Below, in pieces: positions 1 to 61,617 of a stretch of DNA of 61,617 nucleotides (positions are counted from its first letter, which is position 1; the number at the start of each line of letters is the position of its first letter). The position numbers and the translations under genes are program-made. The notes beneath the pieces were generated by a model. It saw only the letters and a program-made list of their open reading frames with translations. It was not told the origin of the DNA and ran no database searches. Source of the DNA: Chromatiales bacterium. GTDB lineage: Bacteria > Pseudomonadota > Gammaproteobacteria > UBA6429 > Thiohalophilaceae. Location of the stretch: NCBI GenBank assembly GCA_026984045.1, contig JALSSV010000039.1, forward strand, positions 1-61,617, in the 5' to 3' direction.

Positions 1-1
1 C

Positions 2-1111
2 GCGCCGCCGCCGGCGGCGGCCGAGCCGGAGAACAGGGAGCTGAGCTGGGACGACGTGACCCCGGTGGACGCCATCGGCCTGGAGGTGGGCTATCGCCTG
101 ATTCCGCTGGTGGACAAGGCGCAGGGCGGCCAGCTCATGGCCCGCATCAAGGGGGTACGCAAGAAGCTCTCCCAGGAACTCGGCTTCCTGGTGCCGCCGG
201 TGCACATCCGCGACAACCTGGATCTCTCCCCAACCGGTTATCGCCTTACCCTGATGGGCGTGACGGTGGGCGAGGCGGAGATCTATCCCGACAAGGAGCT
301 GGCCATCAACCCCGGTCAGGTGTTCGGCACCATCGAAGGGATTCCCACCACCGATCCGGCCTTCGGCCTCGAGGCCATGTGGATCGATCCCGCGGATCGG
401 GACCGGGCCCAGACCATGGGCTACACGGTGGTCGATCCCAACACGGTGATCGCCACCCATCTGAGCCAGCAACTGCAGTTGCATGCCAGCGAATTGCTGG
501 GCCACGAGGAGGTGCAGCACCTGCTGGACAAGCTGGCCAAGTCGGCGCCCAAGCTGGTGGAGTCGCTGGTGCCCGACACGCTGGGCCTGGGAGTGGTGGT
601 GAAGGTGCTGCAGAACCTGCTGGCCGAGGGCGTGCCGATCCGCGACATCCGCACGATCGCCGAAACACTGGCGGAATACGGCAGTCGCAGTCAAGACCCC
701 GACACCCTCACGGCGGTCGTGCGGCAGGCCCTGGGCCGGCTGATTGTCCAGCAAATCAACGGGATGCAGGCCGAGCTGCCGGTCATCACCCTCGATCCGG
801 CGTTGGAACAGATATTGCAGCAGACTGTGCAGGCCAACGAAGGGGGCGGCATGGGTGTCGAACCGGGCCTGGCGGAACGGCTGCACGCGGCCCTGGCCGA
901 TGCGGCCCGGCAACAGGAAGCCGCCGGCCAGCCGGCGGTACTGCTGGTCTCCAGCGCCATCCGCAGCCTGTTGTCCCGTTTCGTGCGGCACGGCATTCCC
1001 GGCTTGCACGTGCTGGCCTACAACGAGATTCCGAGCGACAAGCAGATCCGCATCGTCGCCACCGTGGGCCAGCCGGCCGGGGTGGACGATCAGACGCAAC
1101 AGCCCGGATAA
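2..1111 (+). CDS. flhA: Flagellar export gate protein FlhA, C-terminal part (5' end outside window)
   Basis: The reading frame is open from the first bases of the window, so the gene starts upstream and the N-terminal membrane domain is missing. The visible part is the large cytoplasmic domain of FlhA, the ring that docks chaperone-substrate complexes at the flagellar type III export gate. It begins just before the family stretch DAIGLEVGYRLIPLVD and contains RIKGVRKKLSQELGFLVPPV, DNLDLSPTGYRL and VIATHLSQQL, all typical of FlhA. flhF follows 18 bp downstream, as in other polarly flagellated gammaproteobacteria. Identification is secure; only the true start is unknown. Confidence 0.97.
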   Translation, partial: APPPAAAEPENRELSWDDVTPVDAIGLEVGYRLIPLVDKAQGGQLMARIKGVRKKLSQELGFLVPPVHIRDNLDLSPTGYRLTLMGVTVGEAEIYPDKELAINPGQVFGTIEGIPTTDPAFGLEAMWIDPADRDRAQTMGYTVVDPNTVIATHLSQQLQLHASELLGHEEVQHLLDKLAKSAPKLVESLVPDTLGLGVVVKVLQNLLAEGVPIRDIRTIAETLAEYGSRSQDPDTLTAVVRQALGRLIVQQINGMQAELPVITLDPALEQILQQTVQANEGGGMGVEPGLAERLHAALADAARQQEAAGQPAVLLVSSAIRSLLSRFVRHGIPGLHVLAYNEIPSDKQIRIVATVGQPAGVDDQTQQPG

Positions 1112-1129
1112 ACCAGAGGGTGGAGACGC

Positions 1130-2383
1130 ATGAACATCAAACGATTTCACGCCCGCGACATGCGCAGCGCCATTCGCCAGGTGCGCCAGAGCATGGGGCC
1201 CGATGCGGTGATTCTCTCCAACCGCAAGGTCGATGGGGGCGTGGAACTGGTGGCGGCGATGGACTACGACGAGTCGCTGCTGGCGGCCCGGGTGGCGTCA
1301 TCGACGGCGGACACGGCCTCGCCCCGCGAGGAAGCCTGGAAGGACGTGCGCTACAGCCGTGACATCCCCGAGCCACCGCCGAGCTTCACCGCCACCGACC
1401 CGGCACCGGAACCGGACGCCCCGCGGGCCCGGACCGACGCCGAAGATCCGGCCATCGTCGAGATGCAGAACGAACTGAAGTCGCTGCGCAGCCTGCTCCT
1501 GGGCCAGCTGTCGGGACTGGCCTGGGGGCAGGAGTCGGCGCGCCATCCCAATCGCGCCCGCCTGCTGCAGCGTCTGCTGGCCATGGGCCTGAGTTCCGCC
1601 CTGGCCCGCGAACTTTCCGACGGCTGCGACGAGCGGCTGGACTTCGAGGCCAGCTGGCGCCAGGCGTTGGGGCGCCTGGCCCATCGCCTGCCGGTGGCCG
1701 ACAACCCCATCCTCGATCGCGGCGGCGTGGTGGCTCTGGTGGGCGCCACCGGCGTGGGCAAGACCACCACCATCGCCAAGCTGGCGGCACGCTACGCCCT
1801 GCGCCACGGCAACCGGGCCGTGGCCTTCGTCACCACCGATCACTATCGGGTGGCGGCCCATGAACAGTTGCGCAGCTATGCCCGCATCATGGGCGTGCCC
1901 ATGGTGGTGGCCACCGATGCGCCCGCCCTGCAGACGGCCCTCGACAACCTGGCCGACAAGCGCCTGATCCTGATCGACACCGCCGGCATGAGCCAGCGCG
2001 ACATGGCCCTGCACGAGCAGCTCGCCCTGCTCACCAGCGGCAGCCGCCCCATCGACACCTGGCTGACCCTGGCCAGCAATGCCCAGCGGGGTGTGCTGGG
2101 GGAAATCGTCCAGGCCTGGTGCAAGGTGCCCCTGTCCGGCTGCATCCTCACCAAGATCGACGAGACCACCAGTCTCGGCGGCGCGCTCTCGGCCGCCATC
2201 GAGCACGATCTGCCGGTGGCCTATACCAGCGACGGCCAGCGGGTGCCGGAGGATCTGCACGCCGCCCGCGCCCACAGCCTGGTGAGCCGGGCGGTCAGCA
2301 TCATGCAGCAGGTGGCGGCCGGCAGCCGCGACGAACACATTTCTCTGGCAATGAGTGGAATGGTGGCCCATGCCCACGGTTGA
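1130..2383 (+). CDS. flhF: Flagellar biosynthesis GTPase FlhF
   Basis: FlhF is an SRP-type GTPase that marks the cell pole for flagellum assembly. The 417-aa protein starts MNIKRFHARDMRSAIRQVR, typical of FlhF, and has a variable acidic/proline-rich linker. The NG GTPase domain follows, with P-loop GATGVGKTT near residues 205-213, TTDHYRVAAHEQL, DTAGM near 283 and TKIDE near 341. The GTG-free ATG start follows the purine-rich GAGGGTGGAGACGC stretch. Its 3' end overlaps the start of fleN by 14 bp, indicating translational coupling with its usual antagonist. Confidence 0.97.
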   Translation: MNIKRFHARDMRSAIRQVRQSMGPDAVILSNRKVDGGVELVAAMDYDESLLAARVASSTADTASPREEAWKDVRYSRDIPEPPPSFTATDPAPEPDAPRARTDAEDPAIVEMQNELKSLRSLLLGQLSGLAWGQESARHPNRARLLQRLLAMGLSSALARELSDGCDERLDFEASWRQALGRLAHRLPVADNPILDRGGVVALVGATGVGKTTTIAKLAARYALRHGNRAVAFVTTDHYRVAAHEQLRSYARIMGVPMVVATDAPALQTALDNLADKRLILIDTAGMSQRDMALHEQLALLTSGSRPIDTWLTLASNAQRGVLGEIVQAWCKVPLSGCILTKIDETTSLGGALSAAIEHDLPVAYTSDGQRVPEDLHAARAHSLVSRAVSIMQQVAAGSRDEHISLAMSGMVAHAHG

Positions 2384-3257
2384 ACAAATGCGTGACCAGG
2401 CCAGCGGCCTGCGTCGAATCCAGTCCCCCCGTCCGGTCCGGGTGATCACCGTCACCTCCGGCAAGGGCGGGGTCGGCAAGACCAACGTCTCCCTGAACCT
2501 GGCCATGGCCCTGTCGGAGCTGGGGCAGCAGGTGACCATCATGGATGCGGATCTGGGCCTCGGCAACATCGACGTGCTGCTGGGCCTGCATCCCGAACAC
2601 AACCTCTCTCATGTGATCAAGGGCGAGCGGGATCTGGAGGAGATCATCGTGCCGGGGCCCGGCAACCTGTCGGTGATTCCCGCCGCCTCGGGGGTGCAGA
2701 TGATGGCCGAATTAACCCCTTCCCAGCATGGGGGCTTGATCCGGGCCTTCAGCGAACTGCACCACGAGATTGATGTATTATTGGTAGACACGGCGGCCGG
2801 CATTGCCGACAGCGTGATCAGTTTCAGCCGCGCCGCCCAGGAAGTGCTGGTGGTGGTGTGCGACGAACCGGCGTCCATCACCGATGCCTATGCGCTGATC
2901 AAGCTGCTCAACCGGGAGCACGGCCTGTTCCGCTTCCGCATCCTGAGCAACATGGTGCGCAGCGCCCAGCATGGCCGCGAGGTGTACGAAACCATCACCC
3001 GCGTGACCGATCGCTTCCTGGACGTGGCGCTGGACTATGTGGGGCACGTGCCCCATGATGAGCACGTGGTGAAGTCGATCCGCAAGCAGCGGTCGGTGCT
3101 CGAGGCCTTTCCCCGCAGTCGGGCGGCCCAGGCCTACCGTACCCTGGCGGACAAGGTGAACAAATGGCCCATCCCGAGCGGGGCGGGCGGACATCTGGAG
3201 TTTTTCGTGGAACGACTGGTACAAGCCATTCCCGACCCCGTGGAGGCACTGCCATGA
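2370..3257 (+). CDS. fleN: Flagellar number regulator FleN (FlhG), MinD-like ATPase
   Basis: FleN/FlhG is a deviant-Walker ParA/MinD ATPase that limits flagellar number by restraining FleQ and FlhF. The 295-aa protein has the P-loop SGKGGVGKT at about residues 30-38, MDADLGLGNIDVLLGL, LLVDTAAGI and the CDEPASITDAYALIK region that is diagnostic for FlhG. A longer frame begins with GTG at 2355, but the ATG at 2370 gives the usual short N-terminal tail before the core; ATG 2388 is also possible. It overlaps flhF upstream and fliA downstream (ATGA), so flhF-fleN-fliA are probably co-translated. Confidence 0.95.
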   Translation: MPTVEQMRDQASGLRRIQSPRPVRVITVTSGKGGVGKTNVSLNLAMALSELGQQVTIMDADLGLGNIDVLLGLHPEHNLSHVIKGERDLEEIIVPGPGNLSVIPAASGVQMMAELTPSQHGGLIRAFSELHHEIDVLLVDTAAGIADSVISFSRAAQEVLVVVCDEPASITDAYALIKLLNREHGLFRFRILSNMVRSAQHGREVYETITRVTDRFLDVALDYVGHVPHDEHVVKSIRKQRSVLEAFPRSRAAQAYRTLADKVNKWPIPSGAGGHLEFFVERLVQAIPDPVEALP

Positions 3258-3988
3258 ACGGCATCGCCATGTACGCCTCGACCCGGCCCCACAACCAGGA
3301 CGACCTGGTGGAAAAGCACGCGCCGCTGGTCAAGCGCATCGCCTGCCACCTGATCAACCGCCTGCCGGCCTCGGTGCAGCTCGAGGATCTGATCCAGGCC
3401 GGCATGATCGGCCTGCTCGAAGCCTCGCGCAACTACGACGAGACTCAGGGCGCCAGCTTCGAGACCTACGCCGGCATCCGGATCCGCGGCTCCATGCTCG
3501 ACGAAATCCGCAAGAACGACTGGGCGCCTCGCTCGGTGCACCGCAAGGCGCGCATGGTGGCCGAGGCGGTGCGCGAGATCGAACACGCCCAGGGCCGCGA
3601 CGCCCGCGATACCGAAATCGCCGAATCCCTCGGCATGAGCCTCGACGAGTACTACAAGATTCTGCAGGACAACTGCTATCACAAGGTGCTCAGCTTCGAG
3701 GACATGGGCAACGGTGACGATTCCATGCTCGACAACATGACCGACGGCGGGCCCGGGATCCTCGATGGCCTGCAGAAGGAAGACATGCAGCGGGTCATCT
3801 CCGAAGCCATCGCCAGCCTGCCCGAACGGGAACGCCTGGTCATGGCCCTGTACTACGACGACGAGCTCAATCTGCGCGAAATCGGCGCCGTGATGGGCGT
3901 CTCCGAATCCCGCGTCAGCCAGATCCACAGCCAGGCCGTGATCCGCCTCCAGGCCCGCATGGCCGCCCGCTTCGACACCGACCGCTGA
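3254..3988 (+). CDS. fliA: Flagellar sigma factor FliA (sigma-28)
   Basis: FliA directs RNA polymerase to late flagellar and chemotaxis promoters. The 244-aa protein has region 2 (LVKRIACHLINRLPASVQLEDLIQAGMIGLLEA, with ASFETYAGIRIRGSMLDEIR), region 3 and region 4 (LPERERLVMALYYDDELNLREIG). The frame is open further upstream, but the ATG at 3254 follows GGAGG and overlaps the fleN stop as ATGA, and it matches family length. Candidate FliA-dependent promoters occur in this same window before cheY (4182-4209) and before the pentapeptide gene (16201-16228). Confidence 0.97.
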   Translation: MNGIAMYASTRPHNQDDLVEKHAPLVKRIACHLINRLPASVQLEDLIQAGMIGLLEASRNYDETQGASFETYAGIRIRGSMLDEIRKNDWAPRSVHRKARMVAEAVREIEHAQGRDARDTEIAESLGMSLDEYYKILQDNCYHKVLSFEDMGNGDDSMLDNMTDGGPGILDGLQKEDMQRVISEAIASLPERERLVMALYYDDELNLREIGAVMGVSESRVSQIHSQAVIRLQARMAARFDTDR

Positions 3989-4006
3989 TCTCGCACCGCA
4001 TTATCC

Positions 4007-4150
4007 GTAGGAGCGGCGCCCTCGCCGCGAAGCGGATGCGGCGGTAGCGGGTTGCGGGTGGCTGGTAGCGGGGATAACCAAACGCCTTTCCCCGCTACCC
4101 GTTCCCAGCCACCCGCCACCGCATGGTCGCGGCGAGGGCGCCGCTCCTAC
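4007..4150 (+). repeat. REP-like long hairpin (24-bp perfect inverted repeat)
   Basis: The 24-nt arm at 4007-4030, starting GTAGGAGCGGCGCCCTCGCC, is perfectly complementary to 4127-4150. The 96 nt between them are themselves partly palindromic (GCGGGTGGCTGGTAGCGGGG against CCCCGCTACCC...CCACCCGCC). The same arm motif recurs at 13268, 42050, 46130/46196, 49807 and 54672, so this is a dispersed REP-type family. Together with the cheY promoter it makes up the fliA-cheY gap of 282 bp, and no gene is visible here. Confidence 0.85.
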
Positions 4151-4181
4151 CGGTGCGATCCTTTTCTTTCCCGGCTCACCC

Positions 4182-4209
4182 TCAAGTTTCGCCCTTCACG
4201 GGCCGATAG
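4182..4209 (+). promoter_or_regulatory. Sigma-28 (FliA) promoter for cheY operon
   Basis: TCAAGTTT (4182-4189), a 12-nt spacer and GCCGATAG (4202-4209) match the Pseudomonas-type FliA consensus (TCAAG...GCCGATA) almost perfectly. Initiation would fall near 4216, about 55 nt before the cheY start. It would place cheY-cheZ-cheA-cheB-motC-motD under the sigma factor encoded immediately upstream. Confidence 0.8.
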
Positions 4210-4270
4210 TGTCCCCAGAGACAAGCATCCCGCATCAGACACATCGACCCAGCATTGCCGGAGGAACTGC

Positions 4271-4657
4271 GTGGACAAGAACATGAAGATTCTCATCGTG
4301 GACGATTTCTCCACCATGAGACGGATCATCAAGAACCTGTTGCGTGATCTCGGCTTCACCAACACCGAGGAAGCCGACGACGGGACCACCGCGCTGCCGA
4401 TGCTGCAGACCGGCAAGTTCGATCTGCTGGTCACCGACTGGAACATGCCGGGCATGCAGGGCATCGATCTGCTGCGTGCCGTGCGCGCCGACGAGAAACT
4501 GGCCAACCTGCCGGTGCTCATGGTCACGGCCGAGCAGAAGCGGGAGCAGATCATCGAAGCGGCCCAGGCCGGCGTCAACGGCTACATCGTCAAACCCTTT
4601 ACCGCCCAGACCCTCAAGGAAAAGCTCGAGAAGATTTTCGAGCGGGTCGGCGCCTGA
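4271..4657 (+). CDS. cheY: Chemotaxis response regulator CheY
   Basis: CheY is the single-domain receiver that, once phosphorylated by CheA, binds the flagellar switch. The 128-aa product is very close to Pseudomonas/Vibrio CheY ([20 protein letters not shown]). Using the GTG start, the acidic pair is D11-D12, the phospho-acceptor D56 (VTDWNMPG), T86 and K108 (VKPFT). The GTG at 4271 follows GGAGGA by 5 nt and is preferred. The ATG at 4283 would give the shorter Pseudomonas-like form. cheZ starts 15 bp downstream. Confidence 0.96.
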
Positions 4658-4672
4658 CGACGGGAGAGGGGC

Positions 4673-5416
4673 ATGAACGACGCAGCGCAAGCCGAACAGC
4701 ACATCATCGACGAAGACAATCTGGCCCGGGTCCGGGATCTGCTCGAATGCATGGAGCGCGGTGACGAGGAGGGCGCCCGCGAGATCGTCGACGAACTGGC
4801 CAACGTGCGCGAGACCACCCTCTACCAGGAAGTGGGCAAGCTGACCCGGGAACTGCACGACGCCATCTCCGCCTTCGGCATGGACGACCGCATCGCCAAT
4901 CTCGCCGAACACGACATCCCCGATGCCCGGGAACGGCTCAATTACGTGATCGCCAAGACCGACGAGGCGGCCAACCGCACCCTCACCGCCATCGAGGAAT
5001 CGCTGCCCCTGTGCGAGAAACTGGAAAGCGAATCGGGGGATCTGCATGCCCGCTGGCAGCAGTTCCGGCGCAAGGAGATGAGCCTCGACGAGTTCAGGGA
5101 ACTGAGCCGGACCCTGGAAGCCTTTCTCGCCGAACAGAACAGCAACGCCGGCCAGGTGCGGGCACACCTCACCGATGCCCTGATGGCCCAGGACTTCCAG
5201 GATCTCACCGGCCAGATCATCAAGCGGGTCATTACCCTGGTGGAAGAGGTGGAAGCCAACCTGGTGAACCTCATCAAGGTGGCCGGCCTGCCGGAGCGGG
5301 AGAAACCCGCCGACGACGGCAGCCTGGCCGGCCCGGTGGTGCCCGGCAAGGAAACCGCCACCACCGTGTCCGGGCAGGACGAGGTGGACGATTTGCTGTC
5401 GAGCCTGGGATTCTAG
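4673..5416 (+). CDS. cheZ: CheY-P phosphatase CheZ
   Basis: CheZ dephosphorylates CheY-P. The 247-aa helical protein contains the signature AQDFQDLTGQ at residues 172-181, which carries the catalytic glutamine. It ends with DDLLSSLGF, the amphipathic C-terminal helix that binds CheY. It lies between cheY and cheA, the standard order in polar flagellates, and starts at an ATG after GGGAGAGGGGC. Confidence 0.96.
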   Translation: MNDAAQAEQHIIDEDNLARVRDLLECMERGDEEGAREIVDELANVRETTLYQEVGKLTRELHDAISAFGMDDRIANLAEHDIPDARERLNYVIAKTDEAANRTLTAIEESLPLCEKLESESGDLHARWQQFRRKEMSLDEFRELSRTLEAFLAEQNSNAGQVRAHLTDALMAQDFQDLTGQIIKRVITLVEEVEANLVNLIKVAGLPEREKPADDGSLAGPVVPGKETATTVSGQDEVDDLLSSLGF

Positions 5417-5441
5417 GCTCGCCATCACGAGACGAGAAACG

Positions 5442-7535
5442 ATGGACGACGAACTCCTGCAAGATTTCCTGGTGGAAGCGGGCGAGATCCTCGAGCAGCT
5501 CGACGAGCAACTCGTGAGTCTCGAGCAGCAGCCGGACGACATGGACATGCTCAATGCCGTGTTCCGGGGCTTTCACACCATCAAGGGCGGCGCCGGTTTC
5601 CTGGGCATCGAACCCATGGTGCAGCTCTGCCACCGTTCCGAGGATATCTTCAACCTGCTGCGCAATGGCGAGCGCAGCATCACCCCGGAGTTGATGGATG
5701 CGGTGCTGCCGGTGCTGGACGTGCTGCGTGAACAGTTCGACCTCCTCTCCGCCGGCGAGATGCCTGAGGATGCCGATCCGGCCCTGTTGCAGGCTCTGGA
5801 ACAGTACACCGTTCCCGAAGGCGCAGCCCCGCAGGCCGCTCCCGCGACCCCGCCGGCCGGGGCGGCGCCAGTTGGCGATCCGGCAACCACTGATGCCAGT
5901 GAGGACATTACCGACGAGGAGTTCGAGGCGCTGCTCGACGCCCTCGAAAATCCCGACGCGGCCACGCCGAAAGCCGAGCCGGCGAGCGACGAGATCACCG
6001 AAGAGGAATTCGAGGCCCTGCTCGACGAACTGCACGGCAAGGGACAGTTCAAGGGGGCACCGATGCCCGTGGACAAACCGGCCGCTGCCGCCGCCGATCC
6101 CGCCGCTTGCAGCGATGCCCCGGCGGCCAGCGACGAGATCACCGAGGAAGAATTCGAGGCCCTGCTCGATCAGATCCATGGCAAGGGTCAGTTCAAGCCC
6201 GAGGCGGTCAAGGCCGGCAGCGATGTTCCGGCGGGCAATGCCGCCACGCCGGCGGCGAAACCCCCGGCCACCCCGGTCCCCGCGAACCAGCCGCAGGGGC
6301 CTGCCAGTGGCGAGGTGCTGGAGAAAAAAACGGCCCGGAAGGCCGTGGCCAAGCCGGCGAAGGAGAAACCCCAGGCCGAGACCTCGGTGCGAGTGGATAC
6401 GGCGCGTCTCGATGAGATCATGAACATGGTCGGCGAGCTGGTGCTGGTGCGCAACCGCATCGCCCGGCTCGGTGAGCGTTCCGGCAACGAAGAGATGCAG
6501 AAGGCCGTGGCCAACCTCGATCTGGTGACGGCCGATCTGCAACTGTCGGTCATGAAGACCCGCATGCAGCCCATCAAGAAGGTCTTCGGCCGCTTTCCCC
6601 GGGTGGTGCGGGATCTGGCCCGCAGCCTGAACAAGGAAATTCGCCTGGAGATGATCGGCGAGGACACCGATCTGGACAAGAACCTGGTCGAAGCCCTGGC
6701 CGATCCGCTCGTGCACCTGGTGCGCAACTCGGTGGATCATGGCATCGAGATGCCGGACGAGCGCGAGAAGGCCGGCAAGCCCCGCGAAGGCACGGTGATC
6801 CTCAGCGCCTCCCAGGAAGGCGATCACATCCTGTTGTCCATCGAGGACGACGGCCGGGGGATGGATCCGAACAAGCTGCGCGACATCGCGGTGGAGAAGG
6901 GCCTGATGGATCGTGAAGCCGCCAACCGGCTGGAGGATCGGGAGTGCTACAACCTGATCTTCGCCCCGGGTTTCTCTACCAAGGAAGAGATCTCCGACAT
7001 CTCCGGCCGCGGCGTGGGCATGGACGTGGTCAAGACTTCCATTACCCAGCTCAACGGCTCCATCGACATCAACTCTCAACTGGGCCGGGGCACGCGCATC
7101 GACATCAAGGTGCCGCTGACCCTGGCCATCATGTCCACCCTGATGGTGCGCCTGCACAACCAGCTCTTCGCCCTGCCGCTGGTCAATGTGAGCGAGATCT
7201 TCCATCTGGATCTCACCCGCACCAATGTCATGGACGGCCAGCTCGTGATCCTGATCCGCGAGCGGACCCTGCCCCTGTTCTATCTCAACCACTGGCTGGT
7301 GCGGGGCCAGCGCAATGCCCCCCTGCCGAAGGAGGGCCACGTGGTGGTGGTGCACATCGGCAACCAGCGGGTGGGCTTCATCGTCGATGAACTGATCGGT
7401 CAGGAAGAGGTGGTGATCAAGCCGCTGGGCGCACTGCTGCACGGCCTGGCCGGCCTGGCCGGGGCCACCATCACCGGGGACGGGGGCATCGCCATCATCC
7501 TCGACGTGCCCGGCCTGCTGAAGATGTACGCCTGA
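5442..7535 (+). CDS. cheA: Chemotaxis histidine kinase CheA
   Basis: CheA is the array kinase that phosphorylates CheY and CheB. In the 697-aa protein the HPt domain comes first, with the phospho-site H45 (FRGFHTIKGGAGFLG). A long acidic/alanine-proline linker follows and carries three copies of an (I)T(D/E)EEFEALLD motif at about residues 153, 183 and 231; the last two extend into HGKGQFK. The dimerisation domain, the HATPase (LVRNSVDHGIE, DDGRGM, GRGVGMDVVK) and a C-terminal CheW-like domain complete it. The repeated linker motif resembles the region of polar CheAs that contacts ParP; that link is inference. Confidence 0.97.
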   Translation: MDDELLQDFLVEAGEILEQLDEQLVSLEQQPDDMDMLNAVFRGFHTIKGGAGFLGIEPMVQLCHRSEDIFNLLRNGERSITPELMDAVLPVLDVLREQFDLLSAGEMPEDADPALLQALEQYTVPEGAAPQAAPATPPAGAAPVGDPATTDASEDITDEEFEALLDALENPDAATPKAEPASDEITEEEFEALLDELHGKGQFKGAPMPVDKPAAAAADPAACSDAPAASDEITEEEFEALLDQIHGKGQFKPEAVKAGSDVPAGNAATPAAKPPATPVPANQPQGPASGEVLEKKTARKAVAKPAKEKPQAETSVRVDTARLDEIMNMVGELVLVRNRIARLGERSGNEEMQKAVANLDLVTADLQLSVMKTRMQPIKKVFGRFPRVVRDLARSLNKEIRLEMIGEDTDLDKNLVEALADPLVHLVRNSVDHGIEMPDEREKAGKPREGTVILSASQEGDHILLSIEDDGRGMDPNKLRDIAVEKGLMDREAANRLEDRECYNLIFAPGFSTKEEISDISGRGVGMDVVKTSITQLNGSIDINSQLGRGTRIDIKVPLTLAIMSTLMVRLHNQLFALPLVNVSEIFHLDLTRTNVMDGQLVILIRERTLPLFYLNHWLVRGQRNAPLPKEGHVVVVHIGNQRVGFIVDELIGQEEVVIKPLGALLHGLAGLAGATITGDGGIAIILDVPGLLKMYA

Positions 7536-7574
7536 TCTCAGGCATCACGGAACGAGACGAGAAGGAAGTCAAGC

Positions 7575-8621
7575 ATGGCCATTCGGGTACTGGTCGTCGA
7601 CGATTCGGGATTCTTCCGCCGCCGGGTGAGCGAAATCCTCTCTGCCGATCCGGCCCTCGAAGTGGTGGGTCAGGCCGCCAACGGCGAGGAGGCCATCGAT
7701 CAGGCCGCGAAGCTGCGCCCCGACGTGATCACCATGGACATCGAGATGCCGGTGCTCGACGGGATCAGCGCCACGCGGCGAATCATGGCCCGCACCCCGA
7801 CGCCCATCATCATGTTCTCCTCCCTGACCACCGAGGGCGCCAAGGCGACCCTGGATGCCCTCGATGCCGGCGCGCTGGACTTCCTGCCCAAGCGCTTCGA
7901 GGACATCGCCAGCGATCGGGAAGAGGCCACGCGTCTGCTCTGCCAGCGGGTGCGGGATCTGGGCCGCAAGGGGCGTGCCGGGATCCGCAAGCCGATCACC
8001 ACGCGGCCGCCGGTCACGGCCCGCCCGGCAGCGCCGCAACGGGCCGCCAGCGGCCCGATCCGCCTGCTGGCCATCGGCACCTCCACCGGCGGGCCGGTCG
8101 CCCTGCAGAAGGTGCTCACCCGCCTGCCGGCGAATTTCCCGGCGCCGATTTTGCTCATCCAGCACATGCCCGGCACCTTCACCCCGGCCTTCGCCAAACG
8201 CCTGGATCAGCAGTGCGCCATCCGCGTGCGCGAGGCGGCCGACGGCGATCGGCTCGAACCGGGGCTGGCCCTGCTGGCTCCGGGCGGCCGGCAGATGCTG
8301 CTCGACGGGCGCGCCGGCAGCGCCGTGGTGCGGATCGGGGACGATCCGGGGCAGACCTACAAACCCTCGGTGGATCTCACCTTCACCTCCATCGCCAAGG
8401 TGCATCCCCGCGATACCCTGGCGGTGGTGCTCACCGGCATGGGCGCCGACGGCGCCCAGGGGGCCCGCCTGCTCCACGAACGGGGTTCCCGCGTCTGGGC
8501 CCAGGACGAGGCGAGCTGCGTGGTCTATGGCATGCCCGCGGCCGTGGTGGAGGCCGGCATCGCCGAGCAGGTGCTGCCCCTCGACGAGATGGGTGACGCC
8601 ATCGCCAGACGGGTGCGCTGA
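7575..8621 (+). CDS. cheB: Chemoreceptor methylesterase/deamidase CheB
   Basis: CheB removes methyl groups from receptor glutamates when its receiver domain is phosphorylated. In the 348-aa protein the receiver has D9-D10, phospho-site D55 (ITMDIEMP) and K106. The linker is followed by the esterase domain with the catalytic triad S170 (IGTSTGGP), H197 (IQHMPG) and D292 (GMGADG). It starts 39 bp after cheA. Its stop overlaps the motC start (TGATG), which suggests co-translation. No cheR is present in the window. Confidence 0.96.
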
Positions 8622-9361
8622 TGGACGTGCTGAGTCTTCTGGGCCTGGTGCTGGGGATCGCGGCGATCCTCTTCGGCCAGTATCTCGAGGGCGGCCACGT
8701 CACCACCCTGCTCAACGGCCCGGCCCTGCTGATCGTGATCGGCGGCACCTTCGGCGCGGTGATGCTGCAATCGCCGCTGAAGGTCTTCCTGCGGGCCATG
8801 CGCATGCTGTTCTGGGCCTTCCGCGCCCCGCGCCTGGATTTCGAGGAAGGCATCGACAAGCTGGTCAAGTGGAGCCACATCGCCCGCAAGGAAGGCCTGC
8901 TGGGGCTGGAGGACGTGGAGGATCACGAAGCGGATCCCTTCACCCGCAAGGGCCTGCAACTGCTGGTGGATGGCAGCGAACCGGAGAGCATCCGCAGCAT
9001 CATGGACGTGGACATCGGCACCCGTGAACGCTTCGATCTGCAGGCGGCGCGGGTGTTCGAGAGCATGGGCGGCTATGCACCCACCATCGGCATCATCGGT
9101 GCGGTGCTGGGTCTCATCCAGGTGATGGGCAACCTCTCGGATCCGGGCAGGCTGGGCGCCGGCATCGCGGTGGCCTTCGTGGCCACCATCTACGGCGTGG
9201 GCTCGGCCAACCTGATCTTCCTGCCCATCGCCAACAAGCTCAAGGCGCTGGTGCGCCAGCAGTCCCACTACCAGGAGATGATCGTCGAAGGCGTGGCCTC
9301 CATTGCCGAAGGCGAGAATCCGCGCAACATCGAAACCCGCCTGCTGGGTTTCCTCCACTGA
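8621..9361 (+). CDS. motC: Flagellar stator MotC (MotA-type)
   Basis: The 246-aa protein is a MotA/PomA-family stator subunit with four membrane segments (about residues 4-20, 31-48, 150-172 and 183-203) and the charged cytoplasmic loop between the second and third. The motif GGYAPTIGIIGAVLGLIQVM and the C-terminal EGVASIAEGENPR are typical. It is paired with motD 10 bp downstream. This cheB-motC-motD position matches the second stator set of Pseudomonas rather than the stand-alone motAB locus. Coupling ion cannot be read with certainty. Confidence 0.93.
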   Translation: MDVLSLLGLVLGIAAILFGQYLEGGHVTTLLNGPALLIVIGGTFGAVMLQSPLKVFLRAMRMLFWAFRAPRLDFEEGIDKLVKWSHIARKEGLLGLEDVEDHEADPFTRKGLQLLVDGSEPESIRSIMDVDIGTRERFDLQAARVFESMGGYAPTIGIIGAVLGLIQVMGNLSDPGRLGAGIAVAFVATIYGVGSANLIFLPIANKLKALVRQQSHYQEMIVEGVASIAEGENPRNIETRLLGFLH

Positions 9362-9371
9362 GGTGGCCGGG

Positions 9372-10187
9372 ATGCGAAGCCGTCGCCGCCGTCACGAGGA
9401 CGATCACGAAAACATCGATCGCTGGCTGGTCTCCTATGCGGACTTCATCACCCTGCTGTTCGCCTTCTTCGTGGTGATGTACTCCATGTCCTCGATCAAC
9501 GAGGGCAAGTACCGGGTACTCTCCGACACCCTGCTGGAAGCCTTCAAGACCCCGCCCAAGTCGGCCGATCCCATCCAGATCGGGCAACCGAAGAAATCCC
9601 TCGATTCGGTGAAACCGGTGACCGAGAAGCCCGACATCGTCTCCCTGCGGCCCGAGCCGGCGGTGGACACGGCCCAGACGGCGCGCATCGCCCAGCGGCT
9701 GCAGCAGTCCCTCAAGTCGCTGGTGGATCGGAACCTCATTCGCATCAAGCACGACAAGTTGTGGGTGGAGGTGGAACTGAACAACCGCATCCTGTTCGCC
9801 AGCGGCGAGGCGGAATTGCAGCCCTCCGCCTATCCGGTGCTGCGCCAGCTGGCCCGCGAACTCAAGGCGTTGCCCAACCACATCGACGTGGAGGGCCACA
9901 CCGACAATCTGCCGATCCGCACCGAGCTGTTCCGCTCCAACTGGGAGTTGTCGGCGGCCCGCGCCGCCAGCGTGGTGCACCTGCTGACCCGCGAGGGGGT
10001 CGACCCGGCCCGCCTGTCGGCCATCGGCTACGGCGAGTTCCGGCCCATTGCCGACAACCGCACCCCCGAAGGCCGCCGCCGCAACCGGCGGGTAGCGATC
10101 ATCATCCTGGCCGACAAGCACGCCCGGCGCATGCTCGAAATCGAACGCCAAGGCCGCCAGCCGCCTTCCGCCTCGTCCACGCCGTAA
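9372..10187 (+). CDS. motD: Flagellar stator MotD (MotB-type, OmpA domain)
   Basis: The 271-aa protein has a short charged cytoplasmic tail and then the single membrane helix containing the essential aspartate D24 (SYADFITLLFAFFVVMY). A linker follows, then a C-terminal OmpA/MotB peptidoglycan-binding domain (VEGHTDNLPI, NWELSAARAASV, RRNRRV). A longer frame opens at 9303 inside motC, but the ATG at 9372 after AGGTGGCCGG gives the normal N terminus. It works with MotC as the stator anchored to the cell wall. Confidence 0.95.
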   Translation: MRSRRRRHEDDHENIDRWLVSYADFITLLFAFFVVMYSMSSINEGKYRVLSDTLLEAFKTPPKSADPIQIGQPKKSLDSVKPVTEKPDIVSLRPEPAVDTAQTARIAQRLQQSLKSLVDRNLIRIKHDKLWVEVELNNRILFASGEAELQPSAYPVLRQLARELKALPNHIDVEGHTDNLPIRTELFRSNWELSAARAASVVHLLTREGVDPARLSAIGYGEFRPIADNRTPEGRRRNRRVAIIILADKHARRMLEIERQGRQPPSASSTP

Positions 10188-10221
10188 ATCGCGGCACGAA
10201 TCTTGTATCATTCCGTCCTGA

Positions 10222-10246
10222 CCCCCGGGCCCCGTGTGTCCGGGGG
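10222..10246 (+). other. GC-rich hairpin upstream of parC
   Basis: CCCCCGG (10222-10228) is complementary to CCGGGGG (10240-10246). It lies in the 139-bp gap between motD and the parC-like gene and is not followed by a T tract. It may be a weak terminator or processing site; function is not established. Confidence 0.4.
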
Positions 10247-10326
10247 CGGGTAAGGCCATGGCCTGTCGTCCCGGAAAACGGATGCCGCAGGCCTTGCCGC
10301 CATCGAAACCGACGCAGGAGCATGCC

Positions 10327-11127
10327 TTGCAAGTCTGGGCCGTTGCCAATCAGAAGGGCGGGGTGGGGAAAACCACCACCGCCGTCTCTCTCGCCGGCCA
10401 CCTGGTCCACCGGGGGCAGCGCGTGCTGCTGGTGGATCTGGATCCCCACGGCTCGCTCACGGCCTATTTCGGCCACGATCCCGACCGTCTGGAAAACTCC
10501 CTCTACCGCCTGTTCCAGGGGCCGGGCGCCACGCCCGAGGTGCCCGCGGCGGAGCTGCTGCTGCCCACGGGAATCGACGATCTGGCCCTGCTGCCGGCCT
10601 CCACGGCCCTGGCCACCCTGGATCGCCAGCTCGGCAGCCAGGAAGGCAAGGGCCTGGTGATTCGCCAGGCCCTGCAGAGCCTGGCAGGGCGCTACGACAC
10701 GGCCCTCATCGACTGTCCGCCGCTTTTGGGGATCCTCATGGTCAACGCTCTGGCCGCCTGCCGCCTGCTGATCCTGCCGGTGCAGACCGAGCCCCTGGCG
10801 CTCAAGGGACTGGAGCGCATGATGCACACCCTGGAGATGATCATGCGGGCCCGCCGCGACGGGCTCGACTACCTGATCGTGCCCACCATGTTCGATCGCC
10901 GCACCCGCGCCGCTCTCGACAGCCTGCGCCAGTTGCGCGAGACCTACGGCGACAAGGTCTGGGAGGCGGTGATTCCGGTGGATACCAAGTTCCGCGAAGC
11001 CAGCAAGCGCGGCGTGCCCCTGCCCATGATGCTGCCTTCGTCACGGGGCGCCCGGGCCTACGAAGCCCTGCTGCGCACCCTGCTCGGCGAGTCGCCAGAG
11101 CCCCTGCGCGCCGGAGGCGAATCATGA
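10327..11127 (+). CDS. parC: ParA-like ATPase ParC (polar chemotaxis array localisation)
   Basis: The 266-aa protein is a ParA-family Walker ATPase with KGGVGKTT at residues 10-17, LVDLDPHGSLT, LIDCPPLLG and LPVQTEPLALKGLERM. In Vibrio and Pseudomonas the homologue beside cheW recruits chemosensory arrays to the pole. The frame extends upstream to 10234 without family resemblance. A TTG at 10327 preceded by AGGAG with a 6-nt spacer gives the usual start just before WAVANQKGG and is preferred. It overlaps the next gene by 4 bp (ATGA). Confidence 0.88.
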   Translation: MQVWAVANQKGGVGKTTTAVSLAGHLVHRGQRVLLVDLDPHGSLTAYFGHDPDRLENSLYRLFQGPGATPEVPAAELLLPTGIDDLALLPASTALATLDRQLGSQEGKGLVIRQALQSLAGRYDTALIDCPPLLGILMVNALAACRLLILPVQTEPLALKGLERMMHTLEMIMRARRDGLDYLIVPTMFDRRTRAALDSLRQLRETYGDKVWEAVIPVDTKFREASKRGVPLPMMLPSSRGARAYEALLRTLLGESPEPLRAGGES

Positions 11128-11843
11128 GCGCAGAGAAGCCCGGCATCCTGGTGGACGAGAAGGCCGCGCTGGATCTGTTCCTCGAGGCCCTGCTGCGCGA
11201 GACCGAAACCGAAACGGTCGAAGCCGCGGCGCCCGCCGCCCCGGCAGAGGCACCGCCGGCTGCCCCCGCGCCGGTGATCCCGGCCGTGGAAGCGGCGACC
11301 AAAACCGCCACCGACACGGAGGTGGCGAGCGAAGCCGTCATCGCGACCGAATCCGTCACGGAAACCGCAAGCCCGGTGCCGCCCGGCGTCCCCGAATGGG
11401 CCCGGGACCCTTTCCAGGCCATGCTCTTCAAGGTCGCCGGCCTGACCCTGGCCGTGCCCCTCGAGGCGCTGGGCGGCGTGGTGGAGTGGCCGGAGAAACT
11501 CACCGAGATGCCGGGCCATGCCGACTTCTTCCTCGGCCTGCTGAGCCATCTGGATGCCACCGTGCCGGTGGTGGACACCGCCCGCCTGGTCTTCCCCGCC
11601 GACCGCCTGCCCGCGAATGACGATCCCCTGGCCCGGGTGAAGCGCATCGTCCTGATCGGCGGCGGCCGCTGGGGCCTGGCCTGCGACGCCGTGGATGAGG
11701 TGATCACCCTCCGTCACGACCAGGTCCGCTGGCGCAGCGAACGCACCCGCCGCCGCTGGCTCCTGGGCACCGTCATCGAGCACATGTGTGCCCTGATCGA
11801 CACCGACGCCTTCGCCGAAAAACTGGCCAGCGGCGAGGAATGA
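11124..11843 (+). CDS. parP: CheW-domain protein ParP
   Basis: The 239-aa protein has an N-terminal helical segment (AALDLFLEALLRE), a disordered Ala/Pro/Thr/Glu linker to about residue 95, and a C-terminal CheW-like domain (FKVAGLTLAVPLEALGGVVEW ... WGLACDAVDEV). This layout and its position directly after a ParA-like gene and before cheW match ParP, which tethers CheA arrays to ParC at the pole. It overlaps parC by ATGA. The alternative reading is a generic CheW-like adaptor. Confidence 0.85.
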   Translation: MSAEKPGILVDEKAALDLFLEALLRETETETVEAAAPAAPAEAPPAAPAPVIPAVEAATKTATDTEVASEAVIATESVTETASPVPPGVPEWARDPFQAMLFKVAGLTLAVPLEALGGVVEWPEKLTEMPGHADFFLGLLSHLDATVPVVDTARLVFPADRLPANDDPLARVKRIVLIGGGRWGLACDAVDEVITLRHDQVRWRSERTRRRWLLGTVIEHMCALIDTDAFAEKLASGEE

Positions 11844-12157
11844 GAACGGGCCGTTTCGGGCCTGGGTGGAAGGAACACGGAGATCACGGAGGCACGGAAG
11901 GCACGGAGAGAAACAGGGTGGCTCAGACATCCCAACAAAAAGCAGGCCGGCTCAAGCGCAGCGGAGCCGGCAGCGGCAAGGCCAAAAGGTTTTTTCCCTT
12001 CACCATCAAGTTCCCCCCGTTCCCGCCGATGATGTAGCAAAGCGGACCGTCTGTCCGCCCACGCCCGAATGGCATGGTTCCTGCAACCTGTCTTGCGAGT
12101 CTCCCGTCGCGCGTCGGCAAATTGACGCCCCGGGATCGCCAGAGGAGAAACCGCGGA
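11844..12157. other. 314-bp intergenic region before cheW
   Basis: No gene is supported here. At about 11873-11908 there is a short run of CACGGAG units (CACGGAGATCACGGAGGCACGG), a low-copy repeat of the same general type as the CGCAGAG repeats at 29688 and 30500. The right part contains the sigma-54-like box at 12070-12085. The short frames crossing the region have no family resemblance. Confidence 0.6.
12070..12085 (+). promoter_or_regulatory. Candidate sigma-54 (RpoN) promoter for cheW
   Basis: TGGCATG, 4 nt, CTGCA matches the -24/-12 consensus (TGGCACG-N4-TTGCW) at both invariant GG and GC positions with correct spacing. Initiation would fall near 12097, about 60 nt before the cheW start at 12158. 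It fits an RpoN-controlled flagellar regulon, though no enhancer site was identified. Confidence 0.5.
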
Positions 12158-12634
12158 ATGAGTGAACTGGCCCAAGTGGAAAACGACCCCATCATCCAGT
12201 GGGTGACCTTCAAGCTGGACAACGAGAAGTACGGCATCAAGGTGATGCAGGTCCAGGAAGTGCTGCGCATGACCGAAATCGCCCCGGTGCCCGGCGCGCC
12301 CGACTACGTGCTCGGCATCATCAACCTGCGCGGCAACGTGGTCACGGTGATCGACACCCGCCTGCGTTTCGGCCTGCCCGAACGGGAGCCGGACGACGAC
12401 ACCCGCATCGTGATCGTCGAGGCCGAGGGCAACGTGGTGGGGATCCTGGTCGATTCGGTGGCCGAGGTGGCCGATCTGCAGGCCTCGGAAATCGAGACCG
12501 CCCCCAACGTGGGCAACGACGAAAGCTCCAAGTACATCCAGGGCGTGAGCAGCCGCGGCGACGAACTGCTGATACTGGTGGACGTGAACAAGCTCCTCAG
12601 TGACGAGGAATGGGCGGAGGTCGCCTCCCTGTAG
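12158..12634 (+). CDS. cheW: Chemotaxis coupling protein CheW
   Basis: CheW bridges chemoreceptors and CheA in the array. The 158-aa protein is a single CheW domain with QWVTFKLDNEKYGIKVMQVQEVLRMTEI, NLRGNVVTVIDTRLRFGL and GILVDSVAEV. The ATG at 12158 after GAGGAGAAACCGCGG is the natural start; the upstream open frame from 12074 is not part of the family. It has its own candidate sigma-54 promoter and is followed by two small genes that are usual companions in polar flagellates. Confidence 0.96.
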   Translation: MSELAQVENDPIIQWVTFKLDNEKYGIKVMQVQEVLRMTEIAPVPGAPDYVLGIINLRGNVVTVIDTRLRFGLPEREPDDDTRIVIVEAEGNVVGILVDSVAEVADLQASEIETAPNVGNDESSKYIQGVSSRGDELLILVDVNKLLSDEEWAEVASL

Positions 12635-12645
12635 GCGCGGCGGTC

Positions 12646-12813
12646 ATGGCGGAGATCGGCAAGCTCACCCCGATCACCGGCCTGCCCTGGTCCGCCCGCC
12701 ACGTCCGGGCGCCTGGCGGCGAGTCCCGCCGCGAACGTCCGCCCCGGCGGCCACCGGAACCGCCCGAGCACCGGGACGGTGATGACGCCCCCCACATCGA
12801 CGAATACGCCTGA
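12646..12813 (+). CDS. Small uncharacterised protein, 55 aa, ending HIDEYA
   Basis: A 55-aa frame begins with MAEIGKLTPITGLPW at an ATG 11 bp after the cheW stop. It has an Arg/Pro-rich disordered middle and ends in PHIDEYA. The tight spacing on both sides (8 bp to the next gene) and the defined ends argue that it is real. I recall similar short proteins between cheW and the DUF2802 gene of other gammaproteobacteria, but no function is known to me. No membrane segment or signal peptide is visible. Confidence 0.65.
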   Translation: MAEIGKLTPITGLPWSARHVRAPGGESRRERPPRRPPEPPEHRDGDDAPHIDEYA

Positions 12814-12821
12814 GGCGCCCC

Positions 12822-13238
12822 ATGACCGAAATCATCGCAATGGCCTCTGATCTCACCAACCTGTTGCTGGCCGGCTGCCTGATTCTGCTGCTGCTCAACC
12901 TGCTGCGTGGACGCAGGCAGGGCAGGGCGGCACGAGATCCCCGCCTCGAATCCCTGCAACGGGATCTGCGCGCCCTCACCGCGGCCGCCGTCGGCATGGG
13001 CGAGCGGGTGCTCGAAGTGGAACGCCGCCAGCGGCGCCTGGCCGAGAAGCAGGAAAACCTGGATCTCTTCGAATCGGCCAATCAACCCTACGAACAGGCC
13101 ATTCATCTTGCCCGTCAGGGAGTCGACGCCGAGGAACTGGTCGCCACCTGCGGTCTGTCCCGTTCCGAGGCCGAACTCATCACCATCATGCACCGCCTCG
13201 AAGGCGATCAGGAACCCCCCTCCCGCGCTGCGAGCTGA
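12822..13238 (+). CDS. DUF2802 family protein
   Basis: The 138-aa protein has an N-terminal membrane helix (about residues 12-27, LLLAGCLILLLLNLL), a basic and helical middle that looks like a coiled coil, and a C-terminal helix-turn-helix-like segment YEQAIHLARQGVDAEELVATCGLSRSEAELI. The last part defines DUF2802. It is regularly the last gene of cheW-end clusters in polar flagellates; function unknown. It probably belongs to the cheW transcript. Confidence 0.85.
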   Translation: MTEIIAMASDLTNLLLAGCLILLLLNLLRGRRQGRAARDPRLESLQRDLRALTAAAVGMGERVLEVERRQRRLAEKQENLDLFESANQPYEQAIHLARQGVDAEELVATCGLSRSEAELITIMHRLEGDQEPPSRAAS

Positions 13239-13267
13239 CACCGGCAACCCAAACGACTTTCACGCCG

Positions 13268-13291
13268 GCAGGAGCGGCACCCTCGCCGCGA
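13268..13291 (+). repeat. REP-like half-site
   Basis: The segment GCAGGAGCGGCACCCTCGCC plus CGCGA matches 22 of 24 positions of the REP arm at 4007-4030. No complementary arm lies nearby, so it is a single or decayed copy in the gap after the DUF2802 gene. Confidence 0.6.
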
Positions 13292-13355
13292 CCAGCCCCT
13301 TGCTTCACGCACCCTCTCCCGCCACAATGCCATCCCCGTTACCCCATTGGCCCAC

Positions 13356-13706
13356 ATGCCCGAAGCGCCAACCATCCATCTCCCCCGCAGCCGCGACGCC
13401 CTCGGCACGCCCCGGGCCGCCGCGATCCTGAAACAGGAGATCGAAGCCCTGCCGGCGGCCTGTCTGCCCCTGCAGGCCCTGCTCACACGCACGGCCTGCG
13501 CCCTCGACGACTTCGGCGTGACCGTCCTGGCCATCGAAGAGAACACCGATCCGATCCGCCTCCGGATCGGCGTGTTTCTCCAGGGTCTCGATCCCGGCTG
13601 CAGTTGCGCAGACGATCCCACCCCTCTCGAGCCCATCCCCGAATACGGCGAACTGGAAGTGGAAATCGACCGGAACACCGCCCAGGCGCACTTCCGCCTG
13701 CCCTGA
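13356..13706 (+). CDS. Conserved hypothetical protein with CSCADDP motif
   Basis: A 116-aa soluble protein starting MPEAPTIHLPRSRDALGTP. The second half contains RLRIGVFLQGLDPGCSCADDP and then PEYGELEVEIDRNTAQAHF. I recall this arrangement (a PLQ...LT segment, then VGVFF...GCSCADDP, then E-L-x-I-D) from uncharacterised proteins of beta- and gammaproteobacteria. The paired cysteines and aspartates could bind a metal, but that is a guess. The ATG at 13356 is chosen over TTG 13347. It is monocistronic. Confidence 0.7.
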   Translation: MPEAPTIHLPRSRDALGTPRAAAILKQEIEALPAACLPLQALLTRTACALDDFGVTVLAIEENTDPIRLRIGVFLQGLDPGCSCADDPTPLEPIPEYGELEVEIDRNTAQAHFRLP

Positions 13707-13827
13707 ACCCCGATGGCGTGCCGCAGCGGGACCCTTCCCGAACGGCATTCGTTTCTTGGGCGGATCCGGGTGATTGGGTAAACTTGCGGACCGACACCTT
13801 CTTTTCGCCGCCGCACGAGGATTCCCC

Positions 13828-14574
13828 ATGAAGCGTCTGTACTGCCTGCTGGCCGGGTGCCTGTTGCCGTTCGTCGTGGCCGTGGCCGATGACGAGCCCC
13901 GTCATGCCTATCTGGGGGGCGGGGCCTATTTCCAGACCCAGCCCTATGCCGGGGCGGATGCCCTGGTGCTGCCCTCGCCGGTGCTGTTCGCCGACAACCG
14001 CCTGTTCTACGTGCGCTGGACCCGGGTGGGAATGTATGTCTATGGCCAGCAGAACTGGGGCATTTCCATCACCGCCCAGCCCCGGCCCTTCGGTTACAAG
14101 GGCACCGATGCACCCATCCTGGCCGGGATGGCCGAACGCAAGTCCGGTTGGGAGGCCGGGCTGGCCATGGGCGGGGAGTTCGACTGGGGGTTCGCCGAAC
14201 TCACCTGGTTCCGCGACATCCTCGACCACTCCAACGGCTCACTGCTGCGGCTGGAACTTGGCAGGTTCATCGAACGGGGCAAGTGGGCCTTCGTGCCCAG
14301 CGTCTTCGCCATCCGCTATGACGCCGCCTTCAACGACTACTACTACGGCGTGCGGCCGGGCGAGGCGACTGCCTGGCGGCCGGCCTACACGGCGTCGGCC
14401 GGCGTCAACTTCGCGGCCCAGACCTACGTGAAGTATTCCTTCACCCCGCACTGGCACTTCCTCGGCAACCTGCGCGGCGATCTGCTGGCCGGCACCATCC
14501 AGGACAGCCCGCTGGTGGACAAGGGGTACATGCTCTCCGGCCTGCTGTCAGTGATGTATTCCTTCGATTACTGA
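13828..14574 (+). CDS. MipA/OmpV family outer membrane protein
   Basis: The 248-aa protein has a signal peptide of about 20 residues (MKRLYCLLAGCLLPFVVAVA) followed by an aromatic-rich beta-barrel sequence with alternating hydrophobicity. It has YLGGGAYFQTQPYAGAD at the mature N terminus, SGWEAGLAMGGEFDWGFAELTWFRDIL in the middle and a terminal YSFDY, consistent with an outer-membrane barrel. The family includes scaffolds for murein enzymes and porin-like proteins; the role here is unknown. It converges with the fhlB-like gene downstream. Confidence 0.85.
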   Translation: MKRLYCLLAGCLLPFVVAVADDEPRHAYLGGGAYFQTQPYAGADALVLPSPVLFADNRLFYVRWTRVGMYVYGQQNWGISITAQPRPFGYKGTDAPILAGMAERKSGWEAGLAMGGEFDWGFAELTWFRDILDHSNGSLLRLELGRFIERGKWAFVPSVFAIRYDAAFNDYYYGVRPGEATAWRPAYTASAGVNFAAQTYVKYSFTPHWHFLGNLRGDLLAGTIQDSPLVDKGYMLSGLLSVMYSFDY

Positions 14575-14614
14575 GGCGACGCCGCCTCGCGCCCCGGACA
14601 TTCTCCATCGCCGC

Positions 14615-14917
14615 TCAGGGCGGGTTTTCCGTCTTCGGCTCGCCTCCCGGTGTCTTGCCCTGCATGTGATAGGCGAAGGCGATCACCTCGGCCACGGCCA
14701 CATAGAGCGCTTCCGGTATGGTCTCGCCCAGTTCCAGGCGGAACAGCAGACGGGTCAGTTCGGGATTGTCCTGCAGGGGGATGCCGTGGCGGCGGGCGAT
14801 TTCCCGGATCCGTTCGGCCACGTCGCCGGCGCCCTTGGCGGTGACCCGGGGTGCCCGCTCGCCATCGTAGTGCAAGGCCACGGCCAGAGGAGGCGGGGAT
14901 TGGGAGACCTTGCTCAT
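14615..14917 (-). CDS. FlhB C-terminal-domain-like protein (FhlB)
   Basis: A 100-aa protein equivalent to the cytoplasmic C-terminal half of the export switch FlhB, without the membrane domain. It contains ALHYDGERAPRVTAKGAGDVAERIREIA, then GIPLQDNPELTRLLFRLELGETIPEALYVAVAEVIAF. The autocleavage NPTH site of full FlhB lies upstream of this part and is absent. The ATG at 14917 follows the fliK stop directly, so it is cotranscribed with fliK. Such FhlB proteins accompany fliK in many gammaproteobacteria and can support FlhB function. Confidence 0.88.
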   Translation of the reverse strand: MSKVSQSPPPLAVALHYDGERAPRVTAKGAGDVAERIREIARRHGIPLQDNPELTRLLFRLELGETIPEALYVAVAEVIAFAYHMQGKTPGGEPKTENPP

Positions 14918-14918
14918 C

Positions 14919-16211
14919 TCAGGCTTCCTCGCGAAGCAGGGGAGGCGGTTCGCCGCCGTCGTCCGGCGGCGGGCCGCAACGGCATTCCAGGGCACCGACG
15001 TTCAGACCCGCCTGCCGCAGTCGGCTGCCCAGGGTGTCGAGCCAGTGGTTGAAGAGGCGGGCCGTTTCGCTGCGTTCTGTCCAGAAACGGGTGGCCACGG
15101 CCTCGTTCTGCAGGCTGATGATCGCGGTCACCGGTCCCAGCCCCTCGAGTTCGAAGGCCAGGCGCACCGACCAGCGCCGGGCGTGGGCGGGCGCGTCGTG
15201 CTGACGGGTTTCCTCCTCGATGCGCAGATCGAACAGATCCACGCCGGCACCGTGCCGGATGGGCAGTTCCATGGCCCACAGGGGACGGCCCTCGGCCTGG
15301 GCGTGGAGCGCATGCAGGGCATGGGAATGGGCGCGAGCGATGGCGCCTTCCACCTGTCGCAGCAGATCCGCCACCGCCGCCTCGGGACGGGCGGCATTGG
15401 CCAGGCTCGGGGGTGCCGGCGGCTGGGCCGCGGGCGTGCCTCGTACTCCATCATGATGCTGGGCATGAGCAGCGGCACCGTTCGCGGCCCACGGGTTGGC
15501 GGGCGCGGGGGGCGGTGGTGGCGTGGCCGGGGGACTGCGCAGGGCCGGATAGTCACTGGCCGGCGTGCCGCTGGGCATCGGGGCCGGCCCCGGCAGATGC
15601 CGCTGCAGGACGGCCGCAAGGCGCAGGAGCTGACCGCGCAGATCCGCCCCCGGCCGGACCGCCTCGCCCTGCAGGCTCGCGGCCAGGGCCGCTTCCAGGA
15701 AAGGGCCGCTGGCCCGCATGGCTTGCGCGAGGCGTTGCGGCTGGCTCAGGGCGTCGCGGCTGGCCAGGCTCAGCCACAGATCCTGCAGCAGGGGCAATAC
15801 CTCGCGGGGCAGGGGCAGGTTTTCGCCCTCGCGCCGGGCCAGGGCCAGGTTGGCCAGCAGCGGCGGCAGGGGGAGCTGGCGGGGCAGGGTCTCGCGTAGC
15901 GCCTGTTGCACGCGAGCCGGATCGATGGCCTGCGCGGGCGGCGCCAGCAGGCGCAGCTCGAGCTGGGGTTCCCTGGCCAGGATCTGCACCGGCAGGCGCT
16001 CTCCGGGGCGAAACGGCAGGTTGGGAGGACGGGCGGCCTCGAGCAGCGCCCCCTGGATGTTCAGCAACAGGCTGCCCCGCTCCCCGCGGCCGACCACGGT
16101 GGCCTGGAGGATGTCGCCCACGCGCCAGCTCTCGAGCAGGGCGGGGAGGTCGCGGGCGGCAACGGTCGGGGCGGGGCGAGCGGTGCCTGCCTGGAGGGGC
16201 TTAAGGTCCAT
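14919..16211 (-). CDS. fliK: Flagellar hook-length control protein FliK
   Basis: FliK is the secreted ruler that switches export from hook to filament substrates. The 430-aa protein has the expected low-complexity Ala/Pro/Leu-rich N-terminal two thirds and a C-terminal Flg_hook domain (WAMELPIRHGAGVDLFDLRIEEE ... RLAFELEGLGPVTAIISLQNEAVATRFWTERSETARLFNHWLDTLGSRLRQAGL, cited in part). The ATG at 16211 starts MDLKPLQAG. It is transcribed away from the main cluster together with the fhlB-like gene. Confidence 0.9.
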   Translation of the reverse strand: MDLKPLQAGTARPAPTVAARDLPALLESWRVGDILQATVVGRGERGSLLLNIQGALLEAARPPNLPFRPGERLPVQILAREPQLELRLLAPPAQAIDPARVQQALRETLPRQLPLPPLLANLALARREGENLPLPREVLPLLQDLWLSLASRDALSQPQRLAQAMRASGPFLEAALAASLQGEAVRPGADLRGQLLRLAAVLQRHLPGPAPMPSGTPASDYPALRSPPATPPPPPAPANPWAANGAAAHAQHHDGVRGTPAAQPPAPPSLANAARPEAAVADLLRQVEGAIARAHSHALHALHAQAEGRPLWAMELPIRHGAGVDLFDLRIEEETRQHDAPAHARRWSVRLAFELEGLGPVTAIISLQNEAVATRFWTERSETARLFNHWLDTLGSRLRQAGLNVGALECRCGPPPDDGGEPPPLLREEA

Positions 16212-16228
16212 GGCGATGGGGCCGATAA
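16201..16228 (+). promoter_or_regulatory. Candidate sigma-28 promoter for the pentapeptide-repeat gene
   Basis: GCCGATAA (16221-16228) is a perfect FliA -10 element, preceded with the same 12-nt spacing as the cheY promoter by TTAAGGTC (5 of 8 to TCAAGTTT). It overlaps the fliK start codon on the other strand and points at the gene starting at 16328, about 93 nt after the expected start site. Confidence 0.5.
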
Positions 16229-16327
16229 GAAACTGTCGGGTCTTTCCCTATCAGCGGACAATCCGGCGGAAACTTGACCGGCAGGTGGCCGGTCGTTCAC
16301 TTTCCATTCGGGAGACTGCCTGAGTCG

Positions 16328-17197
16328 ATGAGCAAGCCTCTCTACGTGCGCCGGGAGAACCGGGTTCAGGGCCCCTTTCCGGTCGGCCAGATCGCCCAGT
16401 GCCTGCTGATCGGCCGTTTCCGGCTCAGCGACGAGGTGAGCGAGGATCGGGAAACCTGGCAGCCCATCCGCAGCCGCGGCGATCTGATCCCGGAGGTCCT
16501 CAAGGGCGATCCCCAGGATCCCGCCTTCCAGGAACGCCTGCAGGCGGCGCGGCGCTGGGCCGACGAACGGCGCCCGGCGCATGCGCCGCAGGCGGACGAC
16601 CGCCGCACGCCCGAGGATCTGCAGACTCTCGAATACCGTCACAACCGGGAATCGATCTACCGGCAACTGAGCCGCCGCCGGGAGTGGTCCATCCGCCAGG
16701 CCCTGTTCGTGCTGGCCCTGGCCGCGGGCGTGGTCTGGCTGGGCTTTCGCTTCGCCCCGCAGGAGCGGCCCGCCGAGGCCAGTTGCCAGGCGTCCCCGGC
16801 GCCCGGCGTGGACTGGCACAACTGCCTGTTGTCGGGACTACAGGCCCTGAAGGCCGATCTCCGCCAGGCCCGGCTCGACAGTGCGGTGCTGGTGGGGGCC
16901 AACCTCTTCGCCAGCCGTTTCGATGGCGCGAAGCTCGACTATGCGGATCTCAGCGTGGCCAACCTGAGCTTCGCCAGTTTCCGGGGCGCCTCTCTCAAGG
17001 GAGCCACCCTGCGCCAGGCCGATCTGAGCCGCGCCGATCTGCGCAACGCCAACCTGGCTTATGCCAATCTCACCGGCGCCCGAATCGATGGCGCCCGTCT
17101 CGAAGGCGCCATCCTCGACAACGCCATCTGGATCGACGGTCGCACCTGCCTGCCGGGATCCGTGGGCACCTGTCGGGTCGCCACGGCCGACAACTGA
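16328..17197 (+). CDS. GYF-like/pentapeptide-repeat membrane protein
   Basis: The 289-aa protein starts MSKPLYVRRENRVQGPFPVGQIAQCLLIGRF, a GYF_2-like domain (residues 1-60). A charged linker and one membrane helix follow (about 123-141, ALFVLALAAGVVWLGF). After a Cys-containing stretch there is a run of pentapeptide repeats of A(D/N)L type (ANLFASRF, ADLSVANLSFASF, ADLSRADLRNANLAYANL) ending IWIDGRTCLPGSVGTC. The ATG at 16328 is the natural start. The gene is divergent from fliK and has a sigma-28-like promoter, so a flagellar link is possible but unproven. Confidence 0.8.
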   Translation: MSKPLYVRRENRVQGPFPVGQIAQCLLIGRFRLSDEVSEDRETWQPIRSRGDLIPEVLKGDPQDPAFQERLQAARRWADERRPAHAPQADDRRTPEDLQTLEYRHNRESIYRQLSRRREWSIRQALFVLALAAGVVWLGFRFAPQERPAEASCQASPAPGVDWHNCLLSGLQALKADLRQARLDSAVLVGANLFASRFDGAKLDYADLSVANLSFASFRGASLKGATLRQADLSRADLRNANLAYANLTGARIDGARLEGAILDNAIWIDGRTCLPGSVGTCRVATADN

Positions 17198-17224
17198 CCT
17201 TGCCGGTATTTCTGTCATTCCGGC

Positions 17225-17251
17225 ATCTGGCACGCCCTTGAAGCCGGCAAG
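17225..17251. repeat. Truncated copy of the 198-bp nested-palindrome element
   Basis: The segment ATCTGGCACGCCCTTG followed by AAGCCGGCAAG matches the arm and flank of full copy B (ending near 52321) at 24 of 27 positions. The conserved core and the second arm are missing. It lies just past the 3' end of the AMMECR1 gene and, relative to that gene, in the same orientation as the full copies. Confidence 0.6.
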
Positions 17252-17257
17252 TCCCCC

Positions 17258-17821
17258 TCAGTTGCCGAATTCCTCCACCGTATAGCGTTCGAAGCGAATG
17301 GTGTCCGACCAGTAGTCCACCGGCAGGCTGGCCTTGATCTTCAGGTTGGCCAGGAACTGGCGCGGGTCGGGCAACTGTTCCCACACCGAAGGCAGGAAGG
17401 TGGCGCGGTGGTTGCCCTCGATGAGAACCAGCCCGTCGATGCCGGGGCGCAGTTTGGCGAGCAGGTCGGCCTCCGATTCGACGGGGAAGGGCTCGGGCTT
17501 GCTGAGGATGGAGATATGGTATTCCAGGCGCGGATATTCCTCCGCCGTCACGGGCGGGAAACGGGGATCGCGGAAGGCCGCGGCAAAGGCGTTTTCGGCC
17601 ACGTCCTCCACCAGGGGGCGAATGGCCTGGAGGGAGCCGATGCAGCCGCGCAGGCGGCCGTCGAGGTTCAGGGTCACGAAGGCGGCGCCGGGTTCGCGCA
17701 GGGATTCGGGATAGTCCTCGAGGCGAACGGGCAGAGGATGGCCGGTCTCCAGACCGTGGCGGATGGAGGCAGCAGCCACCTCGAGCAGGATGCGGCGCTC
17801 TTCGGGGGTGTGTTCTTTCAT
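17258..17821 (-). CDS. amrA: AMMECR1 domain protein (AmmeMemoRadiSam system protein A)
   Basis: The 187-aa protein is an AMMECR1 domain with the diagnostic LRGCIGSLQAIRPLVEDV and AFAAAFRDPRFPPVTAEEY, followed by HISILSKPEPF and DGLVLIEGNHRATFLPSVWEQLPDP. These families are known mostly from genome context with Memo-like and radical SAM proteins. The exact reaction is not established. The ATG at 17821 overlaps the memo-like stop by 4 bp, so the two are cotranslated. Confidence 0.92.
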   Translation of the reverse strand: MKEHTPEERRILLEVAAASIRHGLETGHPLPVRLEDYPESLREPGAAFVTLNLDGRLRGCIGSLQAIRPLVEDVAENAFAAAFRDPRFPPVTAEEYPRLEYHISILSKPEPFPVESEADLLAKLRPGIDGLVLIEGNHRATFLPSVWEQLPDPRQFLANLKIKASLPVDYWSDTIRFERYTVEEFGN

Positions 17822-18621
17822 GACACCACCCAGGCGCCGTAACCCACCACCTGATCCCGGGGGCCGGCGGTATCGCCGGAATTGCGCAGGTCGAGGGTGT
17901 GCACGTGCAGGTCGTGCCGCCGGGCCAGATCCAGCAGGCCGCTCACCGGGATCCGGCCGCAGGCCTGTTCGAAACCGATGGCCTCGGGTTCGCGCTGTTC
18001 GATGGCCCGGGCGGTGGCCGCATCCAGGCGCCTGGCGGTCTCGTAGTCGTGATAGTGGCTCAGATCGGAACTGATCACGAACAGGGTGTGGGGATCGCCC
18101 CACAGGCTTTCGAGCACTTCGCTCACCTCGCGTGCGGTAGCCTCCCCTACCACCAGCGGCACCAGCACGAAGCTGTCGAGCGCTTCCTGCAGGAAGGGCA
18201 GGTGCACTTCCAGGCTGTGTTCCAGGGCGTGGGCCTCGTCGAGACGGATCACTTGGGGAAAGCGCGCTTCCAGTGCTTCCACGGTGGCCCGATCCACCGG
18301 AATCACCCCCAGCGGCGTCTGGAAATGGGTGGCTGAAGAAGTGGCCAGACCACGGAACGGCACCCGGTGCGAGGGGCCCAGCAGCACCACCCGGCGGATC
18401 CGATCCCGGAACGGGATCAGCCGCGCATAGGCGCTGGCCGCCACCGGCCCGGAATAGACGTAGCCGGCATGGGGCGCGATGATCGCCCGCGGCGGCTCGG
18501 TCAGATCGTCCTGGCGCGCCAGGGCCGCCTGCAGATAGCCGTCCACCGTCCGCCGCAGTTCCTCGGGATCGGCGGGGTAGAACATTCCCGCCACTGCCGG
18601 TTGTCTGATAAGATCGTTCAT
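17818..18621 (-). CDS. amrB: Memo-like protein (AmmeMemoRadiSam system protein B)
   Basis: The 267-aa protein belongs to the Memo family (extradiol-dioxygenase-like fold). It contains IIAPHAGYVYSGPVAASAYA, LLGPSHRVPFRGLA, AHALEHSLEVHLPFLQ and VISSDLSHYHDYETA, the conserved His-rich metal-site segments. The ATG at 18621 (MNDLIRQPAVAGMFYPADP) is the natural start; the long frame upstream is shadow. The third usual partner, the radical SAM protein AmrS, is not in this window. Confidence 0.93.
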   Translation of the reverse strand: MNDLIRQPAVAGMFYPADPEELRRTVDGYLQAALARQDDLTEPPRAIIAPHAGYVYSGPVAASAYARLIPFRDRIRRVVLLGPSHRVPFRGLATSSATHFQTPLGVIPVDRATVEALEARFPQVIRLDEAHALEHSLEVHLPFLQEALDSFVLVPLVVGEATAREVSEVLESLWGDPHTLFVISSDLSHYHDYETARRLDAATARAIEQREPEAIGFEQACGRIPVSGLLDLARRHDLHVHTLDLRNSGDTAGPRDQVVGYGAWVVS

Positions 18622-18708
18622 GCCGTCGTAATGGTGTTGAATGCATCCCGCTTCAAGCCCCCAGCGGCCCGAATCCCCGCCATCCGTTCCCTGCATCAGA
18701 TCGAAACC

Positions 18709-19252
18709 ATGAACGACACCCCCATCCGCATCGGCATCGTCACCGTCTCCGACCGCGCCAGCCGGGGCGAATACGAGGATCTCGGCGGTCCCGCCCTGCG
18801 CGAGTGGTTCGAGAAGGCGCTGGCCGGTCCCTGGGAAGCGGTGACCCGACGAGGTGGACCGCATCGAGGAGGTGCTGCGGGAGCTGTGCGACGTGGAAGG
18901 CTGCTGTCTGGTGGTCACCACCGGCGGCACCGGGCCGGCCAAGCGCGACGTGACCCCCGAAGCCACCGAAGCGGTCTGCGAGAAGATGCTGCCGGGCTTC
19001 GGCGAGCAGATGCGCGCCGTCTCCCTGAAGGTGGTGCCCACGGCGATCCTTTCCCGGCAGACCGCCGGGATCCGCGGCGAAAGCCTGATCGTCAACCTCC
19101 CGGGCAAGCCCTCGGCCATCGACGACTGCCTGCGCGGCGTGTTCCCCGCCATTCCCACCTGCATCACCCTCATCGACGGCCCCTGGCTGGAAGTGAACGA
19201 GGACTTCATCCAGGTGTTCCGGCCCAAACACATCCCCCGCCCCGCGTCGTGA
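18709..19252 (+). pseudogene. mogA: Molybdopterin adenylyltransferase MogA, frameshifted
   Basis: Two adjacent frames together make MogA. Frame 1 from ATG 18709 gives RIGIVTVSDRASRGEYEDLGGPALREWF up to WEAVT. The next frame gives PDEVDRIEEVLRELC, VVTTGGTGPAKRDVTPEAT, GFGEQMR and LPGKPSAIDDCL. The break is at about 18843-18848, where GTGACCCGACGAG is read. Comparison with the family stretch TRLIPDE suggests an 11-nt deletion between two CCC triplets. MogA adenylates molybdopterin for cofactor insertion. It is either a real pseudogene or a sequencing error. The stop overlaps the prmB start. Confidence 0.85.
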
Positions 19253-20181
19253 GCGACGCCCCGGCCACGCTCACCCTGCGTGATCTGATCCTCGAAGGCC
19301 GCGACGCGCTCGACGGGGCGGGCGTCTGGTTCGGCCACGGCACCGACAACGCCCTGGACGAGGCCGCCTGGCTGGTCTCCCACGCCGTGGGGTTGCCGCC
19401 CGACTTTCCCGATGCCGAGCTGGACCGGGTGCTCACCCCCGGCCAGGTCCAGGCGGCCCGCGATCTCGTTGCCCGGCGCATCGAAACCCGCCAGCCCGCG
19501 GCCTATCTGATCGGCGAGGCCTGGTTCGCCGGTCTGCCGTTCTTCGTGGACGAACGGGTGCTGGTGCCGCGCTCCCCCCTCGCCGAGCTGATCGCCGGGC
19601 GCTTCCAGCCCTGGCTGGTGCCGGAGCGGATCCGGCGGGTTCTGGATCTGTGCACCGGCAGCGGCTGCATCGCCATCGCCACCGCCCTGGCCCTGCCCGA
19701 GGCGCAGGTGGATGCCAGCGACATCTCGCCCGGGGCGCTCGAGGTGGCGCGGCGCAACGTGGTCCGCCACGGCGTGCAGGACAGGGTGGGGCTGTACGCG
19801 GCGGATCTGTTCGACGGCCTGCCGGCGGGGGAGTATGATCTGATCCTCAGCAACCCGCCCTACGTGGACGCCGAAGACATGGCCGCGCTGCCGCCCGAAT
19901 ACCGGCAGGAACCGGCCCTGGGGCTGGCCGCGGGCGAAACGGGGCTGGACCTGGTGATCCCCCTGCTGCAACAGGCCGGCCGCCATCTGGCGCCGGACGG
20001 GGTGCTCATCGTCGAGGTGGGCAACAGCGCCGAGGCGCTGCAGGCGGCCTTCCCCCGGGTGCCCTTCGTCTGGCTGGAATTCGCCCACGGCGGGGAGGGC
20101 GTGTTCCTGCTCGACGCCGCGCAACTTTCGGCCCACCAGGCGGCCTTCGATGCGGCCGCCGACCGCCTTTCGCAGGGCTAA
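19249..20181 (+). CDS. prmB: Ribosomal protein uL3 glutamine methyltransferase PrmB
   Basis: PrmB N5-methylates a glutamine of ribosomal protein L3. The 310-aa protein has a helical N-terminal domain and a Rossmann methyltransferase domain with LDLCTGSGCIAIA (SAM site) and the catalytic SNPPYV motif of glutamine methyltransferases. The N-terminal sequence (RDLILEGRDAL) and the VLVPRSPLAELI segment distinguish PrmB from PrmC. The GTG at 19249 overlaps the mogA stop (GTGA). Confidence 0.92.
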   Translation: MSDAPATLTLRDLILEGRDALDGAGVWFGHGTDNALDEAAWLVSHAVGLPPDFPDAELDRVLTPGQVQAARDLVARRIETRQPAAYLIGEAWFAGLPFFVDERVLVPRSPLAELIAGRFQPWLVPERIRRVLDLCTGSGCIAIATALALPEAQVDASDISPGALEVARRNVVRHGVQDRVGLYAADLFDGLPAGEYDLILSNPPYVDAEDMAALPPEYRQEPALGLAAGETGLDLVIPLLQQAGRHLAPDGVLIVEVGNSAEALQAAFPRVPFVWLEFAHGGEGVFLLDAAQLSAHQAAFDAAADRLSQG

Positions 20182-20212
20182 CCGTAACCGGCAGCGTGCC
20201 GGGGAGAGACCC

Positions 20213-21595
20213 ATGAGCAACATCCTCTTCGACAAGGACCTCATCCGCCGTTACGACAAGGCCGGTCCCCGATACACCTCCTATCCCACGGCGGTGCAGT
20301 TCACCCCTGAATTCGACAGCGCCGCCTATCGCGCCGAGGCCGAGGCCAGCAACGCCGCGGGCGGTCCCCTGTCGCTGTATTTCCACATTCCCTTCTGCGA
20401 CACGGTCTGTTTCTACTGCGGCTGCAACAAGGTGGTCACCAAGAATCGCAGCCGCGCCGCGCCCTACCTGGAACGGGTGCACCGCGAGATCGCCATGCAG
20501 GCGGCGCTCTTCGATACCGCCCACCGGCCCGTGGAGCAGCTCCACTGGGGCGGCGGCACGCCCACCTTCATCAGCCACGAGGAAATGCGGGCCCTGATGG
20601 CCGCCACCCGCGAACACTTCCGTCTGCTGGACGACGATACGGGCGAGTACTCCATCGAGATCGATCCCCGCGAGGCCCACGGCGAGACCATCGCCGTCCT
20701 GCGCGAGCTGGGCTTCAACCGCATGAGCCTGGGCGTGCAGGACTTCGACCCCCAGGTGCAAAAGGCGGTCAACCGCATCCAGTCCGAGGCCGAAACCCGG
20801 TACGCCATCGAGACGGCCCGCGAGGTGGGCTTCAAGTCGGTGAGCATCGATCTGATCTACGGCCTGCCCCTGCAGAACGTCGAGACCTTCGATCGCACCC
20901 TCGACAAGGTGCTGGCCCTGGACCCGGATCGCCTCTCGGTGTTCAACTACGCCCACCTGCCCGAGCTGTTCAAGACCCAGCGCCAGATCCGCGCCGAGGA
21001 TCTGCCCAGCCCCGACACCAAGCTGGCCATCCTCAGCCACTGCATCGACCGCCTCACCGACGCCGGTTACGTCTACATCGGCATGGATCACTTCGCCAAG
21101 CCCGACGACGAACTGGCCATCGCCCAGGCCAACGGCACCCTGTACCGCAACTTCCAGGGCTACTCCACCCATGCCGAATGTGACCTGGTGGCCATGGGCG
21201 TCACCGCCATCAGCATGGTGGGCCGCAGCTACGCCCAGAACGTCAAGACCCTCGACGAATACGCCGAACGCATCGACGCCGGCGAGCTGGCCGTCTTCCG
21301 CGGCGTGCGGCTCGACGACGACGACGTGTTGCGCCGCGAGGTCATTTCCCAGCTCATCTGCCACTTCACCCTCGACATGCCGGCCATCGAAGACCGCTTC
21401 GGCATCGACTTCCGCGACTACTTCGCCACCGAGCTGGCTGAACTGGAACCCATGCAGACCGACGGCCTGCTGCGCCTGTCCGACACCCGGATCGACGTCC
21501 AGCCCCCCGGCAAGCTGCTGATCCGCAACATCTGTATGGTGTTCGACAAGTACCTGCGCCAGCAGAAGGCCCAGCGTTTCTCGAAGGTGATCTGA
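20213..21595 (+). CDS. hemN: Oxygen-independent coproporphyrinogen III oxidase HemN
   Basis: This radical SAM enzyme converts coproporphyrinogen III to protoporphyrinogen IX in anaerobic haem synthesis. The 460-aa protein has the 4Fe-4S motif CDTVCFYC with Cys62, Cys66 and Cys69 plus Cys71 (the same numbers as E. coli HemN). It also has [18 protein letters not shown] and the HemN C-terminal domain with [12 protein letters not shown] and [12 protein letters not shown]. The ATG at 20213 follows GGGGAGAGACCC. Nested-palindrome element A lies directly downstream. Confidence 0.96.
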
Positions 21596-21620
21596 GTCAC
21601 TTCTTCAGTGAGTCGAAGTC

Positions 21621-21818
21621 GTTCCGAATTTCCTGTCATCAGGTTGTCAGCAGTACAAAGCCCCAGAGGCTGGCGAGGCGTTTCGTGACCGTCGGCCGCA
21701 AGGATGCGGCCGTCGAGCCTACAGGGAGGTATTCACGGCGTGTCACGAAACGCCTCGCCAGCCTCTGGGGCGTGCCGGAAAGTGGTTCAATAGCCGATAA
21801 TGTTCGGAAATTCGGAAC
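21621..21818 (+). repeat. Nested-palindrome element, copy A
   Basis: The outer inverted repeat GTTCCGAATTTCC (21621-21633) pairs perfectly with 21806-21818. The inner 30-nt arm at 21660-21689 (starts GCCCCAGAGGCTGGC) pairs perfectly with 21742-21771. The 52-nt core (21690-21741) contains CGGCCGCA-AGGA-TGCGGCCG. Read on the plus strand, the sense of hemN and aroC, it matches copies B and C read on the minus strand. It fills most of the hemN-aroC gap. The frame through the core is not a gene. Confidence 0.9.
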
Positions 21819-21873
21819 AACCATCGTCAGGTCGCGCTATCCGCCCCACCCGCAAGCGGCTACAATAGCCGCC

Positions 21874-22971
21874 ATGTCAGGAAACAGCTTCGGAAAACTC
21901 TTCACGGTCACCACCTTCGGTGAGAGTCACGGCCCGGCCCTCGGCGGTATCGTCGACGGCTGTCCGCCCGGGCTCGAACTGAGCGAGGCGGATCTGCAGC
22001 GGGACCTGGACCGGCGCAAGCCCGGCCAGAGCCGCCACACCACCCAGCGCCGCGAGGCGGATCGGGTGCGCATCCTCTCCGGGGTGTTCGAGGGCGTGAC
22101 CACCGGCACCCCCATCGGCCTGCTGATCGAGAACACCGATCAGCGCTCGAAAGACTACTCGGACATCAAGGACACCTTCCGTCCCGGTCACGCCGACTAC
22201 ACCTACCAGCAGAAGTACGGGCTGCGCGACTATCGCGGCGGCGGCCGTTCCTCGGCCCGGGAGACGGCGATCCGGGTCGCAGCCGGCGGCATCGCCAGGA
22301 AATACCTGCGCGATCGCTGCGGGATCGAAATCCGCGGCTATCTGGCCCAGCTCGGCCCCATCCGCTTCGAACGCTTCGACTGGGCGGCGGTGGAAACCAA
22401 CCCCTTCTTCTTTCCCGATGCCGACAAGGTACCGGAACTGGAAGCCTACATGGACGCCCTGCGCAAGTCGGGTGACTCCATCGGCGCACGGATCAACGTG
22501 GTGGCCACCGGCGTGCCGCCGGGCCTCGGCGAGCCCGTCTTCGATCGCCTGGATGCGGAGCTGGCCCATGCCCTGATGAGCATCAACGCGGTCAAGGGCG
22601 TGGAGATCGGCGCGGGCTTTGCCTGCGTGGAGCAGAAGGGCACCGAGCACCGCGACGAGATCACGCCCGAAGGCTTTCTCTCCAACCACGCCGGCGGGGT
22701 GCTCGGCGGCATCTCCAGCGGCCAGGACATCCTCGCCAGCATCGCCCTCAAGCCCACCTCCAGCCTGCGCCTGCCGGCGCGCAGCATCGACGTGCACGGC
22801 CATCCCATCGAGGTGATCACCAAGGGCCGCCACGATCCCTGCGTGGGGATCCGCGCCACGCCCATCGCCGAGGCCATGATGGCCATCGTGATCATGGATC
22901 ACCTGCTGCGCCATCGTGCCCAGAACGCCGACGTGGAATCCCCCACCCCCGTCGTCCCCCCTCGTCCGTAG
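21874..22971 (+). CDS. aroC: Chorismate synthase AroC
   Basis: AroC makes chorismate from EPSP using reduced FMN, the last shikimate-pathway step. The 365-aa protein has all family signatures: [47 protein letters not shown], and [15 protein letters not shown]. The ATG at 21874 has no Shine-Dalgarno sequence. A -10-like TACAAT (21861-21866) ends 7 nt before it, so a leaderless transcript is possible. Length and sequence are normal for the family. Confidence 0.97.
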
Positions 22972-23112
22972 AGCAGCTTTACGACGGTTCTGCCTGCCAG
23001 GAGTCAATAGATTCGATGCTGCGACAATGCGCCCTTACGAGCCCTTCCCGTGTGTGTGGACCGGCGGCACGTTCGTCTTTTCTCTTGCCACTTTGATCTT
23101 TTCTCTGCCGTC

Positions 23113-24261
23113 ATGCCCTACTGGCGCCTGTCCGGCTTCTATTTCTTCTATTTCGCCAGCCTCGGCGCGCTGATCCCCTACTGGAGCCTGTACCTCAAGG
23201 CCGAGGGCTTCGCGGTCGCCCAAATCGGCAACCTCATGGCCATTCTCATGGCCACCAAGATCGTGGCCCCCAACATCTGGGGCTGGATCGCCGATCACAC
23301 GGGACGGCGCATGGCCATCGTGCGCAGCGGCTGCCTGCTGGCGGCGCTTTCCTTTGCGGCCGTGTTCGTCGCCAACGGTTTCTGGGGCCTGGCCGCGGTC
23401 ATGATGATCTTCAGCTTCTTCTGGAACGCGGCCCTGCCCCAGTTCGAAGCCACCACCTTCCACCACCTGCATGGCCAGACCCACCGCTACAGTTCCATCC
23501 GGCTGTGGGGGTCCATCGGCTTCATCCTCACCGCCTGGGGGCTCGGTGGACTGATGGCGGGGCAGGGGGTGAGTCTGCTGCCCTGGATCCTGCTGGGGCT
23601 GTTCGCCGCCATCTGGATCAGCAGCCTGCTGGTGCCGGAGGAGGCGGCTGGCCATCTGGCCCTGGATCATGAACCGCTGCGTCGGATCCTGCGCAAACCC
23701 CACGTGGTCGGGCTGCTGGTGGTGTGTTTCCTCATGCAGGCCAGTCACGGCCCCTATTACACCTTCTATACCATCTACATGGAGAGGTTCGGCTATTCGC
23801 TGAGCGTGATCGGCGCCCTCTGGGCGCTGGGGGTGATCGCGGAGGTGGGGATCTTCCTGCTGATGCCCCGCCTGGAGCCGGCCTTCGGCCTGCGCCGGCT
23901 GCTCATCGCCAGCCTCCTGCTGGCCATGCTGCGCTGGTGCCTGATCGGGCTGTTCCCGCAGGTGGCGTGGCTGATGGTGCTGGCCCAGACCCTGCACGCG
24001 GCGAGTTTCGGCATCTACCATGCGGCCGCCATTCACCTGGTGCACCGCTATTTCGGCGCCCGCCACCAGGGCAAGGGCCAGGCACTCTACAGCAGCCTGA
24101 GTTTCGGTGCAGGCGGGGCACTGGGCAGTTTCGCCAGCGGCCAGATCTTCGGCGCCCTGGGGCCGCAGAGCATGTTCCTGGGTGCCGGGCTGCTGTGCCT
24201 GGCCGGTGGCCTCATTGCCTGGCGGACGATCCCCGCCGACAAGCTGCCGGTCCGGGCCTGA
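23113..24261 (+). CDS. MFS transporter, HcaT-like
   Basis: The 382-aa protein has about twelve hydrophobic segments. It shows the MFS_1-like pattern of the 3-phenylpropionate transporter group (RLSGFYFFYFASLGALIPYWSLYL at the N terminus, WIADHTGRRM in the loop after the second helix, SIRLWGSIGF before the fifth). These proteins are inner-membrane secondary carriers; the substrate cannot be read from the sequence. The ATG at 23113 (MPYWRLSG) is preferred over an upstream in-frame start at 23050. Confidence 0.87.
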   Translation: MPYWRLSGFYFFYFASLGALIPYWSLYLKAEGFAVAQIGNLMAILMATKIVAPNIWGWIADHTGRRMAIVRSGCLLAALSFAAVFVANGFWGLAAVMMIFSFFWNAALPQFEATTFHHLHGQTHRYSSIRLWGSIGFILTAWGLGGLMAGQGVSLLPWILLGLFAAIWISSLLVPEEAAGHLALDHEPLRRILRKPHVVGLLVVCFLMQASHGPYYTFYTIYMERFGYSLSVIGALWALGVIAEVGIFLLMPRLEPAFGLRRLLIASLLLAMLRWCLIGLFPQVAWLMVLAQTLHAASFGIYHAAAIHLVHRYFGARHQGKGQALYSSLSFGAGGALGSFASGQIFGALGPQSMFLGAGLLCLAGGLIAWRTIPADKLPVRA

Positions 24262-24284
24262 CGGCGGGCCCGCTCAACCGCCTG

Positions 24285-24587
24285 TCAGCGCACCACCAGG
24301 CGATCCTCGACCCGCTCGACGCCCGGTTGCCGGGCGACGAAGCGGACCAGGGCCCGACGGCTTTCCGCCGACGAGACCACCCCCCGCAGATAGACCACCC
24401 CGGCACGGCATTCCACCCGGATCGACGCTGGCTGGCCGAGTTGCTGCCACAGGCGCCGGCTGCAGTCGGCATCCCGTTGTGCCCCGGCCAAATCGCGCTC
24501 GCCGGACGCGTTTCCTGTTCCACTGCCCAGATAAACGCTGGCACACGCCGTCAGCAGCAGGATGAAGAGAGGCAACACTTTCCACAT
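24285..24587 (-). CDS. BON-domain lipoprotein
   Basis: A 100-aa protein with a short lipoprotein signal (MWKVLPLFILLLTAC, lipobox LTAC with Cys15). After a linker there is a BON-type domain (LGQPASIRVECRAGVVYLRGVVSSAESRRALV, then QPGVERVEDRLVV, cited in part). BON proteins bind envelope surfaces and often contribute to stress resistance. It converges with the MFS gene. The start has no Shine-Dalgarno; on the minus strand a TATACT hexamer ends 6 nt before the ATG. Confidence 0.82.
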   Translation of the reverse strand: MWKVLPLFILLLTACASVYLGSGTGNASGERDLAGAQRDADCSRRLWQQLGQPASIRVECRAGVVYLRGVVSSAESRRALVRFVARQPGVERVEDRLVVR

Positions 24588-24768
24588 GTGTCGAGTATAA
24601 CCCCTTTGTCGATGAGGATATAGGCTCCAAAAGTGGAGAAATTGCCGATATTGTCCGATAACATTGTCAGGCAAATCGCCCCAAGAGCAAGACAAGGATG
24701 CAGTACTCTTTTCAATCACCCGCCAGGGACCGCATTGGCCTGAGCCCGTTGCAGGAAAAGCGTCGGAC

Positions 24769-27330
24769 ATGCTGAGCCGTTGGTGGGAGGATCTGCGTCA
24801 TTCAGGCCTGCGTTTCCGTTACTGGGGCGCTTCCTCGATCATGGTGATCATGCTGGTGGCCGGGGCCTACAACGCGCATCGCTACATCGGCGAAGTGAGC
24901 CGGCGCAACACGGACGATCTGCAGACCCAGCAGCGGATCGGGCATCTGGTACGCCAGGTGCGCAATGAACTGTGGCAGGCGGAGACCGTACTCAATGCCG
25001 CCGTGATCACGCCTCGCATGGAGGCACCGCGGCAAATCACCGAGCATCTCGAGCAGGCGTCGGTGCTGGTTCGGCGCCTGCAGAAGATGTCCTTCCCGCC
25101 GGATGTGGCATTGCGCAAGCCCATCGACACCCTGGCCGAATTCATCGACCGGATCCGCAAACGGGTCGAGCGGCTGCTGCGCTATCGTCGCAACATCGAA
25201 TGGGTCTATCCCATGCTGCCCTTCATCGACCGCTATCTGCGGCAGAATCATGAAGCCTTCGTCACCCAGGCCGATCTGGCCCTGGACGAGATCGCCGAGT
25301 CCGAACCCACCGCGGAAAATTTCCGTCTCCTGCATGCGCTTGAACGGGTCAAGAGTCTCTGGACCAGCAAGGTGCTCGATTTCCGGGCCCTGGTGATCCG
25401 CTTCGCCGGTCTCAACGAACGGCGCTATATCGCCCAGGAACGCAACATCACCCTGCTGCAGAATCGCATCGATGCCCTGCTGGCGAAACTGGCGGCGCAG
25501 GTGGCCGCCGGCGAGGCGGGATTGCAGACCGAGGAGAGCCTGGCGCAGATGCAGCGTCTTTCCCGGGAATGGAAGCGCCAGTACGAGCGCTTCCGGGCGC
25601 TGCGCGAAACCAACATCTGGCGCAATGATCTGCATTACGTGCAGACCCGGATCCGGCCCCTGCAGAGCCAGGTCAACCAGATCATGCACGAAGTGGACGA
25701 CGCCCTGGCCGACTGGAGCGGCCAGAACGTCCGGCGCCTGCAGGCCGCCACGATTCAGTTGACCACGGAAATCTGGATTTTCCTGCTGCTGGCCGTGGGC
25801 TTCATCCTGTTCGTCTACGTGCTCGTGGACCACTCCATTCTCAAGCCCATCCAGCGCATCGCGGCCCAGATCGCGGGCGAGGGGCGCAAGCTGGATCATC
25901 TGTCCATGGAAGATTCCCGCAGCCGTGAAATCCGCCTGCTGGTGGAGGCCTACAATCACATGCGCCGCGAGATCCACCAGCGGCAGACGGCGCTGGAACA
26001 TCAGGCCATGCACGATGCGCTGACCGGCCTGCCCAACCGGGCGCTGCTCCACGATCGGCTCGAGCAGGCCATGCACCTGGCCAATCGCCAGCAGGCCGAC
26101 ATGGTCTTCGTGCTCATGGATCTGGATCGTTTCAAGGAGATCAACGATACCCTGGGGCATCCGGTCGGAGATCAGGTGCTGCAGCAGATCGGCCAGCGGC
26201 TGGCGGCGAACCTGCGGGAATCGGACACCGTGGCGCGTCTTGGGGGAGACGAGTTCGCCATCGTGGCCACCGATCTGCGGGCCCACGAAGTGCCGGCCTT
26301 CCTCGACAAGATCGTGCACGTGGTGAGCCAGGTGCTGACCGTGGGGGGACAGGATCTGTATGTGGGCGCCAGTCTGGGCGTGGCGCTCTTTCCCCAGCAC
26401 GGCCGGGATGCCGCCACCCTGATCCGGCGGGCCGACATCGCCATGTATCGGGCCAAGCGCAACAAGCGTGACTATGTCATCTACGATCCGGCCTACGAGG
26501 AAGACGGGATCGACAATCTCTCCCTGCTTGGGGATCTGCGCGCCGAACTGGACCGTCCGAGCGGCGCCCTTTGTCTGCACTATCAGCCGCAAATCGGCCT
26601 GGATGGCGATACCCCTGCCAGTGTCGAAGCCCTGCTGCGCTGGCAGCATCCCCGTCAGGGTTTCATTTCGCCCGAGGCGGTGATCCGCCTGGCTGAGCAA
26701 TCGGGGCTGATGAATCCACTCACACGGCGGATCCTGGCCCAGGCGATCGCCGACTGCGCCAACTGGCAGCCGCAGCATCCCGATCTCGGGGTGGCCGTCA
26801 ATCTCTCGGCCTGGGATCTGCAGGATCCCGAACTGCCCGAGCATATCCAGGGTCTGCTGGATCAGCATCGTCTCTCCAGTGACAGACTGACCCTGGAGAT
26901 TACCGAAAGCGCGGTGATGAGCGACCCGGTGCGCGCCCGCGAGGTCATGCAACAGCTCAATGGTCTCGGGGCGTCACTGGCCATCGACGACTACGGAACC
27001 GGTTTTTCCTCGCTCGCCTACCTCAAGCTGCTGCCGGTGGCCAGCCTCAAGATCGATCGTTCCTTCGTCATCGACATGCTGGACGACGAGAACGACGCCA
27101 TCATCGTGCGCTCGACCATCGAACTGGCCCACAATCTCGGCCTCGAGGTCGTGGCGGAAGGGGTGGAGAATGCCGAGGTGCTCGACCTGTTGCGGGCCCA
27201 GGGCTGTGATGCGGCCCAAGGCTACCATATTGCCAGGCCCATGCCGCTGGACGGCCTGCTGCACTGGCTGGCGAGCTTGAGCAGGCGCATGCCCGATTCA
27301 GACGACAGCAGCCTCGTCAGCCGAGGTTGA
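24769..27330 (+). CDS. Membrane-bound GGDEF-EAL protein
   Basis: The 853-aa protein has a first membrane helix at about residues 18-36, a periplasmic helical sensor region of about 300 residues and a second helix at about 334-353. A HAMP-like segment, a GGDEF domain and an EAL domain follow. The diguanylate cyclase motif RLGGDEF (near 490) is intact. The phosphodiesterase motifs EALLRW (near 618), DDYGTGFSSL, KIDRSFV and AEGVE are also intact, so both activities are possible. The ATG at 24769 follows AGGAAA. An upstream TTG at 24664 is less likely. Confidence 0.92.
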   Translation: MLSRWWEDLRHSGLRFRYWGASSIMVIMLVAGAYNAHRYIGEVSRRNTDDLQTQQRIGHLVRQVRNELWQAETVLNAAVITPRMEAPRQITEHLEQASVLVRRLQKMSFPPDVALRKPIDTLAEFIDRIRKRVERLLRYRRNIEWVYPMLPFIDRYLRQNHEAFVTQADLALDEIAESEPTAENFRLLHALERVKSLWTSKVLDFRALVIRFAGLNERRYIAQERNITLLQNRIDALLAKLAAQVAAGEAGLQTEESLAQMQRLSREWKRQYERFRALRETNIWRNDLHYVQTRIRPLQSQVNQIMHEVDDALADWSGQNVRRLQAATIQLTTEIWIFLLLAVGFILFVYVLVDHSILKPIQRIAAQIAGEGRKLDHLSMEDSRSREIRLLVEAYNHMRREIHQRQTALEHQAMHDALTGLPNRALLHDRLEQAMHLANRQQADMVFVLMDLDRFKEINDTLGHPVGDQVLQQIGQRLAANLRESDTVARLGGDEFAIVATDLRAHEVPAFLDKIVHVVSQVLTVGGQDLYVGASLGVALFPQHGRDAATLIRRADIAMYRAKRNKRDYVIYDPAYEEDGIDNLSLLGDLRAELDRPSGALCLHYQPQIGLDGDTPASVEALLRWQHPRQGFISPEAVIRLAEQSGLMNPLTRRILAQAIADCANWQPQHPDLGVAVNLSAWDLQDPELPEHIQGLLDQHRLSSDRLTLEITESAVMSDPVRAREVMQQLNGLGASLAIDDYGTGFSSLAYLKLLPVASLKIDRSFVIDMLDDENDAIIVRSTIELAHNLGLEVVAEGVENAEVLDLLRAQGCDAAQGYHIARPMPLDGLLHWLASLSRRMPDSDDSSLVSRG

Positions 27331-28185
27331 CAGGGCATCCAGCATCGCCCGGGCGGCGTTCGACAGGGTCCGGCGGCCATGCCACACCACCCCGAGCCGG
27401 CGTGACAGTGTCATGCCGCGGATCGACAGGGCGCGCAATTCGTTTCCCAGCATGCTCTGCGGCAACACGCTCCAGCCCAGCCCCACGCTCACCATCATCT
27501 TGATGGTTTCCAGGTAGTTGGTTTCCAGACGCACGGGGATCGTCAGCGCCGCCGGCCGGAACGCCGCTTCGATCACTTCACGGGTATAGGTTCCCCGCGC
27601 CGGCAGCACGGCCGGATGGTGGCAGAGATCGTCCGGCGTCAGCGAGGACGCGCGCGCCAGCGGATGCTCGGGACCGACCACGAAGCACAAGGGATCGGGC
27701 CAGACGATACGGCTCTCCAGTTCCGGCGGCGGCGCCACCGGCAGGGTCACGATGCCGAGCTCCCGTTCTCCCCGTCGCACCGCCTGGCAGGCCAGTTCCG
27801 AATCCATGAATTGCAGATCCAGTTCCACCTCCGGCCAGCGCGCCGTATAGGCCCGCAGCACCGGCGGCAGGCGATGCAGACCGATGTGGTGAGAGGTGGC
27901 GATGGCCAGCGGTCCGGCCACGTTGCCCGAGATTTCGCCGAGGGCGCGACGAGCCTCGGCCAGCGCCAGAAGGATGTCGCGGGCCCTCGGCAACAGTGCG
28001 CGGCCCGCTTCGGTCAGGCGCACCTGCCGTCCGATGCGATCGAACAGGGGCGCGCCCAGTTCCTCCTCGAGGTGGGCAATCCGCTTGCTGACAGCCGGCT
28101 GGGTCAGGAAGAGACTTTCCGACGCGCGGGAGAAGGAACCCTGTTCGGCCACCGCCACGAAGGCTTGCAGTTCATGTATATCCAC
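27298..28185 (-). CDS. LysR-family regulator, probably of leuCDB
   Basis: The 295-aa protein has the LysR winged helix at residues 1-60 (HELQAFVAVAEQGSFSRASESLFLTQPAVSKRIAHLEEELG, cited in part) and a substrate-binding domain of normal length. The GTG at 28185 gives the standard N terminus; longer frames would add 31 unrelated residues. It is divergent from leuC with an 82-bp gap containing an interrupted palindrome of LysR-box type. A LysR gene in the same place precedes leuC in Pseudomonas. Confidence 0.9.
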   Translation of the reverse strand: MDIHELQAFVAVAEQGSFSRASESLFLTQPAVSKRIAHLEEELGAPLFDRIGRQVRLTEAGRALLPRARDILLALAEARRALGEISGNVAGPLAIATSHHIGLHRLPPVLRAYTARWPEVELDLQFMDSELACQAVRRGERELGIVTLPVAPPPELESRIVWPDPLCFVVGPEHPLARASSLTPDDLCHHPAVLPARGTYTREVIEAAFRPAALTIPVRLETNYLETIKMMVSVGLGWSVLPQSMLGNELRALSIRGMTLSRRLGVVWHGRRTLSNAARAMLDALSTSADEAAVV

Positions 28186-28223
28186 TTGGAATGAAAAACA
28201 TGAAAATAATGAATTGGAGTTAT

Positions 28224-28244
28224 AGTGTAGCACAACGTTACACT
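28224..28244 (+). promoter_or_regulatory. Candidate LysR operator in leuC upstream region
   Basis: AGTGTA (28224-28229) and TACACT (28239-28244) form a perfect 6-bp interrupted palindrome containing T-N11-A, the LysR-box pattern. It overlaps a -10-like TATAGT at 28221-28226. A second small palindrome CTGTGT-N4-ACACAG follows at 28243-28258 and covers the leuC ribosome-binding region. Confidence 0.5.
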
Positions 28245-28267
28245 GTGTCCGCACACAGGAGATCCCC

Positions 28268-29674
28268 ATGACCGGCAAGACCCTCTACGACAAGCTCTGG
28301 GACGCTCACGTGGTGCGCGACAATGGTGACGGCACCGCGCTGATCTACATCGATCGCCACCTGGTGCACGAAGTCACCTCGCCCCAGGCCTTCGAGGGCC
28401 TGCGCTTGGCCGGGCGCAAGCCCTGGCGGGTGGAGGCCAACCTCGCCGTGCCCGATCACAACGTGCCCACCACCGATCGCTCCCGCGGCATCGCCGATCC
28501 CGTCTCCCGCCTGCAGGTGGAGACCCTCGACGAGAACTGCCGCACCTTCGGCATCACCGAGTTTCGCATGGACGACATCCGTCAGGGGATCGTGCACGTG
28601 ATCGGCCCGGAGGAGGGTGCCACCCTGCCGGGCATGACCGTGGTCTGCGGCGACTCCCATACCTCCACCCACGGCGCCTTCGGCGCCCTGGCTTTCGGCA
28701 TCGGCACCTCCGAGGTGGAGCACGTGCTCGCCACCCAGTGCCTGGTGCAGAAGAAGTCCAGGGCCATGCGCATCACCGTGGACGGTCCGGTGCCCGAGGG
28801 CGTCACCGCCAAGGACATCATCCTGGCCATCATCGGCCGCATCGGCACCGCCGGCGGCACGGGGCACGCCATCGAGTTCGCTGGCGAGGCCATCCGGGCC
28901 CTGTCCATGGAAGGGCGCATGACCCTGTGCAACATGGCCATCGAGGCCGGCGCCCGTGCCGGCATGGTGGCGGTGGACGACAAGACCATCGACTACGTGA
29001 AAGGCCGGCCCTTCGCCCCGCAGGGCGAATTGTGGGACCAGGCCGTGGCCGACTGGCGCACGCTGCACAGCGACCCCGATGCGGCGTTCGATGCCGAGGT
29101 AACCCTCGACGCTTCGACCCTCGTGCCCCAGGTCACCTGGGGCACCTCGCCCGAGATGGTCACCGGCATCGACGGCCGGGTGCCGGATCCGGCCGCCGAG
29201 ACCGATCCGGTGAAGCGGGAAGGGATGCAGAAGGCCCTCGACTACATGGGCCTCGAACCTGGCACCCCCATCACCGCCATCCGGCCCGAGGTGGTCTTCA
29301 TCGGCTCCTGCACCAATTCGCGGATCGAGGATCTGCGCGCCGCCGCCGCCGTGGCCAGGGGCCGCAAGGTGGCCGACGGCATCCGACAGGCCCTGGTGGT
29401 GCCCGGCTCCGGCCTGGTGAAGCAGCAGGCCGAGGAGGAGGGACTCGATCGGATCTTCCTCGACGCCGGCTTCGAATGGCGCGAACCCGGCTGCTCCATG
29501 TGCCTGGCCATGAACGCCGACCGTCTCGAACCGGGCCAGCGCTGCGCCTCCACCTCCAACCGCAACTTCGAAGGCCGCCAGGGCCCGGGCGGCCGCACCC
29601 ACCTCGTCAGCCCCGCCATGGCTGCCGCCGCCGCGGTCACCGGGCACTTCGTGGACGTGCGGACCCTCGAATAG
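28268..29674 (+). CDS. leuC: 3-isopropylmalate dehydratase large subunit LeuC
   Basis: LeuC with LeuD isomerises 2- to 3-isopropylmalate in leucine synthesis. The 468-aa aconitase-family protein has the 4Fe-4S ligands in FIGSCTNSR and [11 protein letters not shown], plus [28 protein letters not shown] (cited in part). It starts at the ATG after AGGAGATCCCC. The gap to leuD contains an inverted CGCAGAG repeat. Confidence 0.97.
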
Positions 29675-29687
29675 AACGTCTGCAAAA

Positions 29688-29819
29688 AACGCAGAGGGCG
29701 CAGAGACGCAGAGAACGCGGAGTAGAACAGATGAGAATGCCAATAGGGTCAACAATCTGCCCGGTGTCTGGAAAATCCGGGAAACAGATCTTTCTCTGCG
29801 CCCTCTGCGTCTCTGCGTT
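29688..29819 (+). repeat. CGCAGAG-type inverted repeat between leuC and leuD
   Basis: The left arm (29688-29714), AACGCAGAGGGCGCAGAGAC and onward, faces a right arm (29793-29819) that is its near reverse complement. The GGC- and AC-linked CGCAGAG units appear in swapped order. It belongs to the same dispersed repeat type found at 30500-30631 and, decayed, at 60266-60318. It occupies most of the 166-bp leuC-leuD gap, and no other feature is seen there. Confidence 0.8.
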
Positions 29820-29840
29820 ACTTACACAGGAGTAACGGAT

Positions 29841-30497
29841 ATGGAAAAGTTTACGAAACTGACCGGCATCGTCATGCCCCTCGACCGGCCCAACGTGGAC
29901 ACCGATGCCATCATTCCCAAGCAGTTCCTGAAGTCCATCAAGCGCACGGGGTTCGGGCCCAACCTGTTCGACGAGTGGCGCTATCTGGATCACGGCGAGC
30001 CGGGCATGGACAACAGCCAGCGGCCGATCAACCCGGACTTCGTGCTCAACCAGCCCCGTTACCAGGGCGCGCAGATCCTGCTGGCGCGGGAAAACTTCGG
30101 CTGCGGCTCGTCCCGGGAACACGCCCCGTGGGCGCTGCTCGACTATGGCTTCCGGGTGATCATCGCGCCGAGCTTCGCCGACATCTTCTACAACAATTGC
30201 TTCAAGAACGGCATCCTGCCCATCGTGCTGGATGCCGAAACGGTGGACGAACTGTTCCGCGAGGTGGAGGCCAATGAGGGTTATCAACTCACCGTGGATC
30301 TCGAAAGGCAGACCATCACCAAGCCCGACGGCACGGTGATCCCCTTCGAGATCGACGAATTCCGCAAGCACCGCCTCCTCGAAGGCCTCGACGACATCGG
30401 CCTGACCCTCGAACACGCCGATGAAATCCGCGCCTACGAGGCACGCCGAAAAAAAGCGGCGCCGTGGCTGTTCGTCCACTTGTCGGGGTCGGTGTAA
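29841..30497 (+). CDS. leuD: 3-isopropylmalate dehydratase small subunit LeuD
   Basis: The 218-aa swivel-domain subunit of isopropylmalate isomerase. It begins [31 protein letters not shown] (cited in part) and has [16 protein letters not shown] and [23 protein letters not shown]. These are the signatures of bacterial LeuD. Start ATG after AGGAGTAACGGAT. Pairs with LeuC. Confidence 0.97.
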
Positions 30498-30499
30498 GG

Positions 30500-30631
30500 A
30501 ACGCAGAGGGCGCAGAGGCGCAGAGTTCGCAGAGAAGTTCATGCCGGTGAATGCGACGGTCCACAGGCCCATGATCCATCGTGATCAAGCATGCCACTCG
30601 GCGTCCTCTGCGTCTCTGCGCCCTCTGCGTT
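30500..30631 (+). repeat. CGCAGAG-type inverted repeat between leuD and leuB
   Basis: The left arm 30500-30525 is complementary to the right arm 30606-30631 at 25 of 26 positions. It fills the leuD-leuB gap in the same way that the related repeat fills the leuC-leuD gap. Folding in the transcript would give a long stem just upstream of the leuB ribosome-binding site. Confidence 0.82.
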
Positions 30632-30662
30632 ATTTCCACCCAACCATCAGGAAACAGAACAG

Positions 30663-31742
30663 ATGAAGAAAATCGCCATTCTCCCCGGTGACGGCATTGG
30701 CCAGGAGATCGTCGCCGAGGCCGTGAAGGTGCTCGAGTGCCTGCGGGACGACCATGGCCTGGACGTGGTGCTGGAGCAGGGGCTGGTGGGCGGTACCGCC
30801 TATGACGCCACCGGCACGCCGCTGCCCGAGGAAACCCTGAAACTGGCGCAGGAGGCCGATGCCGTGCTGCTCGGCGCCGTGGGCGGTTACCAGTGGGAGT
30901 CGCTGGACATCGCGGTGCGGCCCGAGAAGGGGCTGCTGGGGCTGCGCGCGGAGCTGGGGCTGTTCGCCAACCTGCGCCCGGCGATTCTCTATCCTCAGCT
31001 CGCCGACGCCTCCACTCTCAGGCCCGAGGTGGTCTCGGGGCTCGACATCATGATCGTGCGGGAGCTGACCGGAGGCATCTATTTCGGCCAGCCGCGGGGC
31101 GTGCGCACCCTCGACAACGGCGAACGCCAGGGCTACAACACCCTGGTCTATTCGGAATCGGAGATCCGCCGGATCGGCAAGGTGGCCTTCGAGATCGCCG
31201 CCAAGCGGCAGGGGCGGGTCTGCTCGGTGGACAAGGCCAACGTCCTCGAGTGCACCGAGCTGTGGCGCGAAGTGATGACCGACGAGGCCGGAGCCCATCC
31301 CGACATCGAGCTGAGCCACATGTACGTGGACAATGCCGCCATGCAGCTGGTGCGGGCGCCCAAGCAGTTCGACGTGATGGTCACCACCAACATGTTCGGT
31401 GATATCCTCTCCGACTGCGCGGCCATGCTCACCGGCTCCATCGGCATGCTGCCCTCGGCCTCCCTCGACGAGAACGGCAAGGGCATGTACGAACCGATCC
31501 ACGGTTCGGCCCCGGACATCGCCGGGCAGAACGTGGCCAACCCGCTGGCGACCATCCTCTCGGTGGCCATGATGCTGCGCTATACCCTCGACGCCCCGGC
31601 GATGGCCGAGCGCATCGAGCAGGCCGTCAGCACCGTGCTCGACGAAGGTCTGCGCACCCAGGACATCTGGAGCGAGGGCACGCGCAAGGTCAGCACGTCC
31701 GAGATGGGCGACGCCGTCGTCGCCGCCATGCGCAGACAGTGA
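30663..31742 (+). CDS. leuB: 3-isopropylmalate dehydrogenase LeuB
   Basis: LeuB oxidatively decarboxylates 3-isopropylmalate with NAD+. The 359-aa protein has [62 protein letters not shown] (cited in part) and [13 protein letters not shown]. The frame extends upstream into the repeat, but the ATG at 30663 gives the normal [11 protein letters not shown] start. It completes the leuCDB set. Confidence 0.97.
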
Positions 31743-31774
31743 AGAAGTCCGAATTCTGAAACGAGGAATACAAG

Positions 31775-32887
31775 ATGAAAAAAGTCGGTCTGATCGGTTG
31801 GCGCGGCATGGTCGGCTCCGTGCTCATGCAGCGCATGCGCGAGGAACACGATTTCGACGCCATCGAGCCGGTGTTCTTCACCACCTCCCAGCACGGCCAG
31901 CCCGGCCCGGACGTGGGCAAACCCGTTCCGCCCCTCAAGGACGCCCTGGCCCTCGACGAACTGCAGACGATGGACGTGATTCTCACCTGCCAGGGCGGCG
32001 GCTATACCGAGAAGGTCTATCCGCAACTGCGCGCCGCCGGCTGGCAGGGCTACTGGATCGACGCTGCCTCGACCCTGCGCATGGAAGACGAGAGCATCAT
32101 CGTGCTCGATCCGGTCAACCGCGAGGTGATCGACCGGGGGCTGGCCGAGGGCGTGAAGACCTACGTGGGCGGCAACTGCACCGTGAGCCTCATGCTGATG
32201 GCCCTGGGCGGGCTGTTCCGCCGCGATCTCATCGAATGGATCACGCCCATGACCTACCAGGCGGCCTCCGGCGCCGGTGCCCGCAACATGCGTGAACTCC
32301 TGGCCCAGATGGGCTCCCTGCACGCCAGCGTGCAGGATCTGCTCGACGATCCGGCCGCCGCCATCCTCGAAATCGACCGCCGGGTCACCGCGCACATGCG
32401 CAGTGACGCCTTCCCGGTGGACAACTGGGGCGTGCCCCTGGCCGGCAGCCTGATCCCCTGGATCGACAGCGAACTGCCCTCCGGCCAGAGTCGCGAGGAG
32501 TGGAAGGCCGAGGTGGAGACCAACAAGATCCTCGGCCGGGGGGAGAACCCCGTGCCCATCGACGGCCTGTGCGTGCGGATCGGCGCCATGCGTTCCCATT
32601 CCCAGGCGCTTACCATCAAGCTGCGCCGCGACGTGCCGCTCGACGAGATCACCGACCTGCTCGATGCCGACAACGACTGGGTCAAGGTGATCCCCAACGA
32701 AAAGGAAGCCACCATGCACGAGCTGACCCCGGCTGCGGTCAGCGGCACCCTCACCATTCCCGTCGGCCGGCTGCGCAAGCTGAGCATGGGCAACGAATAC
32801 CTCTCGGCCTTCACGGTCGGCGATCAGCTCCTGTGGGGCGCCGCCGAACCCCTGCGGCGCATGCTCCGGATCCTGCTCGAAGCGTGA
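31775..32887 (+). CDS. asd: Aspartate-semialdehyde dehydrogenase Asd
   Basis: Asd makes aspartate semialdehyde for lysine, threonine, methionine and cell-wall synthesis. The 370-aa protein begins [21 protein letters not shown] and has the catalytic Cys135 in [15 protein letters not shown], the same number as the E. coli enzyme. It also has [18 protein letters not shown]. It lies 32 bp after leuB and is followed by the paralogue usg, as in Pseudomonas. Confidence 0.97.
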
Positions 32888-32965
32888 GCGGAAATCCCGG
32901 TCGGGAAAAATCGGGTAGGCGTTCATGAACCCGCATCCCATCCGTCACACGAGTCCTCGTCTCCC

Positions 32966-33988
32966 ATGGAAAGCAAACCCGACATCGCCATCGTCGGCGC
33001 CACGCATCTGATCGGCGAAACCCTGATCCAGCTCCTGCACGAGCGGGATTTTCCCGTGGGGAGCCTGCATCTCCTCGACACCGGCGAGGCCGTGGGCGAA
33101 TTCGTGGCCTTCGGCGAGGAGCGCCTGCGGGTGCGGGATGCCGAAAGCTTCGATTTTTCCGCCGTGGCGCTCACCTTCACCGTCGGCGATCCGCAGACCG
33201 CGCGGCGCATTGGCGAGGCGGCCGCCGAGTCCGGCAGCCGGGTGGTGGATGCCAGCGGCGCCTGGGCCGACGATCCCGACGTGGCCCTGGTGATCCCCGA
33301 GATCAATCCCCATGAGCTGGACGCGATCCGCTACCGTGGCATCGTCGCCAGCCCCGACTGTCATACCGTGCTGCTGTGGCTGGCCCTCGAGCCCCTGCGC
33401 GAGCGCTTCGGCCTGCGGCAACTGTTCGTCACCGCCTGCAATGCCGTTTCGCACCAGGGCAAGGCCGGCATCGAGGAGCTGGCCAGGCAGACCACGGATC
33501 TGCTCAACGTTCGGCCCATCGAACCCGAACGGTTTCCGCAGCAAATTGCCTTCAATGTTCTGGCGCGCACGGCCGATATCCTTCAGGGAGGGCACAGCGC
33601 CGACGAGTTGCGCCTGGTGGAAGAGACCCGGCGCCTCCTGCCCCATGCCGAGCTGGACATGATGGTCACGGTGGCGCAGATCCCCGTGTTCTTTGGTGAC
33701 GTGCTGCAGATCTATGGCGTGCTCGAGGTGCCCGTGGACGTGGACAGCCTGCGCGCCGTGCTGGCCGAGACGCCCGGGGTGGAATACATCGAAGCCGGCG
33801 GGGACGAAACCGAGCCCAGCCCGGTGACCGACGCGGCCGGCTCCGACGCGGTCTATCTCACCCGCCTGCGCCTGGCGCCGGAACGGGGCGACGTCTTCGG
33901 TGTCTGGATCCTGGGCGACTGCACCCGCAAGGGGAGTGCCCTGAATTGTGTTCAAATCGCGGAAATTTTGGTAAAAGACTATTTGTAA
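32966..33988 (+). CDS. usg: Asd paralogue (USG-1-like)
   Basis: The 340-aa protein has the aspartate-semialdehyde dehydrogenase fold (IAIVGATHLIGETLIQLL, VVDASGAWADDPDVALVIPEINPHEL cited in part). The active-site stretch reads SPDCHTV around Cys132 instead of the family SPNCSTI. The usual YQAVSGAGKAG reads CNAVSHQGKAG, losing the glutamine thought to act in catalysis. Together with the intact asd next door this fits a non-catalytic or divergent Usg protein. It precedes fimV, the conserved Pseudomonas order. Confidence 0.85.
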   Translation: MESKPDIAIVGATHLIGETLIQLLHERDFPVGSLHLLDTGEAVGEFVAFGEERLRVRDAESFDFSAVALTFTVGDPQTARRIGEAAAESGSRVVDASGAWADDPDVALVIPEINPHELDAIRYRGIVASPDCHTVLLWLALEPLRERFGLRQLFVTACNAVSHQGKAGIEELARQTTDLLNVRPIEPERFPQQIAFNVLARTADILQGGHSADELRLVEETRRLLPHAELDMMVTVAQIPVFFGDVLQIYGVLEVPVDVDSLRAVLAETPGVEYIEAGGDETEPSPVTDAAGSDAVYLTRLRLAPERGDVFGVWILGDCTRKGSALNCVQIAEILVKDYL

Positions 33989-34110
33989 GCTATAGTTACT
34001 GCATACTTATAAAGATTATTCAAAGATAGATTCCGCAACTCATTGAATTATTTGGAAAAATGAGGGCACGCTGTCGGCGTGGACAGATCCCCCTAAGGAG
34101 TGGAGACGTA

Positions 34111-37100
34111 ATGATGATGCGCAAGCTGGTCGTTTTCCTGGCCACCGCCCTTTTGCTCATGCCGCTCGGCGCCCAGGCCCTGGGCTTCGGCCGGATCGTT
34201 GTCCATTCGGCGCTCGACGAACCCCTCGATGCCGACATCGAACTCATCTCCCCGACGCCTGAAGACATCACCAATCTCAAGGTCAAGCTCGCCTCTCCCG
34301 AAGCCTATCTGCGTGCCGGGATCGACCGCTCCTATCTGCTCGGGGATCTGCGATTCCGCATCCGCCAGGACGAGCAGGGCAAGTACTATCTCCACGTCAG
34401 CAGCAAGCAGCGGATCAAGGAGCCGTTCCTCGACTTCCTGCTCGAGATGAACTGGCAGAACGGCCGCATGGTGCGGGAGTACACCATCCTGCTGGATCCG
34501 CCCAACCGCATCGAACGTCAGCCGGCGATGGTCGAAGCCCCGGCAACGCAGGCACCAACGCAGGCCCCGGAGCCGGTGCCCGCCCCGATTCCGGCGCCGG
34601 CCGCGACCACCGAGCCGGCACCGGCCCCCGCCCCGGTCGCCGAAGCCCCGGCGGAAGCCGCACCGGCCGAGACACCGGCAGCAGCGGAGGAGCCTTTCCC
34701 GCGCACCGAAATGAAGGAGGCCGAGGTGCCGGCTGAACCGGCCCCGGCCCCCGTCGCCGAGGCGCCGGCCCATGAGGCCGTGGCCGAAGCCCCGGCTCCG
34801 GCTCCCGAACCCGTGACGGAAACGCCCGTGCCGGCGCCTGAAGCGGCGATGCCCGCGCCGGCCACCGAGCCCGAGCCGGCCGAACCGGCCCTTGCTGCCG
34901 AAGAGGAGGAACTCTTTCCCCGAATTCCCCTGGCCGAGTTCGCCAAGGCCGCACGGGCCGCGCCCGCGCCGGTGACCGGTGAGCTGGACTACGGCATCGT
35001 GCAGAAGGGCGACACCCTGTGGAAGATTGCCGAGAAGCTGCGGCCCAGCGATTCGGTGTCCATCTACCAGGTGATGATGGCCCTGCTGGTGAGCAACCCC
35101 GATGCCTTCGTCGACGGCAACATGAACCGGCTCAAGGTGGGACACGTGTTGCGCATCGACGATCCCGACATCATCACCTCGGTCAATCCCCGCGAGGCGG
35201 AGATGGAATACCGCGCCCAGCTCCAGGCCTGGCAGGACTACCGGCAGAGCGTGGCCGGCGAGACGCCGGCCGAAACCCAGCCCGTGGTGGCCGGCGAGGC
35301 TGCCGCCGGTGAGACGCAGACCGAGGGCGGTACCGGTGAGCTGACGCTGGCCTCGCCGGATGGGGGCGAACTGCAGGCCGGTACCGGCACCAGCGAAGAG
35401 GCGGCCCGCAACGAATTGTTGACCCTGCGCGAGGAACTGCGCCAGCTGCGCGAGGACAGCGCGGCCATGGGCGGCCACAATGAACAGCTCAACCGCGAAC
35501 TGCAGGCCCTGGAAGAGGAAATCAACCGCAAGCAGCGGGCCCTGTCGATCAGCGACGATGAACTGGCGGCCCTCCAGCAGCAACTGGCCAGCGCCCGGGA
35601 AGCGGCGGCCCGGGCGGAACCGTCAGCCACGGCGGCAGCCGAAGCGCCGGCCAGCGAGACGGGGGCCGGTGAAGTGGGCGAGCAACCCCCTACGACCGAG
35701 TCGCCGGAACCGTCGGCACAGGCCGAAGCCGAAGCGCCGCAACCGGCCGAGAGCGCCGGTGAAGCGGGGGCCGAACCGTCCGCCGACGCTGCACCTGCGG
35801 GCGAAGCGGTGGCCACGGCCGAGACCAGGTCGCCGGTCGAGCTGGCCGAGGAGATCGCCCAGCGCGAGGAACAGCGACCGCAGGCCGCCCCGGCTCCGGC
35901 CGCGCCCGCCGCCCAGGACGAAGGCGGCATCCTGCAGACGGTCATGGGTGTGGTGGCCGGGATCGGCGACGGCCTGCGGGGCGCGTTCGGGGGCCTGCCC
36001 GGCAACTCCCTGCTGATGTTCGTGGGGCTGCCGGTGCTGCTGGTGCTGCTGCTGATTGCGGCCATCGTCATTCGCCGGCGACGCTCGGCTGAGGACTACC
36101 AGGAAAGCATTCTCACCGGAGAACCGGCCGCCGCGGCCGCCGCCGGCGCGGCGGCCGGCGCCGCGGCCGGTCCCGAGTCCGAGGAGGAGTCGTCCTTCCT
36201 GAGCGACTTCGCGGTCAGCGGCGCCGGCGCCATCCAGACCGAGGACAGCGAGGTCGATCCGCTCACCGAAGCCGACGTGTTCGTCGCCTATGGCCGCTAC
36301 GAGGCCGCCGAGGAGCGCCTCAAGGAGGCCATCGAGAACGATCCGAATCGTGCCGAGCTCAAGCTCAAGCTCATCGAGCTTTACCACACCACCAAGAACA
36401 AGCCGGCCTTCGAGAACGCTGCCGAGGAGTTCTATGCCAGCCTCGGTGAGGGTGCGGACGACAATCCCATGTGGCAGAAAGTGGTGGCCATGGGGGCCGA
36501 GCTGGTGCCCAACAACCCGCTGTTCAGCAATGCCGGCAGTGCCGCGGCCGTCGAGACAGCGGCCGAAGTGGCGGCCTCGGATACCTCGAGTGCCGGTCTC
36601 TCCGACAGCCAGGTGATGGACATCGGCCTCGACACCGGTGTCTTCGACGTGGCCGATCTGGGTACGGCCGAGCCCGAGCCCAAGCCCAAGGCCGAAACCC
36701 CCGTCGATGCCATGGATTCGGGGGTGATGGAATTCACGCTGGATACGGAACCGTCGCAGGCCGCAGGAGAAGAACCCGCTCCCGAAGCCCAGGCTGCCGC
36801 GGGCGAGGAGAGCAGCCTGGAATTCAACCTGGATCTGGAAACCCCGACCGAATCGCCGGCACCCGCGAAGGAGGCGCCGGCGGCCGACAGCGGTCTCGAC
36901 TTCAATCTCGACATGGCGCCGGAGGCCGGTGCCGAATCGGCAGAAAAGTCCGGCGAGGCCTCCCTGGACTTCAACCTCGAAGTGGACGAGGCACCTACTG
37001 CCCAGTTGACGGCCGAGGCGGCCGCCGAAGCGGGGCTCGACTTCAACCTCGAGGGCGAGAGCGGCAAGGAGGATTCCGGTGCCCTCGACTTCGATCTGGA

Positions 37101-37458
37101 CCTGGGGGGACAGGCCCCGGCCGGCGACGAGGACGAGACGGCGGAAATGAGCCTCGATCTGGAAGCCCCGGTCACGGAGGAACCCTCTGCCTCCGATACC
37201 AGCATGGCCATCGACATCAGCGACGACAGCACCGCCACCATGCCCGAGCCCAGCGGCATGGACTTCGAGCTGGATGCCACCGATGCCAGCTTGGACATCG
37301 GCACCGGCGACGAGGTGGGCACCAAGCTGGATCTGGCCAAGGCCTACATCGACATGGGCGATCCGGAAGGCGCCCGCAGCATCCTCGACGAGGTGCTCGA
37401 CGAAGGCAACGAGGAACAGAAGCAGGAGGCCCAGCAACTGCTGCAGCAGATTGCCTGA
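34111..37458 (+). CDS. fimV: Polar hub protein FimV
   Basis: FimV is a peptidoglycan-binding polar landmark needed for type IV pilus function and cAMP signalling. The 1115-aa protein has a signal peptide (MMMRKLVVFLATALLLMPLGAQA, cited in part), the FimV N-terminal domain and an Ala/Pro/Glu-rich spacer. A LysM domain (about 293-350), a coiled coil, a membrane helix (about 633-655) and an acidic cytoplasmic part follow, with repeated LDFNLD motifs. It ends in the C-terminal TPR-like domain (LAKAYIDMGDPEGARSILDEVL). The ATG at 34111 follows TAAGGAGTGGAGA. The 122 bp upstream are strikingly AT-rich and probably hold its promoter. Confidence 0.94.
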   Translation: MMMRKLVVFLATALLLMPLGAQALGFGRIVVHSALDEPLDADIELISPTPEDITNLKVKLASPEAYLRAGIDRSYLLGDLRFRIRQDEQGKYYLHVSSKQRIKEPFLDFLLEMNWQNGRMVREYTILLDPPNRIERQPAMVEAPATQAPTQAPEPVPAPIPAPAATTEPAPAPAPVAEAPAEAAPAETPAAAEEPFPRTEMKEAEVPAEPAPAPVAEAPAHEAVAEAPAPAPEPVTETPVPAPEAAMPAPATEPEPAEPALAAEEEELFPRIPLAEFAKAARAAPAPVTGELDYGIVQKGDTLWKIAEKLRPSDSVSIYQVMMALLVSNPDAFVDGNMNRLKVGHVLRIDDPDIITSVNPREAEMEYRAQLQAWQDYRQSVAGETPAETQPVVAGEAAAGETQTEGGTGELTLASPDGGELQAGTGTSEEAARNELLTLREELRQLREDSAAMGGHNEQLNRELQALEEEINRKQRALSISDDELAALQQQLASAREAAARAEPSATAAAEAPASETGAGEVGEQPPTTESPEPSAQAEAEAPQPAESAGEAGAEPSADAAPAGEAVATAETRSPVELAEEIAQREEQRPQAAPAPAAPAAQDEGGILQTVMGVVAGIGDGLRGAFGGLPGNSLLMFVGLPVLLVLLLIAAIVIRRRRSAEDYQESILTGEPAAAAAAGAAAGAAAGPESEEESSFLSDFAVSGAGAIQTEDSEVDPLTEADVFVAYGRYEAAEERLKEAIENDPNRAELKLKLIELYHTTKNKPAFENAAEEFYASLGEGADDNPMWQKVVAMGAELVPNNPLFSNAGSAAAVETAAEVAASDTSSAGLSDSQVMDIGLDTGVFDVADLGTAEPEPKPKAETPVDAMDSGVMEFTLDTEPSQAAGEEPAPEAQAAAGEESSLEFNLDLETPTESPAPAKEAPAADSGLDFNLDMAPEAGAESAEKSGEASLDFNLEVDEAPTAQLTAEAAAEAGLDFNLEGESGKEDSGALDFDLDLGGQAPAGDEDETAEMSLDLEAPVTEEPSASDTSMAIDISDDSTATMPEPSGMDFELDATDASLDIGTGDEVGTKLDLAKAYIDMGDPEGARSILDEVLDEGNEEQKQEAQQLLQQIA

Positions 37459-37480
37459 GACCGCGTCCCATCATCCACTC

Positions 37481-37511
37481 GCGGCCCCGTCAGGTTGTCT
37501 GGCGGGGCCGC
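37481..37511 (+). terminator. Hairpin between fimV and truA
   Basis: GCGGCCCCG (37481-37489) pairs perfectly with CGGGGCCGC (37503-37511) across a 13-nt loop, 22 nt after the fimV stop. There is no T tract, so it may be a weak or factor-assisted terminator or an mRNA-protecting stem. Confidence 0.5.
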
Positions 37512-37525
37512 GACGCGTCTGAACC

Positions 37526-38305
37526 ATGCGCATCGCACTCGGCATCGAATACGATGGCCAGCCCTTCTGCGGCTGGCAATACCAGGATCACAGCCCCTCG
37601 GTCCAGGCCGCGGTGGAGAAGGCCCTGTCCTTCGTCGCCGATCGGCCCGTGCAGGTGGTCTGCGCCGGACGTACCGATACGGGGGTGCATGCCGCCTGCC
37701 AGATCGTCCATTTCGACACCGAGGTGGAACGGGATGCCGAAGCCTGGATCCGGGGCGGCAACGTCAACCTGCCCAAATCGATCAGCATCCTCTGGGCCAG
37801 GCCGGTGGCGGCGGATTTCCACGCCCGGTTCTCGGCGCTGCGGCGCCGCTATCGCTACGTGATCTTCAATCGCAAGGTGCGACCGGCCATCCTGCACGGC
37901 AAGGTGGCCTTCGAATACCGGCCACTCGAAGTCGGCCCCATGCAGGCGGCCGCCACACACCTGCTCGGCGAGCACGATTTCAGCGCCTATCGCGCCGTGG
38001 CCTGCCAGGCGAAGAGTCCGGTCCGCACCCTGTACCGGCTGGACGTGCGCCGTCGCGACGAGCTGGTGATCCTGGATCTGGAGGCCAACGCCTTCCTGCA
38101 CCACATGGTGCGCAACATCGCCGGCGTGCTGATGACCATCGGCGCCGGCGAACGGCAGCCCGACTGGGCCCGGGAAGTGCTCGAGGGCCGCGACCGCCGC
38201 CTCGGCGGCGTCACCGCCCCGCCCGGTGGCCTCTACTTCATGGAAGCGATCTATCCCGCGCATTTCGGGATCCCGCGGCTTCCCCCCATCTCGTCGCTCT
38301 GGTAA
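37526..38305 (+). CDS. truA: tRNA pseudouridine(38-40) synthase TruA
   Basis: TruA modifies uridines 38-40 in the anticodon arm. The 259-aa protein has RIALGIEYDGQPFCGWQ, the catalytic aspartate in GRTDTGVHA and the C-terminal NAFLHHMVRNIAG. It starts the conserved run truA-trpF-trpB-trpA-accD-folC-dedD-cvpA-purF. Confidence 0.96.
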   Translation: MRIALGIEYDGQPFCGWQYQDHSPSVQAAVEKALSFVADRPVQVVCAGRTDTGVHAACQIVHFDTEVERDAEAWIRGGNVNLPKSISILWARPVAADFHARFSALRRRYRYVIFNRKVRPAILHGKVAFEYRPLEVGPMQAAATHLLGEHDFSAYRAVACQAKSPVRTLYRLDVRRRDELVILDLEANAFLHHMVRNIAGVLMTIGAGERQPDWAREVLEGRDRRLGGVTAPPGGLYFMEAIYPAHFGIPRLPPISSLW

Positions 38306-38338
38306 CCTGCACGGTTTTTCATCGAGCCTGGCAAGCGC

Positions 38339-38962
38339 ATGCGAACCCGCGTCAAGATCTGCGGCATCACCCGGGCGGAAGACGCCCTCACGGCGGCCCG
38401 TCTCGGTGCCGATGCCATCGGCCTGGTGTTCTATCCACCCAGTCCCCGGGCGGTTACAGCCGCGCAGGCGGCAGAGGTGGTCCGTGATCTGCCTCCCTTC
38501 GTCAGCCGGGTGGGGCTGTTCGTGAACGCCACGCGCGAGGCCATTGCCGAGGCCATTGCGGCCGCGCAACTGGATCTGCTCCAGTTCCATGGCGAGGAAA
38601 GCCCGGCCGCTTGCCAGGGCCACGGTCGGCCCTGGATCAAGGCCCTGCGCATGGCCCCGGAGATGGACGTGGCGGCGGAGATGGCGCGCTATCGTGAGGC
38701 CCAGGGGATCCTGCTGGATGCCTGGCGGCCGGGCGTGCCGGGCGGTACCGGCGAGACCTTCGACTGGTCACGCATCCCCGCCGAGCGGCCCCGGCCCCTG
38801 ATCCTGGCCGGCGGACTGGCGCCGGAAAACGTGGCCGAGGCCATTCGCCGGGTGCGTCCCTGGGCAGTGGACGTCTCCGGCGGGGTAGAGCGGACCAGGG
38901 GCATCAAGGACGCCGGGCGCATGGCGTCCTTCATTCGAGAGGTCATGAACATTGAGCACTGA
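38339..38962 (+). CDS. trpF: Phosphoribosylanthranilate isomerase TrpF
   Basis: TrpF isomerises PRA to CdRP in tryptophan synthesis. The 207-aa TIM-barrel protein has the catalytic Cys in [12 protein letters not shown], then [32 protein letters not shown] and the catalytic Asp in AVDVSGGVE. Its stop overlaps the trpB start, as expected for coupling. Confidence 0.96.
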
Positions 38963-40169
38963 AGCAGCAATCGAACCCTACGACATGCCGGACGAAAAGG
39001 GCCATTTCGGCCCCTACGGTGGCATGTTCGTGGCCGAAACCCTGATGGGGCCGATCCGCGAGCTGCGCGAGGCCTACGAGAAATATCTGCAGGATCCCGA
39101 CTTCCAGGCGGAGCTGGACTTCGAACTCCAGCAATACGTGGGCCGTCCCAGTCCCCTGTATTTCGCCGAACGCTGGAGCCGCGAGCTGGGCGGGGCGCGG
39201 ATCTACCTCAAGCGCGAGGATCTGAACCACACCGGCGCCCACAAGGTGAACAACACCGTCGGCCAGGCGCTGCTGGCCAAGCGCATGGGCAAGACCCGGA
39301 TCATCGCCGAGACCGGTGCCGGTCAGCACGGCGTGGCCAGCGCCACCGTGGCCGCCCGCCTGGGCCTGGAGTGCGTGGTCTACATGGGTGCCGAGGACAT
39401 CGAGCGCCAGGCCATGAACGTGTATCGCATGAAACTGCTGGGGGCCAGCGTGGTGCCGGTCACCTCCGGCTCGCGCACCCTCAAGGACGCCCTCAACGAG
39501 GCCATGCGCGACTGGGTCACCAACATCGACGACACCTTCTACATCATCGGCACCGTGGCCGGCCCCCATCCCTATCCGGCCATGGTGCGCGACTTCCAGG
39601 CCATCATCGGACGCGAGGCCCGCGAACAGATCCTCCAGCACGAGGGCCGGCTGCCCGACGCCCTGGTGGCCTGCGTGGGGGGCGGCTCCAATGCCATTGG
39701 CCTGTTCCATCCCTTCCTCGGGGATCGGGACGTGGCCATGTACGGGGTGGAGGCGGCCGGTTACGGGCTCGACACGGGCAAGCACGCCGCGCCCCTGTGC
39801 GCCGGCAAGCCGGGCGTCCTGCATGGCAACCGCACCTACCTCATGGAAGACGCCCACGGCCAGATCATCCCCACCCATTCCATCTCCGCCGGGCTCGACT
39901 ATCCGGGGGTGGGGCCCGAACACGCCTGGCTCAAGGATACCGGCCGCGCCGAGTATGTGGCCGTCAGCGACGCCGAGGCCCTGCAGGCCTTCCACGATCT
40001 GACCCGCATCGAAGGGATCCTGCCGGCCCTGGAATCGAGCCATGCCCTGGCGTATGCAAAGAAACTGGCCCCGACCCTGGGCCGTGATCAGATCCTGATC
40101 GTCAATCTCTCCGGCCGCGGCGACAAGGACATCCACACCGTGGCCAACCACGAGGGGATTACGCTGTGA
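38952..40169 (+). CDS. trpB: Tryptophan synthase beta subunit TrpB
   Basis: TrpB condenses indole and serine. The 405-aa PLP enzyme has [16 protein letters not shown], the PLP lysine K98 in [28 protein letters not shown] and NLSGRGDKD. The TTG at 38952, preceded by GAGAGG with a 9-nt spacer and overlapping trpF, is preferred. An internal ATG at 38985 has no ribosome-binding site. Confidence 0.96.
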
Positions 40170-41008
40170 GCCGCCTGCAGACCCGCTTCGACGCCTTGCG
40201 CGCCGCCGGCCGCAAGGCGCTCATCCCCTACGTCACCGCCGGCGATCCGGCCCCCGAGCACACGGTGCCCCTGCTGCACGCGCTGGTGGCCGCGGGCGCC
40301 GACATCCTCGAACTGGGCGTGCCCTTCTCCGATCCCATGGCCGAAGGGCCGGTGATCCAGAAGGCCATGGAGCGGGCCCTGGAGCACGACACGACTCTGG
40401 ACGAAGTGCTGGAGATGGTGCGCCGCTTCCGGGAGCAGGACACCGAGACCCCCGTGGTGCTGATGGGCTATCTCAATCCGGTGGAGATCAAGGGCTATGC
40501 CGCTTTCGCCCGGGATGCCGCCGAAGCCGGCGTGGACGGCGTGCTGGTGGTGGACATGCCGCCCGAGGAGGCCGACGAGCTGGTGGCCGCCCTGCGCGCA
40601 CAGGCGCTGGATCTGATCTTCCTCATCGCCCCCACCACCACGCCCGAGCGCATGCGCAGCATTACGGAACTGGGCAGCGGCTTCCTCTATTATGTCTCCC
40701 TCAAGGGCGTCACCGGCGCCGGCCACCTCGACGTGGACTCGGTCCGGGAGAAGGTGGCCGCCATCCACGAGTTGACAGAACTGCCCGTGGGAGTAGGCTT
40801 CGGGATCAGGGACGCCGAATCGGCCGCTGCCATCGCCGCCGTGGCCGACGCCGTGGTGGTGGGCAGCGCCCTGGTCAGGCGCATCGAGGCCCACGTCACC
40901 GAACCGGAGCGCATCGCCCCGGCCGTGACCGAACTGCTCGGCGAGATGCGCCGGGCCATGGACGCCCCCTCACCCCGGCCCTCTCCCCCGGAGGGGGAGA
41001 GGGGGTAG
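40166..41008 (+). CDS. trpA: Tryptophan synthase alpha subunit TrpA
   Basis: TrpA cleaves indole-3-glycerol phosphate. The 280-aa TIM-barrel protein has E49 ([11 protein letters not shown]), one of the two catalytic acids. The second, Asp60 in E. coli (LADGP), is Glu60 here (MAEGP). The GTG start overlaps the trpB stop (GTGA). The last ~14 residues ([14 protein letters not shown]) are encoded by a repeat hairpin, making the protein longer than the usual ~268 aa. Confidence 0.95.
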
Positions 41009-41097
41009 ACGTGCAAGGAACGAGGATACAGGCACACTTTCGCACGAAGGGTCCCCTCTCCCCTTCGGGGAGAGGGACAGGGTGAAGGGGAGGGTGA
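40967..41097 (+). repeat. CCCTCTCC hairpin repeat at the trpA 3' end
   Basis: Two hairpins face each other. CCCTCTCCCCC/GGGGGAGAGGG (40979-40989 with 40993-41003, perfect 11 bp) lies inside the trpA coding sequence. CCCTCTCCCC/GGGGAGAGGG (41054-41063 with 41067-41076) follows. The flanks CCCTCACCCCGG and AGGGTGAG are also roughly complementary. It is a dispersed repeat of a type seen widely in proteobacteria and fills most of the trpA-accD gap. Confidence 0.85.
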
Positions 41098-41139
41098 GAA
41101 AGAAACCCACCCCGTCCCGGAAACAGGCAGGATCGACAC

Positions 41140-42000
41140 ATGAACTGGTTTTCCAAACTCCTCCCGTCCCGGATCCGTACCGAGACGAGCACCAAGAAGA
41201 GCATCCCCGAGGGCCTGTGGGACAAGTGCACGGCCTGCGGCGCGGTGCTCTACCGGGCCGAGATCGAACGCAACCTCTACGTCTGTCCCAAGTGCGATCA
41301 CCACATGCGAGTCGGCGCCCGCTGGCGGCTGGATCACTTCCTCGATCCGGAAGGCCGCATCGAGATCGGCGAGAACCTCAAGCCGGTGGACGCCCTCAAG
41401 TTCCGGGATCTGAAGAAATACAAGGATCGCCTCCACCAGGCCCAGAAGGCCACCGGCGAGAACGACGCCCTGGTCGTCATGCAGGGCCAGCTCAAGCAGA
41501 TCCCGGTGGTGGCCGCAGCCTTCGAATTCCGCTTCATGGGCGGTTCCATGGGCTCGGTGGTGGGCGAGCGCTTCGTGCGCGGCGTGGACCGGGCCATCGA
41601 GCTGCGCGCCCCCCTGATCTGCTTCTCCGCCTCCGGCGGTGCGCGCATGCAGGAAGCCCTGTTCTCCCTGATGCAGATGGCCAAGACCTCCGCGGCCCTG
41701 GCCCGCCTGGGCAGGCACGGCGTGCCCTTCATCTCGGTGATGACTGATCCCACCATGGGCGGCGTCTCCGCCAGCCTGGCCATGCTCGGTGACATCAACG
41801 TGGCCGAGCCCAACGCCCTGATCGGCTTTGCCGGCCCCCGGGTCATCGAACAGACCGTGCGCGAGACCCTGCCTGAAGGCTTCCAGCGCAGCGAATTCCT
41901 GCTCGAACACGGCGCCATCGACCTCATCATCGACCGCCGCGAAATGCGCGACCGTCTTGCCCGCCTGCTGGCCATGATGACCCACAAGCCGACGCCATGA
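41140..42000 (+). CDS. accD: Acetyl-CoA carboxylase carboxyltransferase beta subunit AccD
   Basis: AccD forms the carboxyltransferase with AccA, making malonyl-CoA. The 286-aa protein has the N-terminal zinc ribbon with Cys30, Cys33, Cys49 and Cys52 (CTACG ... YVCPKCDHH) and the crotonase-like core ([37 protein letters not shown] cited in part, [14 protein letters not shown]). Start ATG after CAGGCAGGATCG; normal length. Confidence 0.97.
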
Positions 42001-42049
42001 CCGGTGCCTTCGGCGCCGGCAGGGCCGAGAAGGGCTGCTTCGAAGCCCG

Positions 42050-42074
42050 GTAGGCGCGGCGCCCCCCGCCGCGA
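42050..42074 (+). repeat. REP-like half-site before folC
   Basis: GTAGGCGCGGCGCCCCCCGC plus CGCGA resembles the REP arm at 4007-4030. It lies in the accD-folC gap, next to two small GC-rich hairpins (42001-42019 and 42031-42048). No second arm is found. Confidence 0.5.
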
Positions 42075-42090
42075 TTTTTCCCTGATTTCA

Positions 42091-43353
42091 ATGCCCCGCT
42101 TTGCTTCCCTCGACGCCTGGCTGCGCTGGCAGGAAACCCTGCATCCGGCGGAGATCGAACTCGGCCTCGACCGGGTGCGCGCCGTGTGGCAGCGCCTGCA
42201 CGCCGGGCCGCCGCCCTTTTTCACCATCACCGTCGCCGGCACCAACGGCAAGGGCTCGAGCGTGGCCATGCTGGAGGCCATCCTGCGCGCCGCCGGGCAT
42301 GCCACCGGCGCCTACACCTCGCCCCATCTGCTGCGCTACAGCGAGCGGATCCGCATCGCTGGCGAGCCGGTCGGCGATACCGAGCTGGTGGCCGCGTTTG
42401 CCCGGGTGGATGCGGCGCGGGGCGAGGTGCCGCTGACCTATTTCGAGTTCGGGACCCTCGCGGCGCTGGACATCTTCTGGCGCCAGGCACCGGCGGTGGC
42501 GCTGCTGGAAGTGGGGCTGGGCGGGCGACTGGATGCGGTGAACATGCTCGATCCCGACATCGCTCTCATCACCGGCATCGGCCTCGATCACACCGACTGG
42601 CTGGGGCCCGATCGGGAAGCCATCGGTGCGGAGAAGGCCGGCATCCTGCGCCCCGCATGCCCGGCGGTGTTCGCCGGAGACGACATGCCTGCAAGCATCG
42701 CCGCGCGGGCCGCCGAACTCGGCGTGCCACTGGCCGTGGCCGGGCGGGACTACGCCTGCCGTTGCGAGGCTGGCGGCCTGATCTGGCAGGGCAGGGAAGG
42801 GGAGCGCCGCCATCCGCTGCCGGCTCTCCCGGGCCGCCACCAGTGTGCCAACGCGGGGGGCGTACTGGCGGTGCTCGAGCACCTGCCGCCGTCTCTGCGA
42901 CCGGCGGCGGACGCCATCGACCGCGGCCTGCGCGAGGTGCGTCTGCCGGGCCGCTTCACCCGCCGTCCCGGCCGGCCCGAATGGATCCTCGACGTGGCTC
43001 ACAATCCCGACGGCATGGGCGCGCTGGCGAGCCTGCTGGCCCAGGAAGCCCATGCAGGGCGCACGCTCGCCATCGTGGGCATGTTGCGCGACAAGGCGGT
43101 GGCCGAGGCCATGCAGGCGCTTGCGCCCCAGGTCGATCACTGGCTGGCCTGTGCGCCCGGCGGCTCCCGGGCGTTGCCGGCGGCGGAACTGGCGCGGATG
43201 CTCGGCGGGCTGGATCGCGGCGCGCCGGTGGAAACCTGTGCTGATGTCGCCGCGGCGGTGGCCCGGGCCCGCGCGCTGGCCGGGCCGGACGACCGGGTGC
43301 TGATCTGCGGTTCCTTCCTCACGGTGGCGGGGGCCATGGCCGCCGGCGTATAA
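42091..43353 (+). CDS. folC: Folylpolyglutamate/dihydrofolate synthase FolC
   Basis: FolC adds glutamate to dihydropteroate and tetrahydrofolates. The 420-aa Mur-ligase-type protein has the ATP loop TVAGTNGKGSS, AYTSPHLLRYSERI, EVGLGGRLDAVN, GLDHTDWLG and the C-terminal DVAHNPDGMGAL. The ATG at 42091 gives MPRFASLDAWLRW, the normal start; the longer frame runs through the repeat. The end of the gene contains a TATAAT that may serve dedD. Confidence 0.95.
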   Translation: MPRFASLDAWLRWQETLHPAEIELGLDRVRAVWQRLHAGPPPFFTITVAGTNGKGSSVAMLEAILRAAGHATGAYTSPHLLRYSERIRIAGEPVGDTELVAAFARVDAARGEVPLTYFEFGTLAALDIFWRQAPAVALLEVGLGGRLDAVNMLDPDIALITGIGLDHTDWLGPDREAIGAEKAGILRPACPAVFAGDDMPASIAARAAELGVPLAVAGRDYACRCEAGGLIWQGREGERRHPLPALPGRHQCANAGGVLAVLEHLPPSLRPAADAIDRGLREVRLPGRFTRRPGRPEWILDVAHNPDGMGALASLLAQEAHAGRTLAIVGMLRDKAVAEAMQALAPQVDHWLACAPGGSRALPAAELARMLGGLDRGAPVETCADVAAAVARARALAGPDDRVLICGSFLTVAGAMAAGV

Positions 43354-43354
43354 T
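43349..43354 (+). promoter_or_regulatory. Possible -10 element for dedD-cvpA-purF
   Basis: TATAAT overlaps the folC stop codon, 39 nt before the dedD GTG. No convincing -35 is visible, so this is only a candidate internal promoter. Confidence 0.3.
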
Positions 43355-43393
43355 CGCGCTTTCCGGCCATCCCGCAGCGGTCAACCAGGTTTC

Positions 43394-44008
43394 GTGGACG
43401 AGCATTCCTTCAAACAACGCATTGTCGGCGCAATCGTCCTGGTGGCCCTGGCCGTCATCTTCGTGCCCATGATTCTCTCCGGCAACCGGGATCGGGACTT
43501 CATCGACGCCGACACGGTGATCCCCGAAAAGCCGCCGGAACTGCAATCGATCCGGGTGCTCGAGATCGAAAACCCGGTGCCGCCGCCTCGCGACGAGGGA
43601 ACGGCGCCTATCCCCATCGACGAACAGTCCCCGCCGGAGACGGCCGCGCCGGTCACCGGCAAGGTCTCGAAGGGCTCCGCCCCCGCTCCCCGTGCAGCTG
43701 CCGGCGATGCGGAAAAGCCGGTCGCCCCAGCCTCCCGGAAATCTCCGTCCACTGCCCCCGGCGGCGAGGCGCTGGCCTGGGCCGTGCAGGTGGCCAGCTT
43801 CCGCAAGCGCGACAATGCCCTGGCCCTGAAGGCGAAGCTGGCCAAGCAGGGTTTTCCGGCCTTCGTCGAAAAAGTCATGTTGGCCGACGGCCAGGCCCGT
43901 TACCGGGTCCGGGTCGGGCCCTGGGTGAAGAAGGCCGATGCCGAGGCTCAGCGCAAGCGCATCCTCGCCCGGTTCAAACTCAAGGGCCTCGTGGTCCGTC
44001 ATCCCTGA
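43394..44008 (+). CDS. dedD: SPOR-domain protein (DedD-like)
   Basis: The 204-aa protein has a short cytoplasmic tail, one membrane helix (about residues 9-26, RIVGAIVLVALAVIFVPMIL), a Pro/Glu-rich periplasmic linker and a C-terminal SPOR domain (WAVQVASFRKRDNALALKAKL ... YRVRVGPW, cited in part) that binds denuded septal glycan. Position between folC and cvpA is that of dedD. GTG start at 43394 after CCAGG. Confidence 0.9.
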   Translation: MDEHSFKQRIVGAIVLVALAVIFVPMILSGNRDRDFIDADTVIPEKPPELQSIRVLEIENPVPPPRDEGTAPIPIDEQSPPETAAPVTGKVSKGSAPAPRAAAGDAEKPVAPASRKSPSTAPGGEALAWAVQVASFRKRDNALALKAKLAKQGFPAFVEKVMLADGQARYRVRVGPWVKKADAEAQRKRILARFKLKGLVVRHP

Positions 44009-44016
44009 ACCCCGCC

Positions 44017-44502
44017 ATGCTGATCGTCGACTACGCCATCCTCGCCATCCTGCTGGTCTCCACCCTGATCAGTTTCGTGCGCGGTTTCGTCAAGGAAGCC
44101 CTCTCGCTGGCCGGCTGGGTGCTGGCCTTCTGGGTCTCTCTGGGCTTCGCCTCGCCGCTGGCCGACCACTTCAAGGGCAGCATCGGCGATCCCAACTTGC
44201 GCCTGATCACCGCCTTTGCGGTGCTGTTCGTGGCCGCCCTGATCGTGGCCAGCGTTGCCAATTTCTTCGCCTCACGGCTGGTGCAGGCCACCGGTCTGTC
44301 GGGGACCGATCGGTTTCTGGGTCTGATCTTCGGTTTTCTGCGCGGGGTGTTGCTGGTGGCCGTGCTGGTCTTCATCGGCGGGCTCACGAGCCTGCCCCAG
44401 GAAAGCTGGTGGAAGGAATCGCTGTTGCTGTTCCGCTTCGAGGTGATCGCCCAGTGGATGCGGGATTTCCTGCCGGCCCACCTGCCGGGCGGAATCGGAT
44501 AA
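44017..44502 (+). CDS. cvpA: CvpA family membrane protein
   Basis: The 161-aa inner-membrane protein has four hydrophobic helices and the family motifs [23 protein letters not shown] (cited in part) and [13 protein letters not shown]. CvpA is linked to colicin V secretion and envelope homeostasis and commonly precedes purF, as here. The start is 8 bp after dedD. Confidence 0.93.
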
Positions 44503-44554
44503 CCACGCTGTCGATGGGCCCCACCGGGGCCGTTCTGAACGAGGAAAGCCATTC

Positions 44555-46063
44555 ATGTGCGGAGTCATCGGAATCTTTGCCCGAAGCCCGGTCAACCAGG
44601 CCCTGTACGACGGCCTGACGGTCCTGCAGCACCGGGGCCAGGATGCTGCCGGCATCGTGACCTGCGACGACGACCGGCTGTTCATGCGCAAGAGCAACGG
44701 CCTGGTGCGCGACGTTTTCCGCACCCGTCACATGCTGCGCCTGAAGGGCAACATGGGGATCGGCCACGTGCGCTATCCCACGGCGGGCAATTTCTCCTCG
44801 GCCGAGGCCCAGCCCTTCTACGTCAACTCGCCTTTCGGCATCACCCTGGCCCACAACGGCAATCTCACCAACGCGACCCGTCTCAAGCGGGATCTGTTCG
44901 TGGAAGACCGGCGCCACATCAACACCGACTCCGATTCGGAGATCCTGCTCAACGTCTTCGCCCATGAACTGCAGAGCTGCGGCAAGCTGAAGATCGAGCC
45001 GGGCGACATCTTCGACGCCGTGGCCGGCGTGCACCGCCGCTGCCGTGGCGCCTATGCGGTGGTGGCCATGATCACCGGCTACGGGATCCTGGCCTTCCGC
45101 GATCCCCATGGCATCCGCCCCCTGTCCATTGGCCGGCGCCACACGGCCGACGGCCCCGAATACCTCATTGCCTCCGAGAGCGTGGCCATCGACGTGCTCG
45201 GTTTCGAGCTGTTGCGCGATGTGCAGGCCGGCGAGGCGGTGTTCATCGACATGGCCGGCGCCCTGCACGCCCGCCAGTGCGCCGAGGCGCCGGAACTGAC
45301 GCCCTGTATCTTCGAGCACGTCTACTTCGCCCGGCCCGACTCGCTGATGGACGGCATCTCCGTCTACAAGGCCCGCCTGCGCATGGGCAAGTACCTGGCA
45401 CGCAAGATCGCACGGGAATTCCCGGATCACGACATCGACGTGGTGCTGCCCATCCCCGACACCAGCCGCACCGCCGCCCTGCAGCTTTCCTATACCCTCG
45501 GGGTGAAGTACAGCGAAGGCTTCATCAAGAACCGCTACATTGGCCGCACCTTCATCATGCCCGGCCAGACCCAGCGCAAGAAGTCGGTGCGCCAGAAGCT
45601 CAACCCCATCGGCCTGGAGTTCAAGGGCAAGAACGTCCTGCTGGTGGACGATTCCATCGTGCGCGGCACCACCTCCCGCCAGATCATCGAGATGGCCCGC
45701 GAGGCCGGCGCCAACAAGGTCTATTTCGCCTCCGCCGCGCCACCGGTGCGCTATCCCAACGTCTACGGCATCGACATGCCCGCCGCCCACGAACTGATCG
45801 GTCACGGCCGCAGCGAGGAAGAAATTCGCGAGGCCATCGGCGCCGACCGCCTGTTCTTCCAGGATCTCGACGATCTGGTCAAGGCCGTGAGCAAGAAGGT
45901 CAACATCAGTCGCTTCGACACCTCGGTGTTCAGCGGCGAATACGTCACCGGCGACGTGACCCCCGAATACCTGGCCGAACTGGAAGCCCGTCGCAACGAC
46001 CAGGCCCGCGCCGACAAGCTCGACAGGGACAACGAAGTGCTGGAGATTCACAATACGGCGTGA
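44555..46063 (+). CDS. purF: Amidophosphoribosyltransferase PurF
   Basis: PurF makes phosphoribosylamine, the first step of purine synthesis. The 502-aa protein begins MCGVIGIFA, so Cys2 becomes the N-terminal nucleophile of the glutaminase. It has [11 protein letters not shown] and LAHNGNLTN. The phosphoribosyltransferase part has the PRPP loop [17 protein letters not shown]. It is E. coli-like, without the cysteine set of the 4Fe-4S type. The start follows GAGGAAAGCCATTC. Confidence 0.97.
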
Positions 46064-46071
46064 GTGTGTGA

Positions 46072-46248
46072 TTCAACGCAAAGGGCACAAAGAGGATTTT
46101 GAATCATCGGTGCACACGGACAACGCCCTGTAGGAGCGGCGCCTCGCCGCGACATTGCGGTTGCTGCTTTCTGCCCGCTACCCGCTACCGCCGAATCGCG
46201 GCGAGGCGCCGCTCCTACGGAAAATCTCCTTCGCGCCTTTGCGTTGAA
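46072..46248 (+). repeat. Nested repeat: REP hairpin inside a second inverted repeat
   Basis: The outer arms TTCAACGCAAAGG (46072-46084) and CCTTTGCGTTGAA (46236-46248) pair perfectly. Inside them, 46130-46152 (GTAGGAGCGGCGCCTCGCCG plus CGA) pairs perfectly with 46196-46218, which is the REP family seen at 4007. Two repeat types are therefore stacked here, filling the first half of the 348-bp purF-metZ gap. Confidence 0.82.
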
Positions 46249-46291
46249 CCCCCTTGATTCTGCCCGGAACGCCTGCTAATGTTCCTCACAC

Positions 46292-46340
46292 AGCGCCGAT
46301 TTGATATCAGCTTGCGGGCGCTCAACAAATCCAGCTAAAG
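46292..46340 (+). ncRNA. SAM-II (SAM-alpha) riboswitch aptamer upstream of metZ
   Basis: The segment has the SAM-II layout. Stem P1 is AGCGCC (46292-46297) with GGCGCT (46317-46322). The U-rich GATTTG pairs with CAAAT (46326-46330), and the signature AGCTAAAG follows downstream. It closely follows the known SAM-II pattern GCGC-UGAUUU ... GCAAGCGC ... AAAUGUAGCUAAA. It senses S-adenosylmethionine and should repress metZ. Downstream CGCAAGCTG (46360-46368) can pair with aptamer bases CAGCTTGCG (46308-46316). Confidence 0.85.
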
Positions 46341-46344
46341 CGAG

Positions 46345-46381
46345 CACGACCTGCTTTGGCGCAAGCTGAGCGGGTTTTTTT
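46345..46381 (+). terminator. Expression platform / T-tract after the SAM-II aptamer
   Basis: The aptamer is followed by GCTTTGGCGCAAGCTGAGCG, a GGG and an uninterrupted run of seven T (46375-46381). The segment at 46360-46368 is complementary to aptamer bases 46308-46316, so exclusive alternative folds are possible. Control may be by termination, or by access to the ribosome-binding site at about 46402; the sequence cannot decide. Confidence 0.55.
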
Positions 46382-46411
46382 GTGCCCGCAAACTTTCACC
46401 CGAGGGCAATA

Positions 46412-47602
46412 ATGATGGATTTCGACAACGACGACTGGGATTTCGACACGCTGGCGGTGCGCGCCGGGCAGCATCGCACGGGCGAGCACGAGCATGCCGA
46501 GCCCATCTTTCCCACCTCCAGTTACGTGTTCGACAGCGCCGCCCAGGCCGCGGCCCGATTCCGCGGCGACGAACCGGGCAACATCTACTCCCGCTTCACC
46601 AACCCCACCGTGCGCACCTTCGAGGAGCGCCTGGCGGCGCTGGAAGGCGGCGCGCGCTGCGTGGCCACGGCGTCGGGCATGTCGGCGATCCTGGCCACGG
46701 TCATGGGGCTGCTCCAGGCCGGGGATCACATCGTCTCCTCGCGGGCCATCTTCGGCAGCACGGTGGTGCTGTTCAACAAGTACGTCAAGCCCTTCGGCGT
46801 GGACGTGGATTTCGTGCCGCTCACCGATCTTTCCGCCTGGGAGGCGGCCCTCCGGCCGGAGACGAAGCTGCTGTTCCTGGAGACGCCCTCCAACCCCCTC
46901 ACCGAGATCGCCGACATCCGCGCCCTGGCCGAGCTGGCCCATGCCCATGGCTGCAAGCTGGTAGTGGACAACGCCTTCTGCACGCCGGCCCTGCAGCGGC
47001 CACTGGCGCTGGGCGCGGACATCGTGATCCACTCGGCCACCAAGTACATCGACGGCCAGGGGCGCTGCGTGGGTGGCGCCGTGGTGGGCGATGCCGAGGC
47101 GGTGGGCGAGGGGGTGTTCGGCTTTCTGCGCACCGCCGGCCCCAGCATGAGCCCCTTCAACGCCTGGGTGTTCCTCAAGGGGCTGGAGACCCTGCGCCTG
47201 CGCATGGAGGCCCACAGCGCCAACGCCCTGCGGCTGGCCCGCTTTCTCGAAGCCCACCCGGCAGTGGAGACGGTGTTGTATCCGGGCCTGCCCAGCCATC
47301 CCCAGCACGAACTGGCGAAAGTCCAGCAAAGCGGCTTCGGCGGGATCGTCTCCTTCGTGGTGCATGGCGGCCGGGAAGGCGCCTGGACGGTGGTGGACCA
47401 CACCCGCCTGTGCTCCATCACCGCCAACCTTGGCGATACCAAGACCACCATCACCCATCCCGCCACCACCACCCACGGCCGGCTCTCCGACGAGGAACGG
47501 GCCGAGGCCGGGATCGCCGACGGCCTGATCCGTGTGGCCGTGGGCCTGGAGTCGGTTGCGGACATCGAAAAGGATCTGGCGCGGGGGCTGGAAAAGATCT
47601 GA
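46412..47602 (+). CDS. metZ: O-succinylhomoserine sulfhydrylase MetZ
   Basis: MetZ makes homocysteine directly from O-succinylhomoserine and sulfide. The 396-aa PLP enzyme of the Cys/Met metabolism family has FDTLAVRAGQHRT, PIFPTSSYVFDSA, the segment LVVDNAFCTPALQRPLALGADIVIHSATKYIDG (cited in part, PLP lysine in SATKY) and AWVFLKGLETL. The ATG at 46412 follows GAGGG; the frame runs back to GTG 46382. The riboswitch upstream and the gene order after purF support MetZ rather than MetB. Confidence 0.94.
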   Translation: MMDFDNDDWDFDTLAVRAGQHRTGEHEHAEPIFPTSSYVFDSAAQAAARFRGDEPGNIYSRFTNPTVRTFEERLAALEGGARCVATASGMSAILATVMGLLQAGDHIVSSRAIFGSTVVLFNKYVKPFGVDVDFVPLTDLSAWEAALRPETKLLFLETPSNPLTEIADIRALAELAHAHGCKLVVDNAFCTPALQRPLALGADIVIHSATKYIDGQGRCVGGAVVGDAEAVGEGVFGFLRTAGPSMSPFNAWVFLKGLETLRLRMEAHSANALRLARFLEAHPAVETVLYPGLPSHPQHELAKVQQSGFGGIVSFVVHGGREGAWTVVDHTRLCSITANLGDTKTTITHPATTTHGRLSDEERAEAGIADGLIRVAVGLESVADIEKDLARGLEKI

Positions 47603-47679
47603 TCCGCCTCATGGGCGTACCCGCTCCTGAATCGGCTGCCCAAAATGGTCGGAGATTCGAAACGGCTCTCTGTCCCAGA

Positions 47680-47730
47680 GGGCAGTGTTGGAATCGGGCA
47701 CGCTTGCCTAAGTGGTTCGTTATTTGGAAC
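47680..47730 (+). repeat. Possible decayed end of the nested-palindrome element
   Basis: AAGTGGTTC (47710-47718) followed by ATTTGGAAC (47722-47730) resembles the distal flank and outer repeat of copy A (AAGTGGTTC at 21780-21788, outer repeat ending at 21818), with about 14 nt lost between. It lies after metZ in the same relative orientation and contains the stop codon of the convergent NUDIX gene. Confidence 0.35.
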
Positions 47731-48154
47731 TTCGATTTAGCGCCGGATACCACGTCGCCAGCAACTGCCGCGTGTCGGGATTCAGGGAAAGCCGCTGCAG
47801 CGTTTCGGCACCGAACCAGCCGGCAGCGCCGGCATCGTCGGCGGCGCGGGGTTCGCCGTCGAGGTATTCGCCCATCAGATCCACGATCACGTAGTGCCAG
47901 CGCAACGTCCCGTCCGCGTCCCGTTCGATGAGATCGAAGGCATGCACTGGCTCCCCGGCACGGATCCGGATGCCGGTCTCCTCGCGGATTTCGCGCTCGG
48001 CCGCGGCCTGCAGGGTCTCGCCGGGCCGAACCTTGCCACCGGGAATGGCCCACTCCCCGGCGCGCGGCGGCCGGGCACGGCGCACCAGCAGCACCTCGCC
48101 GTTGCGGAATACCACCGCGCCCACGCCCACGCGGGGCAGACAGGGATCATGCAT
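47720..48154 (-). CDS. NUDIX hydrolase
   Basis: The 144-aa protein has a complete NUDIX box (GGKVRPGETLQAAAEREIREETGI, cited as the 23-residue G-x5-E-x7-REU-x-EE-x-G-U pattern at residues ~39-61) after VGVGAVVFRNGEVLLVRRAR. NUDIX enzymes hydrolyse nucleoside diphosphates linked to another group. This compact ADP-ribose/8-oxo-dGTP-like form does not reveal its substrate. The last few codons lie in the putative repeat remnant, so the native C terminus may have been replaced. Confidence 0.88.
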   Translation of the reverse strand: MHDPCLPRVGVGAVVFRNGEVLLVRRARPPRAGEWAIPGGKVRPGETLQAAAEREIREETGIRIRAGEPVHAFDLIERDADGTLRWHYVIVDLMGEYLDGEPRAADDAGAAGWFGAETLQRLSLNPDTRQLLATWYPALNRSSK

Positions 48155-48267
48155 GCGAACGCCTCAGCGTGAAGGTTTCCTGTCGGAATGATACCTTGGC
48201 GAAGGCAAAAAGAGTGCGGGCGCGGCAATGGAATTGCTGCGCCCACGGGGGAGGAAAGTCGAGAGAT

Positions 48268-48483
48268 TCAGGCGCCCGGGGTGTTGGCTGCCCACTGGCG
48301 CCGCAATCGGCGACGCTGCCGTGCCCGGTGCCTGCGACGCCGAACGAGTATGATGAGACCGCCGCTGGCCAGCAGAATCCCGGAACCGAACGGCATGGGT
48401 TCAGGATGGGTGATGGCGACGGCGATGCCCACCAGAACGTACAACATGGGAAGTGTCTCGTAGACGGGTCCGGGGAGTTGCAT
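48268..48483 (-). CDS. Small integral membrane protein, 71 aa
   Basis: The start at 48483 is set by a perfect AAGGAGG seven bases before the ATG on the minus strand. The product MQLPGPVYETLPMLYVLVGI continues with two hydrophobic helices (about residues 10-25 and 33-48) and a very Arg-rich cytoplasmic tail. I recall similar small YETLP...YVLxG proteins in other gammaproteobacteria without known function. No partner gene is evident; it is divergent from the glycerate kinase. Confidence 0.72.
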   Translation of the reverse strand: MQLPGPVYETLPMLYVLVGIAVAITHPEPMPFGSGILLASGGLIILVRRRRHRARQRRRLRRQWAANTPGA

Positions 48484-48575
48484 GGCAGGCCTCCTTGTGC
48501 CTCGCGTCATTCATTTATAGCAGTCGGGGCAGAAGCGTCAATGACACAAGCACCGAATTCGATCAGGGATATGCC

Positions 48576-49799
48576 ATGAATGGGGTTTCCCCGGAGAAGC
48601 CACGGGGCCTCCTGTTGCGGTTCTTCGCCTCGGCCCTGGAGGCCGTGAAGGGTGATGTGGCCGTGCGCCGGGCCCTGGCGGAGGCGCCTGCGAATGCGTG
48701 TCCGGTGCGCCTGCTGGCCATGGGCAAGGCGGCGGTGGCCATGGCCGGGGGCGCCGCCGACGTGCTCTCGGATCGTCTCCGGGACGGGCTGGTGATCACC
48801 CGGCACGGTTACGGTGGGCCGTTGCCTTCCGGATTGCGGCTGCTCGAGGCGGGTCATCCGGTGCCCGATGCCGATTCGCTCGTCGCCGGCGAGGCGGCCG
48901 CCTCGGCCGTGACCGAGTTGCCGGCAGGCTGGAGGCTGTTGGCCCTGATCTCCGGTGGCGCCTCGGCATTGGTGGAGGTGTTGCCGGAAGGCATGACACT
49001 CGAGGAACTGCAACGCCTGAACCGCTGGCTGCTCGGCAGCGGCCTTTCCATCCACCAGGTCAACCGGATCCGCCAGACGCTCTCCCGGATCAAGGGTGGC
49101 CGGCTGGTGGCGCGGCTCGGCCGGCGCCCGGCCGAGGTGCTGCTCATCTCCGACGTGCCCGGCGACGACCCGGCCCTGATCGCGTCCGGGCCGTTCCATG
49201 CGCCGCCCGCCACGCCACTGCCGGCAGGGTTGCCCGATTGGGTGGCGGCCCTGCTGGCGCGTCATGCTCAGCCTTTTCCCGACGTGCCGGCCATTCCCCA
49301 CCGAATCGTGGCCAGCAACCGTATGGCCCGTGAAGCGGCGGCGAAAGCCTGCCATGACTTCCCGGTGTTCGATCACGCCGAACCCCTGCAGGGCGAGGCA
49401 GAGGCCATGGCCCAGCAGATCGTCGCCGAACTGGCGCAGGCGCCGGTCGGCCTCCATCTGTGGGGCGGCGAAACCACCGTCACGCTCCCGCCTGATCCCG
49501 GCCGCGGCGGTCGCAATCAGCACCTGGCCCTGGCGGCCGCCCTGGCCATGGCCGGCCGGCGCGATCTCTGGCTGCTGGCTGCGGGCACCGACGGCAGCGA
49601 CGGCAACAGCCATGCCGCCGGGGCACTGGTTGATGGGGACACCGTACGTCGGGGCGAGGCCGAGGGCCTGTCGGCCGCCGACTGCCTGCGCCGTGCCGAT
49701 GCCGGCACCTTCCTCGCCGCCAGTGGCGATCTCGTCGACACCGGCCCCACCGGCACCAACGTGATGGATCTGATTCTGGCCCTCAAGACCGGCACCTGA
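48576..49799 (+). CDS. Glycerate kinase, type 2 (DUF4147/MOFRL)
   Basis: The 407-aa protein has LLAMGKAAVAMAGGA, LISGGASALVE, the N-terminal DUF4147 segment with LLGSGLSIHQVNRIRQTLSRIKGGRL (cited in part), and the C-terminal MOFRL domain with GGRNQHLALAAAL, TDGSDGNS and FLAASGDLVDTGPTGTNVMDL (cited in part). This class phosphorylates D-glycerate, usually at C2. The ATG at 48576 is chosen; the frame is open further upstream. It is not adjacent to tartrate or hydroxypyruvate genes, so the pathway is unclear. Confidence 0.9.
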   Translation: MNGVSPEKPRGLLLRFFASALEAVKGDVAVRRALAEAPANACPVRLLAMGKAAVAMAGGAADVLSDRLRDGLVITRHGYGGPLPSGLRLLEAGHPVPDADSLVAGEAAASAVTELPAGWRLLALISGGASALVEVLPEGMTLEELQRLNRWLLGSGLSIHQVNRIRQTLSRIKGGRLVARLGRRPAEVLLISDVPGDDPALIASGPFHAPPATPLPAGLPDWVAALLARHAQPFPDVPAIPHRIVASNRMAREAAAKACHDFPVFDHAEPLQGEAEAMAQQIVAELAQAPVGLHLWGGETTVTLPPDPGRGGRNQHLALAAALAMAGRRDLWLLAAGTDGSDGNSHAAGALVDGDTVRRGEAEGLSAADCLRRADAGTFLAASGDLVDTGPTGTNVMDLILALKTGT

Positions 49800-49806
49800 A
49801 CTCACC

Positions 49807-49829
49807 GCAGGAGCGGCGCGAGCCGCGGA
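49807..49829 (+). repeat. REP-like half-site
   Basis: GCAGGAGCGGCGCGAGCCGC plus GGA is a short member of the GTAGGAGCGGC family and is itself partly palindromic (GCGGC...GCCGC). It is followed by GGTGGCTGGG, which also accompanies the copy at 4007-4150. Confidence 0.5.
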
Positions 49830-49875
49830 TGCGGCGTTGGCAGGTGGCTGGGAAAACCCCGGTATAATGCTGCTA

Positions 49876-50676
49876 ATGACCCAGGCCAACCTTCACCTCC
49901 AGGCTCGCGCGGCGCTGCTTGAGACCGATCCCGATGCCAAGATCGCCGCCGTGGGCCGGCTCGAGGGCGACTGGCAGGCGGGACGGCTGGAGGCGGAGCC
50001 GGTCGCGGTGGAGGCGGTGCCGGTGCCGGGGCGTCCGCCGCGCCCGGAACTGGTGGCGCCGCGCGATCTGGCCAGGCGCCGGCCCAACACCCCCGAAGGC
50101 CACGCGGCGCTGATCCATGCCCTCTGCCACATCGAGTTCAACGCCATCAACTTGGCCCTGGACGCCGTGTACCGCTTCACCGATCTGCCCGCCGACTTCT
50201 ACACCGACTGGCTCCGGGTCGCCCGGGAGGAAGGCGCGCATTTCGAACTGCTGCGAACGCATCTGCGCGGCCTGGGTTACGACTATGGCGACTTTTCCGC
50301 CCACAACGGCCTGTGGGAGGCGGCAGTGGAGACCGATCACGATCCGCTGATCCGCATGGCGCTGGTCCCGCGGGTGCTGGAGGCCCGCGGGCTGGACGTC
50401 ACCCCCGGGATCATGGCGAAACTGGAAGGCATTGGAGACAAAGACGCCGTGGCGATCCTGCGGATCATCCAGCGTGACGAAGTAGGGCACGTGGCCATTG
50501 GCACCCGCTGGTTCCGGCATCTCTGCACCGAGCGGAATTTGGTCCCGGAAAGCACGTTCCAGTCGTTGCTATCGGCCAGCCGACAGGGCAGAATCCGGGG
50601 ACCGCTCGACCGGGACGCCCGCTTGCGGGCCGGTTTCACCGAGGCGGAACTCGACTACCTGGAAGGAACGGGATGA
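49876..50676 (+). CDS. DUF455 family ferritin-like protein
   Basis: The 266-aa protein has the DUF455 helical-bundle fold with likely di-iron ligands: HIEFNA, EEGAHFELL and RDEVGHVAIGTRWF (E-x-x-H pairs). It is related to the ferritin-like superfamily; the reaction is unknown. Two starts are close, ATG 49867 and ATG 49876. A TATAAT at 49863-49868 overlaps the first and lies 7 nt before the second, and no Shine-Dalgarno is present, so 49876 (MTQANLHLQ) on a leaderless message is preferred. The stop overlaps the next gene (ATGA). Confidence 0.83.
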   Translation: MTQANLHLQARAALLETDPDAKIAAVGRLEGDWQAGRLEAEPVAVEAVPVPGRPPRPELVAPRDLARRRPNTPEGHAALIHALCHIEFNAINLALDAVYRFTDLPADFYTDWLRVAREEGAHFELLRTHLRGLGYDYGDFSAHNGLWEAAVETDHDPLIRMALVPRVLEARGLDVTPGIMAKLEGIGDKDAVAILRIIQRDEVGHVAIGTRWFRHLCTERNLVPESTFQSLLSASRQGRIRGPLDRDARLRAGFTEAELDYLEGTG

Positions 50677-51458
50677 ATCCAACCCTGCGCATCATCGGTT
50701 TCACGCTTCTGCTGACTCTCCTCGGCGCCTGTCAGCAGGCCGAACCCGAGGCCACTGCCGACGCCGACGGTCACGACATCCTGCTGACCTTCGTCGAGTT
50801 CGAGAAGGGCGTCGATCCCTACCGGACGCGGGTCATCGTCACGCCCGACTTCATGCGTTTCGACGATGGCGAGGGTTCCTTGGACTTCGTGCTCTTCGAC
50901 CGGCGCAAGCGGATCGTCTACAGCGTCAACAGCGATGACGAAACGGTCCTCGCCGTGCATCCCAAGTCCATCGAGATCGAGCCGCCCATGAAGCTGAAGC
51001 TGGAAGCCCATGCGCTCGGCAACATGCAGGATGCGCCGGCCATCGACGGCAGGATCCCGCAGCACTACCAGTTTCTCGCCAACGGCAAGGTCTGCTACGA
51101 CACGGTGAGCGTGAAGGGCCTGCTGCCCGACGCGGTGGACGCCTTTCGCGATTTCACGGCCGTGCTGGCCTCCGACAGCAAGGTGACCTTCAACACCATC
51201 CCTGCCGATCTGCACGATGCCTGCGACATGTCCATGAACACCTTCGCTGCCGGCCGTCACTTCGCCTACGGCTTCCCCATCCAGGAATGGAGCCCCAAGG
51301 GCGCCGGTCGTACCCTCATCGACTACCGCACCGACTATCGCGCCGATCCGGCCCTGTTCGTCCTGCCACGGGAGTATACCCACTTCACGGTGCAGGAGTT
51401 CCGGGAGGGCAAGGTCGATCCCGAAGCCGAGTCCACTCCGGTGCCCAATCACACCTGA
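50673..51458 (+). CDS. Uncharacterised lipoprotein
   Basis: The 261-aa protein has a lipoprotein signal with lipobox LLGAC (Cys20). The mature part is soluble and mixed alpha/beta, with DPYRTRVIVTPDFMRFDDGEGSLDFVLFDRRKR (cited in part) and two further cysteines (about 148 and 182, in KVCYDTV and HDACDMS) that might form a disulfide. I do not recognise a family. The start overlaps the DUF455 stop by 4 bp, so the two are cotranslated and may act together. Confidence 0.75.
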   Translation: MNPTLRIIGFTLLLTLLGACQQAEPEATADADGHDILLTFVEFEKGVDPYRTRVIVTPDFMRFDDGEGSLDFVLFDRRKRIVYSVNSDDETVLAVHPKSIEIEPPMKLKLEAHALGNMQDAPAIDGRIPQHYQFLANGKVCYDTVSVKGLLPDAVDAFRDFTAVLASDSKVTFNTIPADLHDACDMSMNTFAAGRHFAYGFPIQEWSPKGAGRTLIDYRTDYRADPALFVLPREYTHFTVQEFREGKVDPEAESTPVPNHT

Positions 51459-51470
51459 GATACCCGTTCC

Positions 51471-52223
51471 TTACCGGGCCTGAAAAATCTCTCCTGTCAC
51501 GCCCTGGCTGTCTGGCCCCATGAGATACAGATAGGCCGGCATGAGGTCGGCCGGCTGGGGGAGGGTGCGGGGATCCTCGCCGGGAAAGGCCAGGCGGCGC
51601 ATGGGAGTGGCCACGGGACCGGGGTCGAGGCTGTTGGCACGAACCGAGGTGTTGGTTTCGGTTTCGTCGGCGATGATTTGCATGAGGTTGTCGGCGGCCG
51701 CCTTGCTCGCGCCATAGGCGCCCCAGTAGGCCTTGCCATGTCGGGCAACGGCATCGGAGCTGAAGATCAGGGCCGCATCCGGGGCCTGGCGCAGCAGGGG
51801 CAGGCAGGCCCGGCTGAGCATGAAGGGGGCGTTGAGGTTGATTTGCATCACCCGCGCCCAGAGCTTGAGATCGAACTGCTCGATCATCATCCGGGCCCCG
51901 AGCAGTGCGGCATTGTGCAGGATGCCGTCGAGCCGGCCGAATTCCCGTTCGATGGTGGCGGCCAGCTCCTCGTGATGCTGATAGTGGGCACCCTCCAGAT
52001 CCATCGGATAGATGGCCGGTTGAGAGTGGCCGGCACCTTCGATGGCATCGTAGACCATCTCCAGCTCCCGCACGATGGGCCCGAGCAGGATCACGGTGGC
52101 ACCGTGGGCTGCGTAGGTCTTCGCCGCCTCGGCCCCGAGGCCGGAGCCGGCGCCGGTGACGAGGATGACGCGATCGCGGAGCAGGTCGGGAGCGGGCCGG
52201 TAGTCGGCGGGAATGGTCTTCAT
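51471..52223 (-). CDS. yciK: YciK-type short-chain dehydrogenase
   Basis: The 250-aa SDR has the NAD(P) motif TGAGSGLGAEAA, NAALLG, the catalytic Ser in IFSSDAVARHGKAYWGAYGASKAAA (cited in part, Y-x-x-x-K as YGASK) and NSLDPGPVATPMR. It matches YciK of Pseudomonas, whose gene normally follows ubiG and the gph/mupP gene. Here it is separated from them by hpnEDC and rmuC. The ATG at 52223 (MKTIPADYRP) lies 36 nt from element B. Confidence 0.85.
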   Translation of the reverse strand: MKTIPADYRPAPDLLRDRVILVTGAGSGLGAEAAKTYAAHGATVILLGPIVRELEMVYDAIEGAGHSQPAIYPMDLEGAHYQHHEELAATIEREFGRLDGILHNAALLGARMMIEQFDLKLWARVMQINLNAPFMLSRACLPLLRQAPDAALIFSSDAVARHGKAYWGAYGASKAAADNLMQIIADETETNTSVRANSLDPGPVATPMRRLAFPGEDPRTLPQPADLMPAYLYLMGPDSQGVTGEIFQAR

Positions 52224-52258
52224 GGAACGGCCTGTGGCGTGGGTGAATCCGAATCGCC

Positions 52259-52455
52259 GTTCCGAATTCCCTGGCTCATTTTGCGATTGGACCAGTATCT
52301 GGCACGCCCTTGGTTCCGGCAAGGCGTTTCGTGACACGCCGTGAATACCTCCGTGTAGGCTCGACGGCCGCATCCCTGCGGCCGACGGTCACGAAACGCC
52401 TCCCCGGAACCAAGGGCTCTGTGCTATCAACAAGAGATGTCCTGGAATTCGGAAC
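52259..52455 (-). repeat. Nested-palindrome element, copy B
   Basis: Outer repeat GTTCCGAATTCC (52259-52270) pairs perfectly with 52444-52455. The inner 30-nt arms 52306-52335 (starts GCCCTTGGTTCCGGC) and 52388-52417 pair with two mismatches. The 52-nt core 52336-52387 contains CGGCCGCA-TCCC-TGCGGCCG. In the transcript sense (minus strand) the core is copy A with two changes. The right outer repeat encodes the end of hpnE. It lies between hpnE and yciK. Confidence 0.9.
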
Positions 52456-53767
52456 CGCAGTTCAGAACGGAAAGCGCGCATTGTACACCACTGCGCACCG
52501 CGCCTTCGAGGGTGGCGGGGTAGCCGGTGTCGGTGAAGTCGCCGGCCAGCCACAGACCCGGCAACGGGGTGGCGTTGCCGGGTCGCCGCGCGTCGATGCC
52601 CACCTCGCAGCGGAAGGTGGCCCGTTTCTCCCGTACTACGAAACCGTTTCGCGGCGCCGGCCAGTGGGGAAAGTGACCGGCGAGCTGGGCGCTCACCGCC
52701 TGGATCAGGGCCGCCTTCGACAGTGTCATGTGCGAACCGCCGGCACTGATCACCACGGCCATCACGCCCGGCTGCCCCGCTACGCGTCGATCGAACAGCC
52801 ACTGGCCCGGAGCCGACAGCAGGCCGAGCATCGGCTGCGCCAGGCGCACCTGTGGCGGATAACGCAGATAGACGGTGGTGACGGGTTCGCTGCCGAAACG
52901 CCGGGCCATGTCCGTGATGCCCTTCAGGGACGGATGATCCGGCAGCAGATCGGCCAGGGCATGATGGCCCGGGGCGAGGATCAGCCGGGCATGCCGGCAG
53001 ACCGTGCCATTGCGTGTCTGCAGCCTGAAGGTGCCGATCTCTTCCCGCACCACGCCAGCGATCCGCTGCTGCACGATTTGCGTACCCCGTGCCCGCAGCC
53101 AGGCGAGAGCCGGTTCGGGCAGCAGGGCGCCGAGGGCGCGGCGCGGGACGAGCAGGTCCGAATCATTCCGTCGGCGCAGGAAGGCATCGCACAACACGCG
53201 GGCGAACACCCGGGCCGAGGCCGTGTCGGGAGGCGTGTTCATGACGGCCAGGCACAGGGGATCCCAGAGTGTCTTGCAAAGGCGTGACGACTGATCCTGT
53301 TCGCGCAACCATTGTGACACGCTGATGTCGTCGTCCGCTGGCCAGCGAGCCGCCTTCCAGCCGGTACCGAAGCGCAGGGCGCGCAGGCGATCGGCGAGGC
53401 CAAGTCCCTGTGCGCCCAACAGCCCGGCGAGCAGATGCAGAGGCGCCGGCAGGCGGGGGACGCGCAATGTCAGCCCCGGTGTGGTCTCGGTTCCCAGCAG
53501 GGTCAGGCCCAGGGGCAGGCGCAGGAAGGCACGTTCGGGGTCGATGTCGAGGGTTCGCAGCAGCGCCAGGGTCTGATGATAGGCGCCGATGAAAAGATGC
53601 TGGCCGTTGTCGAGTTCGAGATCCCGCCAGGGCAGGGCGCGGGCCCGGCCGCCGGGGCGGGGCGCGGCCTCGTAGAGGGTGACCGACTGGCCGGTTTCGA
53701 CCAGGGTGACCGCCGCGGCCAGCCCGGCCCAGCCGGCGCCCACGATGCCGATCCGGTTCTGTATCAT
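52427..53767 (-). CDS. hpnE: Squalene-forming FAD desaturase HpnE
   Basis: HpnE reduces hydroxysqualene to squalene. The 446-aa amine-oxidase-type protein has the FAD motif GIVGAGWAGLAAAVTL, ELDNGQHLFIGAYHQTL, and C-terminal LWLAGDFTDTGYPATLEGAVRSG (cited in part). The ATG at 53767 overlaps the hpnD stop (ATGA). The last ~9 codons (after VLNC, GSEFQDISC) are encoded inside element B, so the native C terminus may have been altered by the repeat. A squalene-hopene cyclase is not in the window. Confidence 0.93.
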   Translation of the reverse strand: MIQNRIGIVGAGWAGLAAAVTLVETGQSVTLYEAAPRPGGRARALPWRDLELDNGQHLFIGAYHQTLALLRTLDIDPERAFLRLPLGLTLLGTETTPGLTLRVPRLPAPLHLLAGLLGAQGLGLADRLRALRFGTGWKAARWPADDDISVSQWLREQDQSSRLCKTLWDPLCLAVMNTPPDTASARVFARVLCDAFLRRRNDSDLLVPRRALGALLPEPALAWLRARGTQIVQQRIAGVVREEIGTFRLQTRNGTVCRHARLILAPGHHALADLLPDHPSLKGITDMARRFGSEPVTTVYLRYPPQVRLAQPMLGLLSAPGQWLFDRRVAGQPGVMAVVISAGGSHMTLSKAALIQAVSAQLAGHFPHWPAPRNGFVVREKRATFRCEVGIDARRPGNATPLPGLWLAGDFTDTGYPATLEGAVRSGVQCALSVLNCGSEFQDISC

Positions 53768-54621
53768 GCCGCGTGGGGCAGGGCGCCGCGCAGCCGCCAG
53801 CGGGCGGTCAGCGCCAGCCAGAGCTTGCGCAGTGGCGTCAGTCGGACCCGACGAGTGAGCACGTGCAGGCCGTCGGCCACCACTTCGTCCAGGGTGGCGC
53901 GGTAGATGGCGGCCATCACCAGGCCGGTGCGCTGGCGACGCGCATCCTCGGGTGGCAGCAGCGACAGGGCCTTGTCGTAGTAGCCGTAGGCGCGCTTGGC
54001 CTGGAAGGCCATCAGCTCGAGAAAGGCCGGGGTCTCCCGGTGAGCGAGGATGTCGGATTCCGGCACGCCGAAACGCTGCAGTTCGTCCTGCGGGAGGTAG
54101 ATCCGGTTGCGATCCGCATCCTCGCGCACGTCGCGGATGATGTTGGTGAGCTGGAAGGCCAGACCCAGGTGGTGGGCGTACTTGCGGGTCTCGTGGCGGG
54201 TGTAGCCGAAGATCTCGGCGCTCATCAGGCCCACCACGCCGGCGACCCGGTAACAGTACAGCGACAGGGCGGTGAAGTCGGGATAGCGCCGGGTATCCAG
54301 ATCCATGGCCATGCCGTCGATGATTTCCAGGAACTGCTCTTCGGCGAGGTTGACGCGGCCGATGACCGGCTGCAGGGCGCGGGTGACCGGATGCAGCGGC
54401 CTGCCCGCATACAGGCGGCCGATCTCTTCCCGCCACCAGTCCAGCTTGGCCCGGGCCACGCCCGGATCCCCCACCCGATCCACCGCGTCGTCCACCTCCC
54501 GGCAGAAGGCATACAGGGCGACGATGGCGCGGCGTTGTTCGGCAGGCAGGAACAGGAAGCTGTAATAGAAACTCGAGCCGCTGCGGGCCGCCTTGTCCTG
54601 GCAGTACTGGTCGGGGGTCAT
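53764..54621 (-). CDS. hpnD: Presqualene diphosphate synthase HpnD
   Basis: HpnD joins two farnesyl diphosphates. The 285-aa squalene/phytoene-synthase family protein has FYYSFLFLPAEQRRAIVALYAFCREVDDAVD (cited in part) and the second Asp-rich motif LTNIIRDVREDADRNRIYLP. The ATG at 54621 (MTPDQYCQDKAARSGSSFYY) is the usual start. Operon order hpnC-hpnD-hpnE on the minus strand. Confidence 0.94.
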   Translation of the reverse strand: MTPDQYCQDKAARSGSSFYYSFLFLPAEQRRAIVALYAFCREVDDAVDRVGDPGVARAKLDWWREEIGRLYAGRPLHPVTRALQPVIGRVNLAEEQFLEIIDGMAMDLDTRRYPDFTALSLYCYRVAGVVGLMSAEIFGYTRHETRKYAHHLGLAFQLTNIIRDVREDADRNRIYLPQDELQRFGVPESDILAHRETPAFLELMAFQAKRAYGYYDKALSLLPPEDARRQRTGLVMAAIYRATLDEVVADGLHVLTRRVRLTPLRKLWLALTARWRLRGALPHAA

Positions 54622-54671
54622 GGAGGGAACCGGCGGTTGACGAAGGGCGATCTTAGCACCCACCAGTCGCC

Positions 54672-54693
54672 GTTGGAGCGGCGCAAGCCGCGA
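54672..54693 (+). repeat. REP-like half-site between hpnD and hpnC
   Basis: GTTGGAGCGGCGCAAGCCGC plus GA is a short relative of the GTAGGAGCGGC REP family with its own small palindrome (GCGGC...GCCGC). It fills part of the 96-bp hpnC-hpnD gap. Confidence 0.45.
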
Positions 54694-54717
54694 AAAACCA
54701 TGGATATCGTGATCGGG

Positions 54718-55569
54718 CTATCTGGCGATCAGGGCCCGCCACAGGATCCCGGCGTAGTCCCGCTGTCGCAGGCGCGGACGGCGGAACACGTCGCCAGCAT
54801 GATTGCTCAGGCGATCGAGCACCGTGAAGGCGGCCTGGAGGATCAGGCGGATCTCCAGGCCGAAACGGCCGCGCAGCCGCTGTCCCAGCGGCGCGCCGGC
54901 GTGCAGGAAAATGCGGGCGCGGCGGATCTGGCGCTCGACCAGGCGCTGCATGGCCGCGTCGCTGAGCCCCTCGGCAAAGTGTCGCTCGCTCACGCCGGCC
55001 TCGCGCAGCTCGTCCTGCGGCAGGTAGATCCGCCCGTGTTCGTGGTAATCCTGCTGCAGGTCCTGGAGGAAGTTGATGAGTTGCAGGGCGGTGCAGATCC
55101 GATCCGAGTCGGCCAGGTTGGCCGCGGAGGCTTCCCCCGCCAGATGCAGTAGCAGCCGCCCCACGGGATTGGCGGAACGGCGGCAGTAGGCGTGCAGGGC
55201 GGCGAAATCGGGATAGCGCCGCACGTTCACGTCCTGGCTGAAGGCGCTGAGCAGATCCAGGAAGGGCTCGCGGGGCAGGTGATGTTCGTTGATGACGGCT
55301 TCGGTGGCCACCAGGATCGGATCGGCTGCCGGGATCTCGGCCTGACGCAGGGCCGCGATCCAGGCATCGAGTCGGGCCAGGCGCTCCGCGGGGGAAAGAT
55401 CGCCCTCGTCGGCGAAATCGTCGGCGGTGCGGGCGAAGGCGTAAATCACGGCCACCGGATCCTGCAGGGGCCGGGGCAGGAGGCGGGAGGCGACCGGAAA
55501 GTTCTCGTAATGGCGCCGGGCCAGTTCGCGGCAATGGGCGATGGCCGCTTGCACGGTGGGGGTGGTCAT
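54718..55569 (-). CDS. hpnC: Hydroxysqualene synthase HpnC
   Basis: HpnC converts presqualene diphosphate to hydroxysqualene. The 283-aa protein has the first Asp-rich region AFARTADDFADEGD and the second LINFLQDLQQDYHEHGRIYLP, with VNVRRYPDFAALHAYC between. It is distinct from HpnD in the same operon, which together with HpnE makes the full three-enzyme squalene route. The ATG at 55569 (MTTPTVQAAIAHC) is the normal start. Confidence 0.94.
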   Translation of the reverse strand: MTTPTVQAAIAHCRELARRHYENFPVASRLLPRPLQDPVAVIYAFARTADDFADEGDLSPAERLARLDAWIAALRQAEIPAADPILVATEAVINEHHLPREPFLDLLSAFSQDVNVRRYPDFAALHAYCRRSANPVGRLLLHLAGEASAANLADSDRICTALQLINFLQDLQQDYHEHGRIYLPQDELREAGVSERHFAEGLSDAAMQRLVERQIRRARIFLHAGAPLGQRLRGRFGLEIRLILQAAFTVLDRLSNHAGDVFRRPRLRQRDYAGILWRALIAR

Positions 55570-55611
55570 CGGTATGGTGGGGAAAAATCCGCTGGCAAGG
55601 GAGATGAAACC

Positions 55612-55809
55612 GTGCGCATGTTGAAATTCCTGCTCTCCGGCGTGCTTCTGGGGCTGTTGCTGGGCCTGTGGTTCGGCTACAATCTGGGACGTGACGAACC
55701 GGTGTTCAGCAATCCGTTCGCGGAAAAGCACCTGCAGGACAAGGTCAAGGAGACTGCCTCGGAAGTGCTCGACGAGACGACCAAGGCCGTCAAGGAACGT
55801 CTCAAGTAG
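55612..55809 (+). CDS. Small membrane-anchored protein, 65 aa
   Basis: A 65-aa protein with one membrane helix (MRMLKFLLSGVLLGLLLGLW) followed by a charged helical tail (HLQDKVKETASEVLDETTKAVKERLK, cited in part). The GTG at 55612 lies 8 nt after AGGGAG and is preferred; the ATG at 55618 is the alternative. It is convergent with rmuC and divergent from hpnC. Function unknown; the tail resembles YtxH-like or other small stress-envelope proteins only in composition. Confidence 0.65.
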   Translation: MRMLKFLLSGVLLGLLLGLWFGYNLGRDEPVFSNPFAEKHLQDKVKETASEVLDETTKAVKERLK

Positions 55810-55845
55810 GCTGGCTCGGGCACAGCGGCGCCGGCTTGGGCGAGA

Positions 55846-57165
55846 TCAGCGTGAAGGGTTTTTGCTCTGCTTGTCTGCATTCGCCGACTCGCCGTTCTCC
55901 CTGTCCACCGGAACCCGGGTGCCGCTTTCCACCGGCTCCAGGGCCTGCAGTGCCTTGCGCGCCTCGATGCCCATCTCGGCGAACTTCTGGGCGCCCGGCA
56001 GCACCCGGCTGTCGAAGGAGCCGACGGCGCTGTTGTAGTGCCTGACGCTGGTCTCGAGACTGCGGCCCAGCTTTTCCAGATGGCCGGTGAAGGTCAGCAG
56101 ACGCTTGTAGAGATCCTCGCCCAGTTCGCGGATCTTCTCGGCGTTTTCGGCAAGCTGTTCCTGCCGCCAGCCGAAGGCCACGGCCCGCAGCAGGGCCACG
56201 AAGCTGGTGGGCGTGGCCAGGATCACCTGCTGGCGCAGGGCGTCTTCCAGCAGCGCGTGATCCTGATCCAGAGCCGCGGCCAGGAACTGATCGCCGGGGA
56301 TGAACAGCACCACGAAATCGGGCGTGTTGGGAAACTGTGACCAGTAGGCCTTGCTGGCCAGTTCGGTGACCCGCTGGCGCACGTTGCGCGCATGGCGCAG
56401 GAGTTGCGCGCTGCGTTCGCCGTCGTCGCCGGCCTCGATGGCCGCCAGGTAGGCGTCCAGCGGGGTTTTCACGTCCACCACGATCTCGCGCCCGTCGGGC
56501 AGGCGCACGATCATGTCGGGGCGCTGGCGGCCCTCGTCGGTGTTCACCGTTTCCTGCTCCACGAAATCGCAGTGTTCCACCATGCCGGCCAACTCGGCCA
56601 GCCGCTTGAGGGTCAGCTCGCCCCACTGGCCGCGGACCTCGGGCCGGCGCAGGGCCTGGACCAGGTTCCGGGTCTGGTCCTGCAGGTTGGCCTGGGTCTG
56701 GGCCATGCTCTGCAGGTGTTCCTTGAGCGAGCCGTAGGCTTCCTTGCGTTCCTTCTCGATTTCGCGGATTTGCCGTTCGGTCTTCTCCAGGGCCTCGCGG
56801 ATGGGGCGGACCAGGTGTTCGATGGCCTTTTCCTTCTTCTCCAGCTCGGCGCCGGCCTGGGCCTGGAGCTTTTCCAGGTTCTCGCGGGCCAGGCGCAGAA
56901 ACTCCTCGTTGTTGCGGGCCAGGGCCCGGGCCGAGAGGGCGTCGAAGGTCTTGCCCAGTTCCTCCCGGGCCGCCTCCATGGCCGCGATCTTCTCCTCGTG
57001 GTTGCGCCGTTCCAGATCCAGGGTGGTGATTAGCTCCGTGTTGCGCGCGCGCATCTCGGCCAGCCGCCGGCCAAGGCCGACGGCCGCCAGCAGGGCGCCG
57101 AACACGGCGGCGAGAAGGGCCGTGCCGATGAGCAGGGGATCGATGACGAGATTGCCGATGGTCAC
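55846..57165 (-). CDS. rmuC: DNA recombination protein RmuC
   Basis: RmuC limits certain DNA inversions and rearrangements. The 439-aa protein has an N-terminal membrane helix (about residues 10-30), a long coiled coil (residues ~35-190) and the nuclease-like RmuC core (RGQWGELTLKRLAELAGM, RPDMIVRLPDGREIVVDVKTPLDAYL cited in part, FVVLFIPGDQFLAAAL). The start overlaps the end of the gph-like gene by 4 bp (ATGA). Confidence 0.94.
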   Translation of the reverse strand: MTIGNLVIDPLLIGTALLAAVFGALLAAVGLGRRLAEMRARNTELITTLDLERRNHEEKIAAMEAAREELGKTFDALSARALARNNEEFLRLARENLEKLQAQAGAELEKKEKAIEHLVRPIREALEKTERQIREIEKERKEAYGSLKEHLQSMAQTQANLQDQTRNLVQALRRPEVRGQWGELTLKRLAELAGMVEHCDFVEQETVNTDEGRQRPDMIVRLPDGREIVVDVKTPLDAYLAAIEAGDDGERSAQLLRHARNVRQRVTELASKAYWSQFPNTPDFVVLFIPGDQFLAAALDQDHALLEDALRQQVILATPTSFVALLRAVAFGWRQEQLAENAEKIRELGEDLYKRLLTFTGHLEKLGRSLETSVRHYNSAVGSFDSRVLPGAQKFAEMGIEARKALQALEPVESGTRVPVDRENGESANADKQSKNPSR

Positions 57166-57818
57166 AGTCTGTCCAGCCAGTGGAAGAGATCGCCGGGGGC
57201 GTCGAGCATGCCGTTTGCCCCCCAGGCGTCAGGCCGGTCATCGGCATCGAGATAGCCGAAGCGGGCCACCAGGGTCGGCATGCCGGCCTGTCGTCCGGCC
57301 AGAATATCACGCTCGGCATCGCCCACGTAAACGCATTCGGGCGCGTGGCTGCCGGCAAGTCGGCAGGCGTGATGCAGCGGCGCCGGATCGGGCTTGCGCT
57401 CGGGCAGGGTATCGCCGCTGACCACGCAGGCGGCCCGCGGCAGCAGGCCCAGTTTCCCGAGCAGCGGTTCGGTGAGCCAGCCGGGCTTGTTGGTCACCAC
57501 GCCCCAGCGACGACCTTCGGTTTCGAGCTGCGTCAGCACGCGTTCCATGCCCGGGAACAGGCGGGTCTCGTCGGCGATGTGGGCGGCGTAATGATCGAGC
57601 AGTTGCCGGCGCAACGGCTCGAAGTCGGGGTGTTCGGGCTCGAGGCCGAAGCCGAGGCGGATCAGGGCCATGCCGCCGTGGGAGACGGCCGGGCGGATGG
57701 CCGCAAAGGGCAGGGGCTCGCGGCCGTTGGCCTCCAGCACCGCGTTGAGCGCATTGGCCAGATCCGGCGCCGTGTCCGCCAGCGTGCCGTCGAGATCGAA
57801 GAGAACCGTTTTGATCAT
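57162..57818 (-). CDS. gph: HAD phosphatase (phosphoglycolate phosphatase or MupP)
   Basis: The 218-aa HAD-IA protein has the nucleophile motif VLFDLDGTLADTAPDL, motif II in GVVTNKP, the KPDPAPLHHAC lysine region and YVGDAERDILAGRQAGM. It matches Gph-type phosphatases. Because it sits next to ubiG, the place of mupP (MurNAc-6-phosphate phosphatase of cell-wall recycling) in Pseudomonas, MupP is an equally likely function. The ATG at 57818 (MIKTVLFDLDG) lies 38 nt from element C. Confidence 0.88.
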   Translation of the reverse strand: MIKTVLFDLDGTLADTAPDLANALNAVLEANGREPLPFAAIRPAVSHGGMALIRLGFGLEPEHPDFEPLRRQLLDHYAAHIADETRLFPGMERVLTQLETEGRRWGVVTNKPGWLTEPLLGKLGLLPRAACVVSGDTLPERKPDPAPLHHACRLAGSHAPECVYVGDAERDILAGRQAGMPTLVARFGYLDADDRPDAWGANGMLDAPGDLFHWLDRL

Positions 57819-57862
57819 GAAATGGCGTGAGTGCGAGCCGGCGCGTTTCGTGCAGGATAGCT

Positions 57863-58060
57863 GTTCCAAATTCCGCGTCACTTTCGTTGCCGGATACGTG
57901 TTCCTGGATCGCCCTCATAGGCCGAGGGGTGTTTCGTGACTCGCCGTGAATACATCCCTGTAGGCTCTACGGCCGCTTCCCTGCGGCCGAAGGTCACGAA
58001 ACACCCCTCGGCCTATGAGGGCTTCGTGCTTGTAGTGAACCCTGACCGAGAATTTGGAAC
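57863..58060 (-). repeat. Nested-palindrome element, copy C
   Basis: The outer repeat, extended here to 18 perfect pairs (57856-57873 with 58050-58067, contains GCTGTTCCAAATTC), encloses a perfect 30-bp arm pair (57911-57940, starts GCCCTCATAGGCC, with 57993-58022). The 52-nt core is at 57941-57992. Arm sequence is unrelated to copies A and B outside the TTTCGTGAC end. It lies between ubiG and the gph gene. The ubiG stop codon falls within the extended outer repeat. Confidence 0.9.
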
Positions 58061-58062
58061 AG

Positions 58063-58809
58063 CTATCTCCTCCCCATGTCGTTACTCTCCTCGCCACGCT
58101 CGCGCACACAGTGGGCGAGATAGTTGACATCCACGTCCGCCCCCAGCCGGTAGGTCCGGGTCAGGGGGTTGTAGCTCATGCCCGTGATTTCGCGCACCTG
58201 CAGGCCGGCGTGGCGGGCCCAGGCTTCCAGCTCCGAGGGGCGGATGAACTTCTCGTACTCGTGGGTGCCCTTCGGCAGCAGGCGTAGCACGTATTCGGCG
58301 CCGACGATGGCGAACAGCCAGGCCTTGGGATTGCGGTTGATGGTGGAGAAGAACACGTGCCCGCCGGGCCTGACCAGGGTGGCGCAGGCCCGGATCACCG
58401 ATTCGGGCTCCGGCACGTGTTCCAGCATCTCCAGGCAGGTGACCACGTCGAACCGGCCCGGCTTCTCGGCCGCCAGTTCCTCGGCGGTGGTCTGGCGATA
58501 GTCGATCTCGAGCCCCGATTCATGCTGGTGCAGCCGGGCCACGGCCAGGGGCGCCTCGCCCATGTCGATCCCGGTCACCTCGGCCCCCTTCGCGGCCAGG
58601 CTCTCGCTGAGAATCCCGCCCCCGCAGCCCACGTCCAGCACCCGCTTGCCCGCCAGGCCGCCGGCGCGACGCTCGATGAACTCGAGGCGCAGGGGGTTGA
58701 TGTCGTGCAGCGGCTTGAATTCGCTCTCCGGATCCCACCAGCGATGGGCCAGGGCCTCGAACTTGGCAATCTCGCGGGAATCGACGTTGGTTTCGGCGTG
58801 CGTGTTCAT
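58063..58809 (-). CDS. ubiG: Ubiquinone O-methyltransferase UbiG
   Basis: UbiG performs both O-methylations in ubiquinone synthesis. The 248-aa protein has the N-terminal signature [30 protein letters not shown] (cited in part), the SAM motif [16 protein letters not shown] and [16 protein letters not shown]. The C-terminal tail ends GRR just before a TAG that lies in the outer repeat of element C. The upstream neighbour is mtaD, as in Pseudomonas. Confidence 0.95.
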
Positions 58810-58893
58810 GCCGCGAAGGATACCCCAGAACCCGGCCGGCGGGAACTTCGCTCCCCGAAACGCCAGTTGTCTCTTTCCTCTTTCCTCTGCCTT

Positions 58894-60210
58894 TCAGGCA
58901 TTGCCCAGCAGTTTCTCCCGCCAGTGTCTTGCCCGACCCAGCAGCTCGGCCTCGTCGAGCGTGGTCAGCGCGCGATCACGCAGGAGTTGTTGCCCGGCCA
59001 CCCAGACGTCCGTGACGTGTTCGCGACCGGCGGCGTAGACCAGTTGCGAGAGGGGGTGATAGACGGGAGAGGTTTCGAGGTCATCGAGGCGCACGGCCAC
59101 CAGATCCGCCGACTTGCCGGGCACGAGACTGCCGATCTCGTCGTCAAGGCCGAGAGCGCGGGCGCCGGCCAGGGTGGCCATCTCCAGCACCGCGTGGGCG
59201 GGCAGGGCAGCGGCATCGCCGGCCACGCCCTTGCCCAGCAGGGCGGCGCTGCGCATCTCGCCGAGCAGGTCCAGGTCGTTGTTGCTGGCCGCCCCGTCGG
59301 TACCCAGGGCCACGTTCAGTCCTGCTTCGCGCAGGCGCGCTGCCGGACAGAAACCGCTGGCCAGTTTCAGGTTGGATTCGGGGCAATGTACCACGTGCAC
59401 GCCACGCTCGGCGCAGTGGGCGATCTCCGCTTCGGTGAGCTGGGTCATGTGCACGGCCACAAGGCGCGGGCCGAGCAGGCCGAGTTCGTCGAGCCGTTCG
59501 ATGGGACGCCGGTCATGTTCCTTCAGGGACTGCTCCACCTCCGTGGCCGTTTCGTGCACGTGCATGTGAATGGGCAGATCCAGCTCCTCGGCCAGCGTGA
59601 CGATCCGGGCCAGCGGGCCGTCGGCCACCGAGTAGGGGGCGTGGGGGGCGAAGGCGGTGCGGATCCGGGCATGGCCGCGCAATTCGTCGTGCAGGGCGAT
59701 GCCCTTGTGCAGGTAGTCTTCGGCATCCCGGGCCCAGGCGCTGGGGAAATCGATGACGATGAGGCCCATCACCGCCCGCAGTCCGGCCTGATCCACCGCC
59801 CGGGCCGCTTCCTCAGGGAAGAAGTACATGTCGTTGAAACAGGTGGTGCCCGAGCGGATCATCTCGGCGCAGGCGAGCAGGGTGCCGTCGAACACGAAGC
59901 CGGCGCTCACGTGCTGCTGCTCGGCCGGCCAGATGTGTTCCTGCAGCCAGGTCATCAGCGGCAGATCGTCGGCCAGGCCGCGCATCAGGCTCATGGCGGC
60001 GTGAGTGTGGGCGTTGACCAGCCCCGGGATCAGGATGTGGCGATCGAGCCGCACCGTTCGCCCGGCGGAAACCGGTGCCGTCTCATCGGCAGGCAGGATG
60101 GCGACGATGCGGCCATCGCGGATGGCCACGGCGTGATTTTCGAGCAGCGCATCGGCCGGTTCCACCGGCGCGATCCAGGCGGCGTGGATGAGGGTATCGA
60201 CTTCGGTCAT
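58894..60210 (-). CDS. mtaD: 5-methylthioadenosine/S-adenosylhomocysteine deaminase (TRZ/ATZ family)
   Basis: The 438-aa amidohydrolase has metal ligands in PGLVNAHTHAAMSLMRG, MHVHETATE, VHMTQLTE and the catalytic GTDGAASNNDLDLL. This matches MtaD, which deaminates MTA and SAH. It is divergent from mtnA, so the two methylthioadenosine-salvage genes share an upstream region. The ATG at 60210 (MTEVDTLIHAAWIAPVEP) is the natural start. Confidence 0.92.
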   Translation of the reverse strand: MTEVDTLIHAAWIAPVEPADALLENHAVAIRDGRIVAILPADETAPVSAGRTVRLDRHILIPGLVNAHTHAAMSLMRGLADDLPLMTWLQEHIWPAEQQHVSAGFVFDGTLLACAEMIRSGTTCFNDMYFFPEEAARAVDQAGLRAVMGLIVIDFPSAWARDAEDYLHKGIALHDELRGHARIRTAFAPHAPYSVADGPLARIVTLAEELDLPIHMHVHETATEVEQSLKEHDRRPIERLDELGLLGPRLVAVHMTQLTEAEIAHCAERGVHVVHCPESNLKLASGFCPAARLREAGLNVALGTDGAASNNDLDLLGEMRSAALLGKGVAGDAAALPAHAVLEMATLAGARALGLDDEIGSLVPGKSADLVAVRLDDLETSPVYHPLSQLVYAAGREHVTDVWVAGQQLLRDRALTTLDEAELLGRARHWREKLLGNA

Positions 60211-60265
60211 GGGTATGGACGATTTTTCCGGGAGTATACCTTACTTGTCAGGGGAGTCTGGAAAG

Positions 60266-60318
60266 AACGCAGAGGGCGCAGCCGCCATGTGGCCAGGGTA
60301 TTCCCGCCCTTCTGCGTT
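60266..60318 (+). repeat. Decayed CGCAGAG-type inverted repeat
   Basis: AACGCAGAGGGCGCA (60266-60280) faces GCCCTTCTGCGTT (60306-60318). It is a shortened relative of the repeats at 29688 and 30500, placed in the mtaD-mtnA divergent region. Confidence 0.6.
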
Positions 60319-60402
60319 GCTTCCGCCATCGTTCAATGAAGCCGCTTGACCCCACGCGAGCAGAGAACAACAATGCCGCTTCCGTTTTGCCCGGAGAAGG
60401 CC

Positions 60403-61446
<1,044 letters not shown>

Positions 61447-61566
61447 TCCCGCGCAATTCTTTCGGCCAACGCCAAAAAACGGCGCATTTGCCGGTCGATT
61501 TCAGGTCAGGCGCCCTGAAACCCGTTCTCGCACGGCTTTTCCGGGCTGCAGTGGGAGGGGCCGATA

Positions 61567-61575
61567 TGGTAGAAT
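61567..61575 (+). promoter_or_regulatory. Candidate extended -10 promoter near window end
   Basis: TGGTAGAAT combines a TG dinucleotide with TAGAAT, an extended -10 pattern. It points out of the window toward the next gene. The rest of 61447-61617 shows nothing else recognisable. Confidence 0.4.
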
Positions 61576-61617
61576 AGCCCTTTCAGGAACGCTGACAGCC
61601 CAAAGAGCCCCGAAACT

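Follow-up and report, generated by a model that had tools for sequence, protein, structure and literature searches.

Whether the molybdopterin adenylyltransferase gene mogA of a Chromatiales bacterium (Thiohalophilaceae) has been broken by a deletion, or merely appears broken in its draft assembly, is the question raised by contig JALSSV010000039.1 of assembly GCA_026984045.1. The DNA studied here (the window) is a stretch of 61,617 nt. It belongs to a draft assembly that spans 2,982,687 bases over 104 contigs, with a completeness of 99.26% and a contamination of 0.26%. Within the collection used, the genus comprises two genomes, namely that of the window and one congener. The mogA sequence of the window offers no single continuous frame from its start codon, and the change of frame falls at 18843-18848. 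The gene is arranged as follows.

18709-18849, + strand: 5' part of mogA, with the ATG and roughly 45 initial MogA codons (a 47-codon stretch was scanned)
18843-18848, + strand: junction, with a net loss of 11 nt relative to the congener and a change of frame, placed by DNA alignment
18845-19252, + strand: 3' part of mogA in the next frame, with both catalytic Asp codons and the TGA end, assigned by its NF006932 match

The initial annotation had described a mogA lying in two frames and lacking 11 nt, and profile matches together with the congener alignment bear out the identity, the net loss, and the frame change. Translation of the ATG frame from 18709 matches NF006932 (molybdopterin adenylyltransferase; length 193) over profile positions 4-45 with 50.7 bits (E 1.4e-13). 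The second frame, from 18854 to 19249, covers positions 52-189 with 199.9 bits (cut-off 158), so that the family profile is split over the two frames. At the DNA level, the alignment with the congener contains a single 11-nt gap at the junction, and both flanks align. Past its first codons, mogA is otherwise free of gaps, and no stop or further indel occurs in the C-terminal part, in agreement with the earlier view that the remainder of the gene is intact. In the protein alignment, the five congener residues TRLVP sit between the last aligned N-terminal residue and the aspartate at the junction. The proline codon is retained in the window, which leaves about four residues lost, the number first proposed. 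This aspartate (codon 18848-18850) is invariant in all 24 outgroup sequences. The intact MogA of the congener aligns with E. coli MogA (1DI6) at E 4.9e-60, with congener residue 6 matching residue 4 of 1DI6, and by this offset of two the junction aspartate would be the equivalent of Asp49. The codons for the Asp49 and Asp82 equivalents are present in the DNA 3' of the break, and the frame of the ATG does not read them. According to the review PMC9458074, MogA is impaired by substitutions at Asp49 and Asp82, and the homologous residues are of critical importance in the adenylylation of molybdopterin (MPT).

One detail of the initial annotation was not shown, namely that the deletion ran between two CCC triplets. 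The gap can be placed in exactly two ways that leave no mismatch with the congener. Since the gap slides by only 1 nt, the deletion ends share a single base in this comparison. A repeat of 3-4 nt at the ends requires an ancestral ACC threonine codon. Such a codon is likely from local usage, given that, over eight stretches of the window, 139 of 173 threonine codons are ACC.

A survey of relatives found no such break outside the window genome. MogA matches were found in 34 of the 39 other genomes searched, including 23 of 24 from the same family; the sole same-family genome without a match is 70% complete. Matches outside the family were mostly weak, as would be expected, in our reading, of MoaB-like proteins. 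The loci taken from the MogA search were the best 80 of 519 confirmed places. Altogether, 112 loci were examined, two of which were the window itself and three of which gave no match (L001, which is MoeA, L030, and L032). The remaining 107 represent 103 distinct sequences, and among them L029 and L031 are distant homologues. In all 107, the C-terminal block runs upstream in one open frame for at least 42 codons, with the frame reaching the edge of the locus in two cases (L072 and L082). None is broken at this place; the frame-breaking indel is absent from relatives, as in a frameshift pseudogene.

This uniformity also bears on two readings in which the gene would still function. Both parts of mogA are conserved at the protein level, as would suit a programmed +1 shift that joins them into a working MogA. 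Such recoding is nonetheless very improbable, as the relatives, all in one frame, need no shift, and the residues missing beside the catalytic aspartate would still be missing after it. In a second arrangement, the C-terminal part would be made separately and cooperate with the N-terminal piece, and a 132-codon frame with a GTG start at 18854 does exist. This start lies 3' of the catalytic Asp codon at 18848-18850, the N-terminal part is missing from such a product, and no relative locus is split, which makes separate production hardly credible.

Selection has acted strongly on the sequence beyond the break. Across the C-terminal part (18848-19249, 134 codons), 39 synonymous changes and 6 nonsynonymous ones separate the window from the congener, which corresponds to a dS of 0.533, a dN of 0.020, and a dN/dS of 0.038. 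The N-terminal part (40 codons) gives a dN/dS of 0.151. When amino-acid changes were polarized, one of five in the C-terminal part fell on the window lineage and four were ambiguous, and two of nine in the N-terminal part fell on the congener lineage with seven ambiguous. Without any selection on the C-terminal part over the whole of the window's half of the divergence, our arithmetic predicts some 80 nonsynonymous changes there. Such strong constraint means that the break, if real, is recent, as the initial annotation had suggested. Even with all six changes assigned to the window lineage, its age would be less than roughly 15% of that branch. The same low ratio would fit equally a mogA that was never broken.

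The genome appears to retain a use for the cofactor. The initial annotation had proposed searches for another mogA or moaB and for molybdoenzymes, and both were carried out. A search with the PF00994 profile revealed no further MogA or MoaB in the genome, where the two matches are mogA itself and MoeA. The other pathway proteins scored as follows: MoaA 382.0 bits (cut-off 284.05), MoaC 206.8 bits (cut-off 141.5), MoeA 591.9 bits (cut-off 440), and MobA 234.8 bits (cut-off 151.85). MoaE exceeded its Pfam cut-off and fell below the NCBIfam equivalog cut-off (134.3 vs 175). On the side of demand, PF00384 has seven matches in the window genome and five in the congener. The periplasmic nitrate reductase NapA reached 1559.9 bits against a cut-off of 904. 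NuoG, which is no molybdoenzyme, also lies above its cut-off. For three more frames of considerable length (886, 954, and 999 codons from stop to stop), the top-scoring profiles are formate dehydrogenase, NapA, and PhsA, and none of these scores reaches its cut-off. Two contig ends (C28, 17556-17883; C43, 60283-61381) each bear a piece of a molybdopterin oxidoreductase gene, and the two pieces, of 587 and 208 codons, may come from a single gene that the assembly has divided.

The reading frames of MoaA, MoaC, MoaE, MoeA, MobA, and NapA are uninterrupted along almost the full length of their profiles; the cofactor thus seems to be still in demand, and on the basis of these six genes a general decay of molybdenum use is rejected. 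The molybdate-uptake gene modA was considered as a further sign of decay and set aside. It has no match in the window genome, and the congener likewise lacks one, so that its absence is not specific to this lineage. Among the 25 genomes compared, counting that of the window, 12 carry modA above the family cut-off.

The retained pathway and molybdoenzyme genes make a fixed loss of mogA unlikely, and thereby favor either an artefact or a variant carried by a minority. An assembly or consensus error, in which the organism's mogA is intact and 11 nt were dropped, is a serious contender, although we hold it to be the less probable case. The open pathway and NapA, the strong past constraint on mogA, the draft state of the genome, and the molybdoenzyme-like gene that two contig ends seem to interrupt all agree with it. 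The character of the loss speaks against it. Consensus errors usually concern one base in a homopolymer, unlike a clean loss of 11 nt, and the alignment reveals no long repeat at the junction. Comparison of 20 genes with the congener, over about 16.3-37.5 and 42.8-47.3 kb of the window, found mogA to be the only one split; the other 19 have no frame break, and on this ground a poor local assembly with many such breaks was rejected. These genes were picked by eye from tblastn lists, taking the longest plausible frame at each place. An unsplit frame (c12, 27319-28224) was left out of the 20. Two-frame matches around 37.46 kb (c83, c110, and c24), where a long gene ends at 37455, were set aside, as was one antisense frame over 44.3-46.2 kb. 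In the compared gene at 34030-37455, the alignment leaves out residues 1-293 of the 1161 in the congener protein. On balance, we lean towards a real and recent deletion in mogA, either fixed or polymorphic.

If the deletion is real, it would act through its position, just upstream of the first catalytic aspartate codon in the only mogA found. Ribosomes starting at 18709 would read about 45 MogA codons, then pass out of that frame and continue into prmB without a stop, and no active MogA product would be expected. Adenylylation of MPT is then predicted to fail or fall, and MoeA could insert molybdenum only to a limited extent unless molybdate were abundant. Such a deletion would be recent, and either all or only some members of the population might carry it. 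PMC11434336 describes the E. coli mogA mutant as molybdate-repairable, and PMC9458074 attributes the repair to excessive molybdate in the medium. Loss of mogA may thus be tolerated where molybdate is plentiful. The impaired cofactor maturation that was first proposed therefore remains plausible as an outcome, but it may be conditional rather than general.

The course of the shifted frame, a point missed by the initial annotation, involves the next gene. The features that surround mogA are listed below.

17830-18621, - strand: AmmeMemoRadiSam system protein B, a divergent neighbor (TIGR04336, 264.8 bits)
18709-20181, + strand: continuous 490-codon frame made of the MogA N-terminal part, an off-frame stretch, and PrmB, translated without internal stop
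19249-20181, + strand: prmB (ribosomal protein L3 glutamine methyltransferase), with a likely GTG start overlapping the mogA TGA

From the ATG at 18709, the shifted frame meets no early stop and stays open through into prmB, which contributes 310 of the 490 codons from its GTG at 19249. The stop of mogA and the start of prmB overlap as GTGA at 19249-19252, and PrmB matches TIGR03533 with 372.3 bits over 19252-20178. In the same-family loci examined, prmB follows mogA in 23 of 23; it was not found in the stretches around L026 and L027, the two MogA loci that belong to other families. A scan of 18560-20300 returned a single promoter-like site, inside prmB, with no promoter before mogA and no terminator, an uninformative outcome. 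In the 180 codons that precede the stop of mogA, the same relative frame contains no stops in the congener and 4 to 21 stops in the other 22 same-family loci. Because the equivalent frame of the congener is also free of stops, the fusion frame follows from a property of the genus and gives no evidence of selection. Upstream of mogA, the congener (L033, about 1090-1830) has additional sequence separating mogA from the memo-like gene, which is absent at 18622-18708 of the window and may encode a DUF481-type protein.

A real deletion might also alter the supply of PrmB. In an extended form of this proposal, mogA and prmB would constitute one translation unit, with PrmB arising as a long chimera or from fresh starts only, and molybdenum would be inserted independently of MogA in a molybdate-rich setting. 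We consider this combination unlikely. Were it true, ribosomes that had left the MogA frame would enter PrmB in frame and skip the overlapping TGA.

Several inverted repeats occur elsewhere in the window. Upstream of aroC, at 21660-21771, two 30-nt arms form a perfect inverted repeat around a spacer of 52 nt. In the congener, similar sequence occurs on six or more other contigs, and the repeat looks like a dispersed palindromic element. Two further long inverted repeats, at 30486-30645 (arms of 49 nt) and 46130-46218 (arms of 35 nt), have many short matches elsewhere in the congener.

The significance of the locus depends on which reading applies. A real deletion would represent a natural loss of mogA in a bacterium that retains a periplasmic nitrate reductase and the other cofactor genes sought. 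It would serve as a test of whether MogA is dispensable where molybdate is abundant. An artefact would instead caution against labeling this species as cofactor-deficient. In either case, existing knowledge of MogA is unchanged, and the event is common in kind. No matching mogA frameshift case was recognized among the titles and abstract openings of the literature consulted.

Compared with the MogA family (NF006932, E. coli 1DI6, and the Cnx1 G domain), the mogA of the window shares the sequence, the order of motifs, and, in its DNA though out of frame with the start codon, both catalytic Asp codons. It differs in its two frames, in the absence of about four residues just before the Asp49 equivalent, and in the lack of a continuous product. 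Recent bacterial frameshift pseudogenes typically carry one small indel in a gene that is otherwise conserved and that is intact in relatives. The mogA of the window resembles them in each of these respects. Unlike them, its shifted frame meets no early stop and enters prmB.
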